From contig NZ_CP039250.1 of NCBI RefSeq assembly GCF_004795895.1, forward strand, positions 3,162,001-3,226,000: DNA of 64,000 nt, read 5' to 3'. Under the pieces are notes generated by a model. The model worked only from the letters and a program-made list of their open reading frames with translations, had not been told where the DNA came from and searched no databases. The DNA comes from Sphingopyxis sp. PAMC25046 (GTDB lineage Bacteria; Pseudomonadota; Alphaproteobacteria; Sphingomonadales; Sphingomonadaceae). This document shows, piece after piece, positions 1 to 64,000 of the stretch (its first letter is position 1; the number at the start of each line of letters is the position of its first letter). Both the position numbers and the translations under genes were made by a program.

Positions 1-149
1 TCCGGTTTTTCCCAGGCGCCGACCCAGCCGTCGTCCTGTCCCGAATCGACGATCACGCCATCATCGATGCGCAGCCACGCGGGGTGCGGCGCACCTTCCT
101 CGCCGAGCGCTGCCACCGGGGGCAGCCAGAGAACCAGCGTGCGCGACAT
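1..149 (-). CDS. gspL: Type II secretion protein GspL, N-terminal fragment (runs off window)
   Basis: The minus-strand frame opens at ATG 149-147 and reads MSRTLVLWLPPVA, then a PHPAWLRIDDG stretch, and continues off the left edge. GspL is the bitopic inner-membrane protein that links the GspE ATPase to the pseudopilus assembly platform; its cytoplasmic N-terminus is actin-like. The assignment rests on position (directly after gspK in a C-to-K ordered operon) and the typical start, since only about 49 residues are visible. The start has no Shine-Dalgarno sequence because a 268-bp inverted-repeat element ends one base upstream. Before that insertion the gspK stop and this ATG were probably contiguous (TAAATG). 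Confidence 0.7.
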   Translation of the reverse strand, partial: MSRTLVLWLPPVAALGEEGAPHPAWLRIDDGVIVDSGQDDGWVGAWEKP

Positions 150-150
150 T

Positions 151-418
151 TAGGGCATGAATCCGCATACGGCGCCGTCGAGGCGCCGAAATGGCGAAGA
201 TATCGGCTTCGCGTGGCCGCAGCGGACGGTGGTTCCGTCTGCAAGGCCGCGCGGAGACGAGATCGAAGCCATTTCGGCGTCCCTCCGGGATTTGACCGAT
301 TTTGTCCATGGCTGCGTCAGCGAGCCTTGGAATATACTCATATGCCTGCGTCTCGCTTCCTTGCCCTGAACAAAATCGCTTCAAACCTCGACGGTGCCGT
401 ATGCGGATTCATGCCCTA
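151..418 (-). mobile_element. MITE-like 268-bp inverted-repeat element, copy 1 (between gspK and gspL)
   Basis: The terminal inverted repeats start TAGGGCATGAATCCGCATAC and extend over 33 bp with one mismatch (151-183 against 418-386). Inside is a second perfect 12-bp inverted repeat (184-195 and 268-279), and a third pair CGATTTTG/CAAAATCG bounds a core of about 85 bp. The core aligns with the element at 50019-50287 when this copy is read on the minus strand, and the lengths are 268 and 269 bp. Both copies are flanked by TA, as expected for Tc1/IS630-type target duplication (inference). There is no coding capacity beyond frame shadows. Removing the element and one TA restores TAA-ATG between gspK and gspL. 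Confidence 0.75.
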
Positions 419-1423
419 GTCCGCCTCGCCCCAATCGCGGCGCACGATCACCGGCGGTGTCATTCCGGCAGACGGCGCTCCGCCATTGGCATCGATCAGC
501 GAAACTGCGGTCAAGAAACCGTCCCCCATCGTCACGTTCGTCGTCAGCGCAAGCCAGCGGCTGGTCACGCCCGCCTGTTCGGCGACATCGTTCGGCGGCT
601 TGCGGCCTTCGAACACACTCGCCTCCCAGAATCGCACACTGCTGCCATAGCCGCCCGCGGGGCGCGCCGCCAGCGCCGCCCGTGCGTCGGCGATACCGAT
701 TTCGCCGGGCAGCAGCATCGCGACCAGCGGCGCCTGTTCGGGCGCAAGCGTATTGACGTTCAGCTTTACTGGATCGGTCACCGGCAGCACGCAGATCCAG
801 GGCCTCAGCCGCGCATAGATCTTCGGGGTGACCCCGCGCACCGCGCGCAATTCGCTGACATCGGCCATCTTGCGGTTGGCGGGCAGATAGGCGCCCTGCA
901 TCGATCGATAGACATTATCCTCGGCGCCCAGCCGGCCTTCGTTGCTGTCGCTGTCGATCCAGTCGGCCGCTGCGCCCGCAATCGCCTGCGCCTCACCCGT
1001 TTCGATGCCGAGCAGCGTCATCAATTCGCCGAACTGGCGCATCGCGCCCGACCGCTGGCTGAACCGTCCCGGCACCGTTTCGGCAACGAGGCTGTTGAGG
1101 TTGAAGCAATTGTTCGCATCGGTGAGCTTCGCCCGCGCTTCGCCGCCGGGCAGCGGCAGCGTGAAATCGCGGCCTAGCCAATTGCCGGCGAGCGTCAGCT
1201 TGGCCGGGTCGCGCCCGACGAGATCGGCGACCCGGCGCAGCGCAATCTGTTCGGCGGCAAAGGCATAGGCACGCCCCTGATCGACCGTCGCCGCGCTGCC
1301 CGCTATGCGCGTCGCGAGCGTCAAGCGGTCGAGCGCGGTCGCCGCGATCACCGCCATCACCGCGACGAGCAGCAATACGCTGAGCAGCGCCGCGCCGCGC
1401 TCATCCCCGCTCTGACGCTTCAT
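416..1423 (-). CDS. gspK: Type II secretion minor pseudopilin GspK
   Basis: This 335-aa protein belongs to the pseudopilus tip complex (GspH-I-J-K). It starts MKRQSGDERG, then ALLSVLLLVAVMAVIAATAL, the prepilin cleavage site plus hydrophobic helix. As usual for GspK, the mature +1 is not Phe and there is a large C-terminal globular domain, visible through DWIDSD and LNVNT. The ATG overlaps the gspJ stop as ATGA. The present TAG stop uses the G of the adjacent inverted-repeat element; the uninterrupted gene probably ended in TAA. Strong call. Confidence 0.93.
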   Translation of the reverse strand: MKRQSGDERGAALLSVLLLVAVMAVIAATALDRLTLATRIAGSAATVDQGRAYAFAAEQIALRRVADLVGRDPAKLTLAGNWLGRDFTLPLPGGEARAKLTDANNCFNLNSLVAETVPGRFSQRSGAMRQFGELMTLLGIETGEAQAIAGAAADWIDSDSNEGRLGAEDNVYRSMQGAYLPANRKMADVSELRAVRGVTPKIYARLRPWICVLPVTDPVKLNVNTLAPEQAPLVAMLLPGEIGIADARAALAARPAGGYGSSVRFWEASVFEGRKPPNDVAEQAGVTSRWLALTTNVTMGDGFLTAVSLIDANGGAPSAGMTPPVIVRRDWGEAD

Positions 1424-2151
1424 GGTGCCGGCACCTCGGCGGCGGGCGGCGGCGGAAGGGTCGGAGCCGTCAGGAACGTCATCGCGAGCGCCTCGCGCCC
1501 GACGCGCGTCAGCCGCACCTCGACCGCGCGGGGCAACCGGTCGCCCGGCTCCGACGTCCAGTTTTCGTTCCAAGCGCCCCGTTCGTCGCGATAGCGCACC
1601 GCCACCGCCGCAACCTCGTCGACGAGCCGGTCGCCGTCGCCGAGCGCGGTGCCGTCGAGCATCGGCTGCGTCGCGCGGCGCCACTCGCCCCCTATAAGTG
1701 CATAGCCGACACGTTCGACGTCGGGACGCGGGCTACCAGCGAGTGCGCCCGCGCCCCCATGAACGAAGGCAAACCCGTTCGACGATCCGATGAAGGCCGG
1801 AATGGCCTCGCCCGCCGGACCGCGCGTCGAGCGTTGGACGGCCTGCGCGAGATCGTTCGCCATCACTGCACGGAGCCGGTTGATCCCGCCCATCGCCTTG
1901 AGCCGTTCCTGCACCGCGTCCTGCGTGTCGACGCTGCTGCGCAGGAGAGCGACGCCCATCGCCGCGATCGCCGCGAAAATGGAGAGCGCGACGAGCATCT
2001 CGACGAGGGTGAAGCCGTTTAGCGCTGCCCCCACGTCCGTCGGTGCTGAGCGTGTCGAACCACCGTTCTTCCTTTTCGACTTCGCAAAGAAGGAACGGCC
2101 CTTCGACAAGCTCAGGGCGAACGGGAAAATAGACACGACGCCCAATCTCAT
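1420..2151 (-). CDS. gspJ: Type II secretion minor pseudopilin GspJ with repeat-extended leader
   Basis: A minor pseudopilin with the signature NG/FTLVEMLVALSIF followed by a hydrophobic helix and globular domain. ATG 2151-2149 overlaps the gspI stop (ATGA) and would give a 46-residue leader, far longer than the usual 6-20. Residues 10-38 of that leader are encoded by an 88-bp palindromic repeat (2037-2124) read in frame. An alternative GTG at 2034-2032 gives a conventional 7-residue leader (MGAALNG) but has no clear Shine-Dalgarno sequence. The mature protein is unaffected, because prepilin peptidase cuts after the Gly. The family is certain; the start is not. Confidence 0.9.
   Translation of the reverse strand: MRLGVVSIFPFALSLSKGRSFFAKSKRKNGGSTRSAPTDVGAALNGFTLVEMLVALSIFAAIAAMGVALLRSSVDTQDAVQERLKAMGGINRLRAVMANDLAQAVQRSTRGPAGEAIPAFIGSSNGFAFVHGGAGALAGSPRPDVERVGYALIGGEWRRATQPMLDGTALGDGDRLVDEVAAVAVRYRDERGAWNENWTSEPGDRLPRAVEVRLTRVGREALAMTFLTAPTLPPPPAAEVPAP
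2037..2124. repeat. 88-bp REP-like palindrome inserted at the 5' end of gspJ
   Basis: The arms at 2037-2074 and 2090-2124 are imperfect reverse complements. The right arm contains CTTCGACAAGCTCAGGGCGA and the left its degenerate partner GTGCTGAGCGTGTCGAA. I recognise this as the type of intergenic palindrome common in sphingomonad and xanthomonad genomes, which yields FALSLSKG when translated. Here it lies within the gspJ reading frame and keeps the frame open. Confidence 0.8.
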
Positions 2152-2513
2152 CGCGACGGCCGGATGATCGTCAACGCTGCCTGTCCCCGCCCGCTTTCGG
2201 GTCGCACGAGCAGATCGATGCGCAGCAACGCGTCGTCGGCGGTCTTGGCGACGCGCTGTTCGACGCGCCAGTTGCGCCCGGCATTGGCGACGCCGATCGC
2301 GCTGTTGCCGATCGTCGGCGGCGCGGGGTCGGTCCATAACTCGACCGCGCGGTTTTGCGCGACGATGCCCGCCATCGTGCTTTCGTCGAGGTCGCCCGCG
2401 GTGCGCACCGCATAGGCGTCGAGGCGGACGAGCGCGAGTGCGGCTATGCTGATGACGCTGAGCGCGACCAGCATTTCAAGCAGCGTAAATCCGCTTTCAC
2501 GCTCACCGGCCAC
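2148..2513 (-). CDS. gspI: Type II secretion minor pseudopilin GspI
   Basis: A 121-aa minor pseudopilin. GTG 2513-2511 is chosen because it gives an 8-residue leader MAGERESG before FTLLEMLVALSVISIAALAL and overlaps the gspH stop by a few bases, like its operon neighbours. The mature domain is short, as expected for GspI. Asn-Arg-Ala-Val-Glu-Leu (NRAVEL) lies in the region after the helix. The gene ends in TGA overlapping the gspJ ATG. Confidence 0.92.
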   Translation of the reverse strand: MAGERESGFTLLEMLVALSVISIAALALVRLDAYAVRTAGDLDESTMAGIVAQNRAVELWTDPAPPTIGNSAIGVANAGRNWRVEQRVAKTADDALLRIDLLVRPESGRGQAALTIIRPSR

Positions 2514-2985
2514 GGCTGACCTCCCCCGTCGCGGAGACGCGGACGACCTCGCGCGCATCCCCCCCCGCGAGCACGATGGCCTGCGGCGTCGGGCTGGTGC
2601 CGACGCGGTCGAAGAGCAGCCGCGCCGCGCCGCGTCCGTCACCCGCAGCGAAGCGGACGTCGCCGGGCCAGTTTCGCTGTTCGAAGGCACGGCCCGGCAA
2701 TGGTTGCCATTCACCGGCAATCCGCCGTTCGAACCCATAGCCCGAGGGCGCGAAATTGACCGCGACGCCGCGCCCCTCGATCACCGCGACATCGCGCGCC
2801 GCGGCGAGGCGCGCCGCGAGCCGGTCGGCTTCGCTGCGCACCGTGCGTTCCTCGCCCGGAATGGTGAGCACGACCGCGGTCGCGGCAAGCGCCACGATCG
2901 CGAGCACGACCATCAGTTCGACGAGGGTGAAGCCGTTGGCGTGAGGACGCGGGCGCGCCTCAGGCGTCGCTGCGAATATCCGCAT
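2503..2985 (-). CDS. gspH: Type II secretion minor pseudopilin GspH
   Basis: A 160-aa minor pseudopilin. The prepilin motif is HANG/FTLVELMVVLAIVALAA with an 18-residue leader from ATG 2985-2983, a start that overlaps the end of gspG by 26 nt. An in-frame ATG at 3018 is possible but would give a 29-residue leader. The conserved GVAVNF and GYGFERR segments of the GspH/FimT fold are present. It is predicted to join the tip complex with GspI, J and K. Confidence 0.92.
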   Translation of the reverse strand: MRIFAATPEARPRPHANGFTLVELMVVLAIVALAATAVVLTIPGEERTVRSEADRLAARLAAARDVAVIEGRGVAVNFAPSGYGFERRIAGEWQPLPGRAFEQRNWPGDVRFAAGDGRGAARLLFDRVGTSPTPQAIVLAGGDAREVVRVSATGEVSRGR

Positions 2986-3472
2986 TATCGTCGGTCCCGC
3001 CGGGGGCGCCGTCGGCACCGAGCGACCAGACGTCGAACGCCTTCCCGTTCGGCCCCGGCGCCTGATAATTATAGGGGCGCCCCCACGGATCGGCGGGCAG
3101 TTTCTTGATATAGCCGCCGCGGCGATAGCGTTCGGGCTGGGCCAGCGCCGGAGGCGCGGTGACGAGCGCGTTCAGCCCGTCGGTGGAGGCTGGATAGACC
3201 AGATTGTCGAGGCGATATTGTTCGAGCGCATTTTCGAGCGTCGCGATATCGGCCTTCGCCTTGGTCACCATCGCGCGGTCTTGGCTCGGCAGGACGTTGA
3301 TCATCACCACGGTCGCGAGCAGTCCGATGATGAAGATGACGACCATGAGTTCGGTCAGCGTGAAGCCGCGCTCGTCCTTCTTGCGGCGGCGGTGCACGGG
3401 GGGACGGCCCCGATCCGAAAAGGATGTATCGAGCATCAGGTGGAGGAATAGCTTCATCAGCGACATTTTCAT
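2960..3472 (-). CDS. gspG: Type II secretion major pseudopilin GspG
   Basis: The major pseudopilus subunit, 170 aa. The signature DERG/FTLTELMVVIFIIGLLATVV is followed by the GspG-typical segments DIATLENALEQYRLDN, YPASTDGLNALV, LPADPWGRPYNYQ and a terminal Asp-rich calcium-site region (GTDDNADI). ATG 3472-3470 overlaps the gspF stop (ATGA) and gives a 36-residue leader, long for the family. In-frame Met codons at residues 3, 6 and 13 are alternative starts. It is the most abundant protein of the system and directly follows gspF. Confidence 0.95.
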   Translation of the reverse strand: MKMSLMKLFLHLMLDTSFSDRGRPPVHRRRKKDERGFTLTELMVVIFIIGLLATVVMINVLPSQDRAMVTKAKADIATLENALEQYRLDNLVYPASTDGLNALVTAPPALAQPERYRRGGYIKKLPADPWGRPYNYQAPGPNGKAFDVWSLGADGAPGGTDDNADIRSDA

Positions 3473-4689
3473 AGTCCGGCTAGATTCTGCAACTGAAGGA
3501 TCGGAAGCAGAATGGCGAGGATGATAAGGGCAACGCACGACCCCATAACGACAATTATGACAGGTTCGAGAAGCGCCATCGACGCGGCCGTGAAGCGGTC
3601 GAATTCGCGTTCGAGATAATCGGCGGCACGTTCGAGCATCACTTCGAGCCGGCCCGCGCTTTCGCCGCTGGCGGTCATATACACGAGCAGCGGCGGAAAG
3701 ACGCCGGCATCGCGGAGCGCGGCCGAAAGACCGCCGCCGGCGCGCACCTGATCGACGATATTGGCGGTCGCGCCGGCGAGCGCGGCATTGCGGATCGTCG
3801 GCACCGTCAATTTCAGCCCTTCGACGAGCGGCAGGCGGCTCGACACCATCGTCGACAGCGTACGCGCGAAGCGCGCCGCGTAAAGGTCGCGGAGAAGGCG
3901 TCCCAAAAGCGGCAGGCGGAGAAGGCGGGCGTCGACCGCCGCCTTGAACGTCGGACGGCGCAGCGCGGCGGTCCAGCCGAATGCGGCGGCGGCGATCAGC
4001 AGCGCGATCAGCCACCACCAATTGGCGGCGAAGCTGGAGATGGCGATCACCGCGCGGGTCAGGAAAGGCAGCTGCTGGCCGGTGTCGGTAAACTGCTCGA
4101 CGACACGCGGGACGACGAAGATCATCAGTGCCGCGACCACCCCGATCGCAACGACCGCGAGCACGATCGGATAGGCGAGCGCGGCGATCAGCTTGCCGCG
4201 CACTTCGGCCTGGCGCTCGAGCAGATCGGCGAGGCGCGCGAGGATCATGGTGAGGCTCCCCGTCGTTTCGCCCGCCGCGACCATCGCGCGATAGAGCGGG
4301 GGAAAGCTGGCGGGCTGGCGCCCCATCGCGTCGGCGAGACGGCGGCCTTCGAGCAGTCCGGCGTGGACGTCGCCGATAATCGCACGCGCGCTTTCGGCCT
4401 CGCTCTGACGCGTCAACGTGCGCAGCGCCTCTTCGAGCGGCGCGACCTCGGCGAGCGTCGCGAGCTGGCGGGTGAAAAGCGCCAGTTCCTTGGCTGAAAG
4501 TTTGGTCTTGCGGAACGCGAGCAGCGAGCGGCCGGCGGGTTTCGCTCCGGCGGCTTCGACCGCGACGATGTGGAATTTCCGCCGCACCAGATCGGCGCGC
4601 GCGGCCTCGTCGTTCGCGGCGGTCAGCCGTCCCTTGCGCTCGCGGCCCTGCGGATCGATCGCCACATAGCGATAATCAGGCATCGACAT
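3469..4689 (-). CDS. gspF: Type II secretion inner-membrane platform protein GspF
   Basis: A 406-aa polytopic protein of the assembly platform. It has two T2SSF domains (about residues 70-195 and 270-395) and membrane segments near 170-200, 220-245 and 375-400. The N-terminus YRYVAIDPQGRERKG and the repeats ALFTRQLATL and FARTLSTMV are family-typical. The first ATG (4689) overlaps the gspE stop; a second at 4683 also fits. Confidence 0.95.
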   Translation of the reverse strand: MSMPDYRYVAIDPQGRERKGRLTAANDEAARADLVRRKFHIVAVEAAGAKPAGRSLLAFRKTKLSAKELALFTRQLATLAEVAPLEEALRTLTRQSEAESARAIIGDVHAGLLEGRRLADAMGRQPASFPPLYRAMVAAGETTGSLTMILARLADLLERQAEVRGKLIAALAYPIVLAVVAIGVVAALMIFVVPRVVEQFTDTGQQLPFLTRAVIAISSFAANWWWLIALLIAAAAFGWTAALRRPTFKAAVDARLLRLPLLGRLLRDLYAARFARTLSTMVSSRLPLVEGLKLTVPTIRNAALAGATANIVDQVRAGGGLSAALRDAGVFPPLLVYMTASGESAGRLEVMLERAADYLEREFDRFTAASMALLEPVIIVVMGSCVALIILAILLPILQLQNLAGL

Positions 4690-6169
4690 CCTCGCGCCGC
4701 GCGATGCGGATCGCCTCTTCTGCGGTCGTCAGCCCCTTGGCGACCATCGACCGCGCCGCCGAGGCGAGCGTCGGCGATTTGAGGAAGGCGTGCTTGGCGA
4801 TCATCGCCTCGTCGCCGCCGGCGTAGATGTAGCGGCGCACCGTCTCGTCGACCTTGATCGCCTCGAACACGCCGATGCGGCCCTTGAAGCCGGTTCCGCC
4901 GCACGCCTCGCAGCCTTTGGGGCGCCAGATCACCGTGCCGATGTCGAGGCCGAGCATCGCGGCGACGCTGTTGTCGGCCTGGACCGGTTCGCGGCAATTG
5001 TCGCAAAGTTTGCGCACAAGGCGCTGCGCTAGGACGGCGCGGAGGGTCGATGCCAGAAGAAAAGGCTCTACTTTCAAATCTTTAAGTCGCGTTATTGCGC
5101 CGACAGCGTCATTGGTATGGACGGTCGAGAGGACGAGGTGGCCGGTGAGCGAGGCTTGCACCGCGATGTCGGCGGTCTCGCGGTCGCGGATTTCGCCGAC
5201 CATCACGACGTCGGGATCCTGGCGCAGGATCGCGCGGAGGCCCGCGGCGAAATCGAGCCCGACCTTGGCGTTCACCTGCGTCTGGCCGACCCCGTCGACG
5301 GCATATTCGACCGGATCCTCGACGGTCAGGATGTTGCGCTGGCCGTCGTTGAGCTGCTTCAAGGCGGCGTAGAGCGTCGTCGTCTTGCCCGAGCCTGTCG
5401 GGCCGGTGACGAGGATGATGCCATTGGGTTCGGCGAGCGCCTCGCGCAATATCTGGTCGGCGGCACCCGACAGCCCGAGCACGTCGAAGTCGATCCCGGC
5501 GCTGTCCTTGTCGAGAATACGCATCACGACGCGCTCGCCCGCGCGGCTGGGCAAGGTCGAAACGCGGACGTCGACCGCCTTGCCGGCGAGCGTCAGGCCG
5601 ATGCGGCCGTCCTGCGGCACGCGGCGTTCGGCGATGTCGAGGCGCGCCATGACCTTGATACGGCTGACGACGACGGGGGCGACGTGCGGCGGCATGCGCA
5701 GATGTTCGCGGAGCACGCCGTCGGCGCGCATGCGCACGACGAGCCCGCTTTCATATGGCTCGATATGGATGTCGCTGACCCCCTGCCGCACTGCCTCCGC
5801 GATGATCGCGTTGATCAGGCGGATCGCGGGGGCATCGTCGGCGCTGTCGAGCAGATCCTCCGCGCTCGGGATGCCGAGGTCGAGATCGCCGTCGCCCATC
5901 GACCCCGCCATCGCGGCGGCCGAACTGTCGACCGCATAATGATCCGAAAGCAGCCGGTCGAAATCGGCGACGTCGGCGGTCGCGACGCGCAGCGGCTGCG
6001 CGAGATAGCGTTTGACCTCGATCAGCACGGCGGGATCGCTGCCCTCGCGCAGCGTCGCGAGCCAGACGCCGTTTTCGCCCGGCGCGATGACGACGCCATG
6101 CGCGCGCGCGAAACCATAAGGAATATCAACCGGCGCCGGGGGAGGCGCCGCCGGTTCGATGTCGGTCAC
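4676..6169 (-). CDS. gspE: Type II secretion ATPase GspE
   Basis: The cytoplasmic hexameric ATPase that powers pseudopilus assembly, 497 aa. The Walker A GPTGSGKTTTLYA lies near residue 260, followed by Asp/His boxes, Walker B (VVMVGEIRD) and ASLTGHLVLSTVHTND. The zinc tetracysteine motif is CDNC...CEAC. The start is GTG 6169-6167, overlapping the gspD stop as GTGA. The N-terminal GspL-binding domain looks short, so the protein resembles the compact alphaproteobacterial GspE type. Confidence 0.96.
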   Translation of the reverse strand: MTDIEPAAPPPAPVDIPYGFARAHGVVIAPGENGVWLATLREGSDPAVLIEVKRYLAQPLRVATADVADFDRLLSDHYAVDSSAAAMAGSMGDGDLDLGIPSAEDLLDSADDAPAIRLINAIIAEAVRQGVSDIHIEPYESGLVVRMRADGVLREHLRMPPHVAPVVVSRIKVMARLDIAERRVPQDGRIGLTLAGKAVDVRVSTLPSRAGERVVMRILDKDSAGIDFDVLGLSGAADQILREALAEPNGIILVTGPTGSGKTTTLYAALKQLNDGQRNILTVEDPVEYAVDGVGQTQVNAKVGLDFAAGLRAILRQDPDVVMVGEIRDRETADIAVQASLTGHLVLSTVHTNDAVGAITRLKDLKVEPFLLASTLRAVLAQRLVRKLCDNCREPVQADNSVAAMLGLDIGTVIWRPKGCEACGGTGFKGRIGVFEAIKVDETVRRYIYAGGDEAMIAKHAFLKSPTLASAARSMVAKGLTTAEEAIRIARREDVDA

Positions 6170-8364
6170 GGATAGTCTCCGGCAGGGGACGCGGGCGCCT
6201 CGGACGTCGAGGGCGGAACATCGGTCGTCACCACGCTGCCATCGGGGCGGCGCAGTTCGGGCAGGTTGACCGGGCCGACCGTCACGTCGGCCGGCGTCGG
6301 GGACGACGGCGGGGTCGTCCCCATATAGTCGCGCACCAGCGTGTCGATCGCGGGTTCGACATCGGGATTCCGCTGAAGCTGGAAGTCGCGGATATAGCCG
6401 TAGCGGCGCGCGGTGAGCGTGGCATTGTCTTCGCGGCTCTTGAGGATCGTCGGGCGGATGAAGACCATCAGGTTGGTCTTCGATCGCGTCCGGCTGCGCG
6501 ATTTGAACAATTCGCCGATCAGCGGAATATCGCTGAGGAGCGGGATGCGCTCGATCGTCTTGCGCTCGTCATCGTTGAGCAGGCCGCCGATCGCGAGAAT
6601 CTCGCCGTCGTCGACGGTCAGCACGGTTTCGAACGCACGCTTGTTGATGATGAGGTCGCTGTTGCGCGACGACACCGGCCCCGCGACGCTCGACACTTCC
6701 TGACGGAGGAAGAGCTTGACCTCACCCGCGCCGTTGACCTGCGGCGTGACGTCGAGCTTGATGCCGACCTCTTCGCGCTGGACGGTGCGGAAGGCTTCGT
6801 CGAAATTGTCGCTGAGCGCTTCGCCCGTCGTGATCGGCACTTCCTGCCCGACGAGGAATTTCGCCGCCTGATTGTCGAGCGTGACGATATGAGGGGTCGC
6901 GAGCAGGTTCGACGTCGTATCCGATTTCACCGCGTTGATGATCGCGCCAAAGACCGTATTCTTGCCGATGTCGCCCGCGAAGCCGGCGAAACCGCCACTC
7001 GCGCCGAGCAGCGACGCGGCGGCGGCTTCCTGCAGGCTGTTGCCGAGTGCGCTCGTCGTCTGGGTAACGACGGTTTCGCCGTCGACCGTCGTCTTGTCCT
7101 CGGTGAGCTTGGTCGCAGCATAGGCGCCGCCCAGTGTCAGGATGTTCGGCTGCGCATTGCTGTAGCTGGTCGCGACGAACGGGATATTCTTGCCCCCCAG
7201 GAGGAACTGGACGCCGAGGCGCTTCGCGGCATCGTCGCCGATCTCGACGACGATCGCCTCGACGAGAACCTGTTGGCGCCGGCTGTCGAGCTGGCGGATC
7301 AGTTCGCCGAGCATCCGCTGCACTTCGCTGTTCGCGGCGACGATGATCGCGTTTGCGCCTTCGTAGCGCGTGACGATCGCCGGGCCGCGCGTCGAGATGC
7401 TGCCGCTGCCGCCTGCGCCGGTCGAGGCGGGCGCAGCGGCGGCCGGGGCGGGTGCGCTACCACCGTCCGAAGACGAGGTCGATGAGGACGCCGGCGGCAG
7501 CCCTACCTTTTGCGCCGGATCGCTGCCGCCGCCGATCAGCTGCTGGAGCGTCGGCAGCAATGTTTCGGCATTGGCGTGTTCGAGCCAATAGACGCGCAGT
7601 TCGGTGCCGCCGGCCGCCTTCGCATCGAGATCGTTCGCCATCGCGACGAAGCGCGCGACGAGCGCTTGGTCGCCCCTGAGCGCGATCGCGTTGCTGCTGT
7701 CGATCGGGACGATCGCAACCGGCGCGCGCGCGCCCTCCCCCGCCGCGGGGACAAGCGCGGCGAGCGCGGCGGCGATTTCGCGTGCCCCGGCGTTCTTTAG
7801 CGTGACGATCTGGCTGCTCGAGCTGTCGCGGTCGATGCTGCTCGCGAGCGCGCGGATACGGCGGATATTGTCGGCAAAGTCGGCGACGACGAGGCTGTTG
7901 GCGTTGCGGTTCGCGGTGAGCGAGCCTTGCGCGCTGACGAGCGGGCGCAGCGTTTCGACCGCCGCAACCGCGTCGATGTGCCTCAGACGGATGATTTCGG
8001 TGACGAACTGGTTCTGCGCCGCGCCGCCGCTGCCGATGCGGCCGGGCTGTGCCGCGGCGCCGTCGATCGGCTGGACGCGGTAGCTGCCGTTCGGGCCCGG
8101 CACCGCGACCAGGCCGTTCGAACGCAGGGTCGCGAGGAAAATCTCGAAATATTCGCTGCGCGACAGCGGCCGGTCGGTGACGACCGACACCTTGCCGTTG
8201 ACGCGCCCGTCGATGACGAAGGTGCGCCCGGTGATCCGCGCCGCATCCTGGATGAAGGCGCGAATGTCCGCATCGCGCACGTTCAGCGTATATTGGGCGA
8301 CCGCGGGTGCCGGGGTGGCGGAAACGAGCGCGGCGGCGAGCATCAAGGACAGTTTGAGACGCAT
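6166..8364 (-). CDS. gspD: Type II secretion outer-membrane secretin GspD
   Basis: A 732-aa secretin with a signal peptide (MRLKLSLMLAAALVSATPAPAVA). The N0 domain starts at YTLNVRDADIRAFIQDAA, followed by N1-N3 repeats. A Ser/Ala/Pro-rich insertion near residues 280-315 lies in the N2/N3 region before STRGPAIVTRYEGANA. The C-terminal secretin domain contains VPITTG and ends IPLIGELFKSRSRTRSKTN. No lipobox or obvious pilotin-binding S-domain was seen. ATG 8364-8362 lies 5 nt after the gspC stop. Confidence 0.96.
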   Translation of the reverse strand: MRLKLSLMLAAALVSATPAPAVAQYTLNVRDADIRAFIQDAARITGRTFVIDGRVNGKVSVVTDRPLSRSEYFEIFLATLRSNGLVAVPGPNGSYRVQPIDGAAAQPGRIGSGGAAQNQFVTEIIRLRHIDAVAAVETLRPLVSAQGSLTANRNANSLVVADFADNIRRIRALASSIDRDSSSSQIVTLKNAGAREIAAALAALVPAAGEGARAPVAIVPIDSSNAIALRGDQALVARFVAMANDLDAKAAGGTELRVYWLEHANAETLLPTLQQLIGGGSDPAQKVGLPPASSSTSSSDGGSAPAPAAAAPASTGAGGSGSISTRGPAIVTRYEGANAIIVAANSEVQRMLGELIRQLDSRRQQVLVEAIVVEIGDDAAKRLGVQFLLGGKNIPFVATSYSNAQPNILTLGGAYAATKLTEDKTTVDGETVVTQTTSALGNSLQEAAAASLLGASGGFAGFAGDIGKNTVFGAIINAVKSDTTSNLLATPHIVTLDNQAAKFLVGQEVPITTGEALSDNFDEAFRTVQREEVGIKLDVTPQVNGAGEVKLFLRQEVSSVAGPVSSRNSDLIINKRAFETVLTVDDGEILAIGGLLNDDERKTIERIPLLSDIPLIGELFKSRSRTRSKTNLMVFIRPTILKSREDNATLTARRYGYIRDFQLQRNPDVEPAIDTLVRDYMGTTPPSSPTPADVTVGPVNLPELRRPDGSVVTTDVPPSTSEAPASPAGDYP

Positions 8365-8369
8365 AGAAC

Positions 8370-9245
8370 CTAATTCTTTGAAAGGAAGATGGCGACGGGA
8401 ACGACGCTGGCGCCGCGTTCGACCTCGAGCGCGAGGCGCCCGCCCGGGGCCAGTTGATTGGCGAGCCCCGCGACGTCGCTGGCCGAGGTGATCGGGCGGC
8501 CGCCGACCGAGCGGATGACGTCGCCGGGGCGGAGGCCCGCAGCGCGGAAGGTCGCCCCGTCGCCCTGCGGCTGAACCACGATGCCGGTGACGCGGCCCTC
8601 CTCGGTGCGCGGCGCAAAGGCGACGCCCGCCTTGATCGCCGCGGGGGTCATTTCCCCGCTGGTGGCCGACGGCGCCGCGCCGATTTCGGGCGTCGGCGCC
8701 GGAAGCGCGGTCCCCGCGGCGGCGACGGGCGCCTCGCCGCTCTGGTCGAGAAACAGGCTTTCGCGCGCGCCGCCACGGTCGAGGAGCACGTGGTCGAACG
8801 CAACGCCGGCGAGTTTCAGGCCCGGCGCGATCTCGTCGCCGACGGCGTAGCTCGTCTGCACCCCGTCCTCGCCCGCGATGATCGCCGAACCGCCACCCGT
8901 CGCTTCGTTGAGATTGATCCCGAAGAGGGTGAGCCCCGCCGAGGTCACGGTCGCGGCGGCGGGACCCTGGATTTGGCCGCGGAAAAAGGGATCGAGGCTG
9001 GTGAAAAGCGCGCGCCGTTCGGCGGGCGATGCGATGACGGCGGTTTGCGGCTGCCATGCGCCGAGCGGCGACAGCGGCGTCAGCAGCGTCCACAGCAGGC
9101 GGACGCCTTGCCAGACCAGGAGCGCGCCGAGCAGACCGACGAGCAGGTGCGGCCAGATTTCGCGCGGGGTCCGCCTGCGGACGCGGAGCCATGAAGGCAG
9201 CGCGCGCGGCAGCCGAACGGCCGATCCGGACATCAGCGTTGCCAT
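8370..9245 (-). CDS. gspC: Type II secretion inner-membrane protein GspC
   Basis: A 291-aa bitopic protein linking the platform to the secretin. It has a cytoplasmic N-terminus, one membrane segment (about residues 32-55, HLLVGLLGALLVWQGVRLLW), a homology region (TLFGINL...GDEIAPG) and a C-terminal PDZ domain (FRAAGLRPGDVIRSVGG). ATG 9245-9243 follows a GGGA-type ribosome site. It is the first gene of the T2SS operon, 57 nt downstream of a candidate Pho box. Confidence 0.95.
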   Translation of the reverse strand: MATLMSGSAVRLPRALPSWLRVRRRTPREIWPHLLVGLLGALLVWQGVRLLWTLLTPLSPLGAWQPQTAVIASPAERRALFTSLDPFFRGQIQGPAAATVTSAGLTLFGINLNEATGGGSAIIAGEDGVQTSYAVGDEIAPGLKLAGVAFDHVLLDRGGARESLFLDQSGEAPVAAAGTALPAPTPEIGAAPSATSGEMTPAAIKAGVAFAPRTEEGRVTGIVVQPQGDGATFRAAGLRPGDVIRSVGGRPITSASDVAGLANQLAPGGRLALEVERGASVVPVAIFLSKN

Positions 9246-9301
9246 GAAGTTTTCCCTGTCCCCCAAACTGAAGAAGCGGTCTCGCGAATCGCCTAGGGGC
9301 G

Positions 9302-9345
9302 ATTGGTGACAATCAGTTGACGGCAAGATTACAGTTTTTTGTCAG
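9302..9345 (-). promoter_or_regulatory. Candidate four-unit Pho box upstream of gspC
   Basis: Read on the minus strand this is four exact 11-bp units that begin CTGACAA, CTGTAAT, CCGTCAA and TTGTCAC, each followed by four mostly AT bases. The PhoB consensus is CTGTCAT repeated every 11 bp. The box ends 57 nt before the gspC ATG. Binding by PhoB is inferred from the pattern only. Confidence 0.5.
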
Positions 9346-9379
9346 CCGGGCGAGTCCGGTGCGGTGGGCGGGGTATGAT

Positions 9380-9513
9380 CCTCCCTGCCGCAAAGCGGTG
9401 CGGAGGTGGCAGCCCGCAGGGCTGACGGAGGGGCCGTGGGGCCGCGCCCGAGCCCCTCCACCACGCGCTACGCGCGCGGTCCCCCTCCCCACCGCTTCGC
9501 GGCAGGGGGGAGG
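9380..9513. repeat. 134-bp GC-rich palindromic repeat between the TBDR and gspC
   Basis: The arms (about 9380-9409 and 9481-9513) contain CCTCCCTGCCGCAAAGCGGT and its near reverse complement. A second inner pair is GAGGGGC/GCCCCTC. It lies directly after the TBDR stop and before the gspC Pho box, so its RNA could form a strong hairpin that terminates or attenuates read-through. It resembles dispersed intergenic repeats of alphaproteobacteria; the copy number elsewhere cannot be seen here. Confidence 0.65.
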
Positions 9514-9520
9514 TTACGCC

Positions 9521-12220
9521 TCAAAATTTGATCGAAGCACTGAGCGAGAAGGTCCGGCCCAGCTTGTAGCGGTTGAAAAAGATCTTGTTGTCGCCCGACG
9601 TCTGGACTTCCTGATATTTGCGCCCCGTGAGGTTGCGCGCCTCGAACTTCAGTTCGATTTCCTTGTTGAGCAGGTTGATCCCCTGCCGCGCGACAAAATC
9701 GAGCTGGATACCGGGCTTTTCCTTGAGGTCGGGCTGGCCCGACGGACCGCGGCTGGTCACGCGCGGGCTGGCATAGGTGAAGAGCAGGGTCTGCTGCGAC
9801 AGCTTGTCCTGATCTTCGAGCCCGATCTGGAAATTGACCAGATGGTCCGACTGACCGGTGAGCGGCGCGCCGTCGAAGAAGAAGTTCGCCGCATCCTGAA
9901 CCACGCCGTTGATGACGGTCGTGTCGCCGTCGCCGACCTTGATCTCCGATTTGGTGTAGGTGTAGTTGCCGATCAGCACGAGACGGCGGCTCTGCCAGAA
10001 GGGCGAATCCGACAGCGTGTCGAGCGGAACATATTTCTGCACCTCGACCTCGGCGCCATACAGGGTCGCCTTCGGTGCATTGGCGTAGCTGCTGTTCACC
10101 GACGAGTCCGAAATCGAGGTATAGGTCTCGATCGGATTGTCGATCGACTTGTAGAAGCCGGCGACCGTCAGGCGCTGGTCCTTGTCGAAATACCATTCGT
10201 AACGCGCTTCGGCATTCCACAGCTCGCTGTCGGTCAACGACGGGTTGCCGCGGAACAGACGGTTCGATTCGGGGTCCTGATAGACCTGTGCCACCAGTTC
10301 GCGGAACTGCGGGCGGGCGATCGTTTTGGACCCGTTGAGGCGCAGCTGCATATCGGGCGCGACTTCCCAGGTCAGCGTGACGGCGGGGAGCCAGTAATCA
10401 TTGTCGAGGTTGGTTTCGACGATCGCCGACGATCCGGTGCCGAACAGGTCGATCGGGACGACGGTCTGCTTCGCCTCTTCGTAGCGCACGCCGGCGTTGA
10501 CGTTGACGCCCGCCACCAGCTCGGCCTGGACCTGCGCATAGCCGGCATGGGTGGTCAGCTTCGCATCGAAGGCCGCCGTGCCGTCCTGCGCCGAGGTTTC
10601 GAGCAGCGAGATGTCGTACAGCTGGATCGTCGCGTCGGATAGCAGATAGTCGGGGCGCAGCTGCTGCACCTCGATCGGCAGGTTCGAAGCGCGGAACTGG
10701 AAGGTGCGGCGTTCCGAAATGCGGTGCGTGTCGGTGTAGGCATAGCCGACCGTCGCCGAGATGCGCGGCGCGATTTCGTACGACAGGTCGACCCCGCCCG
10801 ACCACAGATCCTCGTTGAGGTCGGAAAAAGCGATCGTCGCGTCGCCGCGGTTGCCGCCGAGGTCGTTGACGAACTTGTCGCCCACCGGGTCGCCCGGCTG
10901 GTTGGTGCGGACATAGGTAAAGCCGCGCTCATAGGGCGCCTCGCGCTGCGAATTGGCGTAGGCGCCGCGCAGGTCGAGCTTCAGCCGGTCGAATTTGAAT
11001 TCGCCGACCAGCTGCGTGTTGATCAGCTGGCGCTCGTACCAGGCCGTATCCTGCTTCAGGATGTCGCGGTCCGACTGGTTGGCGTCGGTGCCGAGCGCAA
11101 GGCGCGCCTGCTTCAACGTGTCGCGGATATAAAGGTTGGTCCAGCGGATCTTGTGATCGCCGAGTTCGAGCCCGAAGCCGAGCAGCCCGTTCACCACGAC
11201 GCGATTGTCGGTGATGACGCGGTTATAGCTCGTCTGTGGGTCGCCCGAGAGGTCGTCGTTGACCGAGGTCTGCTGCAACGTGTCGCGCGTGCGCCACTTG
11301 TTGCTGATGCCCGCGGTCGCGATGATTCCGAGTTCGCCATCGGGAAGCTGGATCGTGGTGCCGCCGGTGATGCCCGCCGACCAGTTCACCGGGATATGGT
11401 TGTTCTGTTGCAGCAGCGTGGTTTCGGCGTTCACCAGCTCCATCTGGATCGCTTCGAGCTGGTCCTGCGAGAAATCGGCGCCTTCGAGGATCGGCTTGCC
11501 GCTTTTCAGCGCGGCGCTCAGCAGCGGCGGAACGTCGCGCGTGCCGTCGTCGAAGCCCGTCCAGTCACTGTCGCTGCCATAATAGGTATAGCCAAGCTCG
11601 TTGGTCGTCTCGCTGTCCCAGCCGATGCCGCCCGAGAAAGTGAGGAAGGTTTCGCGCGGGGTAGCCTTGGTCGTGAGGTTGATCACGCCGCCGCCGAATT
11701 CGCCGGGAAAGTTCACCGAGAAGCTCTTTTGCACGAGCGTCGAGTCGATGACGTTGGTGGGGAAGATGTCGAGCGGAACGACGCGCTTCAAGGGTTCGGG
11801 GCTGGGCAGCGGCGAACCGTTGAGCAGCGCCAGCGAATAGCGGTCGCCGAGACCGCGGACATAGACGAAACCGCCACCGACGACCGACAGGCCGGTGACG
11901 CGCTGGAGCGAGCCCGAAATATCGCCTTCGCCGGTGCGCGCGATGTCGGCCGACGACAGCGACGACACGACTTCGGGCGTCGCACGGACGATATTGGGGG
12001 TGTAGCGCCCGGTAACGACGATTTCCTGATCGGCGCCGCCCGGAATCGAAATGTCCGCTTCTTCTTCTTCGAGCGCCGTCGTGTCGTCGGCAGCCGCGGC
12101 ATCGGCGGCGGGCGGCGTATCGGCAGCCGGTTCGGCGCCGGCGTCCTGCGCGAGCGCGGCGGGCGCGACGAGCGCGGAACTAAGGAGAAGCAGGCTGGCG
12201 AAGATCGGCCGCTTTGTCAT
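9521..12220 (-). CDS. TonB-dependent outer-membrane receptor
   Basis: An 899-aa receptor. It has a signal peptide (MTKRPIFASLLLLSSALVAPAALA), an acidic Ala-rich linker with ALEEEEADI, then the TonB-box/plug region starting EIVVTGRYTPNI and a 22-strand barrel ending in Phe (SLSASIKF). There is no N-terminal STN domain, so it should not signal to an anti-sigma factor. ATG 12220-12218 has a GGGGA ribosome site. It lies 82 nt downstream of the lipoprotein gene and probably shares its promoter. The substrate is unknown; the nearby Pho-like box suggests an organophosphate-related role. Confidence 0.92.
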   Translation of the reverse strand: MTKRPIFASLLLLSSALVAPAALAQDAGAEPAADTPPAADAAAADDTTALEEEEADISIPGGADQEIVVTGRYTPNIVRATPEVVSSLSSADIARTGEGDISGSLQRVTGLSVVGGGFVYVRGLGDRYSLALLNGSPLPSPEPLKRVVPLDIFPTNVIDSTLVQKSFSVNFPGEFGGGVINLTTKATPRETFLTFSGGIGWDSETTNELGYTYYGSDSDWTGFDDGTRDVPPLLSAALKSGKPILEGADFSQDQLEAIQMELVNAETTLLQQNNHIPVNWSAGITGGTTIQLPDGELGIIATAGISNKWRTRDTLQQTSVNDDLSGDPQTSYNRVITDNRVVVNGLLGFGLELGDHKIRWTNLYIRDTLKQARLALGTDANQSDRDILKQDTAWYERQLINTQLVGEFKFDRLKLDLRGAYANSQREAPYERGFTYVRTNQPGDPVGDKFVNDLGGNRGDATIAFSDLNEDLWSGGVDLSYEIAPRISATVGYAYTDTHRISERRTFQFRASNLPIEVQQLRPDYLLSDATIQLYDISLLETSAQDGTAAFDAKLTTHAGYAQVQAELVAGVNVNAGVRYEEAKQTVVPIDLFGTGSSAIVETNLDNDYWLPAVTLTWEVAPDMQLRLNGSKTIARPQFRELVAQVYQDPESNRLFRGNPSLTDSELWNAEARYEWYFDKDQRLTVAGFYKSIDNPIETYTSISDSSVNSSYANAPKATLYGAEVEVQKYVPLDTLSDSPFWQSRRLVLIGNYTYTKSEIKVGDGDTTVINGVVQDAANFFFDGAPLTGQSDHLVNFQIGLEDQDKLSQQTLLFTYASPRVTSRGPSGQPDLKEKPGIQLDFVARQGINLLNKEIELKFEARNLTGRKYQEVQTSGDNKIFFNRYKLGRTFSLSASIKF

Positions 12221-12302
12221 GGTGAAAATCCCCAAGGAATATGCAGGAAGGGAGCGGGCCAGCCCGTCAGGCGTGCCCGCTCCCCGTTTGGATCGCGAGC
12301 GA

Positions 12303-13871
12303 TCAGGTCGTCGGGATGGCGCTGCAGCTGCCGCTCGACGTGCCGAAGTCCGCCGTCGCCGAATTGCAGGTCCAGCCCTGGTACCAGGTGTCGTTCGCGT
12401 CGCGGACCGCGCCGACATAGGCCGTCGTGTCGAAGAAGGCGTTGATCGTCTTGGCGTCGAACGCGGCGAAACCCGTCTCGGTCGCGCCGTTGATGAACAG
12501 GCTGGTCAGGCTGGGCGTGTAGTCGAAGCGGTTGTTCGTACCGGCGGTGAAGATCGCCTGGACTTCGGCATCGGTCACGGCCGGGCTGCCGCCGCCGCGG
12601 AACGGGCGGGCGGCGCTGCACTTCGCCGAGACCGAGAAGAAGCGCGGCGGCCCCTGTTCGTCGGTGCCCGTCGTCTGCGTCGTCGACGTGCTGTCGATGC
12701 GGAAGCACGACGTATCGCTCGTCAGCAGGCCGTTCGCGAAGGTGTAGTCGGCACCGCCGCGGATGCGGATCGCGGCCGCATTGCTGTTGGTCGCGTTGCG
12801 GTGGATGAAGGTGAAGTTCGAGATCGTCACATTCTGACGCGGAACCGCCTGTTCGTTGCCGTCCGAGTCGATTTCCATCATCGAGTCGCCGACGGTGCCG
12901 CCGGCGCGGCCGATCGCGATCGCATATTGGATGTTGCCCTTGTAACCGACGTCGGTGTCGAAGCTGTCATCCTCGGCGCCGGTGACGATCATATGCTTGA
13001 AGTTCGGGCGGCCGCCAAAGACTTCCATGCCATCGTCCGAGCTGTTGTGGATCTGGATATGGTCGAACTGGGTGCCCGAACCGACACCCGACGGGGTCAG
13101 GCCCTGAAGCTCCTTGTCGGCGCTGAGGACAAAGCCCGAAAAGCGGATCTGGACATAGGACATGCGGCCCGAATTGTCCGCCGGCTGCGCACCGCCATAG
13201 AGCGCGTTCGACGTGCCTTCGGTGTCGCGTTCGCAAGCGACGGTGCCTTCGGCGGCGCCGGGTGCGAGGCAGTCGGTGACCGGCGCACGGCCGAGCAGGA
13301 CGACACCGCCCCAGAGCTGCGACGTATCGTCACCCGCCGAACCGACGACATTGCCGCGTCCAGTGAAGATGATCGGCTGCGTCGGGGTGCCGACGGCGTC
13401 GATCTTGTTGCCGCGGTTGACGACCAGATAGGACACGCCCGTCGAACCGAAGATGGTGACGCCCGGGTCGATCGTCAGCGTCGCGACGGTGTTGGTGCTC
13501 GCAGCACCTTGGTCGGTGCCGACATCGACGCGGCCGGGAAGCGAATAGATCACGCCTGCGACCTTGGGGATTGCCGTCGTCGCAGTGAAGCGCGCGGGGA
13601 AGCCGCAATTGCGCCATTCGCCACCGGGGCCGCTGATCGTGCCGAGGTTCGACAACTGGTCGGGACCGGCGATCGTCGGGCAGTTCGCGGCCGGGGTCAC
13701 GCCGGTCGGCGTCGGGGTGGGGGTCGGCGTCGGGGTGGGCGTGGGGGTGGGCGCGGGAATGACAATCACGCCTTCGCCGGGCGAGGCAACGCCATCGGCA
13801 CCGCAGGCGGCCAGGATAGAACAGGCCACGCCGCTGAGCATGACCAAACGAATGCGTGCGAAAGCCGCCAT
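12303..13871 (-). CDS. Predicted surface or periplasmic lipoprotein, beta-helix-like
   Basis: A 522-aa protein with a lipoprotein signal (VMLSGVACSILAAC, lipobox LAAC, Cys 23). Next come a (Pro-Thr)n linker and a domain with repeating hydrophobic turns (VTIFGSTGVSYLVVNRGNKI, PIIFTGRGN, IQIHNSSDDGMEVFGG) that suggests a right-handed parallel beta-helix. The residue after the lipid Cys is Gly, not the classic Asp inner-membrane retention signal. It is the first gene before the TBDR and the T2SS operon, so it may be a TBDR partner or a T2SS cargo (inference). ATG 13871-13869 follows GGAG. No specific function is recognised. Confidence 0.88.
   Translation of the reverse strand: MAAFARIRLVMLSGVACSILAACGADGVASPGEGVIVIPAPTPTPTPTPTPTPTPTGVTPAANCPTIAGPDQLSNLGTISGPGGEWRNCGFPARFTATTAIPKVAGVIYSLPGRVDVGTDQGAASTNTVATLTIDPGVTIFGSTGVSYLVVNRGNKIDAVGTPTQPIIFTGRGNVVGSAGDDTSQLWGGVVLLGRAPVTDCLAPGAAEGTVACERDTEGTSNALYGGAQPADNSGRMSYVQIRFSGFVLSADKELQGLTPSGVGSGTQFDHIQIHNSSDDGMEVFGGRPNFKHMIVTGAEDDSFDTDVGYKGNIQYAIAIGRAGGTVGDSMMEIDSDGNEQAVPRQNVTISNFTFIHRNATNSNAAAIRIRGGADYTFANGLLTSDTSCFRIDSTSTTQTTGTDEQGPPRFFSVSAKCSAARPFRGGGSPAVTDAEVQAIFTAGTNNRFDYTPSLTSLFINGATETGFAAFDAKTINAFFDTTAYVGAVRDANDTWYQGWTCNSATADFGTSSGSCSAIPTT
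13704..13754. repeat. Hexanucleotide tandem repeat encoding a Pro-Thr linker
   Basis: GGCGTC/GGGGTG-type hexamers repeat about eight times and encode alternating Pro-Thr in the lipoprotein just after its lipid anchor. This is a flexible spacer; its copy number could vary by slippage. Confidence 0.8.
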
Positions 13872-14186
13872 GAAAATCTCCGTTCCCGGTGTGCGCCGCA
13901 GCGCCCCTGATGAAAAACATGCCGCGGGCGAGCGAAACTGCCCCTCGCCCCCGGTGACGCCGCCACTAGGGTGATTCGATGACGGTCTGACGCCAGAGCG
14001 GTGACAGTTGCGTGACTCTTTTGAGTCGATTTGGTGACAAGCGCAGGACCGCGCGGCAGCGGCCACCGGCGCCGCGGTTCGCCCCCGCAAAAATAAATCG
14101 CGCCATGCTCGCTTGCATCGCCCGAAAAGCTTTGCTAGGCGCCCGCTCCTACCTGGTGCCGGACCCGATCCGGACCATCATGATGT
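13872..14186. other. Intergenic region between the lipoprotein gene and tRNA-Leu
   Basis: This 315-bp stretch contains no convincing gene. It holds the candidate Pho box at 13997-14040 and the lipoprotein leader with its GGAG site. The tRNA promoter should lie in the last 60 bp, but I see no clear consensus. Confidence 0.6.
13997..14040 (-). promoter_or_regulatory. Candidate Pho box upstream of the lipoprotein-TBDR operon
   Basis: On the minus strand four 11-bp units begin TTGTCAC, TCGACTC, GAGTCAC and CTGTCAC, with AT-rich spacers CAAA, AAAA and GCAA. Three of four match the CTGTCA(T/C) unit well. The box lies about 125 nt upstream of the lipoprotein ATG and repeats the arrangement seen before gspC. 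Confidence 0.45.
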
Positions 14187-14273
14187 GCGGTCGTGGCGGA
14201 ACTGGTAGACGCGCAACGTTGAGGTCGTTGTGGCCGAAAGGCCGTGGAAGTTCGAGTCTTCTCGACCGCACCA
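14187..14273 (+). tRNA. tRNA-Leu(GAG)
   Basis: An 87-nt gene. The acceptor stem GCGGTCG pairs with CGACCGC, followed by A and an encoded CCA. The anticodon loop TTGAGGT places GAG at 14221-14223, flanked by an AACG/CGTT stem. The long variable arm (GGCCGAAAGGCC) is typical of tRNA-Leu, and the T-loop reads TTCGAGTC. It decodes CUC and CUU. Confidence 0.93.
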
Positions 14274-14305
14274 TATAGTCCTGCGGGACTGTCAATTCTA
14301 GCAAG

Positions 14306-14662
14306 GTGAAAGAGCCCAGCCGCAAAGCGGCGCGGTTCCGTGCGACTTGTGGAGTGGGCTCCAACCGATTGGGGCGAGAGACGTTTAACACCAGGCTGGC
14401 AGTCAAACCATCCGGCTGCGTGGTGTGGTTCGATTATGATCCGCACACGCTGGAGCTGGGTCCGTTCCGCTGGTTCGGAGGGTCTCCGGGAGTCGGCTTG
14501 CCGGATACCGGTGATACTGTCGCCAGACATTCGAAGGCCAATGCCTTGGGTCAGAAGAGCGAGCGATCAGGTCACCGTGTCATTCGCAAATCGAAGTTCC
14601 AGCAAGTCGATACCGTAGGCGCGCTCGTCCAGTTGCTTTTTGGTAACAAAACCATGCGCTAG
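14306..14662 (+). CDS. Small hypothetical protein downstream of tRNA-Leu
   Basis: This 118-aa frame starts GTG with no good ribosome site. Its middle (CVVWFDYDPHTLELGPFRWF) and end (FQQVDTVGALVQLLFG) look like genuine globular protein, but the first 35 residues are less convincing, so it may be the C-terminal remnant of a longer gene. I do not recognise the family. It is alone on the plus strand next to a tRNA gene, a common place for acquired fragments. The rest of the gap (14663-14737) shows nothing notable. Confidence 0.4.
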   Translation: MKEPSRKAARFRATCGVGSNRLGRETFNTRLAVKPSGCVVWFDYDPHTLELGPFRWFGGSPGVGLPDTGDTVARHSKANALGQKSERSGHRVIRKSKFQQVDTVGALVQLLFGNKTMR

Positions 14663-14737
14663 GTTGATGCGCTGGCCGTTGGGTATGGGATCATATCCGC
14701 TCGCACGCCACGCAAGACCCCGCTACGACAGACCAGC

Positions 14738-15370
14738 CTATCGGCGAGCTTCCGTCGCCATCCTGACGGCGAGACCGGCGAGCACCGCTCCCATCATCCA
14801 GCGCTGCACGATGGCGAATGTCGGACGCCGCGTCAGAAACACGGCGATCGACGCGGCGGAGATCGCAATTACGGCGTTGACGAATATGCTGATGATGATC
14901 TGAGTCACGCCCAGAACAAGCGCCTGCCCCAATATGCTGCCATGCGCCGGATCGATGAACTGCGGCAGCAAGGACAAATACATCACGGCGATCTTGGGAT
15001 TCAGCAAATTGGTCAGAAACCCCATGAGAAAAAGCTTGCGGGGGCCGTCGTGAGGCAGGCTCCTGACCTCGAAGGGCGTGCGTCCTCCGGGGCGAACCGC
15101 CTGCCAGGCGAGCCATAGCAGATAGAGCGCCCCCGCGATGCGGATCGCATCATAGGCAAAGGGCACCGCCATCACGAGGGCGGTGATGCCAAACGCCGCA
15201 CAAAGCATGTAGAAAACGAAACCCAGCGCAATACCACCCAGAGAAATCAAGCCGGCGTCCTTACCCTGAGCGATGGACCGCGATATGAGATAGATCATGT
15301 TCGGACCAGGTGTCAGGACCATGCCGAGAGCGATGGCGGCGAAGGTCAAAAGGCTGGCCGGTTCGGGCAT
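14738..15370 (-). CDS. LysE/RhtB-family amino-acid exporter
   Basis: A 210-aa inner-membrane protein with about six hydrophobic segments. The family signature is near the N-terminus (ALGMVLTPGPNMIYLISRSI), followed by KLFLMGFLTNLLNPKIAVMY, the conserved LxNPK motif. ATG 15370-15368 follows an excellent GGAGAGGA site. LysE/RhtB proteins export amino acids or related metabolites; the substrate cannot be inferred. It stands 134 nt downstream of the epoxide-hydrolase gene on the same strand. Confidence 0.88.
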   Translation of the reverse strand: MPEPASLLTFAAIALGMVLTPGPNMIYLISRSIAQGKDAGLISLGGIALGFVFYMLCAAFGITALVMAVPFAYDAIRIAGALYLLWLAWQAVRPGGRTPFEVRSLPHDGPRKLFLMGFLTNLLNPKIAVMYLSLLPQFIDPAHGSILGQALVLGVTQIIISIFVNAVIAISAASIAVFLTRRPTFAIVQRWMMGAVLAGLAVRMATEARR

Positions 15371-15504
15371 ATATCCTCTCCATTTGCGATCAATACACGG
15401 AAGACCGACCGGTCTCCCTCGCGTTTCCCGATAGTCGCCGGTCATTCTGCGTCAGCAACGTTGAAAAGGCCCTTGCCCGACCCGTTTCCGGATTACGCGG
15501 CTGA

Positions 15505-16668
15505 TCACTTTCGAAGAGGACGAAAGAATGCGCGTATGTCGTCGGCAAGCAGCTCGGGCTGTTCGAACGCTGCAAAATGCCCTCCCCGTGGCAAGCTGGT
15601 CCAGTGGACAATGTTGAAGGCACGCTCCGCCCAACTCCTCGGCGGCATGGGCAATTCGCGCGGCAGGGTCACAACGCCGCACGGCGGCAATATCTTTTCA
15701 CCGGCCGCGAGATGAAACGGACGCTCCCGCGAGCCGCTATAGAAGCGCGCCGCAGAATGGGCTGTCTCGGTTACCCAATAGATCATGACGTCCGTCAAGA
15801 GATCGTCCAATGCGATGGCCTCCTGCGGAACCGATACGCAATCGCTCCACGATCTGAATTTTTCCAACAACCATGCCGCAAGCCCGGCCGGGGAGTCGGT
15901 GAGCCCGTACGCAAGGGTCAGCGGCTTGGTCGACTGAATTGCGATATAGGCGCCTTCGGCTTCGGCCCATTTACCGACCCGGTCGAGATAATCTTGCTCC
16001 TCGTCGCCGATAGGCCGGTCCGAGGAACTTATGTCCGGCCGGAAGCGGGTCGACAGATAGTTCAGATGCACGCCGCGAATGCGGTCCGGGTATTGCAACG
16101 CCAACGCAGCGCTGACCCACGATCCCCAGTCGCCCCCCTGTGCCCCGAATCGGCTGTAACCGAGCCGCTCCATCAACGTGACCCACATATCGGCGACCAC
16201 CGAATAGTTCATGCCTGGTTTCGTCGGACGGCCCGAAAAGCCGTGGCCGGGTATCGAGGGAACAATGACGGTAAACGCATCTTCGGCGCGTCCGCCATGG
16301 GCCACGGGATCGGTCAGGATCGGAATGATGCCCAACATCTCCACGAAGCTTCCGGGCCAACCGTGGGTAAGCACCAGCGGCATGGGGTCTGGTCCGATTC
16401 CTCGCTCGTGAATGAAGTGGACCGCGATTTCGTCGATCTCGGTGACATATTGATGGAATCCATTGATCCGCGCCTCTTGCTGTCGCCAGTCATATCGATC
16501 GAGCCAGTATCGAACGACATCCTGCATGTAGGAGACCGGAGGACCATATTGCCATGCTTGCGCACTCACTTCGTCGGGCCAACGCGTGGCGCGGAGCCGA
16601 TGCCGCAAGTCGACAAGGACATCTTCTGCGACGGTCAGCGAGAAGGGCTTTATTTCGAAGCGGGACAA
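15505..16668 (-). CDS. Epoxide-hydrolase-like alpha/beta hydrolase
   Basis: A 387-aa protein with an N-terminal epoxide-hydrolase domain (IKPFSLTVAEDVLVDLRHRL, RWPDEV) and an alpha/beta-hydrolase core. The oxyanion-hole motif HGWPGS is near residue 103, the nucleophile Asp is in GAQGGDWGS near 180, and the catalytic His is in GGHFAAFE near 365. This matches microsomal-type (EPHX1-like) epoxide hydrolases, which open epoxides to diols. No signal peptide is seen, so it is probably cytoplasmic. It follows the MBL-fold gene after 40 nt, and the cupin-MBL-hydrolase order suggests one operon. Confidence 0.9.
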   Translation of the reverse strand: MSRFEIKPFSLTVAEDVLVDLRHRLRATRWPDEVSAQAWQYGPPVSYMQDVVRYWLDRYDWRQQEARINGFHQYVTEIDEIAVHFIHERGIGPDPMPLVLTHGWPGSFVEMLGIIPILTDPVAHGGRAEDAFTVIVPSIPGHGFSGRPTKPGMNYSVVADMWVTLMERLGYSRFGAQGGDWGSWVSAALALQYPDRIRGVHLNYLSTRFRPDISSSDRPIGDEEQDYLDRVGKWAEAEGAYIAIQSTKPLTLAYGLTDSPAGLAAWLLEKFRSWSDCVSVPQEAIALDDLLTDVMIYWVTETAHSAARFYSGSRERPFHLAAGEKILPPCGVVTLPRELPMPPRSWAERAFNIVHWTSLPRGGHFAAFEQPELLADDIRAFFRPLRK

Positions 16669-16708
16669 TGATTTATTCCGGAAGGTGAGGAAAGCATTCC
16701 GACAGCGG

Positions 16709-17581
16709 TCACGTTTTCCAATTCAACCACTCGCCCGGTTTCAGGATTGTTACGGCTGATCCACCGAGCCGGCTCGCATCTCGCAAGGCGCCAAGGGGAT
16801 CGGGCACTTCCGAATAGCCGTCGGCGCCAATAACTCCGTAATGGATCGGCACGATCCGCTCCGCACCAAGGATTGTGGCCGCGGCAACAGCCTGTTTCGG
16901 CGTGAGCACGGCGGGTTCGTCCGTCGCAGGCTTGCGCCATGAAAAGGCAGCACCGTTGATGGGAAGAAACGCAGCGTCAAAAGAACCGAACTGCCGGCCT
17001 ATCCGCCACCAGCTACCGTGCATCATCGTGTCGCCACCATGGAATATTCTGCGTCCACCGCCCGATACGACCCATGAAACCTGAAGATCGCCATAACCAT
17101 CGGCTGCAGGAACCGGGGTCGCAGTAAAATCGCCGAAGATTTGCGGCTCCCAAAGGGGGCACGAGCGCTGGCGCACATTGGCCGGAAGCCCGCCGAAAGT
17201 GGGGGTGCCGGCGGCATATGCCAACGTCCCTCCACTTTTCAGCGCTGTTGCAATGGCGACGGCGTCGCCATGATCCGAATGCCTGTGGGTGATCAAAATG
17301 GTAGTTTCGCCGACCGGATCGTCCACGGCAATCAGCTTGTCGGAAAGCGAAGCACCCCAGACAGCCGGATCGATCAGGGGGTCGATGAACAATGTCGCGG
17401 CAGGCAGCTGAAGGCGCATGCCCGCCCAGGCCAGGCGTTGGACACGCAGTTGCGGCGGCGCCGCCGCGCGCGCCGCAGTGCGCCCTAACGATGCGACGGT
17501 CGCTGCCGCAGCCATCCCACCGCAGATCATTTGGCGCCGGCTTGAGCTTGCATCGATCTGGTATGGCGAGGACAAGGTCAC
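16709..17581 (-). CDS. Tat-exported metallo-beta-lactamase-fold protein (UlaG-like)
   Basis: A 290-aa protein. GTG 17581-17579 overlaps the cupin stop (GTGA). The N-terminus has SSRRQMICG then a long Ala-rich hydrophobic stretch, resembling a Tat signal. The metal motif THRHSDHGD is present, with later ligands in FHGGDTMMHG and IVPIHYG. The fold resembles UlaG/YycJ-type hydrolases acting on lactones or phosphoesters; the substrate is unknown. A periplasmic location is inferred. Confidence 0.85.
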   Translation of the reverse strand: MTLSSPYQIDASSSRRQMICGGMAAAATVASLGRTAARAAAPPQLRVQRLAWAGMRLQLPAATLFIDPLIDPAVWGASLSDKLIAVDDPVGETTILITHRHSDHGDAVAIATALKSGGTLAYAAGTPTFGGLPANVRQRSCPLWEPQIFGDFTATPVPAADGYGDLQVSWVVSGGGRRIFHGGDTMMHGSWWRIGRQFGSFDAAFLPINGAAFSWRKPATDEPAVLTPKQAVAAATILGAERIVPIHYGVIGADGYSEVPDPLGALRDASRLGGSAVTILKPGEWLNWKT

Positions 17582-17895
17582 AGGAGATTGAACCCGATCA
17601 GCCGCACGCCGATCTCCGTCCGCGGCTGGTGCTGGCTGTCGGGATCGAAATGCAGATAGGTGCCGACACCGAACCGCTGGTCGCCCTCGATAACTTCCCC
17701 ATCCAGAATGAAGACGTCCTCTCCCCCGTCGCCATGATGGTCGACATGCGGCCACTCGCTGCCGGGGGCCATTTCGACAATCCATGTGCGGACGCCGGAA
17801 CGCGAGGGCAGATCGCGGCGAATACACCCAGGGCCGATGACGATCGCTTCACAACTGTCGAATGATACGGGCCTGAGCCCTTTTGGCTGGAACAT
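17578..17895 (-). CDS. Small cupin-domain protein
   Basis: A 105-aa single-domain cupin resembling ChrR-type cupins. It contains EWPHVDHHGDGGEDVFILDG (metal-binding His and Glu of cupin motif 1) and motif 2 in GTYLHFDPDSQHQP. It may bind a metal and act as a sensor or a small dioxygenase. It is divergent from the LysR regulator at 18014 and heads the cupin-MBL-hydrolase unit. Confidence 0.8.
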   Translation of the reverse strand: MFQPKGLRPVSFDSCEAIVIGPGCIRRDLPSRSGVRTWIVEMAPGSEWPHVDHHGDGGEDVFILDGEVIEGDQRFGVGTYLHFDPDSQHQPRTEIGVRLIGFNLL

Positions 17896-17922
17896 GAATC
17901 TCTTCTCCGATCGCCGCCATTC

Positions 17923-17949
17923 CTATCTATCGGGAGATCGTCGAGATAG
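17923..17949. promoter_or_regulatory. Dyad in the cupin/LysR divergent promoter
   Basis: CTATCT (17923-17928) and AGATAG (17944-17949) form an inverted repeat with a 15-bp spacer. It lies between two divergent genes, one of them a LysR regulator, which is where such regulators usually bind. This is pattern evidence only. Confidence 0.35.
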
Positions 17950-18013
17950 TTTGTCAGGCGATATGCTTCTGTGTTCTAAACTCACTCCTTGCTATCGGGC
18001 TGAGGAGTAGAAG

Positions 18014-18991
18014 TTGTTGAATATCCCGACCTCGGAGGCGTTGATCGCGGCGATAGAGGCCGCCCGAACAGGTTCGATGACTGCTGCGGCGGAACGCCTC
18101 GGAATAACGCACGGCGCCGTCAGTCGCCGGATACTTTCACTTGAACAGTGGCTTGGAACGCCCGTGTTCGAACGGCTCGGCCGCGGCGTTCGGCCGACGC
18201 CCCAAGGCATTATCTTCCTGCGTCGCGCCGAGCGATCGCTAAGCGCGATCGAAGCTCTTCGATCCGAACTTGGCAGCCGGCGCGATCCCGGCGCCATCCG
18301 CATATCCGCACTTCCATCGATGGTCCGGCTATGGCTGATGCCACAGCTACGCCGCCTCGAACCGATCGCTCCCGCGCGCGCGATAGAAATCATTCCCGAG
18401 CATCGTATGGCGCAAGTCCAGAACCGCGATATGGACATCGCGGTGCGATATGGCACCGGATCTTGGCCCGGTGTCGATACACATCTCCTTTTCCCCGACG
18501 TCGCAATTCCCGCCGCCACACCTGAACTCGCGGCGCGGTTGGCCGGGATTTCAGCGCGGGATCTGATGAAAGAGACTTTGCTAATCGACGGTGACAGCTC
18601 GGATTGGCAGGAATGGGGTCGTCGTGCGGGGATACAAAGAGCCTTATTGGGATCGAAACGCCAATTCCTTGATCACGATGTCGCGATCGAAGCCGCCCGT
18701 CAGGAACTTGGCGTAATCTTGCTGCGCGTGCCGATGGCGGCATCGGCACTTTATGACAAAAGCCTGCAGCCGCTACCATTTCCGGCCATAGCCAGCACGC
18801 GGGGACATTATCTCGCCGTCCGTGCGGGTGAACGCCGTCCGGACATACTCGCGCTGGTCGACGAATTGAGGTCCATCGGCGCCGAAGCCACGGCGTATTT
18901 CAACGGCGCCTTCCCCGAAATTGCCGCGCAAGCTTTTGACGCGCAGGGCAAAGCAGCTTCGCAGCGCCGCCGTGCGGAAGGCGTTGGATAG
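18014..18991 (+). CDS. LysR-family transcriptional regulator
   Basis: A 325-aa protein. The N-terminal winged HTH (about residues 10-65) contains TGSMTAAAERLGITHGAVSRRI, and GAIRISALPSMVRLWLMPQL begins the effector-binding domain. The HTH is GcvA-like. The start is TTG 18014 with GAGGAG 6 nt upstream; a second TTG follows at once. It is divergent from the cupin operon, which it probably controls. The C-terminal tail (KAASQRRRAEGVG) is basic and probably disordered. Confidence 0.9.
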   Translation: MLNIPTSEALIAAIEAARTGSMTAAAERLGITHGAVSRRILSLEQWLGTPVFERLGRGVRPTPQGIIFLRRAERSLSAIEALRSELGSRRDPGAIRISALPSMVRLWLMPQLRRLEPIAPARAIEIIPEHRMAQVQNRDMDIAVRYGTGSWPGVDTHLLFPDVAIPAATPELAARLAGISARDLMKETLLIDGDSSDWQEWGRRAGIQRALLGSKRQFLDHDVAIEAARQELGVILLRVPMAASALYDKSLQPLPFPAIASTRGHYLAVRAGERRPDILALVDELRSIGAEATAYFNGAFPEIAAQAFDAQGKAASQRRRAEGVG

Positions 18992-19103
18992 ACAGAGATT
19001 TGGATGAGGCCAATTGCGGACTGGTGGCCTTGTCCGCGTGACGCGGTCGAGCAAAGGGTTCGCGGCCGAACACATTAGCATGACACGGGGCCTTGGCGAA
19101 TTG

Positions 19104-19478
19104 CTAACCCTCCGACGGAAGCGCCGAGCAATGCGCCAGGATAATCTTCCATTCGCCATCCGTTCGCAGCCAGACGCGCGAATAAGCGAATGTGCCGAAG
19201 AATTCTGCCCCGCCATATGAACCTGCAAGATCGGCGGTAACGCACACCGTGGCCGTGTCGCCATATTCGTGAACGACCGGAGCACCTGTAAAATCGATCG
19301 CCGTAATGTCGAGCAGGCCCGATCGGTGCGCCGCTATATCTTCTTCCCTCGACAAACGGTTCCCATTCTGGTCGGTGAAGATCAAGCGCTCGCCGAGCAT
19401 ATTCTCGAGCGCTTCCGCATTGCCTGCCAGCATGGCCAGTCGCAGTCGGCGCTCCGCGTCGTGGACATTGCCGGTCAT
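19104..19478 (-). CDS. SnoaL/NTF2-like domain protein (DUF4440 type)
   Basis: A 124-aa protein with a cone-shaped NTF2-like fold signature: AERRLRLAMLAGNAEALENML, LIFTDQNGNRLSREED and YSRVWLRTDGEWKIILAHCS. Such proteins act as small isomerases or binding domains; nothing here identifies a ligand. ATG 19478-19476 follows GGGAG. It converges with the LysR gene and follows the autotransporter gene on the same strand with a 184-bp gap. Confidence 0.82.
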   Translation of the reverse strand: MTGNVHDAERRLRLAMLAGNAEALENMLGERLIFTDQNGNRLSREEDIAAHRSGLLDITAIDFTGAPVVHEYGDTATVCVTADLAGSYGGAEFFGTFAYSRVWLRTDGEWKIILAHCSALPSEG

Positions 19479-19590
19479 GAATACTGCTCCCTTAATGTCC
19501 GTGAAGGAAACGATAGCCGGAGAGGCTGAGACTGAGAAGCACGCTGGCGGCAGAAGCACCAACTTTGTTGCGGCGCGGAGATCGCAGGCT

Positions 19591-19627
19591 GAGAGGGCGT
19601 TGGAGCTCAAAGCTCGAACGCCCTCTC
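19591..19627 (-). terminator. Hairpin downstream of the autotransporter gene
   Basis: A 17-bp stem with one mismatch: GAGAGGGCGTTGGAGCT against AGCTCGAACGCCCTCTC, with a 3-nt loop. It begins about 35 nt past the autotransporter stop. No T-tract follows on the minus strand, so efficiency is uncertain. Confidence 0.4.
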
Positions 19628-19662
19628 TCCCATCGGACTCGAGGAAAATAGGAGCGGGTCTA

Positions 19663-21393
19663 TCAAAACCCGAACGCGACGCCGACCCTGCCGCCGGTCG
19701 ATCCCTTGACGGTCGAACCGGCAAAACCGCCGTTGACATAAACACGCGGCGCCGCGCGCACGACGACGGCGCCCGAAAAGCCCTGTTCGCCCCGATAGGT
19801 GGCGAGGTTGAACGACACCGACACATCGCTGTCGGGCACGACCATCGTGCCGCCCAGCGCCATCGCCGCCGCGATGCCGCCATTCACGCGATCGAAGCTG
19901 CGGTCGTTTGCGAGTTCGAGCAGGTCGACGCGGCCACTGAGCTGCGTCAATCCGCTGTCGAGCGCGCCGATCGCCGAACCGACATCGGCATAGCTCGCCC
20001 CCTGGACGCCGTAGCTCGGTGCCGTCATCATCCCCGTCGCGCCGTTATAGGTCGCCCCGCCGCCGAGCGCGGCGGCCGCACTTTGGCCGAGCGTGCCACC
20101 GCGCACGATCGCCGTGTCCGCCGTGCCTTGCGCCGCAGCGGCATCGGCCAGCGCACCGTCGGCCGTCGCCTGGGCTGCAGCCGCATCGACGAGCGCAGCG
20201 TTGGCGGTGGTCTGCGCCGCAGCGGAGCTTCCGTTCGCGCCGGCGACGGCTGCGTTGAGCTGGCCGACGTTGACCGCGTCGGTGGCCGCCGTGCCCGCCG
20301 CCACATTGGTGATCTGGCGTTCGGCGCCCGCTGCGCCAACCGAAACGCTGTTGGCCCGGTCGGCGACCGACCCCGCCCCGAGCGCGACCGCATTGCTCCC
20401 GCTCGCTACCGCACCGGTACCGAGCGCGGTCGCATTGTCGGCGCTCGCCGCGCTGCTCGCGCCGATCGCGATCGCACCGCTGTTGGCCACGCCGACACCG
20501 TTGCCGATCGCGATGCCGTTCGCTCCGGTAACGCTTGTTCGCGCGCCGAGCGCCGTGCCCCCTTCCGCCGCGACATTCGACGCCGCACCGACCGCAGTGC
20601 CATTGGCCACCGGTTCGAAGGCGTTACGGATACCAACGACGGAATAGGCCCCGAGCGCGAGGCCATTGTTGCCGGAGACGCGCGAGCGATCGCCAACCGC
20701 AACCCCGCCCACCAGGTCGGGAACTTCGACCGTGCTGATCGTGCCGAACTGCGTCTCATTGACACGGCTGTTCCGGCCAATGGCAACACCGCCGATGGAG
20801 GCGGTGCCCGACTGATAGCCGAGCACGGTTGCTCCTTCGCCGGCGGCGGCCGATTGCGTACCAACGACCGTCGAGCCGTCGGCTATTGCCTGTGAAGACG
20901 CGCCGACCGCGACGCCGCCCTCGCCGAGCACCAGGGTAGTCGATCCGATCGCGGTCGCCCTGCTGACGCTGTTGAACTGTCCGAAAACGCCGCCGATCCG
21001 GGAATTGGCGCCGACCGCGACGTTCCGATCGCCGTCGACGCGCGTGCGATACCCGATCCCGACGCTGGCGTCGGGAAACACGGCGCCGTTGGAGATGTTG
21101 GTGTCGCTGAAGTTGGTGTCGGGCTCGACGATGACGAATTGCCCGATCCCGATGCTGCCATTGCTGACTTCCCCGCGACCGACAACGGTCGAGCCGGTTC
21201 CGCCGAATGAGGATTCGCCGCACACGATCGTCGGCGGCGTATCGTCATCGTTGCCCGGCGAGTTGTCGGCTCCCGCGCTGCCGGCGACATATTCGCATGG
21301 CTGTGGCGCGGCGGATGCGGTGATCGGCATCAGCCCCAGTCCGGCAAGCGCAAGCGGCGCAGCCGCGACGAGGAGTTTGCTCTTGTTACCCAT
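19663..21393 (-). CDS. Trimeric autotransporter adhesin (YadA-like)
   Basis: A 576-aa type Vc secreted adhesin. It has a signal peptide (MGNKSKLLVAAAPLALAGLG...ASA), then a long YadA-head region of about 14-residue repeats carrying VAVGA, ALGA and IAIG motifs (about residues 70-350). The neck is TDAVNVGQLNAA near 370. A short Ala-rich coiled stalk with DAAAAQATADGA repeats follows, and the last 80 residues form the four-strand membrane anchor ending GRVGVAFGF. The stalk is short for the family. Upstream lies an 18-bp motif shared with two other genes of this module, and the ECF sigma gene is divergent. Confidence 0.92.
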   Translation of the reverse strand: MGNKSKLLVAAAPLALAGLGLMPITASAAPQPCEYVAGSAGADNSPGNDDDTPPTIVCGESSFGGTGSTVVGRGEVSNGSIGIGQFVIVEPDTNFSDTNISNGAVFPDASVGIGYRTRVDGDRNVAVGANSRIGGVFGQFNSVSRATAIGSTTLVLGEGGVAVGASSQAIADGSTVVGTQSAAAGEGATVLGYQSGTASIGGVAIGRNSRVNETQFGTISTVEVPDLVGGVAVGDRSRVSGNNGLALGAYSVVGIRNAFEPVANGTAVGAASNVAAEGGTALGARTSVTGANGIAIGNGVGVANSGAIAIGASSAASADNATALGTGAVASGSNAVALGAGSVADRANSVSVGAAGAERQITNVAAGTAATDAVNVGQLNAAVAGANGSSAAAQTTANAALVDAAAAQATADGALADAAAAQGTADTAIVRGGTLGQSAAAALGGGATYNGATGMMTAPSYGVQGASYADVGSAIGALDSGLTQLSGRVDLLELANDRSFDRVNGGIAAAMALGGTMVVPDSDVSVSFNLATYRGEQGFSGAVVVRAAPRVYVNGGFAGSTVKGSTGGRVGVAFGF

Positions 21394-21471
21394 TGTCCTT
21401 CTCCTGGATCGATGCGCCGGGTACGGCGCGTTGAAGAGGAGCCACGGCTAGAGCGGGCGGGCGCCCGGAAA

Positions 21472-21489
21472 ATCATAGGATCGAAGGAG
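21472..21489 (-). promoter_or_regulatory. Shared 18-bp motif, copy 1 (autotransporter / sigma factor)
   Basis: On the minus strand it reads CTCCTTCGATCCTATGAT, 79 nt upstream of the autotransporter ATG and 84 nt upstream of the sigma-factor ATG on the other strand. Two close copies lie at 23369 and 26008. Promoter or operator role is inferred. Confidence 0.5.
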
Positions 21490-21572
21490 CCCGCGCGGAA
21501 TTTTTCCATGATGCTGGTCGCTTATGAGCATTTGCGATAAGGAATACCGCGAACGGTGGAGCGACGCGCACG

Positions 21573-22079
21573 ATGATACGCACCAATGCCATCATGGAAA
21601 CGCTGTACGACGATTTGCGCGACATCGCGCGCCGCGAACGTTTCCGCGCCGGGCAGCCGATGACGCTGCAGACGACCGCCGTGCTGCACGAAGCCTATAT
21701 CAAGCTCTACAAGCGCGAGGATTGGGAAAGTCGCGAGCATTTCCTGGGCACCGCCGCGACCGCGATCCGCCATGTCCTCGTGAACGCGGCGCTTGCGCGC
21801 AAGGCGGCAAAGCGCGGCGACGGCGTGCGCGCGATGCCGATCGGCGAGGCGCACGACATCGTCTTTTCCGAAGACGATCGCGAGCTGATCGCGCTCGGCG
21901 AGGCGCTGGAGGAACTGGCGGCGCTCGACGCCGAACTCGCAAAGCTCATCGACTGCCGGTTCTTCGCCGGCCTCAGCGAAGCCGAAACCGCCGACGTCAT
22001 GGGCATCAGCGAACGCACCGTGCGGCGTCGATGGACCCAGGCGCGCGCCTGGGTCCATCGCGAGATGGCGGGCGAATAG
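21573..22079 (+). CDS. ECF-type RNA polymerase sigma factor, kinase-associated class
   Basis: A 168-aa sigma-70 family protein. The region-2-like part is TTAVLHEAYIKLYKREDWESREHFLGTA split around residue 35-55, and the region-4 HTH is FAGLSEAETADVMGISERTV. The pattern, with HEAY.KL and a terminal RRWTQARAWVHREM, matches the ECF class (TIGR02999 type) that often neighbours Ser/Thr kinases, as it does here. No anti-sigma gene is adjacent. ATG 21573 or 21594 could start translation. Confidence 0.85.
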   Translation: MIRTNAIMETLYDDLRDIARRERFRAGQPMTLQTTAVLHEAYIKLYKREDWESREHFLGTAATAIRHVLVNAALARKAAKRGDGVRAMPIGEAHDIVFSEDDRELIALGEALEELAALDAELAKLIDCRFFAGLSEAETADVMGISERTVRRRWTQARAWVHREMAGE

Positions 22080-22090
22080 TCTCTCCCCGA

Positions 22091-23242
22091 CTAGGCCGGG
22101 TCGACTGTGAACAGCGCCTTGTACCGCGCCCCGCCCGCCGCCATCATCGCGCTTTCGAGCTTGTAGGGCAGGATTTTTTCCGCCTTGTAGACATTGCCGC
22201 GCGTGGCGAGCGTCACCAGCCGTCTGGTAGATAGCGCGATGGTATCACTGCCGATCAAATCGTCCTGAAGATCGAGCAGGGCCGCGATCCCCGACGCGAG
22301 TTTGGGCATCACCCCATCGAGAGCCGGCCCGGCGATCTTGGAGATAATCGGACCAACGAGCGGGATGAATTGGAGCAGGAACTTGCCGACCTCGTGGTTC
22401 GTCATCACGATTTGCTCGATCGCCTTGCGGTTGCCTTCCGGGCTGCCGAAATCATGTTCCATCCCGACCACGCCGATGGTCAGCCCATAAGCGGGGCCAC
22501 GATAGAGTTCGACCCGGTCCGACCGCACGGTGCGATCGTCGACCCCGTCGTACGTCTGAGACCGGAACGTCGCGACGTCCTTTTTCGGGGCGATGACCGA
22601 CAACAGCATATAAGGCTCATCCGATCCCGATGACTGGTCCTGGTCGGATTCCGAATAGGCATGCATTCCTACATAGGTAACGACGATGTCGCGCAGGTCG
22701 ATCGCGCCCATATCCTTCCACCAATAGATCCAGCCATGCTGAAAACTGTTGGCCCGGCCGCCTTCGTCGATGTCGCCTTCGTCGCTGGTCGGATAGCCGA
22801 GGTAAGATCGCTCCCAGCCCAGCTCGGCCCAGCGTTTGCGGATATCGCCCCAGATCGCGCAGGCGCCCGACATCGGCGACCAATAGATCGATATACCGCC
22901 GTCGAAATGATTGTAACGTCCAACACCGTCGGGCGTCGTCATCTCGTCGGTTTCGGGAAGCCATTTGCTGCCCAGCGCCTTCCACTTCGCATAGATGGCG
23001 CCCTTGATATGAAATGCCGCCTTGGCGCGGTGGTTGTAAACGAGGCACTGGTTGCCGAAATCCCAGCGGCGCCCCGCGGATATCGGCGGCGGCGGCTTGC
23101 CAAAGGTCCGCGCGCCGCCCAGCGCGTCATATTTCTTCTGCAACGCCTCGCGGGCACCCAGCACGACGGCTTTCCCCGCCACCCGGCTGAACGATACGTC
23201 GGTCAGGACCTGGCCTGTCGCCTTCTTCACCAATTTAGGCAT
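22091..23242 (-). CDS. LGFP-repeat protein of unknown function
   Basis: A 383-aa protein. The N-terminal half has LGFP-type repeats: IYAKWKALGSKWLPETDEM and IRKRWAELGWERSYLGYPTS, with further partial copies. LGFP repeats are known from cell-surface or secreted proteins, but no signal peptide is seen here. The C-terminal half (about 170-383) is unrecognised and has a Gly/Ile-rich hydrophobic patch (LLQFIPLVGPIISKIAGPAL). ATG 23242-23240 has AGAGG upstream; a GTG at 23248 is an alternative. It converges on the sigma-factor gene, 11 nt apart. Confidence 0.75.
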   Translation of the reverse strand: MPKLVKKATGQVLTDVSFSRVAGKAVVLGAREALQKKYDALGGARTFGKPPPPISAGRRWDFGNQCLVYNHRAKAAFHIKGAIYAKWKALGSKWLPETDEMTTPDGVGRYNHFDGGISIYWSPMSGACAIWGDIRKRWAELGWERSYLGYPTSDEGDIDEGGRANSFQHGWIYWWKDMGAIDLRDIVVTYVGMHAYSESDQDQSSGSDEPYMLLSVIAPKKDVATFRSQTYDGVDDRTVRSDRVELYRGPAYGLTIGVVGMEHDFGSPEGNRKAIEQIVMTNHEVGKFLLQFIPLVGPIISKIAGPALDGVMPKLASGIAALLDLQDDLIGSDTIALSTRRLVTLATRGNVYKAEKILPYKLESAMMAAGGARYKALFTVDPA

Positions 23243-23368
23243 CTTCACCTCTTCATGATCGGCAGGCTTCCGTAGCGCCGGTCGGAAGCGTGCGGCTTGG
23301 AACGCGCCGCCGCCGGACCGGCGCCCGCAGCAGCATGGGCCAGGCTGGGCCCGCTCGCCGCAGCGCGG

Positions 23369-23386
23369 ATCATAGGTTCGAAGGAG
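23369..23386 (-). promoter_or_regulatory. Shared 18-bp motif, copy 2 (LGFP-protein gene)
   Basis: On the minus strand it reads CTCCTTCGAACCTATGAT, 17 of 18 identical to the copy at 21472. It lies in the gap between the kinase stop and the LGFP gene, about 127 nt upstream of the latter. Confidence 0.5.
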
Positions 23387-23433
23387 GGACGCGCGCCTCG
23401 CCGCGCGTTTTGCCCGGCCGGCCGAGGCGGGCG

Positions 23434-25869
23434 TCAGCGCAGCCGGCTGCGGTGCTGCTTGACGATCAGCAGCGAAGGCCCTGCCGCCCGGCCCAGCGCG
23501 GTCAACAGCTTCTCCGCCGCATCGAGGTCGGCGCGCGCGTCATCGTATTGGCCGTCGGCTATCCGCACCGCAGCGCGCGCCCTTAAAAAAGGGGGGTTCC
23601 GATCGGCAGGCGCACCGAGTTTCGCGAAATCGGCTTCGGCACGGGCCAGACTGCGCCGCGCGTCGTCGCGACGGCCAAGGTTGGCGAGCGCCTCGACCCG
23701 CGTCGATTGCAGTGCCAAGCCGGGCGGCGACCCCAGACCGAGATATTTGTCGATCATCGGCCAGGCTTCGTCGAACGTCGCGAGCGCCTTCGCGTCCTGC
23801 CCCAGTGCCAGCTCGATTCCGCCCGCCTGCATCAGTGCGAACCCCAGCCCGGCCGATGACCCGTAGAGCTCGCGGCGCAGCGATGCGGCGCGCTCATAGC
23901 CCGCGAGCCCTCCCTTCAGGTCCCCGCGATACACCCGCGTCGTCGCGCGGTGGGTCAGGATCATCAGCCCCGGCGCGCTGGCCTCCATTCGCTCGCGCGT
24001 CGCCAAGGCCGCGCCGCGGTCCAATATCCGTTCGGCATCGTCGATGCGCCCCGACTCGATATAGTGCGCGCCCAAGTTGGCATAGCGCGTGAGCATCTCG
24101 CGCGGATTATCGGCATAGGCGGCTTCCGCCGCGGGCATTCCGTCTTCGAGCAGCTTGATCGCTTCATCGCGCTTGCCCGCGACGCGCAACATATAGGCAC
24201 GCGCGCCGAGCGCATCGGCCCTTTCGGTGCGGAAGCGTTCGGGATCGGCACGGAACATGCCGTCGGCGCGGTCGAGCAGCGCTCGCGCTTCATCGGGCCG
24301 GCCGGTCGCGGCATAGGCCTGCCCCAGCCGGTGCTGGATACGTGCGGTCGCCGCAGTATCCGTCCGGCCCACGCCCGCATCCATTGCCTGGCGCAGGAAG
24401 GATTCGGCTCCTGCAACATCCTCGGTCAGGATATAAAGATCGGCGAGCGTGATGACCGCGTCGGCGGTGTCCGGATCGTCGGGGTCGCTCGTCGCGATCA
24501 GCTTTCGGGCGCTGGCATCGAGCATCTCGCGCGCCGTCACCGACCCGATCTGGCCCGTCTCGCTGGCATTGCGGAACAAATAGCTGATCGCGTTGAATGC
24601 CGCTTCGGACCGGCGCAGCTCGGCGCGCGCGATGTCGCGTTCGATCGCGGCTTGCCGCGCCTGCCACGCGATGCCGCCCGCCCCCGCGAGCAATGCGAGC
24701 GCCAGCGCGCCCCCCGCCACGACGCCCAGCGTGTTGCGCTGGACAAAGCGGCGCACGCGATAGGCGGACGATCCCGCGTGCGCGCGCACGGGGCGCAGCC
24801 GTTGGTGGCGACGGATGTCGTCGGCAAGGTCGGCGACGCTCGCATAGCGATCCGCCGGCGCGTGGCGCATCGCCTTCATCACGATGGCGTCGAGATCGCC
24901 GGCGATGCGCGGCGCGGGCACCGGGCTCTCCCCGACTTCGCGCGCCAGCTTGCTCGGCGGCACCGGGTCGTCGTGCAGCGCGCGGCGGATGATCGAGGAC
25001 ACCGATCCCGCGCCGGCGCGCCACGGCCCGGTTCCGGTCAACAATTCGTAGAGCACGGCGCCGAGCGCGTAGACGTCGGTCGCCACAGTGACACGCGCGT
25101 TTTCGAGCTGTTCGGGCGCGGCATAATCGGGGGTAAGCATCGCCAGCGTCATCGTATGATCGCCTGCGGCCTCGTCGGCGATACGCGCGATTCCGAAGTC
25201 GAGCAGGCGGAGGCGCCCGCCAGTATCGATCAGGATGTTGGCGAGCTTGATGTCGCGGTGCACGACCAGCCGCGCATGCGCATAGGATACCGCATCGCAC
25301 AGCGCGAGGAACAGGCGCAGCCGCTCGTCCAACCCCGCCTTGGTGCGGGCGCACCATCGTCCGATATCCTCGCCCTCCACATATTCCATCGCCATATAGG
25401 CGCGCCCGTCGTCCGCGATGCCGCCGTCGATCAGCCGCGCGATTCCCGGATGCTCGAGTGTCGCGAGCAGCTGGCGTTCGGATTCGAAAAGCGATGCGCG
25501 CGCGACCGCTTCGGGGCGCAGCATCTTCAGCGCGACGCGCTGGTCGAACCCCGACCCCGTCCGTTCGGCAAGATACACCTCGCCCATCCCGCCGCGTCCG
25601 ATCAACTGGAGGACGCGGAACGCGCCGACGGTCGTGCCGGACGCAAGCGAGGAATATTCGGCCGTCGTCGCCCGCTCGGCGCCGGGTGCCTGCCCGTCGA
25701 GCGGCCCCGGGCTGTCGCCGGCGCGCAGCAGGCTGCGCACCTGGTCGGCGACGAACGGCTCGACCGCCGCGCGTGCGAGTGCCGGTTCCTGCTCGTCCGC
25801 CGGCAGCGACACCAGCCGGTCGAACAGGCGCCAGATCGTGGACCACTCGGATGAACTGGGCTGCCGCAT
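23434..25869 (-). CDS. Membrane Ser/Thr protein kinase with TPR-like sensor tail
   Basis: An 811-aa Hanks-type kinase. It has a Gly-rich loop IGRGGMGEVYLAE (about residues 90-102), catalytic Lys115 in VALKML, catalytic loop HRDIKLANIL (His204, Asp206), DFG near 224 and APEQ. One membrane segment (about 378-400, GVVAGGALALALLAGAGGIA) precedes about 400 residues of TPR-like helical repeats, presumably periplasmic. All catalytic residues are present. ATG 25869-25867 has only a weak ribosome site. It is divergent from the LuxR gene and in the same module as the ECF sigma factor, a pairing seen repeatedly with this sigma class. Confidence 0.93.
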   Translation of the reverse strand: MRQPSSSEWSTIWRLFDRLVSLPADEQEPALARAAVEPFVADQVRSLLRAGDSPGPLDGQAPGAERATTAEYSSLASGTTVGAFRVLQLIGRGGMGEVYLAERTGSGFDQRVALKMLRPEAVARASLFESERQLLATLEHPGIARLIDGGIADDGRAYMAMEYVEGEDIGRWCARTKAGLDERLRLFLALCDAVSYAHARLVVHRDIKLANILIDTGGRLRLLDFGIARIADEAAGDHTMTLAMLTPDYAAPEQLENARVTVATDVYALGAVLYELLTGTGPWRAGAGSVSSIIRRALHDDPVPPSKLAREVGESPVPAPRIAGDLDAIVMKAMRHAPADRYASVADLADDIRRHQRLRPVRAHAGSSAYRVRRFVQRNTLGVVAGGALALALLAGAGGIAWQARQAAIERDIARAELRRSEAAFNAISYLFRNASETGQIGSVTAREMLDASARKLIATSDPDDPDTADAVITLADLYILTEDVAGAESFLRQAMDAGVGRTDTAATARIQHRLGQAYAATGRPDEARALLDRADGMFRADPERFRTERADALGARAYMLRVAGKRDEAIKLLEDGMPAAEAAYADNPREMLTRYANLGAHYIESGRIDDAERILDRGAALATRERMEASAPGLMILTHRATTRVYRGDLKGGLAGYERAASLRRELYGSSAGLGFALMQAGGIELALGQDAKALATFDEAWPMIDKYLGLGSPPGLALQSTRVEALANLGRRDDARRSLARAEADFAKLGAPADRNPPFLRARAAVRIADGQYDDARADLDAAEKLLTALGRAAGPSLLIVKQHRSRLR

Positions 25870-25960
25870 CGAGCCAACCCTATCATCTGGCACGAATTTT
25901 CCATAGCGCGCGATTATCGTCCGCCGCGCCGCCTTCGCACCGATTTCGTTCCATCGCACC

Positions 25961-26027
25961 CTCTCCTGCAGCCGCGCCCTCTGCTGGCGCCTTCGCCGGC
26001 GCCGCGCGTCATAGCTTTGCAGGAGAG
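25961..26027. repeat. Inverted repeat in the kinase/LuxR intergenic region
   Basis: CTCTCCTGCA (25961-25970) and TGCAGGAGAG (26018-26027) are perfect 10-bp arms around 47 bp that contain a second palindrome, GGCGCC-TTCGCC-GGCGCC. The right arm overlaps the shared motif at 26008-26025. It may be an operator pair or an RNA structure. Confidence 0.5.
26008..26025 (-). promoter_or_regulatory. Shared 18-bp motif, copy 3 (kinase / LuxR)
   Basis: On the minus strand it reads CTCCTGCAAAGCTATGAC, matching the other copies at 13 positions. It is about 139 nt upstream of the kinase ATG and 84 nt upstream of the LuxR ATG, the same spacing as copy 1 to the sigma gene. Confidence 0.45.
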
Positions 26028-26108
26028 CGAAAAATATTATCCCGCCGCTGGCCGGATTCGCGCGCGCTTCCTGTCTCGCCCTTTGCCAACCGCAGAGGAG
26101 AGAGAGCC

Positions 26109-26675
26109 ATGACGCATCTTCGTTCGATGATCGCCGACGTCGCACCGGCACGGCCCGATGACGACGCAACCACGGCCGAACCCGTGATCATCCTGATCGA
26201 CGGCGCCCGCCGCTTGCTCGACGCCAACCGCCCGGCCGCCGCGCTGCTCGACGCCGGGGCGCCGGTCGAGCGCAGCTTCGGCCGCCTCGCCGCGCCGTGC
26301 CAGCGCGACATGATCCGGATCGACCGGGCGATCGCTGCGGCGCGACGATATGGCATGGCGGGGCTGTCGCTGGCGGCCGGAGCGTTCGAAGCCGAAGTGA
26401 TCCGCATGGGCGACGGCACGCCCGCACCCATTTTCATCCTCCTCGCGCGTTCGCCCGCGACGAGCGCACGCACCGGACGTGCGGCGCGATGCTTCGGGCT
26501 GACACCCGCCGAAAACCGATTGCTCGACTGCCTCGTCGAGGGGCTGGAACTCAAGGACGCGGCCTGTCGCCTCGGCGTAGCGCGGACGACGGCGCGTACG
26601 CATCTGCAACGCATCTTCGACAAGACCGGCGTGCGCCGGCAGACCGACCTGCAACGCATGATCGCGCTGTCCTAG
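26109..26675 (+). CDS. LuxR-type HTH transcriptional regulator
   Basis: A 188-aa protein. The C-terminal HTH (about 125-185) reads FGLTPAENRLLDCLVEG, LKDAACRLGVARTTARTHLQ and IFDKTGVRRQTDLQRM, a clear GerE/LuxR domain. The N-terminal 120 residues may be a degenerate PAS-like sensor (IILIDGARRLLDANRPAAALL). No receiver domain is present, so it is not a standard response regulator. ATG 26109 follows a strong GGAGAG site. It is divergent from the kinase and may be its effector (inference). Confidence 0.85.
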   Translation: MTHLRSMIADVAPARPDDDATTAEPVIILIDGARRLLDANRPAAALLDAGAPVERSFGRLAAPCQRDMIRIDRAIAAARRYGMAGLSLAAGAFEAEVIRMGDGTPAPIFILLARSPATSARTGRAARCFGLTPAENRLLDCLVEGLELKDAACRLGVARTTARTHLQRIFDKTGVRRQTDLQRMIALS

Positions 26676-26767
26676 TCAGCCATCGGCAAGCGTGTCCTAC
26701 GAACGGATGATTTGCACTACGCACCCCCGGTGCATTGTCGCAACGCCAGATATCAAAGGAATCCGAT

Positions 26768-27154
26768 ATGTCTGTCCTGTCGCTTCTGCTGCCGCTGTCC
26801 GCCGCGATCGCCGGTCAGCCGACGATGACGCCCGTCGCCACGCCTGCCTATCACGCCCCGCAAAAGGCCGATCTCGCGCGGTCGGTAGAGGGCGAATGGC
26901 ACGGCGACGTTACCTCCGACGTGCGCGGCTCCTCGCGCGGTAATGTGACGATAACGGTCGTTCGCATCGGCCCCGGCCGGGTAAGGATCAACTGCGACTA
27001 TGCCCGCATCCCGACGGTCGAGGTGGATCTGATGACCGCAGGCGGATCGATCATGAATGCTCGGCCCGGCGTCACCTTCCTCGTCGAACCGCATCGCGAC
27101 GCGAACCGTCTCGATCTCTATATCGACCAGGCCTCGCTGATCGTCCGGCGCTGA
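26768..27154 (+). CDS. Small predicted secreted protein
   Basis: A 128-aa protein. A signal-peptide-like start (MSVLSLLLPLSAAIAG) is followed by a compact beta-rich domain: EGEWHGDVTSDVRG, VTITVVRIGPGRVRINCDY and LDLYIDQASLIVRR. I do not recognise the family. ATG 26768 has AAGGA upstream. The stop lies 17 nt before the FAD-oxidase start, so the two are probably cotranscribed. Confidence 0.75.
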   Translation: MSVLSLLLPLSAAIAGQPTMTPVATPAYHAPQKADLARSVEGEWHGDVTSDVRGSSRGNVTITVVRIGPGRVRINCDYARIPTVEVDLMTAGGSIMNARPGVTFLVEPHRDANRLDLYIDQASLIVRR

Positions 27155-27171
27155 CACATAAGGAGGAGCAA

Positions 27172-28620
27172 GTGGCAACGACTCGTTTCGACCGGCGCGC
27201 CTTTCTTTTCGCGGCGCTCGCATCATGGCTCGCTGGCGCCTCGCGCGGCGACGCCATGACATCGAATCCCGTCGCCGAGTCCGGCGGTCTTGCGAACTTC
27301 GAACGGCGGTTTGCCGGCACCGTATTCCGCCCCGACACGTCCGATTACGCGCGGCTTTCAAAAATCTACCAGGCACGGGCGACGGCACGCCCGGCGCTAT
27401 TCGCGCATTGCACCTCGGCAGATGATGTCCGGCGGGCTGTGCTCGCCGCGCGGGAGGCGGCTGCCCCGCTTTCGGTTCGGTGCGGCGGACACAGCTATGC
27501 CGGGCACAGTCTCAACGACGGCGGCGTGGTTCTCGACCTGTCGGGCCTCCGCTCCATCGAGATCGCGGCCGATGGCGGATCGGCCACCGTCGGGGGCGGG
27601 ACATTGGCGGGCATGATCGACCGCGCGACCGCGGCGAAGGGCCGCGCGACGACGCTCGGACAGTGCCCGACGGTGGGTATCGGCGGCCTTGCGCTCGGCG
27701 GCGGCGTCGGACCGCTGATGGGGCGCTTGGGATTGACCTGCGACAATCTTCTCTCGGCGCAGATCGTGCTCGCCGACGGCCGTGTGGTGACCGCTAGCGA
27801 GGAAGCCGACGGCGATCTTTTTTGGGCGATCCGCGGCGGCGGCGGCAATTTCGGCGTCGCCACCCGCCTCACTTTCCGCCTTCACCCCGTCACCCTGGTC
27901 ACCGGCGGCTTCGTTACGCTGCGCAGCGCCGATCCGCGCGCAATGCTGCATCTTTACGCCGATTTGTGCGCAGCGGCTCCCGACGATCTCGTGATGCTCG
28001 GTATGCTGGTGCCCGATGACGAGGGGCGGCCCTTGCTGATGATCCAGGTTTGTCACCTCGGGTCACCCGAACAGGCGGCCGCAGACATCGCGCCGCTTGT
28101 CGCTTCGCCTTACGTCATCGAAAATGGTGTCGGGCGCCTGCCCTATGCCGATCTCCAAACGCAAGGACCGCCAGAAATGCCGCTTCTGCCGTCCACTAAT
28201 CGCGCTGGATTCCGGGCCGCGTTCGATGAGGTGGCGATCGATACGCTCGCTCGGGCCCTTGCCGAGGCGCCTGGCCCCTATATGCATGGTCTGGTGCCGC
28301 TGCACGGCGCTGTGACCGCTACCGAGCAATCGAAGACAGCGTTTCCGTTACGCGAAAGGGGCATCGCTTACGGCCTTACATCGATAATCGCGGGACCGGA
28401 GTCGCTGTCCCCAACGCGCGCGTGGATCGCCGAGTTGAACGATTCCCTTCGAGGTTCCGGGCCTGGGGCTTATGTAAATGTGATGGGCGATGAGGGAGCC
28501 GAGGCCGTAAAGTTCGCCTATGGTGACAATTTTACGCGGCTGTTGGCACTCAAGAACCGGTATGACCCGGCCAATATCTTTAGAAACAACCAGAATATCA
28601 GGCGGGAGCCTTTCCACTGA
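27172..28620 (+). CDS. Tat-exported FAD-linked oxidase (berberine-bridge-enzyme type)
   Basis: A 482-aa flavoprotein. The start is GTG after a very strong AAGGAGGAG site. The N-terminus FDRRAFLFAALASWLAG is a Tat signal. An FAD_binding_4 domain follows with RCGGHSYAGHSLNDGG (likely site of covalent flavin attachment at His) and GLALGGGVGPLMGRLGL. The BBE C-terminus is RYDPANIFRNNQNI. Such enzymes oxidise alcohols, sugars or alkaloids with O2; the substrate here is unknown. It follows the small secreted protein in an apparent two-gene unit. Confidence 0.92.
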   Translation: MATTRFDRRAFLFAALASWLAGASRGDAMTSNPVAESGGLANFERRFAGTVFRPDTSDYARLSKIYQARATARPALFAHCTSADDVRRAVLAAREAAAPLSVRCGGHSYAGHSLNDGGVVLDLSGLRSIEIAADGGSATVGGGTLAGMIDRATAAKGRATTLGQCPTVGIGGLALGGGVGPLMGRLGLTCDNLLSAQIVLADGRVVTASEEADGDLFWAIRGGGGNFGVATRLTFRLHPVTLVTGGFVTLRSADPRAMLHLYADLCAAAPDDLVMLGMLVPDDEGRPLLMIQVCHLGSPEQAAADIAPLVASPYVIENGVGRLPYADLQTQGPPEMPLLPSTNRAGFRAAFDEVAIDTLARALAEAPGPYMHGLVPLHGAVTATEQSKTAFPLRERGIAYGLTSIIAGPESLSPTRAWIAELNDSLRGSGPGAYVNVMGDEGAEAVKFAYGDNFTRLLALKNRYDPANIFRNNQNIRREPFH

Positions 28621-28708
28621 CATTGTCCGATTCCGGACGGCCTGCTCAGCGGAAGCCGGGCTCCGAAAGCAGTCGTACCAACGCCGCTCCCGCGCGGCCC
28701 AACCGCAA

Positions 28709-30625
28709 TCATCCCGCTTGGGCAACTAGTCCGTCCCGGCATACGGGCAACCACAGCGTAACCCGCGTCCCCTCGCCCGGCGTCGATGCAAGTATGCATT
28801 CGCCGTGTAGCGCGCGAGCGCGGGCGCGCATGTTGCCCAGTCCCTTACCCGTCGCCGATTTTTGCAGCGCAAAGCCGCGGCCGTCATCGGCGATATCGAT
28901 CGACACACCGTCGATCGCTCTTCTGGCCAAAGGTCGCAGGTGAATGACGATCCGGCTGGCATGCGCGTGCGTCAATATATTGCTCAGTGCTTCCTGGATG
29001 ATCCGCAGCATGTGCAGCGCGTTGGCGGCATCGAGCCATTCGAGCGGCGGGCAAGGTTCGACATTCCATTCGAGCGCGACGCCGGCCTGTTGCAAGTCGG
29101 GTTCCATCCGATGCCGCAAATTGGCAAGCAAGGTCACGACGTCGCCATCGACCGGAGCGAGCGAATCAACGGTCAGCTTGAGGTCCGAGATCGCGCGCTC
29201 AAGCGTTGCGATCGTTACTGGATCTTGCTTGCGGCGGCGCGCAATGGCGAGTGCGGTGACCAGGTTCGACCCGATGCCGTCGTGCATCTCGCGCATCAGC
29301 CGCTCGCGTTCGGAATCGATCGCTCGCTCGACCTCCATCCGGCGTCGCGCGCTCTCGCTGTCGGCCAGCGCCGCCGTCGCCCGTTCGACGCGGCGCTCCA
29401 GCTCGATATTGGTCTGTTCGACCAAATCGAGCGCGCGCAGGATGCGCCGCCCGATCGAGAACAGGAACGCGGTAAACAGCGCGAGCCCGGTATAAGGCTG
29501 AGCGTGGAAGCCGAGGCCGTCCCACCACAGGATGTTGGGTATGCGACCGACGTCGTGCACCGCAAAGGCCGTCGTAACGCTGAGCGCCACGATCAGAACA
29601 AGATGCTCCATCGTGCGCCGACGAAGCCAAGCCATGAACAGGACGACGACCATCGCGATGACGATCCCCAGCGTCATCAAATTGCTCGCAATATCGGTTT
29701 CGGTCGAGCGGACGAGGAGCATGCGGAACAGGCACAGGAAGACGCCGAGCGCCAGCAGCGCGGCGATGATCCGTCGCCGCTTTGCCGGCTTCATGAATTC
29801 GACGCAAAAGCAGAGTGAAAATATGATCGCGGGATAGAGCGAATAATAGGTGATCTGCTGGAACAGCCACGGATCGAACGGCGCTTCCTCGGCGAAGAAA
29901 TGATAATCGCGCACGAACCAGGCGAGCCCGGTCATTGCGAGCCAGAACAACTCCATCTCCTTACGGCGCCACAGCCACATGATGAAGATAATTGCTGAGA
30001 GGAAGATCAGCGCATAATTGGCGCCGCGCGCGCCCGCGATACGCCAGAAATAGCGATCGGCATAACGCGCGGCCAGCGTCTCGCGTGGCCCTATCGACAC
30101 AGACCCGACGCCGAGGTTGAACTCTTTTCGCGACGCGACGTGAAGGATAATCTCGTTAACCCCCGGGCGTACGAGTGCGTCGGGCACGGTGATCAGATAG
30201 GGCCGGTTCCATCCCATCGCAGGAGCCGTCTCGCTGCGATAATTGCGATAGATGTCGACGCCGTTGAAATAAACGGTGAGCTTCTCGCGGTTATTTTCGG
30301 TCAGGATCGCCAGATGGTCGCCATCGACGCGGCTCCGGTCGAAACGCATACGCGCCCAGACACCGAGTCGCTCCGCTTGCAGGCGCCGCGCCTCGCCCGA
30401 AAGCCAGATCTGCGGCATCGGCCGCCGGTGCCACCCTTCGCGCGGCACAACATCCTGCGCCGCGAGGACGAAATCGGCATCGGCGAATCGGATCGTCCGC
30501 CCGTGGGCCGTGACGTCCGCCGCGGCGCCGTTGATCGCCTCGCCCTGTGCCGCACCCAAGGCCGAGGCCCCGGAAACGGCGAGCAGGACGCACAGGATAG
30601 TCCGGAACAGCTGCCTAATTGTCAT
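28709..30625 (-). CDS. NarL-family sensor histidine kinase with 7TM sensor
   Basis: A 638-aa protein. It has a signal sequence, then a periplasmic beta-sandwich domain (about 30-195) resembling a 7TMR-DISM extracellular region. About seven membrane segments follow (200-395), a coiled coil (400-440), and a HisKA_3 domain with the phospho-acceptor His near 448 in REMHDGIGSNL. The HATPase has HMLRIIQEALSNILTHAHAS and DIADDGRGF. ATG 30625-30623 overlaps the response-regulator stop by about 11 nt. The two proteins form a cognate pair. Confidence 0.93.
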   Translation of the reverse strand: MTIRQLFRTILCVLLAVSGASALGAAQGEAINGAAADVTAHGRTIRFADADFVLAAQDVVPREGWHRRPMPQIWLSGEARRLQAERLGVWARMRFDRSRVDGDHLAILTENNREKLTVYFNGVDIYRNYRSETAPAMGWNRPYLITVPDALVRPGVNEIILHVASRKEFNLGVGSVSIGPRETLAARYADRYFWRIAGARGANYALIFLSAIIFIMWLWRRKEMELFWLAMTGLAWFVRDYHFFAEEAPFDPWLFQQITYYSLYPAIIFSLCFCVEFMKPAKRRRIIAALLALGVFLCLFRMLLVRSTETDIASNLMTLGIVIAMVVVLFMAWLRRRTMEHLVLIVALSVTTAFAVHDVGRIPNILWWDGLGFHAQPYTGLALFTAFLFSIGRRILRALDLVEQTNIELERRVERATAALADSESARRRMEVERAIDSERERLMREMHDGIGSNLVTALAIARRRKQDPVTIATLERAISDLKLTVDSLAPVDGDVVTLLANLRHRMEPDLQQAGVALEWNVEPCPPLEWLDAANALHMLRIIQEALSNILTHAHASRIVIHLRPLARRAIDGVSIDIADDGRGFALQKSATGKGLGNMRARARALHGECILASTPGEGTRVTLWLPVCRDGLVAQAG

Positions 30626-31256
30626 CGAGCATGCCGCGAAGCGTCGCTTCGTAAACCGCCTCCGATCGTGACGTGACCTCGAGCTTGCGATAGATATGCT
30701 TGACGTGCGTGCCGACGGTGTGCGGCGAGATGGCCATGATCCCGGCGCATTCGGAATAGGTGAAGCCGCGTGACAAGAGGCGGAGGGTTTCGCTTTCGCG
30801 TTCGGACAGCTTCTCGTCCTCGTCGGCCGCAGACACCGCCGGTTGCAGCCGCTTGAGCAAGATGCGCGCGATGATCGGGCTGATCGGCGACCCGCCCCGA
30901 CGAATCTCGCGGATCGCCTCGACACAATCGTCGAGCCGCTGATCCTTGAGCAGATAGCCACGCGCCCCCGCCTTGATCGCCTCGATCACCTTGCCATGGT
31001 CGGCGAACATCGTCAGCACCAATATGTCGGTAGCAGGATCGCGCATTGCGGCGTGGCGGATCAGATCGATGCCATCGCCGTCGGGCAGGCCAAGGTCGCA
31101 GACGAGGACATCGAAACCCCCATGTTCGACGATCCGCGTGCCATCGGCATAGGCGGTCGCCGTCGCGGCAACGACACAATCGCCCGACGCGCCTATCGCC
31201 GTGCCAAGCCCGGCCTGAATCAGCGGGTCGTCCTCGATGATCGCGATGCGTATCAT
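30615..31256 (-). CDS. NarL/FixJ-type response regulator
   Basis: A 213-aa protein. The receiver domain has acidic EDD near residue 8-10, phospho-acceptor Asp54 in LVCDLGLPDGDG, and the conserved Thr and Lys in VLTMFADHGK and GYLLKD. The C-terminal LuxR HTH (about 150-205) contains LSERESETLRLLSRGFTYSE and PHTVGTHVKHIYRKL. ATG 31256-31254 follows GGGAGGG. It is the partner of the downstream kinase and follows two exported-protein genes on the same strand. Confidence 0.95.
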   Translation of the reverse strand: MIRIAIIEDDPLIQAGLGTAIGASGDCVVAATATAYADGTRIVEHGGFDVLVCDLGLPDGDGIDLIRHAAMRDPATDILVLTMFADHGKVIEAIKAGARGYLLKDQRLDDCVEAIREIRRGGSPISPIIARILLKRLQPAVSAADEDEKLSERESETLRLLSRGFTYSECAGIMAISPHTVGTHVKHIYRKLEVTSRSEAVYEATLRGMLDDN

Positions 31257-31305
31257 GACCTGCCCTCCCAGCCGCATCTTTTCACAGATTGGCGGCCCGC
31301 CGTCA

Positions 31306-32649
31306 TTATTTCGATATGCGGGTGAACGAATATTCCATGGGGGTGCCCTTGGGCATCGGTTGGAAGGTCTTGAAGCTGTTGCCGTCGCAAGTGTAGCTGA
31401 CTACGCCGTCGGCTCCTGCCGCGCCCGGAAATCCGAATGGCGTCGTGACGCTATGTTTGGGCGTGCTGCCGGTCACCGCACCCGTCGTGCGGTCACCGCT
31501 GTCGAAGCAGGCGCGTACTTCACCGTTTTTTGCGCTCCAGAACCCCGTTGTCGGGGCCATCCGCCCGCGTGCCTTTCCGGTCACCGGGTCTTCGGAAGTC
31601 GTGGTCGGATCATCGGGCCGATAAAATTCGAGGTCGATCGAGCCGTTCTTGGTCTGGAAGCTGCCGTCCGATTTCAGTGTCAGGTCGAGCGGAGTCACCT
31701 CGGCGCGAGGCATCTGCACCTTGCCCATCGACAGATTGCGTTTCACCCATTCGAGCGGGCCGCCGCCGGTCTGGCGCCAGTTCCCGATCAGGCACTGGTC
31801 GATCACCGGCGGTGCGCCGAGGCACCCGCCGGGACTGGCGATAACCTTGGTTTCACAGGTGTCGGAATTGTGCGTGACGATGCTGCCGTCGGGGCGGACG
31901 ATCTTGGTTTCGCCGTTGGTCGGGTCGTGGCTGATCATCGTACCGTCGGGATAGCGGATCCACCCTTCGGCGGTCGAACTCGCCTCGCCCCCCGACGGAT
32001 CGGTTCGCGGCGTCGTCAACCCATCATTCCATTGCAGATTGCCGTCGCTGCCGCGGCGCGTTCCGGGGTCCCGCACTTCGGTGATCCGGCCGTCGGGATA
32101 CCGGGTCTTGGTCAGCCCGGTCGCCGGGTCGTGCGTAACGACGGTGCCGTCCGGAAAGGAAACCGAGCCGTCGGGAGCGATCTTTCCTGCGCCGCCCCGC
32201 GGATCGGTGCCGGGCAGGCGCACGCCATCGCCCCAGACGAAGTCACCATCGACCAGCGCGGGCATGCGGATATTGGTTCGGGTCACCTCCCCGTCAGGGC
32301 GCGTGATCGTCGTCTCGCCCGTATCGCTGTTGTGTGCGACCGTCGTACCGTCGGGGTAGCGGAGCGACCCGTCGGGAAGCAGCGTCGCCGGCCGGCCGTC
32401 GAGGTCGGTATCGCGCACCTGCGTCCCGTCGCGATAGATATAGCGATCACCCGCGTGGCGCGGCTGGTCGACCGGGCGCGTCGCCATGCCCATGTCGGTC
32501 GGGATGCAACCGCTGAACGGGCCGCGCGATGCGGGTGGCGGCGGACCCGTGAGCGGCGGCGGCGAAAATGCACCGCCCGCCCAGGCGAGCCCGGCGAGCA
32601 ATGCCGCGAGTCCAGCGGCGCCGGCGAATATCGTCGTGCGGTTGGCCAT
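31306..32649 (-). CDS. Exported protein with PDGT-type tandem repeats
   Basis: A 447-aa protein with a hydrophobic N-terminal anchor (MANRTTIFAGAAGLAALLAGLAW) and a Pro-rich linker. At least four repeats of about 30 residues follow in residues 70-260, with the core RYPDGT..THDP.TGETK.TRPDG. The C-terminal part (270-447) contains CLIGNWRQTGGGPLEW and SYTCDGNSFKTFQPM, a lipocalin-like layout. The repeats recall beta-hairpin YD/RHS-like units but are shorter. I do not recognise the family. It lies 1 nt after the upstream gene and 49 nt before the response regulator. Confidence 0.78.
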   Translation of the reverse strand: MANRTTIFAGAAGLAALLAGLAWAGGAFSPPPLTGPPPPASRGPFSGCIPTDMGMATRPVDQPRHAGDRYIYRDGTQVRDTDLDGRPATLLPDGSLRYPDGTTVAHNSDTGETTITRPDGEVTRTNIRMPALVDGDFVWGDGVRLPGTDPRGGAGKIAPDGSVSFPDGTVVTHDPATGLTKTRYPDGRITEVRDPGTRRGSDGNLQWNDGLTTPRTDPSGGEASSTAEGWIRYPDGTMISHDPTNGETKIVRPDGSIVTHNSDTCETKVIASPGGCLGAPPVIDQCLIGNWRQTGGGPLEWVKRNLSMGKVQMPRAEVTPLDLTLKSDGSFQTKNGSIDLEFYRPDDPTTTSEDPVTGKARGRMAPTTGFWSAKNGEVRACFDSGDRTTGAVTGSTPKHSVTTPFGFPGAAGADGVVSYTCDGNSFKTFQPMPKGTPMEYSFTRISK

Positions 32650-32650
32650 C

Positions 32651-33625
32651 CTATTTCCCCTTGTCGCGCCGCTGCTGCACCGGTTCAAGCGCCGGGGTCG
32701 CGACGGGACCCTCGCGCCCCAGCCGATGCGGCCCGCAGCTCATCACGACGACGCCATTGCCCGAATGGCGCTGGCCGTTCCCGTCGATCACATTGACGAT
32801 CCAGAAATCATGTTCGCAGATCGTCGCTGGCGGGGTGACGTCGGCCCAGCTGCCTCGCATGTGCAGCTTGTCCCCGCGCACCACCTGATAGACCTCGCGC
32901 GCGGTCGGATGCACCGGCAGCACAGTGTTCGAGCGAACCGCCGCCAGTACCGCGACCGGATCGTCGACCAGTGGGGTGAAGGTGATGCGGCCGACCGGCT
33001 TTTGCATCGCGCGCTGCAAGGTCAGGCGAAACGGGCGCGCGAAGTCGAGATTGCAAGGTGCGATCGTCGCAACCGCACGAGCGCGTATCGAATTGCATGG
33101 GCCGTCATAGGGCAGCGACGGCACGGCGCGACTCGGCGGCGCCGCTTCGGTGTATGGACGCGGCGCCTGTTCGACGATGTTGAAACGGTTTGCGCTGCCC
33201 GTCGGTGTCTCGGCACAGTTGCTCCAATTCAGCACCAACGCGCGGTTGCCTGTCGATCGCACCGAATGCGCGGTAAAGCGGCCCCAATAAACGCCCGAAG
33301 GCACCGGGAATGACGAGGGCACAGGGCCGCGCGCGTCGCTGCACGGACGATGCGCGCGGTCGGGGCGTGCCGATCGCGGTGCGCGGACCCAGCGCCCATC
33401 CCAGCTGCGGCCGCCGTTACCGAGCGAACCCCAGAAAACCGACCCGTCGTCGAGCGTCAGGATCGCGGTGGAGCCGTTCATCCGCATCGCGCCCGCCCCC
33501 CATGGCGTGTCATAGCGCCCGGGATCGATCGCCGGCGCCGGGGCCGGTTCCGCGCGCGTGACGGGCGACGCGGCGCAAATCGCGACGGCGGCGGCCCAGC
33601 CCGCCCGACCAAGGAACCTTGCCAT
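32651..33625 (-). CDS. Secreted protein of unknown function
   Basis: A 324-aa protein with a signal peptide (MARFLGRAGWAAAVAICAASPVTRA). The N-terminal region has a MORN-like or beta-propeller-like segment (STAILTLDDGSVFWGSLGNGG). The C-terminus has SWADVTPPATICEHDFWIVN. At least four Cys suggest periplasmic disulfides. ATG 33625-33623 is preceded by AGGAG. It heads the minus-strand unit that leads to the two-component system and is divergent from the PAN-domain gene. Confidence 0.75.
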   Translation of the reverse strand: MARFLGRAGWAAAVAICAASPVTRAEPAPAPAIDPGRYDTPWGAGAMRMNGSTAILTLDDGSVFWGSLGNGGRSWDGRWVRAPRSARPDRAHRPCSDARGPVPSSFPVPSGVYWGRFTAHSVRSTGNRALVLNWSNCAETPTGSANRFNIVEQAPRPYTEAAPPSRAVPSLPYDGPCNSIRARAVATIAPCNLDFARPFRLTLQRAMQKPVGRITFTPLVDDPVAVLAAVRSNTVLPVHPTAREVYQVVRGDKLHMRGSWADVTPPATICEHDFWIVNVIDGNGQRHSGNGVVVMSCGPHRLGREGPVATPALEPVQQRRDKGK

Positions 33626-33796
33626 ATGCACCACTCCTGTCCGGCCAAAATCGGACCCGGCATAGGCGGCGCGGTGCGGCGGCGGCATCCCACGAACTGG
33701 GGATGGGAGCGTTCCGCGCCGCTTGGTAGGTAGAGCGGCAAAGGCGGCCCGAACCGTCTCGGTCGCCCGTTCCAATCCGCTTCGATGGAGAAGATT

Positions 33797-34600
33797 ATGA
33801 ACCGTATCCGACTTTCGGGTCTTGCCCTTGCCGCGTCGATGGTCGTGACGGCCTCCACCGCCACTCCCATCGCCCCCGTCACGGTCGTTGGCGCGGCAGC
33901 GACGGCGCAGGCCGTCGACACGCCGTGCGTCGACAGCGAAGGCGCCAGCACCGGCTTTTTCTGCCAACCGCTGTCGGCCAAGGGAAAGCTGATCCGCGCG
34001 TGTAGCAAGAAGAAGCCGCAAGATCTCGCGGCCTGCCAGGGCGAAAGCGCGCAGGCATTTTGCCAGAGCCGTGCCTTTGCGCGCGCGTCCGCTTACAATA
34101 TCGACGGCCAGGGCAATCTTGCCGAAATCGTCTGCACGCGCTCGCCGGTGCAGGGCGCAGCGGCCGCCCCCGCCACGCCGGTCCGGCCCGCCACGGTCGC
34201 CGCGGCGCCGGCCGAGGAATGGCAACCGATGTTCAACGTCAACCTGCTCGGCTATGATCACCGCGAGTTCGGCTTGGCGCGCCGCGACGACTGGAAAAGC
34301 TGCAAGGCGGCGTGCGACCGCGACGGCCGGTGCCAGGCCTGGACTGTCAGCCAGGAAGCCAGCACCTGCTATCTCAAATGGGACGGCAATCCCGAACTTC
34401 TGTCGTCGAACAATTGCTGCATCACCGGTATCAAGGGCATGGCGAGCGCCGGCACGGTTAGCGAGCAGAAAAAGGTCCGCACCCCCGAAGAGCTCAAGCG
34501 TCTGGGCGCCCGCGTCCAAGGTGCCGCCGAGGACGAGGTCGGCCGCCGCGCCGAAGACGCCATCCGCCGCAGCCTCGGCGGCGTCCTTGGCAATAATTGA
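33797..34600 (+). CDS. Secreted PAN/Apple-domain protein
   Basis: A 267-aa protein. ATG 33797 is preferred because GGAGAAG lies just upstream; ATG 33785 is the alternative. A signal peptide is followed by a Cys-rich region (CVDSEGASTGFFCQ, CSKKKPQDLAACQ, FCQSRAF). A PAN/Apple-like domain spans about 145-215: NLLGYDHREF, CKAACDRDGRCQAWT, CYLKWDG and NNCCITG. PAN domains bind proteins or sugars. The charged C-terminal helix is EELKRLGARVQGAAEDEVGR. Confidence 0.82.
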   Translation: MNRIRLSGLALAASMVVTASTATPIAPVTVVGAAATAQAVDTPCVDSEGASTGFFCQPLSAKGKLIRACSKKKPQDLAACQGESAQAFCQSRAFARASAYNIDGQGNLAEIVCTRSPVQGAAAAPATPVRPATVAAAPAEEWQPMFNVNLLGYDHREFGLARRDDWKSCKAACDRDGRCQAWTVSQEASTCYLKWDGNPELLSSNNCCITGIKGMASAGTVSEQKKVRTPEELKRLGARVQGAAEDEVGRRAEDAIRRSLGGVLGNN

Positions 34601-34620
34601 TCCGACAAAGGAGACTGGTT

Positions 34621-34773
34621 GTGGGAGATTTTGCTGTGACGTGCATCGCGCTTCTTCCTGAGGTTCTCGCGCGGGAGGCTCGAACAGGCGATCGCAGGTT
34701 CCGGAGAGTTGGCCAGAGCTGTCAAGGGCACAATCCACCGTTCGATTGGCGACTGCGTTCGGAACCGCGATGA
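34621..34773 (+). CDS. Possible 50-aa ORF between the PAN-domain and small secreted genes
   Basis: GTG 34621 lies 8 nt after AAAGGAGA and the frame runs 50 codons to a TGA that overlaps the next ATG (ATGA). The product starts MGDFAVTCIALLPEVLA and is Arg-rich afterwards. The ribosome site and the overlap are the only support; it could equally be a translational-coupling leader or noise. Confidence 0.3.
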   Translation: MGDFAVTCIALLPEVLAREARTGDRRFRRVGQSCQGHNPPFDWRLRSEPR

Positions 34774-35099
34774 AAATCATTCTTTGCCTGGCGCTGTTGG
34801 CGGACATCGCGCCCACCGCAAACAGCGCGCCGCCCGCTGCCGTGGTCAAGGTAAAGACGCCGCAAAGCTGTTCAGAGGCACGACAGGCACAAGCAGCGGC
34901 ATCGGGGGCGACCGGCTATCCCGACTCTTACAGCTCGGCAGACGAGATGCGCCACGAAATCCGGAATTTGGTCAGCCTGCTTTGCGATGAACCCGTCGAC
35001 GATCCCGGCGCACGATCCATTTGGAAAAGAATCGATGGCGCGCCAAAGAAACATAAAAATCCCAAACCCCGGACGGAGAGCTGGCGCCCGCCGGATTAG
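34770..35099 (+). CDS. Small secreted protein
   Basis: A 109-aa protein. A signal peptide (MKIILCLALLADIAPTANSA) is followed by a Lys-rich tail. Two Cys (in PQSCSEA and LLCDEP) may pair. No family is recognised. It follows the PAN-domain gene on the same strand and may be coexpressed. Confidence 0.6.
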   Translation: MKIILCLALLADIAPTANSAPPAAVVKVKTPQSCSEARQAQAAASGATGYPDSYSSADEMRHEIRNLVSLLCDEPVDDPGARSIWKRIDGAPKKHKNPKPRTESWRPPD

Positions 35100-35159
35100 T
35101 TAGATTAAATTTGTTTGTGGCGTCTCGTTTGCTTTAGATGGAAGGCAAGCAGAACTCCC

Positions 35160-35182
35160 AAAAAAATCTGACCCTCACGGTC
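35160..35182 (-). terminator. Terminator after the DHDPS-family gene
   Basis: A short stem GACC/GGTC (loop GTGAG) is followed on the minus strand by AGA and seven T residues, directly after the stop of the gene at 35186. The stem is short but the T-tract is clear. Confidence 0.5.
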
Positions 35183-35185
35183 GTC

Positions 35186-36106
35186 CTAGCCGAGAGAATA
35201 GCGATATTTCTCTGCCAGACCAATATTCCGGATTATGCGCAGTCCCGCTTCGAGTTCCGAGTCTCCGAGTTCGCGAAGCGGCTTGCGAAACCCTCCTACG
35301 GGCAGGCCGCAGGCGCGCATCAGCGATTTGATTGCCACGGGGTTGATCGCGGAATAGTTGAAATGGAGCAGCGGAAGCAGCGCCAGATATTGCTTGCGAA
35401 ATGTCTCCGCTTCCTTCGCGCCTGTCCACGGGGTCGATATTGCAGCCATTTCCGCAGGCGCGATATTGCCCCCCATGTTCGCCGTTCCATGTCCTCCGAG
35501 GGCCATCGTCGGGACGACGAGGCCCAGATTGGGCGAATCGCAGCACATCACCGATACGTCGGGAGCCGCGGCCAGAATCTGCGCCATCTGCCCGACGCGT
35601 GCGGTCGATTCCTTATGGATCACGATGTTGGGATGCCTGAACAGCCGTAGCAGTTGTTCCCAGTGCAGGTCGGTCTTGACGCGCGGCGGGTTGTTATAGA
35701 TGCCGAGCGGCAAGTCGACCGCATCGGCGACCTCGAGGTAGAATTGCTCGATGTCGGCTTCCGACGCGCAGATATAGGGCGGTGCGGCGATGATCGCGCC
35801 ATCGGCGCCGTTCGCCGCGGCGAAGCGAACATTCTCGATCACCTGCTCGGTCGACGGCCCGGTGCAGCCATAAAAGAAGGCCATGCCGGCCGCCCGCATC
35901 TTCACCGTTTCGACGACGATGCGCTTCTTCTCCTCGGGTAAAAGCAGCGAGGGTTCGCCGGTCGACCCCATGAAGAGGATCGCGCGCGTTCCGTGCTGCC
36001 GCTGATGGTCGAGCAGCGCCTGCCAGGCGCCGAAATCTATCTCTCCCCGGCGATCGAACGGTGTTACCGTCGCGACGAAAGACCCCTCGATGCGAGTGCT
36101 GGACAT
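35186..36106 (-). CDS. DHDPS/N-acetylneuraminate-lyase family aldolase or dehydratase
   Basis: A 306-aa class I aldolase-fold protein. The conserved features are GSFVATVTPF, MGSTGEPSLL (carboxylate loop), the catalytic Tyr in LGIYNNPP and the Schiff-base Lys in NIVIHKESTA. The family covers DapA, N-acetylneuraminate lyase, and keto-acid or hydroxyproline-pathway enzymes. Location inside a peptide-scavenging locus favours a catabolic role over DapA. It is divergent from the amidohydrolase at 36264 across a perfect palindrome. Confidence 0.88.
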   Translation of the reverse strand: MSSTRIEGSFVATVTPFDRRGEIDFGAWQALLDHQRQHGTRAILFMGSTGEPSLLLPEEKKRIVVETVKMRAAGMAFFYGCTGPSTEQVIENVRFAAANGADGAIIAAPPYICASEADIEQFYLEVADAVDLPLGIYNNPPRVKTDLHWEQLLRLFRHPNIVIHKESTARVGQMAQILAAAPDVSVMCCDSPNLGLVVPTMALGGHGTANMGGNIAPAEMAAISTPWTGAKEAETFRKQYLALLPLLHFNYSAINPVAIKSLMRACGLPVGGFRKPLRELGDSELEAGLRIIRNIGLAEKYRYSLG

Positions 36107-36162
36107 GGCGCGCCTCCCTGAAAATGCCGTTGGACAAGCACAATGATGAGTGGGACCGTCGA

Positions 36163-36187
36163 AATCCGCCATTGAGGATGGCGGATT
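36163..36187. promoter_or_regulatory. Perfect 10-bp palindrome AATCCGCCAT/ATGGCGGATT in a divergent promoter
   Basis: The arms 36163-36172 and 36178-36187 are separated by TGAGG. It lies between the DHDPS-family gene and the amidohydrolase gene. The same AAATCCGCCA element recurs inverted at 46541-46583, so it is a likely operator of a shared regulator. That regulator was not identified. Confidence 0.55.
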
Positions 36188-36263
36188 GGGGCGCATCGTC
36201 GCTCGTATAATCAACAGCATGCGGATCCCGGCGCTCGGCACGGGAACGTCGCGGGGGAAAACC

Positions 36264-37607
36264 ATGCGGAAAACCGCCCACAGCATCACACGCGCGATTG
36301 CCGCCGCCGCCTTATTCCTGTGCGCAGGGTCGGCGATCACGGGATCTGCCCAAGACAAATCGCAGGATACGCTGGTCCTGCGCGCCGCGCGGATGTTCGA
36401 TGCGACGAGCGAACGGATGCGCACCGATGCGGTCGTGGTGGTGCAGGCCGGGCGGATTGTCGGCGTCGGTCGCGATGCGGCGATCCCCGACGACGCGCGG
36501 ACGATCGACCTCGGTGACGCGACACTGCTGCCGGGATTCATCGACGTCCATTCGCACCTGACACTGGAACCTGACGAGAATTATTATCGCAAGTCGCTCA
36601 ACGAGTTGATGCGCAATCCGACCGAAATGGCCTTTTACGCCGGCGCCAACGCGCGCCGCACGCTCGAAGCGGGATTCACCACCGTGCGGCACGTCGGCGC
36701 GCGCGAGTTCATCGACGTCGGACTCCGCAACGCCATCACCGCGAACCTGACTCCGGGCCCGCGGATTCTCGCGGCGGGCAACGCCATCACCGCCACCGGC
36801 GGAAGCTGCGACCGCGCGCCTTATCCTGCGCAGCGCGTCGCGCCGCTGACACCGCGCGAAGGCGTTTGCACCGGCGCCGACCAGTGCCGCGAGGCGGTGC
36901 GCAACCAGATCAAATGGGGCGCCGACGTCATCAAGGTCTGCGCCTCGGGCGGGGTGCTCTCCTACGACCCCGTCGACGTGCCGCAGTTCACGCCCGCGGA
37001 ACTCAACGCCGCGATCGGCGAAGCGCATCATTGGGGCCGCAAGGTGGCGGCGCATTCGCACGGCGACACCGCCTCGCGACTCGCGATCGAGGCTGGAGTC
37101 GATTCGATCGAACACGGCAGCTTCCTGTCCGAAGACACGCTGAAGCGGATGAAGGCAAAAGGCGTTTTCCTCGTTCCCACTTTCATGGCGCTCGACTGGG
37201 TCAAGACGAACGCCGACACTTATCCCTCGAACATCGCGGAAAAGGCGCGCGTCGCCGCCGCAGCGCATACGGGCATGTTCAAGACCGCGCTGCGCCTCGG
37301 CGTGCCGATCGCCCTGGGGACCGATGCGACGGTTCGCCCCGACGGCCATGGCCGCAACGCGATGGAGTTCAGCCTGATGGTCAACGCCGGCATGCCGCCC
37401 GCCGCCGCGCTGCTCGCAGGGACGAGCAACGCCGCGCGCCTCCTTGGCCTCGATGCCGAGATCGGGACGCTCAGCGTCGGAAAATCCGCCGATATCGTAG
37501 CGGTGCCCGGCAATCCGATCGCCGATATTCGGGTCACCGAAAAACCCTTGTTCGTCATGCAGCGCGGCCGGGTGATCCGCCAGGGCGGCCAGTCACTGCT
37601 CCGGTGA
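36264..37607 (+). CDS. Secreted prolidase-like amidohydrolase
   Basis: A 447-aa protein with a signal peptide (ITRAIAAAALFLCAGSAITGSAQ). It is a TIM-barrel amidohydrolase with metal ligands in PGFIDVHSHL, the bridging Lys in DVIKVCASGG, His in VAAHSHG and SIEHGS, and Asp in ALGTDATV. The arrangement matches imidazolonepropionase-like Xaa-Pro/Xaa-Arg dipeptidases. ATG 36264 follows GGGGGAAAA; an upstream ATG at 36219 is less likely. It is followed 36 nt later by an M16 peptidase. Confidence 0.9.
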   Translation: MRKTAHSITRAIAAAALFLCAGSAITGSAQDKSQDTLVLRAARMFDATSERMRTDAVVVVQAGRIVGVGRDAAIPDDARTIDLGDATLLPGFIDVHSHLTLEPDENYYRKSLNELMRNPTEMAFYAGANARRTLEAGFTTVRHVGAREFIDVGLRNAITANLTPGPRILAAGNAITATGGSCDRAPYPAQRVAPLTPREGVCTGADQCREAVRNQIKWGADVIKVCASGGVLSYDPVDVPQFTPAELNAAIGEAHHWGRKVAAHSHGDTASRLAIEAGVDSIEHGSFLSEDTLKRMKAKGVFLVPTFMALDWVKTNADTYPSNIAEKARVAAAAHTGMFKTALRLGVPIALGTDATVRPDGHGRNAMEFSLMVNAGMPPAAALLAGTSNAARLLGLDAEIGTLSVGKSADIVAVPGNPIADIRVTEKPLFVMQRGRVIRQGGQSLLR

Positions 37608-37643
37608 AGACCGGCCCGTTTCACTAAAGCAGAGGAAAATCCG

Positions 37644-40448
37644 ATGCGCCGTTTCTTGACCGTTCTGCTCCTCGCCGCGAGCCCGCTCTCCTTCGCATCC
37701 GTCGCAGCAGCCGAGAGCGAGACGACCGCGCCGCGACTGCTCGAGGTTCCGCGGCTCGACTTCACCAAGCGCGTCCTTGCCAATGGCGCGACGCTCTATG
37801 CGATCCGTGACACGGGCACTGCGACGGTCTCGATCAACATCTGGTACGACGTCGGCCAGCGCGACGACCCGCCGGGGCGCGGCGGTTTCGCGCATCTGTT
37901 CGAGCATCTGATGTTCAAGACGACACGCAACCTGCCCGGCGGCGTGCTGGAGGCGGTCAATGCGATGGGCGGCAACAGCAACGCCTCGACGCTGTTCGAC
38001 TATACCGATTATTATATCACCGCGCCCGCGAACCAGCTTGAGGGCATGCTCTGGCTGGAGGGCGAGCGGATGCGCAATCTCGTGATAGATGAGAAATCAT
38101 TCCACTCCGAACGCGACGTCGTGAAGGAGGAACTGCGTCAGCGCATTCTCTCGAAACCCTATGGGCGCATTCTTTATATGCTGCTTCCCGCCTTCACCTT
38201 CGACGGTCACCCTTATGCACGGCCGATCGGGGGGACCATCGCCGATCTCGACCAGGCAAAGCTCGCCGATGTGCAAGCGTTTCACGAGGCCTATTACCGG
38301 CCTGACAATGCGGTCTTCGTGGTGTCGGGCAATTTCGACCCGGCGAAGCTCGATGTCTGGGCCGACCGCTATCTGGGCTCGATACCGCGCCCCGACCGCG
38401 CCATTCCGCGCGACCCTGCAAAGGGTCGCCCGGTCGTGGCGCGGACGATCGACGCCTATGCGCCGAACGTCCCGCTTCCTGCGGTCGCCTTCGCTTGGCG
38501 CGCGCCCTTCGCCGCCGACGCCGACGCGGCGGGCATCGACCTGATCGAGGCGGTGCTCACGCGCGGCGCCGCTTCGCGCCTGCGCCGCTACCTCGTCGAC
38601 GAAAAGGGGGTCGCCTCGGAAATTACCAGCTACAATCTTCCCGCGCGGGACGGCCATGCCTTCGCGCTCGTCGTGACGCTTGCCGAGGGGCGCGAGATTG
38701 CCGATGCCGATGCGGCGCTTGGCGCGGAGATCGCCCGGCTCCGCGATACGCCGCTAGCCGCCGAAGAACTCGACGCGGTCAAGAACGGCCTGTTCGGCGA
38801 TGCGCTCGCGCGGCGCGAGACTGCGCGCGGCCGCGCCTATGAACTGGGCGGCGGCGCCGCGCTGACCAGCGATCCGGGGCTAGCCGACGCGCGGCTCGAC
38901 GCCATCCGCCGCATGACGCCCGCCGCCGTCCAGCGCGTTGCGAAGAAGTGGCTCGACGACGGGAAGCGGGTGACGCTCCGTTATCGCGACGAAAGCCAGC
39001 GCCCCCCGGGCTATGCCGGCGACGCCTCTCCCGACGTGTCGAAGATGGGTCCGACGATCCCGCCCGCGAGCCAGCCGCCGGTCGCCATCGCGAGCGAAGG
39101 CGCTCGCGAAGCACGTCCCGAACCAGCCGAAGCCGTTCCGTCGGCATTGCCCACGCTGGCCGAACGCCGTCTCACCAACGGGCTGCGCGTTGTCGTTGCC
39201 CAGTCGTCGAAGGTTCCGCTCGCCAGCGTGCGGCTGGTGATCGACGGCGGCGATGCGGCCGATCCGGCGGGACAGGCCGGGCGCGGCGACATCGCCGCAG
39301 CGCTGGCACTGAAGGGCGCGGGCGGACGCAGCGCCGAGCGGATCGCGAGCGAGATCGCGGCGCTCGGCGGCACAATCGGCGCGGGTTCGGATGCCGACGC
39401 GACGGTCTTTTCGGTCAATGCGCCGACCGCGAATATCGAGGCAGCGGCACGCATCCTCGCCGATGTCGCGACACGGCCGGACTTCGCCGCCGATGCGCTA
39501 GACGGCGTTCGCAGCCAGCAATTGTCCGCGATCGCGGTAGCCACGAAGCAACCGATGCAGACGGCGCTCCGCGCCCTCCCCGCCGCGCTCTTCGGCAAGG
39601 CGCCCTATGGAGCGGTTCCCACCGCCACGAGCCTTGGTGCCGTGACGCAGGACGATGTCGCGGCGGCGCAGCGCGAAACATGGATCCCGAATGCCGCAAC
39701 GCTGATCGTCACCGGCGCATTGACCCCCGATGCCGCATTCGCACTCGCCGAGCGCAGCTTCGGATCGTGGAAAGCCGGAAAGGCACCCACGGCGACGCCG
39801 CGCGGCACGGTATCGACAAGCCCGCATGTGGTCGCGGTCGACATGCCCGGCGTGGCGCAGGCCGCCGTTATCGTGGCGCTGCCGACCGCCGGACGACGCG
39901 ATGCCGACTGGCCGTCGCTTCGCATCGCCAACGCCGCGCTCGGCGGCGGCTTCCAAGGCTGGCTTACGCAAGAGATCCGCGTCAAACGGGGCCTCACCTA
40001 TGGAGCCGGCAGCCTGCTCGACAGCCGCCGCGACGCAGCATATCTGATGGCGGTCACGCAAACCAAGACTGCGTCAGCGAACGAAGTCGTCGGGTTGATT
40101 CTCGACCAGATCGGCCGGTTTGGCCGCGAGCCGGTCGACGCCGGGCGCGCGGGCGAGCGCGCCACCTATCTCGCGAACGGTCTGTCAGGACAAAACGAGC
40201 GCGCCGCGGGCCTTGCCGATTATCTGGTAACGCTGATTTCCAGCGGCGCGGCGCTGGACACGCTGGCGGCCGAACGCTCGCCATTGGCACCGTCACCCGA
40301 GCGCATTGCCGCCGCGATCGAGGCGCACCTGCGCGCCGATCAGGCCACGATCGTCGTCGCGGGCGATTCGAAGCAATGGGTGGGGGCGCTCCGCGAGCGT
40401 TTCCCGACCCTCGAACTCGTCGATATCGACGGGAAATCCTTACCCTAG
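37644..40448 (+). CDS. Secreted M16-family zinc peptidase
   Basis: A 934-aa two-repeat pitrilysin. A signal peptide (MRRFLTVLLLAASPLSFASVAAA) is followed by the inverted zinc motif HLFEH at residues 84-88, with the third ligand Glu in VKEELRQR near 160. The C-terminal half (from about 510, NGLRVVVAQSSKVPLASVRL) lacks the motif, as in other fused M16 proteins where that half is structural. It probably degrades peptides in the periplasm and converges on the amidohydrolase operon. Confidence 0.94.
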   Translation: MRRFLTVLLLAASPLSFASVAAAESETTAPRLLEVPRLDFTKRVLANGATLYAIRDTGTATVSINIWYDVGQRDDPPGRGGFAHLFEHLMFKTTRNLPGGVLEAVNAMGGNSNASTLFDYTDYYITAPANQLEGMLWLEGERMRNLVIDEKSFHSERDVVKEELRQRILSKPYGRILYMLLPAFTFDGHPYARPIGGTIADLDQAKLADVQAFHEAYYRPDNAVFVVSGNFDPAKLDVWADRYLGSIPRPDRAIPRDPAKGRPVVARTIDAYAPNVPLPAVAFAWRAPFAADADAAGIDLIEAVLTRGAASRLRRYLVDEKGVASEITSYNLPARDGHAFALVVTLAEGREIADADAALGAEIARLRDTPLAAEELDAVKNGLFGDALARRETARGRAYELGGGAALTSDPGLADARLDAIRRMTPAAVQRVAKKWLDDGKRVTLRYRDESQRPPGYAGDASPDVSKMGPTIPPASQPPVAIASEGAREARPEPAEAVPSALPTLAERRLTNGLRVVVAQSSKVPLASVRLVIDGGDAADPAGQAGRGDIAAALALKGAGGRSAERIASEIAALGGTIGAGSDADATVFSVNAPTANIEAAARILADVATRPDFAADALDGVRSQQLSAIAVATKQPMQTALRALPAALFGKAPYGAVPTATSLGAVTQDDVAAAQRETWIPNAATLIVTGALTPDAAFALAERSFGSWKAGKAPTATPRGTVSTSPHVVAVDMPGVAQAAVIVALPTAGRRDADWPSLRIANAALGGGFQGWLTQEIRVKRGLTYGAGSLLDSRRDAAYLMAVTQTKTASANEVVGLILDQIGRFGREPVDAGRAGERATYLANGLSGQNERAAGLADYLVTLISSGAALDTLAAERSPLAPSPERIAAAIEAHLRADQATIVVAGDSKQWVGALRERFPTLELVDIDGKSLP

Positions 40449-40460
40449 CCCGGCCGGCTT

Positions 40461-41726
40461 TCAGGGCGACGGCGACATATAGCGGTCGCGCAGTTCGAGC
40501 GGGCGAGCTGTAAGCGGCTTCTCGATCCCCTCGACGAACACCGCCTGCGGCTGCGACAGCGGTTCGAGCGGATCGCCGTTCCACAACACCAAGTCGGCGG
40601 CGCGGCCAACTTCGAGCGATCCAATGCGGTCGGCAACGCCGAAGACGCGCGCCGGATTGATCGTGATCGCCGCAACAGCTGCATCATGGGGCAATCCCCA
40701 GGCGACGGCATTTCCCGCACCGTAACGCAGCTCCCGCGCGCGATGCGCGACGCCGCTCCCCGTCTTCAGGATCACGATGACGCCAGCGGCGTGTAGTCGC
40801 GCGGCATTTTCCATCGTCGCCCCAAGCTGGGAGAAGCTGCGTGGCAAGTCGGCGAGCGGGTCGAGAATGACGGGGATCTTCGCCGCGGAAATCTTGTCGG
40901 CGACGCGCCATCCTTCTTCCGCGCCATCGAGGATGATGCGCAGCCTCTCCTCGCGCGCGAGCGCGATCATTTCGACGATGTCTGAGGCGCGATCGACCTT
41001 GACGATCAGCGGCATGCGTCCGTCGGCGACCGGGATCAGCGCATCCAGATCGACGCGCGAAAGCGCCTGCGGCCGCCCTTCGCCGCGATCGTACGCGGCG
41101 CGGTGCGCCGCGAAGTGGCGGACGTCAGCCAGAGTCGCGCGAAGTTCGACGATCGCCGCGCCGCGGGCACCGCCGGCGCGTTCGGCCCCGCCCTCGCCCA
41201 TTTCGAGCACCATCGCGGCGCGCGGCCGCGTGACCATTTGCGGGCGCTGCGCGAGATCGATCACCGCTGCCTGCCCGGCGAACTGCAGCGAGCGCCCACC
41301 GCGATCATCGTAAAGCGGCGTCGTGACAGCATGGGTGATTCCCGCCAGCCGCGACACCGGGAGCAGAATCGAATCAGGGTTGAGCCCCTGCGAGATGTCG
41401 AATCCCGCGCTGATCGTCCTGCTGTGCGTGGCTCGATCGGCGCTGGTCGGGACTTGGCTCACCTCGACGGCGCCCAAGGTGCTGTCGACCTGGATGAGTC
41501 CCGGTGTGACGACCCCGCCACGGCCATCGATCACGCGCGCATCGGCTGGAACCGGAGCGTCGGTGCCAAGCGCAGCGACCTTCCCGTCCCGGATCACGAT
41601 CGTTCCGCGACCGATCTCGCCGGCGCCCGTCATCGTCATCAGCCGCGCATCGACGATCGCGATCGTTTCCGCCGAGGCCGGGGTCGCCAGCAGCAGTGCG
41701 ACGAGGGCGTTCAAGCGGCGGGTCAT
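40461..41726 (-). CDS. Amidohydrolase-like protein lacking metal ligands (B type, second pair)
   Basis: A 421-aa protein with a signal peptide (MTRRLNALVALLLATPASA) and an amidohydrolase frame (GRGGVVTPGLIQVDSTLG). The HxH of active members is replaced by VDS. The later His positions are also gone: VDRASD replaces NHCYRAD, and DGAEEGW replaces FHHANEA of its neighbour. It aligns along its length with the protein at 43836-45116. The ATG overlaps the upstream stop (ATGA). It is probably a non-catalytic partner of the A-type protein encoded upstream. Confidence 0.85.
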   Translation of the reverse strand: MTRRLNALVALLLATPASAETIAIVDARLMTMTGAGEIGRGTIVIRDGKVAALGTDAPVPADARVIDGRGGVVTPGLIQVDSTLGAVEVSQVPTSADRATHSRTISAGFDISQGLNPDSILLPVSRLAGITHAVTTPLYDDRGGRSLQFAGQAAVIDLAQRPQMVTRPRAAMVLEMGEGGAERAGGARGAAIVELRATLADVRHFAAHRAAYDRGEGRPQALSRVDLDALIPVADGRMPLIVKVDRASDIVEMIALAREERLRIILDGAEEGWRVADKISAAKIPVILDPLADLPRSFSQLGATMENAARLHAAGVIVILKTGSGVAHRARELRYGAGNAVAWGLPHDAAVAAITINPARVFGVADRIGSLEVGRAADLVLWNGDPLEPLSQPQAVFVEGIEKPLTARPLELRDRYMSPSP

Positions 41727-43120
41727 CGCGTCTCTCCGGGTTGGCCGATCAGAAAGTCGGAATGGCGGCGATAGCCGGCGTCGGCGCGGTCGAAGACGAT
41801 CCCGCCGTCGATCCAGACCTTTTCGGCCCGTGCGTAGATGCTGAACGGGTCGTGGCTCCACAATACGACATCGGCGTTCTTGCCGGGCTGGAGCGTTCCG
41901 ACGCGGTCGGCGATACCAAGCGCCTTTGCCGGATTGGCGGTGAACCAGCGGATGGCGTCGGCCTTGCTGATCCGAATGCCCGCACGCCAAGCCGCCGACA
42001 AAGCGGCTGCGGCCTCCTGGTTCAGACGCTGGATGACGATCGGATCATCCGAATGGATGATAGCGCAGCCGCCGGCCGCGTGGACGAGCGCCGCATTCTC
42101 CTCGATCGCATCGAACACCTCCATCTTGTACCCCCACCAACTGGCCCAGGTGGCGACGCAGATATCTTCCTTCGCTAGCAGCGGCGCGACCTTGTAGGCT
42201 TCGTTGGCATGATGAAAGGCGCGGATTCTAAACCCGAATTCGCGCGAGATATCGATCATGTTCGCCATCTCGTCGGCGCGGTAGCAGTGGTTCTGGACGA
42301 GAATCTCGCCCTTCAGCACGCCAGCGAGCGTTTCGAGCTGGAGGTCGCGCTTCGGCGCCTCGCCGCTCCGGCCGCCCTTCTCCCACTTGTCCCAGCGGCG
42401 CGCATAGTCCTGCGCGTCGATCCACGCCTTGCGATAGCCCGCGACATTGCCCATCCGCGTCGCCGGCGAACGGCCTCGCCCGCCATAGACGCGCTTGGGA
42501 TTCTCGCCGCACGCGATCTTCAGGCCCTGCGGCGCGCCGGGAAACTTCATCCCCTGTATCGTTACCGAAGGCACATTCTTCAATGTCACCGTGCGCCCGC
42601 CGAACAAATTACCCGAACCGGGCAGGATCATCATCGTGGTGACCCCTGCTTCGCGCGCCGCGTCGAAACCCGGGTCCTGCGGCCAGATCGAATGTTCGAT
42701 CCAGACCTGCGCAGTGTTGGGATCGGTCATCTCGTTGACGTCGTTATGCGCCTCGACCGATTCGGGCTGTGCCCAGGCGCCGAGATGCGAGTGCGCGTCG
42801 ATGACGCCCGGGGTTACCCACTTACCGCGCGCGTCCACCGTTCGATAGCCGCTCGGCACCGCTAGCGCGGTACCAACGGCGGCGATCTTCCCGCCCTCAA
42901 TCAGCACCGTCCCATTGACGATTTCCTCGCCGGTCGCGGTCAGCACCGTCGCGCCGACCAAGGCGATACGCTCTACGGCAGGTGCATGATAGGTGCTCGG
43001 ATAGGCATCGCGGTCGATCGTGGGCGCCGCGTCGGCGGCGGGCGCCGACGGCCGCCGTTCGGACGCGGCGCAGCCGGCGAGCGCAGTTGCCGCGACAAGG
43101 ACGAGCGCGGCGTGCCTCAT
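41723..43120 (-). CDS. Amidohydrolase lipoprotein with intact metal site (A type, second pair)
   Basis: A 465-aa protein with lipobox LAGC (Cys 17). The metal ligands are in TPGVIDAHSHLG, VQNHCYRADEM, RAFHHANEA and AIIHSDDP. A long insertion carries ACGENPKRVYGGRG and PATRMGN. It is strongly similar to the protein at 45113-46498. The anchor suggests the outer face of the inner membrane or the inner face of the outer membrane. It overlaps its neighbours by 4 nt on both sides. Confidence 0.9.
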   Translation of the reverse strand: MRHAALVLVAATALAGCAASERRPSAPAADAAPTIDRDAYPSTYHAPAVERIALVGATVLTATGEEIVNGTVLIEGGKIAAVGTALAVPSGYRTVDARGKWVTPGVIDAHSHLGAWAQPESVEAHNDVNEMTDPNTAQVWIEHSIWPQDPGFDAAREAGVTTMMILPGSGNLFGGRTVTLKNVPSVTIQGMKFPGAPQGLKIACGENPKRVYGGRGRSPATRMGNVAGYRKAWIDAQDYARRWDKWEKGGRSGEAPKRDLQLETLAGVLKGEILVQNHCYRADEMANMIDISREFGFRIRAFHHANEAYKVAPLLAKEDICVATWASWWGYKMEVFDAIEENAALVHAAGGCAIIHSDDPIVIQRLNQEAAAALSAAWRAGIRISKADAIRWFTANPAKALGIADRVGTLQPGKNADVVLWSHDPFSIYARAEKVWIDGGIVFDRADAGYRRHSDFLIGQPGETR

Positions 43121-43839
43121 TTGGCGTCTGGGGTGACCGAGCGAATCACCCCGCCCTTGTCGTCGAGGAAATCGATCGACGCCTTGCCGTCGGGGGTGAC
43201 CTTCATCAGGATACGCGGACGCCCCATCGCATCGTTCAGCATGACCGCCGACTCGCGGTCGCGCGTCTTGCCGACATAGAGCCGCTGGCGGCCGAAGGTG
43301 CCGTCGGCCTGCACCTTCTGAAGCGCGGCGGTTTTTTCGGGGCCGTCAGGCATTTTCGACAGCCGCTCGGCCATGTCGAAATCGAGCGCCGCATCGGGAC
43401 GATCGTTGACGACCATCGCGGCCCAGCGCCGCCCATTATATTCGTTCTGGGTCAGCTGGATCACCTGATCCTGCTCATATTGGTCGAAACTCAGGTGGCC
43501 GCCTCCCGATATCTTGCCGTCGGGACCCTTCTGGCCGCTAAAGGTCAGGCCGCCGTTTTCGGACCCTTCGTTGTTGTAGAAGATGATCCCCGCGCCACGG
43601 TTGCCGCTCGGATGCGGGCGTTCCTTGCCGTGCATGATGATGCCCGGCGAGCGGCTGGTATTCGACACGATCATACGGATCGTCCCGTCATCTTCGCGGA
43701 CGTTGATGCGCTTGACGTCGATCTCGTCGAACACCGCCTTGGCGGGCGGGGTGTCGGCACCGGCGCTGGTCGCCACGGCGACCGCGGCGGCGGCGGTAAG
43801 CACGCCCGAATAAAGGGCGAGAAGGCGATTGGCGTTCAT
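43117..43839 (-). CDS. Exported protein of unknown function between the amidohydrolase pairs
   Basis: A 240-aa protein with a signal peptide (RLLALYSGVLTAAAAVAVATSAGA). The mature part is repetitive beta-rich: VFDEIDVKRINVREDDGTIR, GNRGAGIIFYNNEGSENGG, RDRESAVMLNDAMGRPRILM and KASIDFLDDKGGVIRSV. This pattern of flattened beta hairpins with D(D/A)xGxxR recurs at least three times. No family is recognised. It is inserted between the two amidohydrolase pairs with 4-nt overlaps. Confidence 0.78.
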   Translation of the reverse strand: MNANRLLALYSGVLTAAAAVAVATSAGADTPPAKAVFDEIDVKRINVREDDGTIRMIVSNTSRSPGIIMHGKERPHPSGNRGAGIIFYNNEGSENGGLTFSGQKGPDGKISGGGHLSFDQYEQDQVIQLTQNEYNGRRWAAMVVNDRPDAALDFDMAERLSKMPDGPEKTAALQKVQADGTFGRQRLYVGKTRDRESAVMLNDAMGRPRILMKVTPDGKASIDFLDDKGGVIRSVTPDAK

Positions 43840-45116
43840 GGTGTTTCTCCGTTGGCAGAAGGCAATATGGCGGGAAGATAGCGATCGCGAAGCTCGGTCG
43901 CCCGCGAGGTCATCGGCTGCGCCGCGCCGCGGATAAAGACCGCGGTCGGGCGCGACAGCGTATCGAGCGGATCGCCGTCCCAGATCACGACATCGCCCTC
44001 CTTACCCGGCTCGAGCGATCCGATGCGGTCGGCGAGGCCAAAGATGTGCGCAGGGTTGATCGTGATCGCTGCGAGCCCGGATTTCCAGTCGAGCCCGTTA
44101 GCGACGGCGTTGCCCGCATTGTATCGCACCTCGCGTTCGCGGTGGTTGCCGTTGCCTTCGATCGCAAAGACTACTCCGGCTGCGGCGAGGCGGGCGGCGT
44201 TCGACAAGGTGGCGCCCAGCATCTCGAACGACGCGGGCGTGTTTTCGACCGGCGTCAAAAGCACGGGAACTCCCGCGGCGGCGATCTCGTCCGCGACGCG
44301 CCAGCCTTCGCTCGCGCTTTCAAGGATCAACCGCAGTCCCTCCTCGCGCGCAAGCGCCAACGCATCGCGGATGTCGGCGGCGCGGTTCACGGTGACGAGC
44401 AGCGGCATGCGGCCCTCAACGATGGGAATCAGCGCCTCCATGTCGACGCGCGACAGCATATAGTCGCGTGTCTCACCGCGGTCGTAGGCGGCACGGCGCG
44501 CCTTGTAATCGCGCACCTCGGCGAATAGCGCGCGTAGCGCGACCAGTTCGGCGGCGCGGGCCCCGCCCGCGCGCTCGGCGCCGGCATCGCCCATGTCGAG
44601 TATCATCGCGACCCCGCGCTTCATCAGCATCGGTCGGCCATCGAGCGCGACCGCCGCCGCCTGCCCCGCGAAGAGCAGTTCGCGCCCGCCCTTGTCCTTA
44701 TAGGCCGGCGTCGCGATCGCGCGGGTGATGCCGCCCAATCGCGCGACCGGGATCAGCAAGGAATCGGGGTTGAGTCCATAGCCGGCATCGAAGGCCGCAC
44801 TCACCTCATTGGCGTCGGTGGCGCGATCGTCGGTCGTTTCGACCGCGCGCACTTCGATCAGCCCGAGCGCCGTCCCCGCCGCAACCAGGCCGGGGGTCAC
44901 GATCTTGCCGGTGGCATCGACGATTTTCGCGCCGGCCGGCACCATGACATCGGCGCCAACCGCGACGATCCGGCCGCGTGTTATCACGACTGTGCCGCGC
45001 TCGATCTCGCCGGCCGGTCCCATGGTAATCAGGCGGCCTCCGGTGATCGCGACGGTCTGCGCGGCGGCCGGCGTCGCAGCGCCGAGCGCCAGCGCGGCGG
45101 CAAACAGGCGGATCAT
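43836..45116 (-). CDS. Amidohydrolase-like protein lacking metal ligands (B type, first pair)
   Basis: A 426-aa paralogue of the protein at 40461-41726, with signal peptide MIRLFAAALALGAATPAAA. The normal HxH site reads TPGLVAAGTALG. Other ligand positions are VNRAAD and ESASEGW. Both halves of the barrel are otherwise conserved, including GAGNAV-like RYNAGNAVANG and NPAHIFGLADRIGSLEPGK. It is probably a structural or regulatory partner of the A-type enzyme. The overlap with its neighbours is ATGA on both sides. Confidence 0.85.
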   Translation of the reverse strand: MIRLFAAALALGAATPAAAQTVAITGGRLITMGPAGEIERGTVVITRGRIVAVGADVMVPAGAKIVDATGKIVTPGLVAAGTALGLIEVRAVETTDDRATDANEVSAAFDAGYGLNPDSLLIPVARLGGITRAIATPAYKDKGGRELLFAGQAAAVALDGRPMLMKRGVAMILDMGDAGAERAGGARAAELVALRALFAEVRDYKARRAAYDRGETRDYMLSRVDMEALIPIVEGRMPLLVTVNRAADIRDALALAREEGLRLILESASEGWRVADEIAAAGVPVLLTPVENTPASFEMLGATLSNAARLAAAGVVFAIEGNGNHREREVRYNAGNAVANGLDWKSGLAAITINPAHIFGLADRIGSLEPGKEGDVVIWDGDPLDTLSRPTAVFIRGAAQPMTSRATELRDRYLPAILPSANGETP

Positions 45117-46498
45117 CGCGCGAACCCCTGCCCCGGCTGGCCGAGGACGAAATCGGACGGGCGTTGATAGCGTGGATCGGAGCGATCCCATTGGACCACC
45201 CCGTCGACCCATACCCGCTCGGCAAGCGCGTAGACGCTGAACGGGTTCGCGCTCCACAATACGACGTCGGCCATCTTGCCCGGCTCCAATGTGCCCACCC
45301 TGTCGGCGATCCCCATCGCCTTCGCCGGATTGGCCGTGATCCATTTGATCGCCTCGCCGCGGCTGACGGACAGGCCGGTGTGATTGGCGGCGGTCATCGC
45401 GATGCCCGCCTCTTGGTTGAGCCGCTGGATCAGAAGGCCATCGTCCGAATGAATGATCGCACAGCCCCCCGCGGCGTCGACCATCGGTGCATTCTCCTCG
45501 ATCCCGTCGAGCGATTCCATCTTGGCGCCCCAACTGTTCGCCCAGGTCGCGACGCAAATATCTTCCTGTGCGAGCAGGGGCGCGATCTTGAACGCCTCGT
45601 TGGCGTGGTGGAAGGTACGGATCTTGAAACCGAACTCACGCGCGACGTCGACCATCACCGCCATCTCGTCGGCGCGGTAGCAATGATTCTGAACGAGGAT
45701 CTCGCCGCGCAGCACCCCCGCGAGCGTTTCGAGCTGCAGGTCGCGCTTCGGCGGGTCGCCCGCCTTCCCGCCCGCTTCCCATTTGTCCCAGCGGCGGACA
45801 TAGTCGGCGGCATCGATCCATGCCCTACGATAGCCCGCGACATTGCCCATCCGCGTCGCCGGCGAACGCCCCTTGCCGCCATAGACGCGCTTCGGATTCT
45901 CGCCGCACGCGATCTTGAGGCCATAGGGAGCGCCCGGAAATTTCATTCCCTGCGTCGTCACCGACGGCACATTCTTGAGCGTGACCGACCGGCCGCCGAA
46001 CAGGTTGGCCGAACCGGGCAGGATCATCAGGCTGGTTACCCCGCCGGCGCGCGCAAGGCGGAACTTCGGGTCTTGCGGCCACACCGAATGTTCGGCCCAA
46101 ACCTCGGAGGTGTTCGGCGACACCGCTTCATTGCCATCCTCGTGCGAGGGCGTCGCGGGCGAAGGATAGACGCCAAGATGCGAATGCGCATCGATGATGC
46201 CGGGGGTTAGCCATTTGCCGCGGCCGTCGACCTCGCCGTAACCATTAGGCACCGGGAGAGACGGTCCGACCGCCTCGATCTTGCCGTCGGCGATCAGCAC
46301 CGTTGCATCGGCAATTTCGGTGCCCGTTCCGGTCAACACGGTCGCGCCGACGATCGCCAGCGGCGCCGATGCGGCGGGATGATAGGTGCTTGGAAAGGGA
46401 TCGTCGGGCGCGCCGTGGGCTGCGAGCGAAATGCCGACGGTCGCCATCGATATCAGCACGATGCACGCGCCGCCCAGATATTTCATCGTCGATGCCAT
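45113..46498 (-). CDS. Amidohydrolase with intact metal site (A type, first pair)
   Basis: A 461-aa exported protein. ATG 46498-46496 follows GGGGGAGG; MKYLGG at 46486 is an alternative. The N-terminal hydrophobic segment has no clear lipobox. Its metal ligands and insertion match the protein at 41723-43120: TPGIIDAHSHLG, VQNHCYRADEM, RTFHHANEA and AIIHSDDG. It heads a five-gene operon (A, B, unknown, A, B) in which every junction is a 4-nt overlap. The promoter region contains the AAATCCGCCA inverted motif. Confidence 0.9.
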   Translation of the reverse strand: MASTMKYLGGACIVLISMATVGISLAAHGAPDDPFPSTYHPAASAPLAIVGATVLTGTGTEIADATVLIADGKIEAVGPSLPVPNGYGEVDGRGKWLTPGIIDAHSHLGVYPSPATPSHEDGNEAVSPNTSEVWAEHSVWPQDPKFRLARAGGVTSLMILPGSANLFGGRSVTLKNVPSVTTQGMKFPGAPYGLKIACGENPKRVYGGKGRSPATRMGNVAGYRRAWIDAADYVRRWDKWEAGGKAGDPPKRDLQLETLAGVLRGEILVQNHCYRADEMAVMVDVAREFGFKIRTFHHANEAFKIAPLLAQEDICVATWANSWGAKMESLDGIEENAPMVDAAGGCAIIHSDDGLLIQRLNQEAGIAMTAANHTGLSVSRGEAIKWITANPAKAMGIADRVGTLEPGKMADVVLWSANPFSVYALAERVWVDGVVQWDRSDPRYQRPSDFVLGQPGQGFAR

Positions 46499-46540
46499 TC
46501 GTCGCGCCTCCCCCCATCTGAAACGAGCGACGAGCGTCAC

Positions 46541-46583
46541 AAATCCGCCACTCGTTTTTTGACCGTCCGGCGATGGCGGATTT
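46541..46583. promoter_or_regulatory. Inverted AAATCCGCCA motif between the amidohydrolase and aminotransferase operons
   Basis: AAATCCGCCA (46541-46550) and TGGCGGATTT (46574-46583) are perfect reverse complements with a 23-bp spacer. They lie in the divergent promoter of the two largest operons here. The same sequence forms the palindrome at 36163-36187, and a 9/10 match (AAATCCGCTA) lies at 63661-63670 before the TBDR gene. Confidence 0.55.
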
Positions 46584-46654
46584 GCCGCTCTGGATCATCG
46601 TTCTCGGCAGGGTGAGTTGTTCCGCGGCGGGCGGGGCTATGGAGGGGCTGAAAT

Positions 46655-47857
46655 TTGTGGAATGACAATTGCCTGGCGCGCCGGGCCGCACATCTTTCGA
46701 CGCAGCTTCCCGCTCCCCATTTTCCGTCCGAATTCGGCGACGAGATCATCCTGTTCGATTCGGGTTTCGCGGCGCCGCAGCTTCTCCCCGACCTCAGCCG
46801 GTTCGCCAGCAATGCGCTGACCGGCCACCGCGAAGAGGTGCTGCAATATGCGTCGGGACGCGGTCAGCCCTATTTGCGCGAATGGCTCGCAAACTGGATG
46901 AACGATGACGGCTGCGCGCTGACCGCCGATCATATCCTGATCACCAACGGCGCGAAGCAAGGCATAGACCTCGTCTGCCGCCTGCTGCTCGACGAAGGCG
47001 ACGCTATCGTCGTCACAGCACCGACCTATTTCACCGCCATCCCGATCTTCCGCAATTACGGCGCCGAGTTCATCGAGATCGGGCAGGACGAGGCGGGGCT
47101 CGACGCCGACGCGCTAGAGGCGGTGCTCGATGCCCGCGCTGCTGCAGGCAAGGCGCCGCCCAAATTCATCTACAACATCCCCGAATTCCACAATCCGACC
47201 GGCGCGACGATGCCGGCCGCGCGCCGCGAAGCGCTTGTTGCGCTGGCCGAGATGCGCGGCATTCCGATCGTCGAGGACAGCCCCTATCGCCGCGTACGCT
47301 TCGATGGGCCCGATGCGCCTTTACTGAAGGCGCTCGACCGCTCCGGGGCGGTCTTTCACCTCGGCACATTCTCCAAGCTCGTCGCTCCGGGGCTCCGGAT
47401 CGGCTGGGTCGCCGCCGATCCCGCGCTCGTCGCCCGGATGGTCCAGCTCAAATCCGAAGGCGGCTCGTCGCCGCTCATCCAGCGGATCATTTACGAATTC
47501 GCGCGTTCGGACGAGTTCCCGGACCATATCGCACGCGTGCAGCGCGCCTACCGCGAACGCCGGGACCATATCGTTGCGGCCGTGATGCGAGAGCTTCGGG
47601 GTGCGGTCGTCGCGGTGCCCGAGGGCGGCTATTATGTCTGGCTGACGCTACCCGAGCATGTCGACGGCGACCTTCTCGCCGCGCGCGCCCACGAGGCCGG
47701 GGTCCATCTGATCGCGGGCAGCCGCTTCTTCGCCGCGCAAAGCGCCGCTGCGCCGCGAAATCATATCCGCCTGTCCTACAGCTTTACCACCCCCGAACAG
47801 ATCGACGAAGGGATCAGGCGGTTGGGCGCCGTCTACAGAGCGCGGACCGGGCAATGA
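46655..47857 (+). CDS. PLP-dependent aminotransferase (fold type I)
   Basis: A 400-aa cytoplasmic enzyme of the class I/II aminotransferase family, like the catalytic domain of MocR proteins but without an HTH. It shows YASGRGQPYLREWLA, NGAKQGIDLV, NIPEFHNPTGATM, the PLP Lys in GTFSKLVAPGLRIGW and RNHIRLSYSFT. The start is probably TTG 46655, 9 nt after GGAGG. It heads a plus-strand operon with the ABC transporter, overlapping the ATPase gene as ATGA. Confidence 0.9.
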   Translation: MWNDNCLARRAAHLSTQLPAPHFPSEFGDEIILFDSGFAAPQLLPDLSRFASNALTGHREEVLQYASGRGQPYLREWLANWMNDDGCALTADHILITNGAKQGIDLVCRLLLDEGDAIVVTAPTYFTAIPIFRNYGAEFIEIGQDEAGLDADALEAVLDARAAAGKAPPKFIYNIPEFHNPTGATMPAARREALVALAEMRGIPIVEDSPYRRVRFDGPDAPLLKALDRSGAVFHLGTFSKLVAPGLRIGWVAADPALVARMVQLKSEGGSSPLIQRIIYEFARSDEFPDHIARVQRAYRERRDHIVAAVMRELRGAVVAVPEGGYYVWLTLPEHVDGDLLAARAHEAGVHLIAGSRFFAAQSAAAPRNHIRLSYSFTTPEQIDEGIRRLGAVYRARTGQ

Positions 47858-48972
47858 CCGCGCCGCCCCCTCTCGTCGAATTTCGCGGCGTCGAGAAACG
47901 CTATGCCGCGGGTGGCCCGGCTGCCGTCGCCGATCTCGACCTTGCGATTGAGCGCGGCGAGTTTCTGACGCTGCTCGGCCCATCGGGGTCGGGGAAGACG
48001 ACGACGCTGATGATGCTCGCAGGGTTCGAAACCCCCAGCGCAGGTGAGATACTGCTCGGCGGTGCGTCGCTCACGGACCGTCCGCCATATCGGCGCAACA
48101 TGGGCGTCGTTTTCCAGAATTATGCGCTGTTCCCCCATATGAGCGTCGCCGAAAATGTCGCCTTCCCGCTTCGCGTGCGCGGGATAAGGGGCGCCGAGAC
48201 CACAACGAAAGTGGCGAATGCGCTCGCGTTGGTAAAGCTTGACGGGCTCGGCGCGCGGCGCCCCGATGCGCTCTCCGGCGGGCAGCGCCAGCGCGTCGCG
48301 CTCGCGCGCGCGCTAGTGTTCGAACCCGACCTCGTGCTGATGGACGAACCGCTTGGCGCGCTCGACCGCCAGTTGCGCGAGCATCTGCAGATCGAGATCA
48401 AGCGGATCCAACGCGCGCTAGGGCTCACCATCGTCTATGTCACGCACGATCAGGGCGAAGCGTTGACGATGTCCGACCGGATCGCAGTGTTCGCGGCGGG
48501 GCGCATCCAGCAGGTCGGGCGGCCCGACGCGATCTACGAAACGCCAGCCAATGCCTTCGTCGCCGGCTTCGTCGGCGAGAACAATATGCTGGCGGGCACG
48601 GTGGTGACACGGCACGACGATCGATGCGCCGTCCGGCTGCCCGGCGGGCAGATCGTCCGCGCGCTGGCGACGGGCGCTATGACGGCCGGGGACGCCGTGG
48701 TCGCGACCATCCGTCCCGAGCATGTCGAGACGGGTTCCGCCCCTCTTGCCTGCTGCAACGCCATCGAAGCGCGGGTCGAGGAGCTTGCCTATCACGGCGA
48801 TCACAGCCGCATTCGCGCGGCGCTCGATGGCGGCGGCTCGCTCCTCATCCGGACGCCCGCCACACCCGGGATCGCGCCCGGACAGCGGATTCCGGTCGGC
48901 TGGTGCACCGACCGCTGTTTCGCCTTTCCCGCCGAAGATCGTGCCGCCTTGCAGCAAAGAGAAGTCGCATGA
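47854..48972 (+). CDS. Polyamine-type ABC transporter ATPase (PotA-like)
   Basis: A 372-aa protein. It has Walker A GPSGSGKTTTLM, Q-loop VFQNYALFPHMSV, signature LSGGQRQRVALARAL, Walker B VLMDEPLGALD, switch His VTHDQGEA and a C-terminal TOBE-like domain from about 280. The layout matches spermidine/putrescine or Fe/opine-type importers. Both junctions in the operon are 4-nt overlaps. Confidence 0.92.
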   Translation: MTAPPPLVEFRGVEKRYAAGGPAAVADLDLAIERGEFLTLLGPSGSGKTTTLMMLAGFETPSAGEILLGGASLTDRPPYRRNMGVVFQNYALFPHMSVAENVAFPLRVRGIRGAETTTKVANALALVKLDGLGARRPDALSGGQRQRVALARALVFEPDLVLMDEPLGALDRQLREHLQIEIKRIQRALGLTIVYVTHDQGEALTMSDRIAVFAAGRIQQVGRPDAIYETPANAFVAGFVGENNMLAGTVVTRHDDRCAVRLPGGQIVRALATGAMTAGDAVVATIRPEHVETGSAPLACCNAIEARVEELAYHGDHSRIRAALDGGGSLLIRTPATPGIAPGQRIPVGWCTDRCFAFPAEDRAALQQREVA

Positions 48973-50021
48973 AGGCCTGGGCACGCCTTCTCGGCATCGC
49001 GGCGCTCACCGCGAGTGTGGCAGCATGCGGATCGAGTTCCGAACTCCGTCCGCTCACCGTCGTCGGCTGGGGCGGATCGTCGCAGGATGCGCACCGCAAG
49101 GCTTATTGGACCTCATTTTCGCGTACCACCGGCATTTCGCTGCGCGAGGATAGCTGGCGCGGCGGCGTCGGGGTGATCCGTACCAAGGTCGTCGGCGGAG
49201 ACGCGAGCTGGGACATCGTGCAGGTGGAGACCGAGGATCTGATCCTCGGCTGCGAGGAAGGGCTGTTCCAGCGGCTCGACTGGGCGGCCTTGGGCGGACG
49301 CGACGTCTTCCTGCCCGCCGCGGTACACGACTGCGGCGTCGGCGCGATGCTCTGGTCCTATGTCATCGGCTATGACGGCGACCGCATCAGCGGGCCGGGG
49401 CCGCAGAGCTGGGCCGACTTCTGGGACATCAAACGCTTTCCGGGCAAGCGCGGTATGCGCAAGACGCCCAAATATTCGCTCGAATTCGCACTGATGGCCG
49501 ACGGCGTGCCGGCCGATCAGGTCTATCCGACGCTACGCACGCCCGAGGGGATCGACCGCGCGTTCCGCAAGCTCGACGAGATCAAGCCGAACGTCGTCTG
49601 GTGGTCGTCGATTTCGCAGGTTCCCGACCTTCTCGGATCGCGCGAAGTGGTGATGTCGGTGACGAGCCCCGGGCGACTGATCGTCGCCAATCGCACCGAG
49701 GGACGCAACTTCAAGCTCGATTGGCACGGCAATATCTATGCAGTCGACTATTGGGTGATCCTCGCAAACAGCCCGCGCAAGGCCGAAGCGGCGCAGCTGC
49801 TCCGCTATATGACGCGCCCTGAAAACCAGATGCGACTGGCGAGCCATATCCCGACCGGCCTTACCAATGTCGAGGCGAACCGGCGCGTCGATGCGAAACT
49901 CAAGCTCGACACGCCAAGCGACCCGGCGAACATGGCCGACGCGCTCGAACTCGATGCCAATTTCTGGGTCGAATATGGCGACCAGCTCACCCAGCGGTTC
50001 AATGCCTGGGTCGCGCGCTAG
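48969..50021 (+). CDS. Polyamine-type ABC transporter substrate-binding lipoprotein (PotD-like)
   Basis: A 350-aa protein with lipobox VAAC (Cys 20). The mature protein starts LRPLTVVGWGGSSQDAHRKA, typical of PotD/PotF-like binders, and includes WDIVQVETEDL and VGAMLWSYVIGYDGD. The substrate could be a polyamine, an amino-acid derivative or a small peptide. The TAG stop uses the G of the adjacent inverted-repeat element; the pre-insertion gene probably ended in TAA. Confidence 0.88.
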   Translation: MKAWARLLGIAALTASVAACGSSSELRPLTVVGWGGSSQDAHRKAYWTSFSRTTGISLREDSWRGGVGVIRTKVVGGDASWDIVQVETEDLILGCEEGLFQRLDWAALGGRDVFLPAAVHDCGVGAMLWSYVIGYDGDRISGPGPQSWADFWDIKRFPGKRGMRKTPKYSLEFALMADGVPADQVYPTLRTPEGIDRAFRKLDEIKPNVVWWSSISQVPDLLGSREVVMSVTSPGRLIVANRTEGRNFKLDWHGNIYAVDYWVILANSPRKAEAAQLLRYMTRPENQMRLASHIPTGLTNVEANRRVDAKLKLDTPSDPANMADALELDANFWVEYGDQLTQRFNAWVAR

Positions 50022-50287
50022 AGCGGTTTTCGACCATTTCAGGTCGCCGTGACGGAGCCGATTTTGGCTCAGTGCAAGGAGAGATGGCGTAGGTATATGT
50101 CGATATTCCAAGACATCTCGACGCAGCAATGGGCCAAAATCGGCCCGCCGCGGAGCGGTTGGGCCAGGCAGTCCGCTGGCCGCGTTGCGTCGCTTGCAGG
50201 GGCGACCCGCCCCTGCCGCGCGCCGCGCCTCGCCAGCGAACTGCCTGGCCCAATCACGGTGATATGAAATGGCCGAAAACCGCTCTA
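50019..50287 (+). mobile_element. MITE-like 269-bp inverted-repeat element, copy 2 (inside the ABC operon)
   Basis: The terminal repeats start TAGAGCGGTTTTCG and match over 23 bp with one mismatch. An inner pair of 24-bp arms (50157-50180 and 50232-50255) has two mismatches, both G-U-type. The conserved core between CGATTTTG and CAAAATCG aligns with copy 1 at 151-418, although the terminal and inner arm sequences differ between copies. TA flanks both ends (50019-50020, 50286-50287). It overlaps the stop of the gene upstream and provides the start and first codons of the permease downstream. Confidence 0.78.
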
Positions 50288-51462
50288 AACTGCCGAGGCT
50301 CCGGCGCTGGTGGAGTGTCGCGCTCGTCGCGCCGCTGCTCCTGTTCCTGCTCGCGAGCTTTGTCGCGCCGGTGCTGATGATGCTGTCGCGCGCGGTGATC
50401 GACCGCGATCTCGAGCGCGTCTGGCCCGACAGCGCGGCGGCGCTCCGGCAGTGGGACGGCGCGGGCGCCCCTCCCGATGCTCTCGCCGCGACCGTCGCGC
50501 GCGAAATCAACGCGGCGCGGCAGGCGGGAACGCTCAACCAAGCCGCCAACCGGCTCAATTACGACATGGTCGGATCGCGCAGCCTGCTCTACGCGACCGC
50601 CGATCGGCTGGCGGCGGGCACGCCGGGAGCGAGCGTCGCCGACCTCGCGCGGATCGACCCGCGATGGGGGCAGCCCGGGATATGGGCGGCGATGCGCCAC
50701 GCCGACGGACCGCTCACCCGCCATTATCTGCTCGCAGCGCTCGACCGCCGGCTGAACGCCGACGACCGCATCGTCACCGTTCCTGCCGAGCAGGCGGTGT
50801 TCGCGAACATCTATCTACGCACCTTCAAGATCAGCGCGATCGTCGCGCTGCTTTGCGCCGCGCTCGGATATCCGGTCGCCTATCTGCTCGCCTCGCTTCC
50901 CGAGCGAAAGGCCAATCCGCTGCTGATCCTTGTCCTCCTGCCCTTCTGGACCTCGGCGCTCGTGCGCACCGCCGCGTGGGCGGTGCTGCTCCAGACCAAC
51001 GGCGTCGTGAACAAAGCGCTGCAGGCCGTCGGGCTGATCGATGCGCCGCTCCAGCTCATCTACAACCGGCTCGGCGTCTATATCGCGATGACGCATGTGC
51101 TGCTGCCCTTCTTCATCCTGCCGCTCTATGGCGTGATGAAGGGCATTGCGCCGACCGCGATGCGCGCGGCGAGTTCGCTCGGCGCGCCGCCGCTCCGTGC
51201 TTTCCTCACGGTGTATCTGCCGCAGACATTGCCCGGCGTTGGCGCGGGCGCGATCATCGTCTTCACCCTCGCGCTCGGCTATTATGTCACCCCCGCGCTG
51301 GTCGGCGGCGGCGGCGACCAGATGATCAGCGCGTCGATAGCCTTCTACACCAACCAGTCGCTCAACTGGGGCATGGCGGCGGCTCTCAGCCTGCTGCTCT
51401 TGCTCCCGCTGTTGCTGATGATCTTCGCGGGGCGGACGATGGTCCGCACGGTGCCGGCATGA
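50269..51462 (+). CDS. Polyamine-type ABC transporter permease (PotB-like)
   Basis: A 397-aa inner-membrane protein with about six membrane segments. A large periplasmic loop of about 145 residues lies between segments 1 and 2, more than the usual PotB. The EAA-type loop is AASSLGAPPLRAFLTVYLPQ. The present ATG 50269 and codons 2-6 (AENRS) come from the inverted-repeat element. Without the insert, ATG 50002 would read MPGSRAKLPRL and overlap the upstream gene, so the element has replaced the original start. Confidence 0.92.
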   Translation: MAENRSKLPRLRRWWSVALVAPLLLFLLASFVAPVLMMLSRAVIDRDLERVWPDSAAALRQWDGAGAPPDALAATVAREINAARQAGTLNQAANRLNYDMVGSRSLLYATADRLAAGTPGASVADLARIDPRWGQPGIWAAMRHADGPLTRHYLLAALDRRLNADDRIVTVPAEQAVFANIYLRTFKISAIVALLCAALGYPVAYLLASLPERKANPLLILVLLPFWTSALVRTAAWAVLLQTNGVVNKALQAVGLIDAPLQLIYNRLGVYIAMTHVLLPFFILPLYGVMKGIAPTAMRAASSLGAPPLRAFLTVYLPQTLPGVGAGAIIVFTLALGYYVTPALVGGGGDQMISASIAFYTNQSLNWGMAAALSLLLLLPLLLMIFAGRTMVRTVPA

Positions 51463-52298
51463 GCGCCCGTCGTTCGCGGTCGGAGCGCGCGGGCCGTGCG
51501 GCGCTCATCGGTTTTTCGGCGCTCGTCTTCGCCTTTCTGGTGCTGCCGATCCTTGCGGTGATCCCACTGTCGCTGAATCCGACCACTTTTCTCGTGTTTC
51601 CCGAGGGCGAGTTTTCGCTGCGCTGGTATCGGACGCTCGCCGGATCACCGCAATGGACGCATGCGTTCGGCAACAGCCTGAAGATCGCCGTCGCCACGAC
51701 ATTGATCGCCACCCCGCTCGGCACGCTCGCGGCGATCGGACTCGCCTACATGCGCTCGCGCGCCAAGACGGCGATCGTCGCAATGATCACCGCGCCGCTC
51801 GTCGTGCCGGTGGTGGTGGTCGCGATCGCTTTCTATTTTCTCTTCGCGCCACTCGGCCTCGTCAACGGCTCGCTCGGGTTGATCGTCGCGCACACGGCGC
51901 TTGCGGTGCCCTTCGTCGTGATCGTGGTCCATGCGGCGCTGCGCGGGCTCGACACCGAGCTGTTGCGCGCCGCCGCGAGCCTCGGCGCGCCGCCGCTCGT
52001 CGTTCTTCTTCGTGTCCTAATCCCCCTGATTGCCCCCGGGGTCGCTGCCGGCGCGGTCTTTGCCTTCATGACCTCGTTCGACGAAACGACCGTCGCATTG
52101 TTTATCGCGGGGCCTGAGCAGCGGACGCTACCGATCCAGATGTTCGAGGGAGTACGCGAACAAATCAGCCCGGCGATCGCCGCTGCGGCGACGCTGCTGA
52201 TTATCGCTTCGACACTGTTGTTGGGCGCGGCAGAGCTGCTGCGCCGCCGCGGCGAAGGGAGGCGCCCCGGGTCAGCGGCTCCAGACATCGGCGCATAG
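51459..52298 (+). CDS. Polyamine-type ABC transporter permease (PotC-like)
   Basis: A 279-aa protein with six hydrophobic segments. It has the PotC signature PTTFLVFPEGEFSLRWYRTL, an EAA loop AASLGAPPLVVLLRVLIPLI and TSFDETTVALF. ATG 51459 overlaps the preceding stop. Its end overlaps the M19-like gene on the other strand by 27 nt. Confidence 0.93.
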   Translation: MSARRSRSERAGRAALIGFSALVFAFLVLPILAVIPLSLNPTTFLVFPEGEFSLRWYRTLAGSPQWTHAFGNSLKIAVATTLIATPLGTLAAIGLAYMRSRAKTAIVAMITAPLVVPVVVVAIAFYFLFAPLGLVNGSLGLIVAHTALAVPFVVIVVHAALRGLDTELLRAAASLGAPPLVVLLRVLIPLIAPGVAAGAVFAFMTSFDETTVALFIAGPEQRTLPIQMFEGVREQISPAIAAAATLLIIASTLLLGAAELLRRRGEGRRPGSAAPDIGA

Positions 52299-53381
52299 CC
52301 GCGCGAAATTGGCGCCGAGCAGCTTTTCGATCCGCCGCGCCGGCCAGCCACGCCCGGCGAGATCGTCGGCCAGCTTCAGGAAACGCGCGGGCTCGTTATA
52401 TTCGGGGATGAGATTGAAGACGTCGGGAGCCTCGCCCGGTGCCGCGATCCCGAGCGCCTTGCGCTCTTCGTAGAAACGGCGCTGACCTTCGGCATAGTCG
52501 GCATTGAGTTCAATGCCGCGGATGCCGCCGTCGGTTCCCAGCGCGACATGATCCTCGCCCGCGACCGTTACAGCATGTTCGATATGGCGGATGACGTCGG
52601 CGGCGCGCGGCTGGCCGCTGGCGCGCAGAAACGGCATGAAATAGATGCCGGCGACTCCACCTTTGTCGGCCAACGCGCGGAGGTCGGCGTCGGTCGTGTT
52701 GCGCGGCACGTCGTTCAAGGCACGGCAGCCGGTATGGCTGATCGCGATCGGCGCCGACGAGGTCGCAATCGCCTCGGCAATCGTGCGCTGCGCGGCGTGG
52801 CTTGCGTCGACGATCATCCGCCGCGCATTGAGCCCCGCAACTACCTCGCGGCCAAAATCGCTGAGTCCGGCATTACCGGACTCAAGACAGCCATCGCCGA
52901 CGAGGTTGCGCTTGTTGTAAGTGAGCTGGACGATCCGCACGCCGAGCAGGTTGAACAGGTCGAGCCGTTCAACCTCGGTTTCGAGCGGCACCGTATCCTG
53001 AAAGCCGAAGATGACACCGAGCCGCCCGCTCGCCTGCGCCGCCGCGAGGTCGGCCGCCGTGCGGACGTGCAGCAGATGATCGGGCAGCGCCTCGATAAAG
53101 CGCGTGTAGCGCGCGACGCGGCGCAGCGTTTCCTCATAGCGGCCCGGCGTATTGCCCGCAGCACCCACCGTCTGGTGGATCACGGTCAGTCCCGACGCGC
53201 GGTAGGTCGCAAGCTGCGCCGCGATGCCCGGCGCCTTCGGATCGAGCGCGCCCAGCGATGATAGACCGTCGATCACCATCGCCTTACCGTAGCGCGCCGC
53301 GCCGAAATCAGCCCCGCGTGCCGGGCCTGCGAACGCCAGCGCCGCCGCGCCGCCGATCAGCGCGCGGCGCGAGACGATCAT
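52272..53381 (-). CDS. M19-type dipeptidase-like protein with altered metal ligands
   Basis: A 369-aa protein with a Tat signal (IVSRRALIGGAAALAFAG). The fold is renal-dipeptidase-like: RLGVIFGFQ, LGVRIVQLTYNKRNLVGDG, MIVDASHAAQ, AISHTGCRALN and LGTDGG. The usual DGHxD metal motif reads DGLSS, and the usual bridging Glu is Gln (GFQD). The two later His are kept. It is either a one-metal variant subfamily or an inactive paralogue. It is the last gene of the peptidase operon, 4-nt overlapped. Confidence 0.85.
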   Translation of the reverse strand: MIVSRRALIGGAAALAFAGPARGADFGAARYGKAMVIDGLSSLGALDPKAPGIAAQLATYRASGLTVIHQTVGAAGNTPGRYEETLRRVARYTRFIEALPDHLLHVRTAADLAAAQASGRLGVIFGFQDTVPLETEVERLDLFNLLGVRIVQLTYNKRNLVGDGCLESGNAGLSDFGREVVAGLNARRMIVDASHAAQRTIAEAIATSSAPIAISHTGCRALNDVPRNTTDADLRALADKGGVAGIYFMPFLRASGQPRAADVIRHIEHAVTVAGEDHVALGTDGGIRGIELNADYAEGQRRFYEERKALGIAAPGEAPDVFNLIPEYNEPARFLKLADDLAGRGWPARRIEKLLGANFARLCADVWSR

Positions 53382-54601
53382 GTATGGAGCGCCTTCTCGA
53401 ACTCGCGCGCCGCGTCGGCGCCGGCGATGGCGGTCAGGTGCTTCAGGAAGACCGGCGTCGTGTGGACGGGCTCCTTCGCCATGGCGATCATCAGCCGGTC
53501 CATCGCGGGGCGACCGATGCGATGCTCAAGATCGAGCAGCAGGAGCGGCCCCTTGCCGTAAAGCTGAATCCGGTTCGGCCGGCCATGCCCCATGACCGGA
53601 CCCGCGTCCTTCGTAGCGTCGCGCTTGGCGGCGATATTCTTCGCCAGTTCCTCTGCCCCGAAAGCATGCTCAACATAGCGCATCGACATATATTCGGCGG
53701 CCGATTCGACGAGCCAGAAATCGTCGGTGAGCGGGCTGGCCAGCATCCACCAGGCGTGCGCAATCTCGTGCGCGACATAACGGCCGGGATTGACCTCGGT
53801 GATGTCGGGGGTGTTGCGCCCGCCTTCGGACAACACCGTATAGGCCGTGCGCGCATACCCCATCGAACGCTCGCGCCAGACCTGCGCCATCCGCACCTTG
53901 CGCGGCAGCGGGCCGAACATCGCTTCGAAATAGCGCGCGGCGCCCTCGGCATGCTTGACGTACCAGCCCGAAAGCTGGGTCGACAGGTCGCGCGAATAGA
54001 ATTCGACGCCATGCGCCTCGGCGCGCTGCAAGCCGTGCATCGCGACCATCGGCAGGTCGATGTCGAGGAAGTCGCGGTGGATCCGCACCCCTGTCGCGGT
54101 CCGCGTCACATCGCCCTGCGCAACGACGACGAGATCGGGGTCGAGCCCGTCAATCGCCGCGTCGACGGTGAAGCGCGTCTGGATGTCGGCACCCACCGGA
54201 AACCACATATGGTCGATGAACAGCTCATAACCTTCGGGCCGCAGCGGCTTGTTGCCGCTGTCATGCTCGGTGAGGATCGGTCCCGCGTAGCGGAAGCGCA
54301 GCTTGACCGGGTCCGTGGCGGGCGCCGCAAAGCGGAAGCTGTATTTGTTGAGCGCGGGCATCGGCGAGGTCGACGGCTCGACGGACATGGTGACGCCGGG
54401 CGGCAGGTCCATCGGCTGGAGAGCGAAGCGGTCCGACAGAAGGAAGGCCTTTTCGGCTTCGCCGTCGCTGAGCGTGATCGTGACGTCGGCGTCGAGCGCG
54501 CCTTGGGGATCGAATTTCGCCGCAACATCGTAATGCGGCGGTGCTGCGTGCGCGACGGCCGCGCTGCCGAGCGCCAGCAAGGTCGCGAATAGTCTCTTCA
54601 T
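53378..54601 (-). CDS. M1-like gluzincin metallopeptidase
   Basis: A 407-aa protein with a signal peptide (MKRLFATLLALGSAAVAHA). An N-terminal beta domain is followed by the zinc motif HEIAHAWW and the downstream Glu in LVESAAEYMS, as in M1/M61-type gluzincins. Lacking the GAMEN and C-terminal helical domain, it is shorter than full aminopeptidase N. It is predicted to cleave N-terminal residues from imported peptides. It overlaps its neighbours by 4 nt on both sides. Confidence 0.86.
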   Translation of the reverse strand: MKRLFATLLALGSAAVAHAAPPHYDVAAKFDPQGALDADVTITLSDGEAEKAFLLSDRFALQPMDLPPGVTMSVEPSTSPMPALNKYSFRFAAPATDPVKLRFRYAGPILTEHDSGNKPLRPEGYELFIDHMWFPVGADIQTRFTVDAAIDGLDPDLVVVAQGDVTRTATGVRIHRDFLDIDLPMVAMHGLQRAEAHGVEFYSRDLSTQLSGWYVKHAEGAARYFEAMFGPLPRKVRMAQVWRERSMGYARTAYTVLSEGGRNTPDITEVNPGRYVAHEIAHAWWMLASPLTDDFWLVESAAEYMSMRYVEHAFGAEELAKNIAAKRDATKDAGPVMGHGRPNRIQLYGKGPLLLLDLEHRIGRPAMDRLMIAMAKEPVHTTPVFLKHLTAIAGADAAREFEKALHT

Positions 54602-56406
54602 GCCGATTGTCCTCCCCCAGCGATCCAGGCCTCGATACGTTCTTCGAGCAGCGGCAAGGGCAGCGGCCCCGCGCCCAGTACCACGTCATGAAAGCGGCGC
54701 AGGTCGAAGCGGGCACCGAGGCCGGCGCGCGCGCGGGCGCGCAGCTCGATGATCTTCTGCATCCCGATATAGTAGGAGGTCGCCTGTCCCGGGATGACGA
54801 TATAGCGCTCGACCTCACGCTGGTTATCGTAATGGCTCGACGGCATGTTCGCGTCGAAATAGGCAATGCCCTGCTCGCGCGTCCATTGCAGCGAATGGAT
54901 GCCGGTATCGACCACCAGGCGGCACGCGCGCATCAGGGACAGCGAAAGGCGCCCGAAGTCCGAATAGGGATCGGCATAGAGCCCCATCTCCTTCGGCAGC
55001 AGTTCCGAATAGAGACCCCAGCCCTCCGAAAAGGCGGCGATGCTCGCGAAGCGGCGGAACTTCGGGAGCCCTTCCATCTCGTGCGCGATGCAGGTTTCGA
55101 CATGATGCCCCGGGATCGCCTCATGATAGAGCGTCGCGGCGAGCTGGTAGCGCGGCTGAGCCTTCATGTCGGCGAGGTTGATATAGAAGATGCCCGGCGC
55201 CGATCCGTCCTGCGGGGGGTTGCGATAATGCGCCTTGGGCGCCGATTTCTCACGCCACGCCTCGATCGCTCGGACCTCGACCGGCGCCTTCGGCAGATGC
55301 TCGAACAGTTCGACTTGTCGCGCGCGAATTTCGCCGAGCAGCGCACCGGCCTCGGCAACATAGGCGGCGCGCCCCGCATCGGTGTCGGGATGATAGAAGC
55401 GCGGATCGCTGCGCATGAAGGCGAAGAAAGCCGGCAGGTCGCCGGCGAAACCGACCTGTTTCATGATCGCGCGCATCGCGTCGTGAATGCTTGCGACCTC
55501 GCGGAGCCCGAGCGCGTGGACGTCGGCCGCCTTCAGCGGCAGCGTCGTATAGCTTTCGAGCTGCGCTGCATAATAGGTCTGCCCGTCCGGCAGTTTCCAG
55601 ACGCCCGCAGTCTCGTCGGCTTTCGCCTCGGCCGCACGCAAATGCGCGATCAGCGCGCGATAACCACTAGCAAAGCCGCCTTGCAACGCCGCCGTGCCCC
55701 GCGCGAGAAGATCGGCGCGCTCGGCGTCGGGCAGGTCCGCTTTCGCAACCTTGCCCCGGAAATCAGCAAGGATCGGGCTGTCGCCCTCACCCGCGAACGG
55801 CGCGCCTTTGAGCAAGTTGAGACAGGGTTCGATGACGAGACCATAGACGAAGCGCGGCGGTCGGATTCCCTTTGCTTCCTGCGTCCCCATCCGCTCAACC
55901 GCCTGCGCCATCAGCGGCGCGACGGCGTCGAGCCGCTTGATATAGGCTTCGGCGTCGGCCTTATTCATGATCGGATGGCTGTTGGTGAGCGTGCTCGGTA
56001 CCCGCGTATGCACGCCGCCCATCTGGGTCATCACATAATCATGGTTGCGCCATTTGAAGTTACGGAGCGCAAGCTCTGTCGAGCGCGCGAACATGCGGAG
56101 GCTGAGCGCCGCCTGCGGTGACAGCTTCGCGGCATCGAAGCTTTTCAGCACAGCACGGTCGGCTTGGCGGAGCTTGTGGTCCTCGAGCTCACGCGCCTCG
56201 CCGATATCGTCCCACTTGTCCTGATCGCGGCGAATGCCGAGCGCCGACTGGCGCGTCGGGCTGCGATCCAGCGAACGCTGAAAGATCGCCTCGAAAAAGG
56301 CGTCGAGCCGCGCGTCCTCGTCAGTCTGGATTGCAAAGACCGGCGGCGCGATCAAAGTCGCACCCACCAGCACCGCCGAGCCGATGAAGTGGCGCCTGCA
56401 GATCAT
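54598..56406 (-). CDS. DUF885-family metallopeptidase-like protein (copy 2)
   Basis: A 602-aa protein. A Tat-like N-terminus (MICRRHFIGSAVLVGATLIA) is followed by an all-helical DUF885 domain with the zinc motif YHEAIPGHH and the downstream Glu in FSEGWGLYSE. It is paralogous to the next gene along its whole length. The ATG is 56406-56404, overlapping the upstream stop. The periplasmic role is presumably in peptide hydrolysis. Confidence 0.9.
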   Translation of the reverse strand: MICRRHFIGSAVLVGATLIAPPVFAIQTDEDARLDAFFEAIFQRSLDRSPTRQSALGIRRDQDKWDDIGEARELEDHKLRQADRAVLKSFDAAKLSPQAALSLRMFARSTELALRNFKWRNHDYVMTQMGGVHTRVPSTLTNSHPIMNKADAEAYIKRLDAVAPLMAQAVERMGTQEAKGIRPPRFVYGLVIEPCLNLLKGAPFAGEGDSPILADFRGKVAKADLPDAERADLLARGTAALQGGFASGYRALIAHLRAAEAKADETAGVWKLPDGQTYYAAQLESYTTLPLKAADVHALGLREVASIHDAMRAIMKQVGFAGDLPAFFAFMRSDPRFYHPDTDAGRAAYVAEAGALLGEIRARQVELFEHLPKAPVEVRAIEAWREKSAPKAHYRNPPQDGSAPGIFYINLADMKAQPRYQLAATLYHEAIPGHHVETCIAHEMEGLPKFRRFASIAAFSEGWGLYSELLPKEMGLYADPYSDFGRLSLSLMRACRLVVDTGIHSLQWTREQGIAYFDANMPSSHYDNQREVERYIVIPGQATSYYIGMQKIIELRARARAGLGARFDLRRFHDVVLGAGPLPLPLLEERIEAWIAGGGQSA

Positions 56407-58217
56407 GCCTGTCCTCCCGCTGCGATCCACGCATCGATTTTGTGTTCGAGCATCGGAAGCGGAAGCGGCCCGCTGCCGAGCACATTGTCGTTGAAGCCGC
56501 GAAGGTCGAAGCGGTCGCCTAGCTTCGTCCGCGCGCGGTCGCGCAGTTCGACCAGCTTGAGCTTGCCCATCTCATAGGCGCAGGCCTGCCCCGGCGTGAC
56601 GATGTAGCGCTGGATCGCGGTGACATTGTCGGCATGGTTCGCCGGCGTATTTTCGTCGAGCCACGCCACCGCCCTTTCGCGGCTCCAACGCAGCGCATGG
56701 ACGCCGGTATCGGTGACGAGGCGGCCCGCGCGCATCAACTCCATCGAAAGGCGCCCGAACTCCTGCCACGGATCGTCGTAAAGCCCCATGTCGGTCGGTA
56801 GCTGCTCGGCGAACAGCGCCCAACCCTCGCTGAACGCGGTGTAGCCGCCGAAGGCGCGAAACTTCGGCAGCCCGGTCAATGCGCGCGTCACCGCCTTTTC
56901 GAGATGATGGCCGGGCACGCCTTCGTGATAGGAGAGCGCCGACAGCTCGTAGATCGGTAGATTCCGCATGTCGCGCGTGTTGACGTAGAGGATGCCGGGG
57001 CGCGATCCGTCGGCCGAGGGCGCAAAATAGCCCGCGGTGCCCGCCGACGCTTCGAGCCAGGGCTCGACCGGCTTCACCAGCACGTCGGCGCTCGGAACAT
57101 GATTGGTGAGCTCGCCGAGCCGCGCGGTCACCGCGGCAATTTTCGCGCGCATCGAATCGAGATAGGCCGCCTTTCCCTCAGCGGTGTTGGGATAATAGAA
57201 ACGATCATTGCTGCGAACATGCTCGAAAAGCTCTGCGAGCGTGCCCGCAAATCCCGCGCGCTTGGCCACCGCGCGCATCTCGCCGTGCAGACGTGCAGTC
57301 TCTTCGAGCCCGATGCGATGGACCTCGGTTGGCGAGAGCGGCAGCGTCGTGTTCCAGCGGAGCTGGGCGGCATAATAGGCGTCGCCATCGGGGAGGCGCC
57401 AGACGCCGGCATTGCAGTTCGCACCGCATTTGATCGCGCGCAGATGGTCGATGAGGCCACGAAAACCGGGACCGAACCCTTCGATCAACCCAGCCTCGGC
57501 CGCCTTCACAAGCCGTGCCCTTTCGACCTCGCCGATCGAAAGACTCTCCAGCTTGCCACGGAAATCGGCGAGGATCGGACTGTCGGGGGTGCCGGGTTGG
57601 AACGGCGCGCCGGCAATCAGCTTCTCGCAATTGCCGATGACAAGCGGCGCCGAGAAGGGCGGCGGGACGACGCCGTTCGCCGCCTGCCGTTCGAGCCCCG
57701 CGACGACTGCCGCCAGATAGGAGCGCACCGCGTGGAGGCGCGCGACATAGGCCTCGGCGTCGGCGACGCTGGCGATCGAATGATTGTTGATCAGCGTTTG
57801 CGGAATGTCGCGCTGCGGCCCGCGCATCTGGCAGACCGGATAATGATTGCCACGCCAGAGGTGGCGCTCGATCGCCTCCTCGGCGTCATAGGCGAACAGA
57901 TCATAGCTGAGCTGCGCCTCGTGACCCAACGCCGCGCGATCGAAGCGCTTCAATTCGGCGAGGTCGCGCCGCACGAGCACGACATTCTCGTCCGCGCGCG
58001 CCTGGCTGACATCGGGCCACCAGCCCGCGCCGCCGCCCGTAATCCCCATCGATGACTGCGCCGCGGGATTGCGCGCGAGGTCGCGCTGGAAGACGCTTTC
58101 GAAGAACGCATCGAGGCGCGCGCTCTCGTCGCGCGGCGCCGTCGCCCATACCGGCGTCGCGGCGGCGAGCGCCCCTGCCGCGATCAGTTCGCGGCGGCTG
58201 AGACGAAGGTCGTTCAC
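56403..58217 (-). CDS. DUF885-family metallopeptidase-like protein (copy 1)
   Basis: A 604-aa protein. A Tat signal (LSRRELIAAGALAAATPVWA) precedes the DUF885 domain with YHEGVPGHH and FSEGWALFAE. The catalytic residues are intact. Tandem duplication with the neighbour suggests two specificities for one substrate class. The overlap with the S9 gene is 4 nt. Confidence 0.9.
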   Translation of the reverse strand: MNDLRLSRRELIAAGALAAATPVWATAPRDESARLDAFFESVFQRDLARNPAAQSSMGITGGGAGWWPDVSQARADENVVLVRRDLAELKRFDRAALGHEAQLSYDLFAYDAEEAIERHLWRGNHYPVCQMRGPQRDIPQTLINNHSIASVADAEAYVARLHAVRSYLAAVVAGLERQAANGVVPPPFSAPLVIGNCEKLIAGAPFQPGTPDSPILADFRGKLESLSIGEVERARLVKAAEAGLIEGFGPGFRGLIDHLRAIKCGANCNAGVWRLPDGDAYYAAQLRWNTTLPLSPTEVHRIGLEETARLHGEMRAVAKRAGFAGTLAELFEHVRSNDRFYYPNTAEGKAAYLDSMRAKIAAVTARLGELTNHVPSADVLVKPVEPWLEASAGTAGYFAPSADGSRPGILYVNTRDMRNLPIYELSALSYHEGVPGHHLEKAVTRALTGLPKFRAFGGYTAFSEGWALFAEQLPTDMGLYDDPWQEFGRLSMELMRAGRLVTDTGVHALRWSRERAVAWLDENTPANHADNVTAIQRYIVTPGQACAYEMGKLKLVELRDRARTKLGDRFDLRGFNDNVLGSGPLPLPMLEHKIDAWIAAGGQA

Positions 58218-60172
58218 TGGCCGATCGGGAAATCGCCGAGCGGCGAAACCGTCGTTGTTTCGGCGGCGGCCGTCCTCGCCGGCGCACCTTTCACATGTGT
58301 ATCGAGGAATTCCAGTATCTTGCGATAGGCGACAATCTGGTTCGCCTTCTTGCGGAACCCATGCCCCTCGTCGGGGAAGACGACATAATCGACCGGTACG
58401 CCGTTCGCCTTCACCTTGGCGACGATATCCTCGGATTCAACCGGCAGCACGCGCGGGTCGTTCGCGCCCTGGAGCACGAGCAGCGGCTTTTTGATATTCG
58501 TGGCGTGGAAAACGGGTGAGATCTTGCGGAGATATTCGGCGTCCTTTTCAGGATCGCCAACCTCGGTAAACAGCAGCCGGCGCAGATCTTCCCACCAGCT
58601 CGGCGTGTTGGCGAGCAGGCGCGGCCAGTTCGACACGCCGTAAATGTCGACTCCCGCCGCAAAGGCATCGGGTCGGAAAGCGAGCCCGGCGAGCGTCATA
58701 TAGCCGCCATAGCTTTGCCCCTGGATCACGACTTTGGCGGAATCGACAAGGCCGGTGTCGATCAGCATCCTTTTCGCCGCGACGACGTCGTCGAGATCGG
58801 CATCGCCATGCTTGCGGTCGTCGAGATGGTAGAAGGTCCGTCCCGACCCGCTGCTGCCGCGATTGTTGATCTCGAACACGACATAGCCGTGATTGGCGAG
58901 ATATTGCTGCAAGGGGCGATAGCCGATCCGGCTTTCGTCGCCGGGCCCCCCGTGGACATGGATGACGGCGGGGAGCGCGTCGCCCTTCTTAGCGCCCTTC
59001 GGCACATAGAGGATGCCCGGCACCGTGACGCCGTCATAGGATTTGAAGCGCACGACCTCGCCCGCGATCAGGTCGTCGGGTGCCACGCCGGGCGCGCGCG
59101 CGTTGAGGAGCGGCATCCGTTCACCCGTAGCAAGGTCGAGCAGCAGGATGTCGCCCGGCGTGGCACCGTTCGAGGCGCTCACGAGCGCCTTTTTCGAATG
59201 GTTGGCGAGAAGCAGGCCGCTGCTCGCGCCCGGCATCGGATCGGCGAGGTGCAGCGGTTTGAAGGTCGCGGCGTCGAACAGATAGGGGCGCGAACGCGCA
59301 TCCTCGTTGACCGAGACGATCAGCGTCCTGCCATCGCGCGACAGGTCCGCGCCCTCCACGTCCCAGTCGGGTTTGAAAACGGTGACGCGCTTGCCGGTCG
59401 CAAGGTCCTGTCGCACGAGAAAGGCGAACTCGCCGCCATCGTCGGTGGTGTAGAAGAGCTGTGCGCCTTTGTCGGAAAAGGTCTGCGGTTCGCAGGCGAC
59501 GGGCTTGCCCTCGACGGTGAGTTGGATCAGCTTCGCCGCGGTGCGGTCGTAGACATAGCAATGTTTCGTCGCATTATCGACGATGCGGCTGAGCCCGACA
59601 TAACGGCGATCGGGGCTGACCGCGCGGACCTGATAGGCCTTGTCATTCTCGAACAGGAGCGTCTTGGCGTAGCCGTCGGCCTGAATCTCGTAGAGGTCGA
59701 AGAAGCGCGGATCGCGCTCGTTGGTCTGGACGAAGAAACTTTTGCCGTCCTGCGCCCATTCGACGAAGCGCGCGACATGCTTCGCGCCGGGTGTCACGTC
59801 GTGCGTGGTGCCCTCGCGCTCGCGAACATAGATATGGGCGAGTTCGTTGCCGCCTTGGTCGCTCGAAAACAGGATGCGCTCGTCGTTCGGGAAATAACCG
59901 ATCGCGCGCACCGTCTCCTTGACCGAATTGGTGAGCGGCGTCGCGGCGCCGCCGCCCGATGGCATTTCGTAGATATTGGCGATGCCGGTGCGGTTGCTCG
60001 TGAAGATCAGCTTCGTATCGTCGGGCGACCAGGACAGACCGCCGATCGTGTCCGAATCCATCAGCTGTTCGATCGTGTAGCGTTTCGGGGACTTTTCGTC
60101 GGCCGACGCCGGAGCGGCGTGGCAGGCCAGCGCGATGCCGAGCAGCAGATATTTAAGCATTATTTTCCCCAT
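58214..60172 (-). CDS. S9-family prolyl-oligopeptidase-type serine peptidase
   Basis: A 652-aa protein with a signal peptide (MLKYLLLGIALACHAAPASA). ATG 60172 or 60160 may start it. An N-terminal seven-bladed propeller (SWSPDDTKLIFTSNR, AVSPDRRYVGLSR) is followed by an alpha/beta-hydrolase with nucleophile GQSYGGYMTL, Asp in GANDPRVLP and His in PDEGHGFRK. The family is acylaminoacyl/prolyl peptidase. It is the first peptidase after the TBDR, 46 nt apart. Confidence 0.93.
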   Translation of the reverse strand: MGKIMLKYLLLGIALACHAAPASADEKSPKRYTIEQLMDSDTIGGLSWSPDDTKLIFTSNRTGIANIYEMPSGGGAATPLTNSVKETVRAIGYFPNDERILFSSDQGGNELAHIYVREREGTTHDVTPGAKHVARFVEWAQDGKSFFVQTNERDPRFFDLYEIQADGYAKTLLFENDKAYQVRAVSPDRRYVGLSRIVDNATKHCYVYDRTAAKLIQLTVEGKPVACEPQTFSDKGAQLFYTTDDGGEFAFLVRQDLATGKRVTVFKPDWDVEGADLSRDGRTLIVSVNEDARSRPYLFDAATFKPLHLADPMPGASSGLLLANHSKKALVSASNGATPGDILLLDLATGERMPLLNARAPGVAPDDLIAGEVVRFKSYDGVTVPGILYVPKGAKKGDALPAVIHVHGGPGDESRIGYRPLQQYLANHGYVVFEINNRGSSGSGRTFYHLDDRKHGDADLDDVVAAKRMLIDTGLVDSAKVVIQGQSYGGYMTLAGLAFRPDAFAAGVDIYGVSNWPRLLANTPSWWEDLRRLLFTEVGDPEKDAEYLRKISPVFHATNIKKPLLVLQGANDPRVLPVESEDIVAKVKANGVPVDYVVFPDEGHGFRKKANQIVAYRKILEFLDTHVKGAPARTAAAETTTVSPLGDFPIGQ

Positions 60173-60218
60173 ATGGGCGGTGTCGGGGGCGGCGCAGGCG
60201 CGCCGCCCCGCAGGAGCG

Positions 60219-63200
60219 TCAGAAGCTGGCGCTCGCGGTCAGCAAATAGGCGCGGCCGAGAAAGTCGAACGACCCGAAGCTGCGGCGGGCGAGCGCCGCA
60301 TAGGGTATCTCGCGATCGAAGATATTGTTGACGATCAGTTGCAACCGGAAGCGTTCACCGACATTGAAGCCGATCGTCCCGTTGACCAGCGTATAGGCGC
60401 CGACGTCGTTGATCGGCGTATCCTCGATCGTCTGGTCAAGGCTGAACTTGGTCTTGTCACGCCAAAGGACCTGGACATCGAGATCGACATCGCCGAGCGT
60501 CGCGCCGACATAACTCTGAACGCGCCATTTCGGCAGCCCGACTGTCCCCGCCGCTTCCGTTACGGGTTGGCCTGCGAAGAGGACCTGCTCGTAGGTGTCG
60601 GTGTAGAAGAGCTTGGTTCCCAGACGCATCGCGTTGCGCCCGCCGGAACTCGGTATCAGGCTGCTGATGTCGAAGCCGTAGTCGGCGGCAACGATCAATC
60701 CGGCGAAGTGGAGCGTCGACGTGTTTACGAAGCCGGTCGTGAAGCCGTTCGCGATGTCGCCGGGATTACGTTGCGCCCCGCCCGTGCCGTTCCCCGCCGC
60801 GATATCCGCGGCAGTCAGACGACGAAAATTGCCGCAGGCATCGGTCGCGGGATAGCTGGCACTGTCATAGCAGGACGCCATCAGCGAATTGATATCGAGA
60901 TTTTCGATCCCACCGGTCAGCCGGACGTCGGTCCAGTCGGCCGCGAACCGGAAGCCGGGAATCGCGGGCGGCTGATAAACGAGCCCGAGCGACCAGCTCT
61001 TTGCCTTTTCGTTGTCGAGATTCTCATTGCCCGACAGGCTGCCCGACGCTGAACGGATATTGGTCGTGGGCGTAAAGGCATTTGGCGCGGGCGCACTGAC
61101 GGCGGCGAGCGCCGCCGCGCAATTGGCGGCGCGGACGTCGGGATTGTTGCCGCGATTGTAATTATCCTTGCTGCACGGATCGCTCAGCGTGTTCGTCACC
61201 GGCGAACTGGCCGCAAACAATTCACTGATCGCCGGTGAGCGAATCGCGCGCGTATAAACGCCGCGCAAGGTCAACCCTTCGCCGATCCCGCCGAGTTTGG
61301 GTGCGATTCGGCCGCCAGCGGACCAGGTGATCGCGCCGCCCGCAATCGAATGGTCGACATAGCGGATCGAACCGTCGAATTCGGCGCTGCGGATCAGCGG
61401 AAAATTCTGGTCGTCCGAGATCAGCGGGACGACGAGTTCGCCATAGACCTCCCTCGTCCCGAACTTGCCCGAAACCGGCGAATAGGCGCCTATGCCCTCG
61501 CCGAGCAGCCGGTCGCCGGCCTGGAGGACGGCGTCGGGCGCGAAGACCGCCTTCTCGACGCGGCGCTCGACGCCGATATTGAACGCGATCCGTTCGCTCG
61601 AAATGCCGAAGGGCAGCTTGCCGCCGAGGTTCGCGGTCAGCACCGTCTGCGTGTTCGTGCTCTTCGACCGTCCGGCCTCGCTGACATAGGCGGCCGCCTC
61701 GTCGCTCGGAGAGCCGTAACCGAACAGGTTGATCGGCACGCAGCCCGCCGGCGCGTTGCCGCCGCAGATGATCGAGCCGTCGGGCGCTTCGACAGCGTTG
61801 ACCGCGGCCAGGAAGCGTTCGGGATTGACGTAGGTCACCCGCGAATTGTTGCGGACGCGTCCGTAATTATAGGAGACGTCCCAGTTCCAGCGTTCGCCGG
61901 CGACGTCGAAATGCCCTTCGAGCCCGCCCACGAAACGATAGAGGTTCTGCACCGTCTGTTGCGGCTCGCGCTGGACGATGTCGTTGAGGTTTCGGTTGAG
62001 GTTGAAGGTGGTGAGCCCGTTCGCCTGCAGGATCGAACGCGCCTGATCGGAAAGGAACGGGTTGTCGACCGAGAAAGTCAGCTTCGGCCCACCGATCAGG
62101 CCGGGCGCGGCCACGGAGGTGAGATCGGACAGGCGGACGACCTTGCTGCGAGCATAGGCGCCTTCGAAAAAGACGCGCAGATTGGGCGTCACATCGTAGT
62201 GCGCGAGCAGGTTTCCGAGCACCCGGTCGGTCGGGGTGAGCAGCGAGGTATTGTCGGCGAGACTGAATCCATCCCCACCCGACGTCGCGAGCGGAAAGAC
62301 GCCCAATGCGCCGAGACCGGCCGATGCCAGAATATCACTGACCACGGTTCCCACATCATAGGGGACGAGTTCACCATTCGCACCGAATTGCAGCGGACGT
62401 CCCTGGGCGTCGAAGATATAGTTACCGTTGGGCGCGATCCCGAAACCCGGCAATGATACGCCCGGCCCATCCACACCGAGCAGTCCTCCGGCACCCGAAT
62501 CGAAATAGGGCAGGCCGCCCTCGGTGAACACGGCAAAGCGATAATCGTCGACGACACTGAGGGCGGGAATACCATCGGTCGAACTGGTGTTTTCGGGATT
62601 GGGGATCGTATTCCGGAAACCGCCGAAGCGGTCGCCGTACAGCAGGCCGCTCTGCTTCGAATATTCCAGCCCGACGACGATGTTGCCCCGGCCTTCGGAA
62701 AAGTTCGTCCCCGCGAGTCCGCGGATGGCATATTGGTGCGAATCGCCATCTTCGTTGAGCCCGGCGAGCCCCGATATCTGCAGCCCGTCGAAATTGTCCT
62801 TCAGGATGATATTGACCGTGCCGGCAATCGCGTCCGAGCCGTAGATCGGCGCGCCGCCGATCGCGATCGTTTCGACCCGGTCGACCAGCCCTGTCGGAAT
62901 AAGGTTGAGATCGACCTGAGAGCCCGCGGAGGCGTTGCCGCTCGCCGCCGCTGAATTCGCCGAAACGAAGCGGCGTCCGTTGACCAGCGTCAGCGTCCGC
63001 TGCGACCCCAGGCTGAACATGTTCACGAACCGCTGCCCGGTTCCGTTGATCGCCTGATTTCCGCCAACGGCGCTGCTGTCAGACGTCCCGAATAACGGGT
63101 TCGCCTCCAGCGCCTGCGCAACATTGACGTAGCCGCGCCGCTCAATTTCCTCTGCATCCTCGACCATTGCCGGCTGCAACGTGTCGAAGCCTGCGCGCTC

Positions 63201-63593
63201 GATGCGCGAGCCGGTGACGATGATCTCTTCCCCGGTGGTTTCGGTACCGACGCTGGCTTGCGGGCGGCTTGCCGCGCGGCGGATCACTACCGCGCCTTTG
63301 GCGTTCTGGACGACTTCGAGTCCCTTGTTCGCGAGCATCAGCCGGAGCGCTTCGATCGGCGTATAGTTGCCGTTCACCGCATTCGTCTTGATCCCCGCAA
63401 GATCGGCGTCAGGCACCATGACCTGCACGCCCGACTGCACGGCGAGGCGCTGGACCGTCTGCGCGGCATCGCCCGAAGGGATCGAATAGCTTTGCCGCTG
63501 CTGAGCCGCGGCGGGTGCCGCCCAAAGCATCGTCGTCGCCACACCAACCATCAGCGCAGTGCGCTTGTTCAACCGGCTTGCCTGCCCCCACAT
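60219..63593 (-). CDS. TonB-dependent receptor with STN signalling domain
   Basis: A 1124-aa protein. A signal sequence ending APAAAQ precedes a secretin/TonB N-terminal (STN) domain (SYSIPSGDAAQTVQRLAVQS to about residue 105). Then come the TonB box region EEIIVTGSRI, plug and barrel ending AYLLTASASF. The barrel has large loops with Cys pairs (IICGGNAPAGC, SCYDSASYPATDACG). The STN domain implies transmembrane signalling to the FecR protein upstream. ATG 63593-63591 follows GGGAGGC. It is the probable import gate for the peptidase operon. Confidence 0.94.
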   Translation of the reverse strand: MWGQASRLNKRTALMVGVATTMLWAAPAAAQQRQSYSIPSGDAAQTVQRLAVQSGVQVMVPDADLAGIKTNAVNGNYTPIEALRLMLANKGLEVVQNAKGAVVIRRAASRPQASVGTETTGEEIIVTGSRIERAGFDTLQPAMVEDAEEIERRGYVNVAQALEANPLFGTSDSSAVGGNQAINGTGQRFVNMFSLGSQRTLTLVNGRRFVSANSAAASGNASAGSQVDLNLIPTGLVDRVETIAIGGAPIYGSDAIAGTVNIILKDNFDGLQISGLAGLNEDGDSHQYAIRGLAGTNFSEGRGNIVVGLEYSKQSGLLYGDRFGGFRNTIPNPENTSSTDGIPALSVVDDYRFAVFTEGGLPYFDSGAGGLLGVDGPGVSLPGFGIAPNGNYIFDAQGRPLQFGANGELVPYDVGTVVSDILASAGLGALGVFPLATSGGDGFSLADNTSLLTPTDRVLGNLLAHYDVTPNLRVFFEGAYARSKVVRLSDLTSVAAPGLIGGPKLTFSVDNPFLSDQARSILQANGLTTFNLNRNLNDIVQREPQQTVQNLYRFVGGLEGHFDVAGERWNWDVSYNYGRVRNNSRVTYVNPERFLAAVNAVEAPDGSIICGGNAPAGCVPINLFGYGSPSDEAAAYVSEAGRSKSTNTQTVLTANLGGKLPFGISSERIAFNIGVERRVEKAVFAPDAVLQAGDRLLGEGIGAYSPVSGKFGTREVYGELVVPLISDDQNFPLIRSAEFDGSIRYVDHSIAGGAITWSAGGRIAPKLGGIGEGLTLRGVYTRAIRSPAISELFAASSPVTNTLSDPCSKDNYNRGNNPDVRAANCAAALAAVSAPAPNAFTPTTNIRSASGSLSGNENLDNEKAKSWSLGLVYQPPAIPGFRFAADWTDVRLTGGIENLDINSLMASCYDSASYPATDACGNFRRLTAADIAAGNGTGGAQRNPGDIANGFTTGFVNTSTLHFAGLIVAADYGFDISSLIPSSGGRNAMRLGTKLFYTDTYEQVLFAGQPVTEAAGTVGLPKWRVQSYVGATLGDVDLDVQVLWRDKTKFSLDQTIEDTPINDVGAYTLVNGTIGFNVGERFRLQLIVNNIFDREIPYAALARRSFGSFDFLGRAYLLTASASF

Positions 63594-63660
63594 CGTCTTG
63601 CCTCCCTCATGCCCCGGAGCGATTCTGCGCTTCCATAAGCAAATGAGCGACGGCATCCGG

Positions 63661-63670
63661 AAATCCGCTA
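63661..63670. promoter_or_regulatory. AAATCCGCTA half-site before the TBDR gene
   Basis: A 9/10 match to the AAATCCGCCA motif found inverted at 36163-36187 and 46541-46583. A single half-site, so weaker evidence. Confidence 0.25.
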
Positions 63671-64000
63671 TCAGTGCGACGGAGAATTCTGCTGACGCAC
63701 CAAAACGAGTTCGTCCCCGCGACGCACGACCTCGCCGTTGAAGGCCTCGGCCGCGGCGCCGGCGAACGCCTGCGCATCGCCGAGTTTGAAAACGCCCATG
63801 AACTCGGCGCGCGCGAGCGTGGGGTCCTCGATCACGACCCGTAAATTGGAATAGCGGTTCACCTCCTCGGCCGCCGCCCCCAATTGTTGACCATTGAAGA
63901 CGAGCACGCCGTTGCGCCACGCAATCCGGCGTTCGACATCGGCGGCATCCAGCACCGCCTTGCGTGGCCCGGTCGCGGCGGCGACAAATTGTTCGTTGCG
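63671..64000 (-). CDS. FecR-family anti-sigma regulator, C-terminal part (runs off window)
   Basis: The frame is open from the right window edge to 63671, with about 109 residues visible. It has RNGVLVFNGQQLGAAAEEVN and RYSNLRVVIEDPTLA, then the FecR C-terminal domain that contacts an STN domain. The sigma-factor partner would lie off the window. It precedes the TBDR by 77 nt on the same strand, the standard FecR-FecA order. The GTG at 63955 is internal, not the start. Confidence 0.85.
   Translation of the reverse strand, partial: RNEQFVAAATGPRKAVLDAADVERRIAWRNGVLVFNGQQLGAAAEEVNRYSNLRVVIEDPTLARAEFMGVFKLGDAQAFAGAAAEAFNGEVVRRGDELVLVRQQNSPSH

Follow-up and report, generated by a model that had tools for sequence, protein, structure and literature searches.

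Two short elements of near-equal length, each bounded by TA at both ends and each pairing end to end, are found in the window, that is, in the whole stretch of 64,000 nucleotides of the Sphingopyxis sp. PAMC25046 genome that was analysed. They raise the question of whether such an element is the remnant of a transposon or a nucleic acid that has been selected for its fold, and of what it does in the place where it sits. An earlier note on this DNA, made from its letters, had described the two elements and a core of about 85 bp common to them. Both elements are present, and the common core corresponds to one of two related hairpins in their interior, called here hairpin A (Table 1).

Parts, fold and selected strands of the element

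The element is comprised of two outer arms, which are its terminal inverted repeats, and an interior in which two inverted copies of a hairpin motif of about 95 nt, hairpins A and B, are each read inward from their own end, plus a small central hairpin. The RNA fold predicted for the element is a four-way junction of the outer stem, hairpin A, the small central hairpin and hairpin B. The folding energy is -165.3 kcal/mol for copy 1 (z -13.4) and -186.2 kcal/mol for copy 2 (z -16.1), and none of 200 shuffled sequences was equally stable in either case. Three models of the motif were used: R1, built on hairpin A; R2, for hairpin B; and R3, which is mainly a model of hairpin A.

Table 1. Coordinates of the two elements of the window and of their parts
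Feature	Position	Strand	Remarks
Copy 1, whole element, both TA copies included	151..418	(-)	between gspK and gspL
Copy 1, left outer arm (terminal inverted repeat)	386..418	(-)	the TAG stop of gspK comes from the arm
Copy 1, hairpin A, motif read inward	291..385	(-)	models R1 110.4 bits, R3 96.1 bits; covariation
Copy 1, central mini-hairpin TCCCGGAGGGA	280..290	(-)	fold and conserved pairs
Copy 1, hairpin B, same kind of motif, inward	184..279	(+)	model R2 104.8 bits; covariation; strand bias
Copy 1, right outer arm	151..183	(-)	1 base away from the gspL ATG
Copy 2, whole element	50019..50287	(+)	between a solute-binding-protein gene and an ABC permease gene
Copy 2, hairpin A	50052..50148	(+)	R1 87.2 bits, R3 84.7 bits
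Copy 2, hairpin B	50159..50253	(-)	R3 60 bits, E 6e-14
Copy 2, right outer arm	50254..50287	(+)	in-frame ATG at 50269 for the permease ORF

The stems of both hairpins covary. In hairpin A, 19 of the 35 pairs have changed on both sides among 60 sequences, and in hairpin B, aligned on the reverse strand, 26 of the 40 pairs have done so among 58 sequences; none of 500 shuffles reached either number. A distant set of 39 distinct sequences has 34 of 35 pairs doubly changed, a number that 1 of 500 shuffles reaches. The covariation score of this set is 0.983 in an alignment fitted to the model, as compared with 0.200 after shuffling (0 of 500 reach it) and at most 0.168 when the alignment is slid. 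All of the alignments A3 to A6 were fitted to the model structure, and the E-values of these home-made models are rough. Three rows of A3, kept in one covariation count and left out of a further analysis, and one row of A5 are hairpins on the wrong strand.

The internal loops are rich in purines and lie around AA/GCA, GA/GA and GCA/AA in hairpin A and at GAA/GAA, A/G and GC(A/C)/AA in hairpin B. In the motif as such, the conserved internal-loop purines are found around AGGA/GACG and GCAG/CAAG, and the stems covary freely. The unpaired positions of hairpin A that are conserved in at least 90% of the sequences are 7 G, 21 G, 26 A, 28 G, 29 A, 38 G, 48 G, 60 A, 70 G, 71 A, 73 G and 79 A; the remaining unpaired positions vary, and several of the loop purines are common to Sphingopyxis and other classes. 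In the Sphingopyxis alignments the mean conservation of unpaired positions is not above that of paired ones (0.81 versus 0.91 in hairpin A, 0.85 versus 0.85 in hairpin B) because the lower stems are conserved too. The motif combines covarying stems with conserved unpaired positions, the two properties by which a structured RNA is recognised. The GGA/GAC tandem mismatch of most hairpins is GGC/AAC in some (e.g. L342, L347 and L171-L173), an exchange that is a possible covarying non-canonical pair.

The strand on which a hairpin is selected can be read from its imperfect pairs. After a single transition a pair reads as G.U when one strand is considered and as A.C when the other is, and an excess of G.U marks the selected strand. 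Among 114 copies, hairpin A has 216 G.U versus 13 A.C pairs on the forward strand and hairpin B has 24 versus 378, hence 378 versus 24 on the reverse strand. The asymmetry keeps its sign in each subset and similarity class tried: in cluster representatives below 90% identity (26 copies; A 47 G.U versus 6 A.C, B 13 versus 87), in those below 85% identity (5 copies; A 7 versus 1, B 3 versus 17) and in the copies next to a start codon (A 37 versus 3, B 6 versus 84). An alternative count, in which the pairs of both hairpins were predicted on the forward strand, is weaker (A 220 G.U versus 20 A.C, B 206 versus 312); its B pairs include loop positions that are mispaired on that strand, and with 7 representatives the contrast in this count is gone (column test p 0.70). 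Since the excess of G.U is found on opposite strands for the two hairpins, the strand under selection is the forward one for A and the reverse one for B, each hairpin reading inward from its own end. The proposal that the element has been selected as a folded nucleic acid is upheld, but not in the form of a single folded strand.

The model matches indicate that hairpins A and B are homologous, since hairpin B of copy 2 is matched on the opposite strand by R3, the mainly-A model. Similarly, R1 also matches hairpin B, inward and on the opposite strand, in L181, L332, L180 and L335. An inward partner hairpin is found at E <=0.01 in 13 of 28 distant loci, 8 of the 28 being loci on which R3 had been trained.

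A pair of motifs related in this way need not be an RNA. The main rival explanation is that the hairpins are folded single-stranded DNA or cruciform transposon ends, recognised on the inward strand by a transposase or a host factor during excision or insertion, in which case the motif would be conserved for mobility and not for what it does to host transcripts. The symmetry between the two motif copies is indeed the two-fold one that transposon ends would have, the total length is nearly constant, and all similarity classes of copies show the same asymmetry. DNA, too, tolerates tandem purine mismatches and G.T pairs. However, differences of stability in DNA would suggest less than the excess of about 15 to 1 of G.U over A.C, and a U.G pair that predominates in hairpin A (54 of 60 sequences) looks RNA-like. 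Recognition as DNA ends is considered unlikely, and the insertion sequences described below bear on it further.

Distribution of the family and probable homogenisation of the outer arms

The genome to which the window belongs has at least 8 copies, found by DNA searches with both copies and by the hairpin-A model; the model search scored 150 of 3584 candidates, and the copy number is a lower bound. In the genus 52 of 60 genomes match, this one included, and S. alaskensis RB2256 has many copies of one repeat type. Within the family, R1 has matches in 54 of 249 genomes and 33 of 96 genera, again with this genome included; within the class it matches 10 of 337 genomes, of which 8 lie outside the family. 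R3, which was trained on loci found by R1, matches 94 of 398 genomes of Pseudomonadota: 9 belong to the family and 16 to other families of the class, and 69 lie outside the class. These are lower bounds, as the phylum search scored 10 candidates per genome, and the places were read as sequence for the fetched loci only. The relatives outside the class include Variovorax paradoxus (beta) and Vibrio campbellii and V. tritonius (gamma).

The shell of the element is also retained at these distances. Among 38 measured loci, a selection consisting of 14 from the wider family and 24 from outside it, terminal inverted repeats score at least 15 in 32 (in 20 of the 24 outside the family), and the length of these 32 is between 261 and 284 bp with a median of 268 bp. 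In a control, none of 210 random placements in 21 loci reached that repeat score, the maximum being 12. Many copies of about 268 bp with compensatory changes, which the earlier note had named as support for its reading, have been found. Two loci, L333 (G540) and L350 (G774), are occupied by shorter derivatives with hairpin A and without a typical hairpin B, in which the arms are 175 and 188 bp apart end to end and have low repeat scores. The genome G540, of 1.5 Mb, has six hairpin-A matches, and the A-only form may be mobile.

With copy 1 as the query, 6 plasmid records match (Novosphingobium, Sphingobium and Sphingopyxis); a plasmid search with two other element queries gave no match, nor did a search of phages for the element. 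The window has 0 matches to Rfam 15 at the gathering score, and permissive Rfam scans of sets of 4, 5 and 15 loci left the element itself without a match, so that a known Rfam family was rejected. A likeness of CCAAGG..GACGC to the bacterial SRP RNA was dropped because the strand order differs. No description of the element was recognised in the open-access literature searched, and it may be described elsewhere. One locus, L335, has a SAM_alpha riboswitch (RF00521, 71 bits) at 2111-2189 on the minus strand, which is unrelated to the element.

The outer arms behave differently from the interior. Arms of the commonest type are about 33 bp long, start with (T)AGGG and end with TCGAGG (117 aligned Sphingopyxis copies), and in the wider family the terminal repeats differ widely, as in TAGGGTCAGGACC, TAGGCCGTAAAC, TAGGGCCTGTTAAC and TATACCCAAGTGAC. 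The left and right arms of one copy are mismatched at a mean of 1.4 of 26 positions (114 of the 117 copies, leaving out L009, L010 and L011, the arms of which were misaligned by the column mapping), and the left arms of 93 different loci differ from each other at a mean of 9.1 of 26. The arms accordingly differ in sequence and stay palindromic in each copy, as had been observed in the two window copies. Their mismatches show little preference for G.U over A.C in the direction of transcription, with 40 G.U versus 34 A.C in copies read forward (67 copies) and 7 versus 7 in copies read in reverse (19 copies). Comparison of copies at the same locus (30 copy pairs) showed that the pair was kept by 72 two-sided changes and lost through 12, and that 63 changes were one-sided; repeats are counted here, and some copy pairs have one or neither flank clearly orthologous. 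Furthermore, the element is found in opposite orientations within the same flanks in L126 and L128, with identical arms, and L002 differs from L020 and L029 in the same way. Both cases are read as inversion of the element in situ.

The little G.U bias, the paired changes of the arms and the inversion in L126/L128 fit a homogenisation at the level of DNA better than selection on RNA. The outer arms look like a case of DNA-level concerted evolution. Recombination between the arms or template switching would keep them matched, and would also flip the element.

The same processes, replication template switching or recombination of inverted arms, might be thought to keep all of the palindromes perfect in the absence of any selection of the fold. 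The frequent pairwise changes of the arms at one locus, their lack of a marked G.U preference and the elements inverted within the same flanks are what such processes would leave. They would also be predicted to correct the internal loops and to treat both strands symmetrically; instead, several loop purines are shared across classes, and A and B show a strong asymmetry of opposite sign. Template switching or recombination is therefore accepted for the outer arms only and is disfavoured for the hairpins, and as an account of the whole element it is improbable.

A mobile family that targets TA

The element belongs to a mobile family that targets TA and has, for one repeat type, IS5-type ends. 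Terminal inverted repeats, the lack of a transposase gene and the multiple copies are those of a miniature inverted-repeat transposable element (MITE). Empty sites, which were to be looked for in close relatives, were found for both window copies. Among the gspK-gspL junctions of 30 genomes, the best 30 of 76 matching genomes, 27 are empty, two are occupied (in this genome and in G308) and one was not resolved. In the 27 empty junctions the place of copy 1 is taken by 2-3 nt. Without the element the sequence reads GAC-TAA-ATG (L293, L298), and with copy 1 it becomes GAC-TA|GGG...CCC|TA-AATG. At the site of copy 2, all 9 of the other orthologous junctions that were fetched are empty. Both window copies duplicate TA. 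In the family, TA is found at both ends in 22 of 29 copies that score below 200 bits to the query, in 17 of 39 at 200-240 bits and in 4 of 49 at >=240 bits; 32 of these last 49 have TA at neither end.

The TA at both ends had suggested Tc1/IS630-like mobilisation. It stands as an observation, as does the duplication of TA, but a TA target is not specific to the Tc1/IS630 group, and the terminal repeat of one copy group is common to an insertion sequence (IS) of the IS5 family. This IS, L129:3098-3943, is located in the same genome as the window and has TAGGGTCAGGAC ends, the same as that copy group; two ORF pieces in it match the IS5 transposase NF033580 with 110.1 bits (cut-off 110) and 69.4 bits. 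Because of the shared repeat, mobilisation looks IS5-type rather than Tc1/IS630-type, judging from the ends of one copy group, and a Tc1/IS630-like MITE is highly improbable. The reading frame of the L129 IS is in two pieces, and a small hairpin (TTCAGGC..GCCTGAA) lies inside its left end.

L129 is one of 13 partnerless places fetched after a search with the outer repeat alone in 11 genomes, and the transposase test was made on it alone among the 13. An IS-type left end is present in 7 of them (L129, L131, L135-L137, L139, L140), and the other 6 hold elements that are partial or run into the end of a contig. Insertion of the core into pre-existing palindromes is unsupported, as the outer repeat alone led to IS-type ends or to partial or cut elements. 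A second repeat type adjoins an IS5 transposase fragment in L282, a relation of proximity only. The ORF beside this fragment is presumably IS3-like, and the arrangement suggests one IS inside another. In L285 (G173:C8:306122-306178) a left and a right arm are almost adjacent without the core, in about 57 bp; this was seen once and is probably a deletion product.

Searches with R1 and R3, in which matches up to E 1 were admitted, did not find the hairpin motif in the L129 IS or in five further loci that have IS-type ends. The transposase of the IS that shares the repeat thus seems not to need the motif, which counts against the hairpins as DNA ends.

Bacterial MITEs as described in PMC10969869 are, like the present element, short, geneless and intergenic, with terminal inverted repeats, stable stem-loop transcripts and a target duplication that fades with age. 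That description lacks a conserved inverted pair of RNA motifs and strand-specific covariation; it also lacks the near-constant length across classes that the present element has. Chunjie, a MITE of 235 bp, lies in an operon of Geobacter uraniireducens (PMC10969869). The title cited for it there reads 'without disturbing the operon structure', and the text of the review has it disrupt one copy of the phosphate uptake operons. One species is named for Chunjie in that text, and its likeness to the present element is by description only. The Correia elements and QMITE2 (PMC10969869) are also MITEs that fold in transcripts and can affect mRNA. With the IS5 family (NCBIfam NF033580) the present element has in common the outer ~20 bp of one copy group and the TA target; unlike that family it has no transposase, and its motif was not found in the partner IS.

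Gene neighbourhood and possible role of the motif pair

Both window copies are located between co-directional genes, the identity of GspL being assigned on the G308 orthologue. The earlier note had placed the elements inside operons, in the orientation of transcription. This agrees with the genes beside the two window copies but does not extend to the family: the 37 Sphingopyxis loci that have long flanks comprise 21 co-directional, 10 divergent, 4 convergent and 2 undetermined sites, and for 24 wider-family loci the corresponding numbers are 9, 7, 7 and 1. Genes near the elements were called by a codon score, for which 25 long ORFs of the window served as the training set, and not from annotation.

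The position relative to stop and start codons is close and, at the right end, strongly oriented. In independent Sphingopyxis loci an upstream stop codon is found 0-3 nt from the end of the element in 28 forward and 16 reverse cases. A start codon is found -2 to +6 nt from the far (right) end in 21 forward versus 1 reverse case, at 7-30 nt in 22 versus 6 and at other distances in 11 versus 13. The 24 wider-family loci, a small sample, have close starts in 3 forward versus 0 reverse cases and co-directional sites in 6 versus 3. In the close-start class, Shine-Dalgarno-like pairing to the left of the element has a mean of -4.2 versus -2.2 in controls (p 3e-4; 28 versus 143 flanks, orthologues not collapsed), which is expected if the insertion split the Shine-Dalgarno sequence from the start codon. 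Copy 1 has this arrangement, with GAGGCGGAC on the left and ATG on the right. The permease ORF has gained a new N-terminus, MAENRS, which is encoded in frame by the right arm of copy 2; the sequence of L319 suggests that the permease once had a start codon overlapping the upstream gene and that the insertion parted it from this codon. For insertions within ORFs, a joined-flank test of the excised-intron idea gave candidates indistinguishable from adjacent genes that share a frame.

Resident copies could, on these grounds, be domesticated cis-regulators, i.e. leader RNAs of the genes that start at the right end. The forward bias of close starts, the Shine-Dalgarno-like sequence stronger than in controls and the conservation of copy 1 above its flanks would all be in keeping with such a role, and the close starts of the wider family are too few to judge. 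However, the sequences after the close start codons differ from locus to locus and no common target gene is evident, hairpin B is still antisense-selected in the start-adjacent copies, and the Shine-Dalgarno sequence on the left would be expected from the history of insertion alone. A role as leader RNAs is very unlikely.

Conservation of resident copies is uneven. Copy 1 and the copy in G308 are identical in 268 of 268 positions, as compared with 755 of 800 in the nearest 400 nt on each side; under the flank rate this identity has a probability of about 2e-7, for a single genome pair, and it may have come about through local exchange of DNA. Other same-locus groups are mixed, the core being above both flanks in many and not in several. 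Some resident copies decay; in hairpin A, 12 of the 25 unpaired positions differ between L067 and L030. Changes on a single side between same-locus copies, with repeats counted, keep the pair versus break it in 23 versus 28 cases in hairpin A and 88 versus 69 in hairpin B.

The explanation that we prefer, tentatively and at slightly less than an even chance, is that of a MITE-like element in which the inward pair of RNA motifs makes insertion tolerable and the arms are kept matched at the DNA level. The element would be a non-autonomous transposon of about 268 bp, the outer part of which is the terminal repeat used in trans by IS5-family transposases; to judge by the shared ends, such a transposase would insert it at TA. 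The interior would be the inverted pair of hairpin motifs and not a remnant of a transposase. From whichever side transcription enters, the first hairpin met would have the working orientation. The motif would act as RNA on read-through transcripts and would make an insertion between genes tolerable, especially at a stop/start junction, possibly by limiting polarity, or by folding out the insert so that translation of the next gene continues. Tolerable insertion would let the element persist and spread. Several findings count against this explanation. The decay of some resident copies, the mean conservation of unpaired positions and the weaker alternative count of mismatches are among them, as are the same-locus groups in which the core is not above both flanks. 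Moreover, the forward bias of close start codons is unexplained if A and B are equivalent, many copies are at divergent or convergent sites, where polarity is irrelevant, and the A-only derivatives imply that the two modules are not strictly needed. A broader proposal, that of a phylum-wide mobile RNA module in which an inverted pair of ~95-nt motifs in a shell of near-constant length swaps its terminal repeats to be carried by different insertion sequences, and acts on transcripts from both sides so as to insert without silencing its neighbours, is somewhat unlikely.

Structured RNAs that relieve termination in the passing transcript are known from processive antitermination, namely the put RNAs of phage HK022 and EAR. 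The likeness of the present motif to them is that of a structured RNA, by description, and the comparison consists of the Rfam scans. The usual view of MITEs is that of deletion derivatives in which the sequence between the ends has no function, and to our knowledge neither the Correia elements nor QMITE2, which differ from the present element in their ends and sizes, have a conserved internal pair of RNA motifs. In the present family it is the interior that is conserved, in Sphingopyxis as well as in Vibrio and Variovorax, and the terminal repeats vary. Whatever its function, the family is RNA-like and unrecognised by the Rfam scans, and it is a repeat to be masked or annotated in many genomes. 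If the motif protects the expression of the host, the element would be a transposon selected for harmlessness in either orientation, and its motif pair would be an orientation-independent RNA part that can be tested in a simple reporter.
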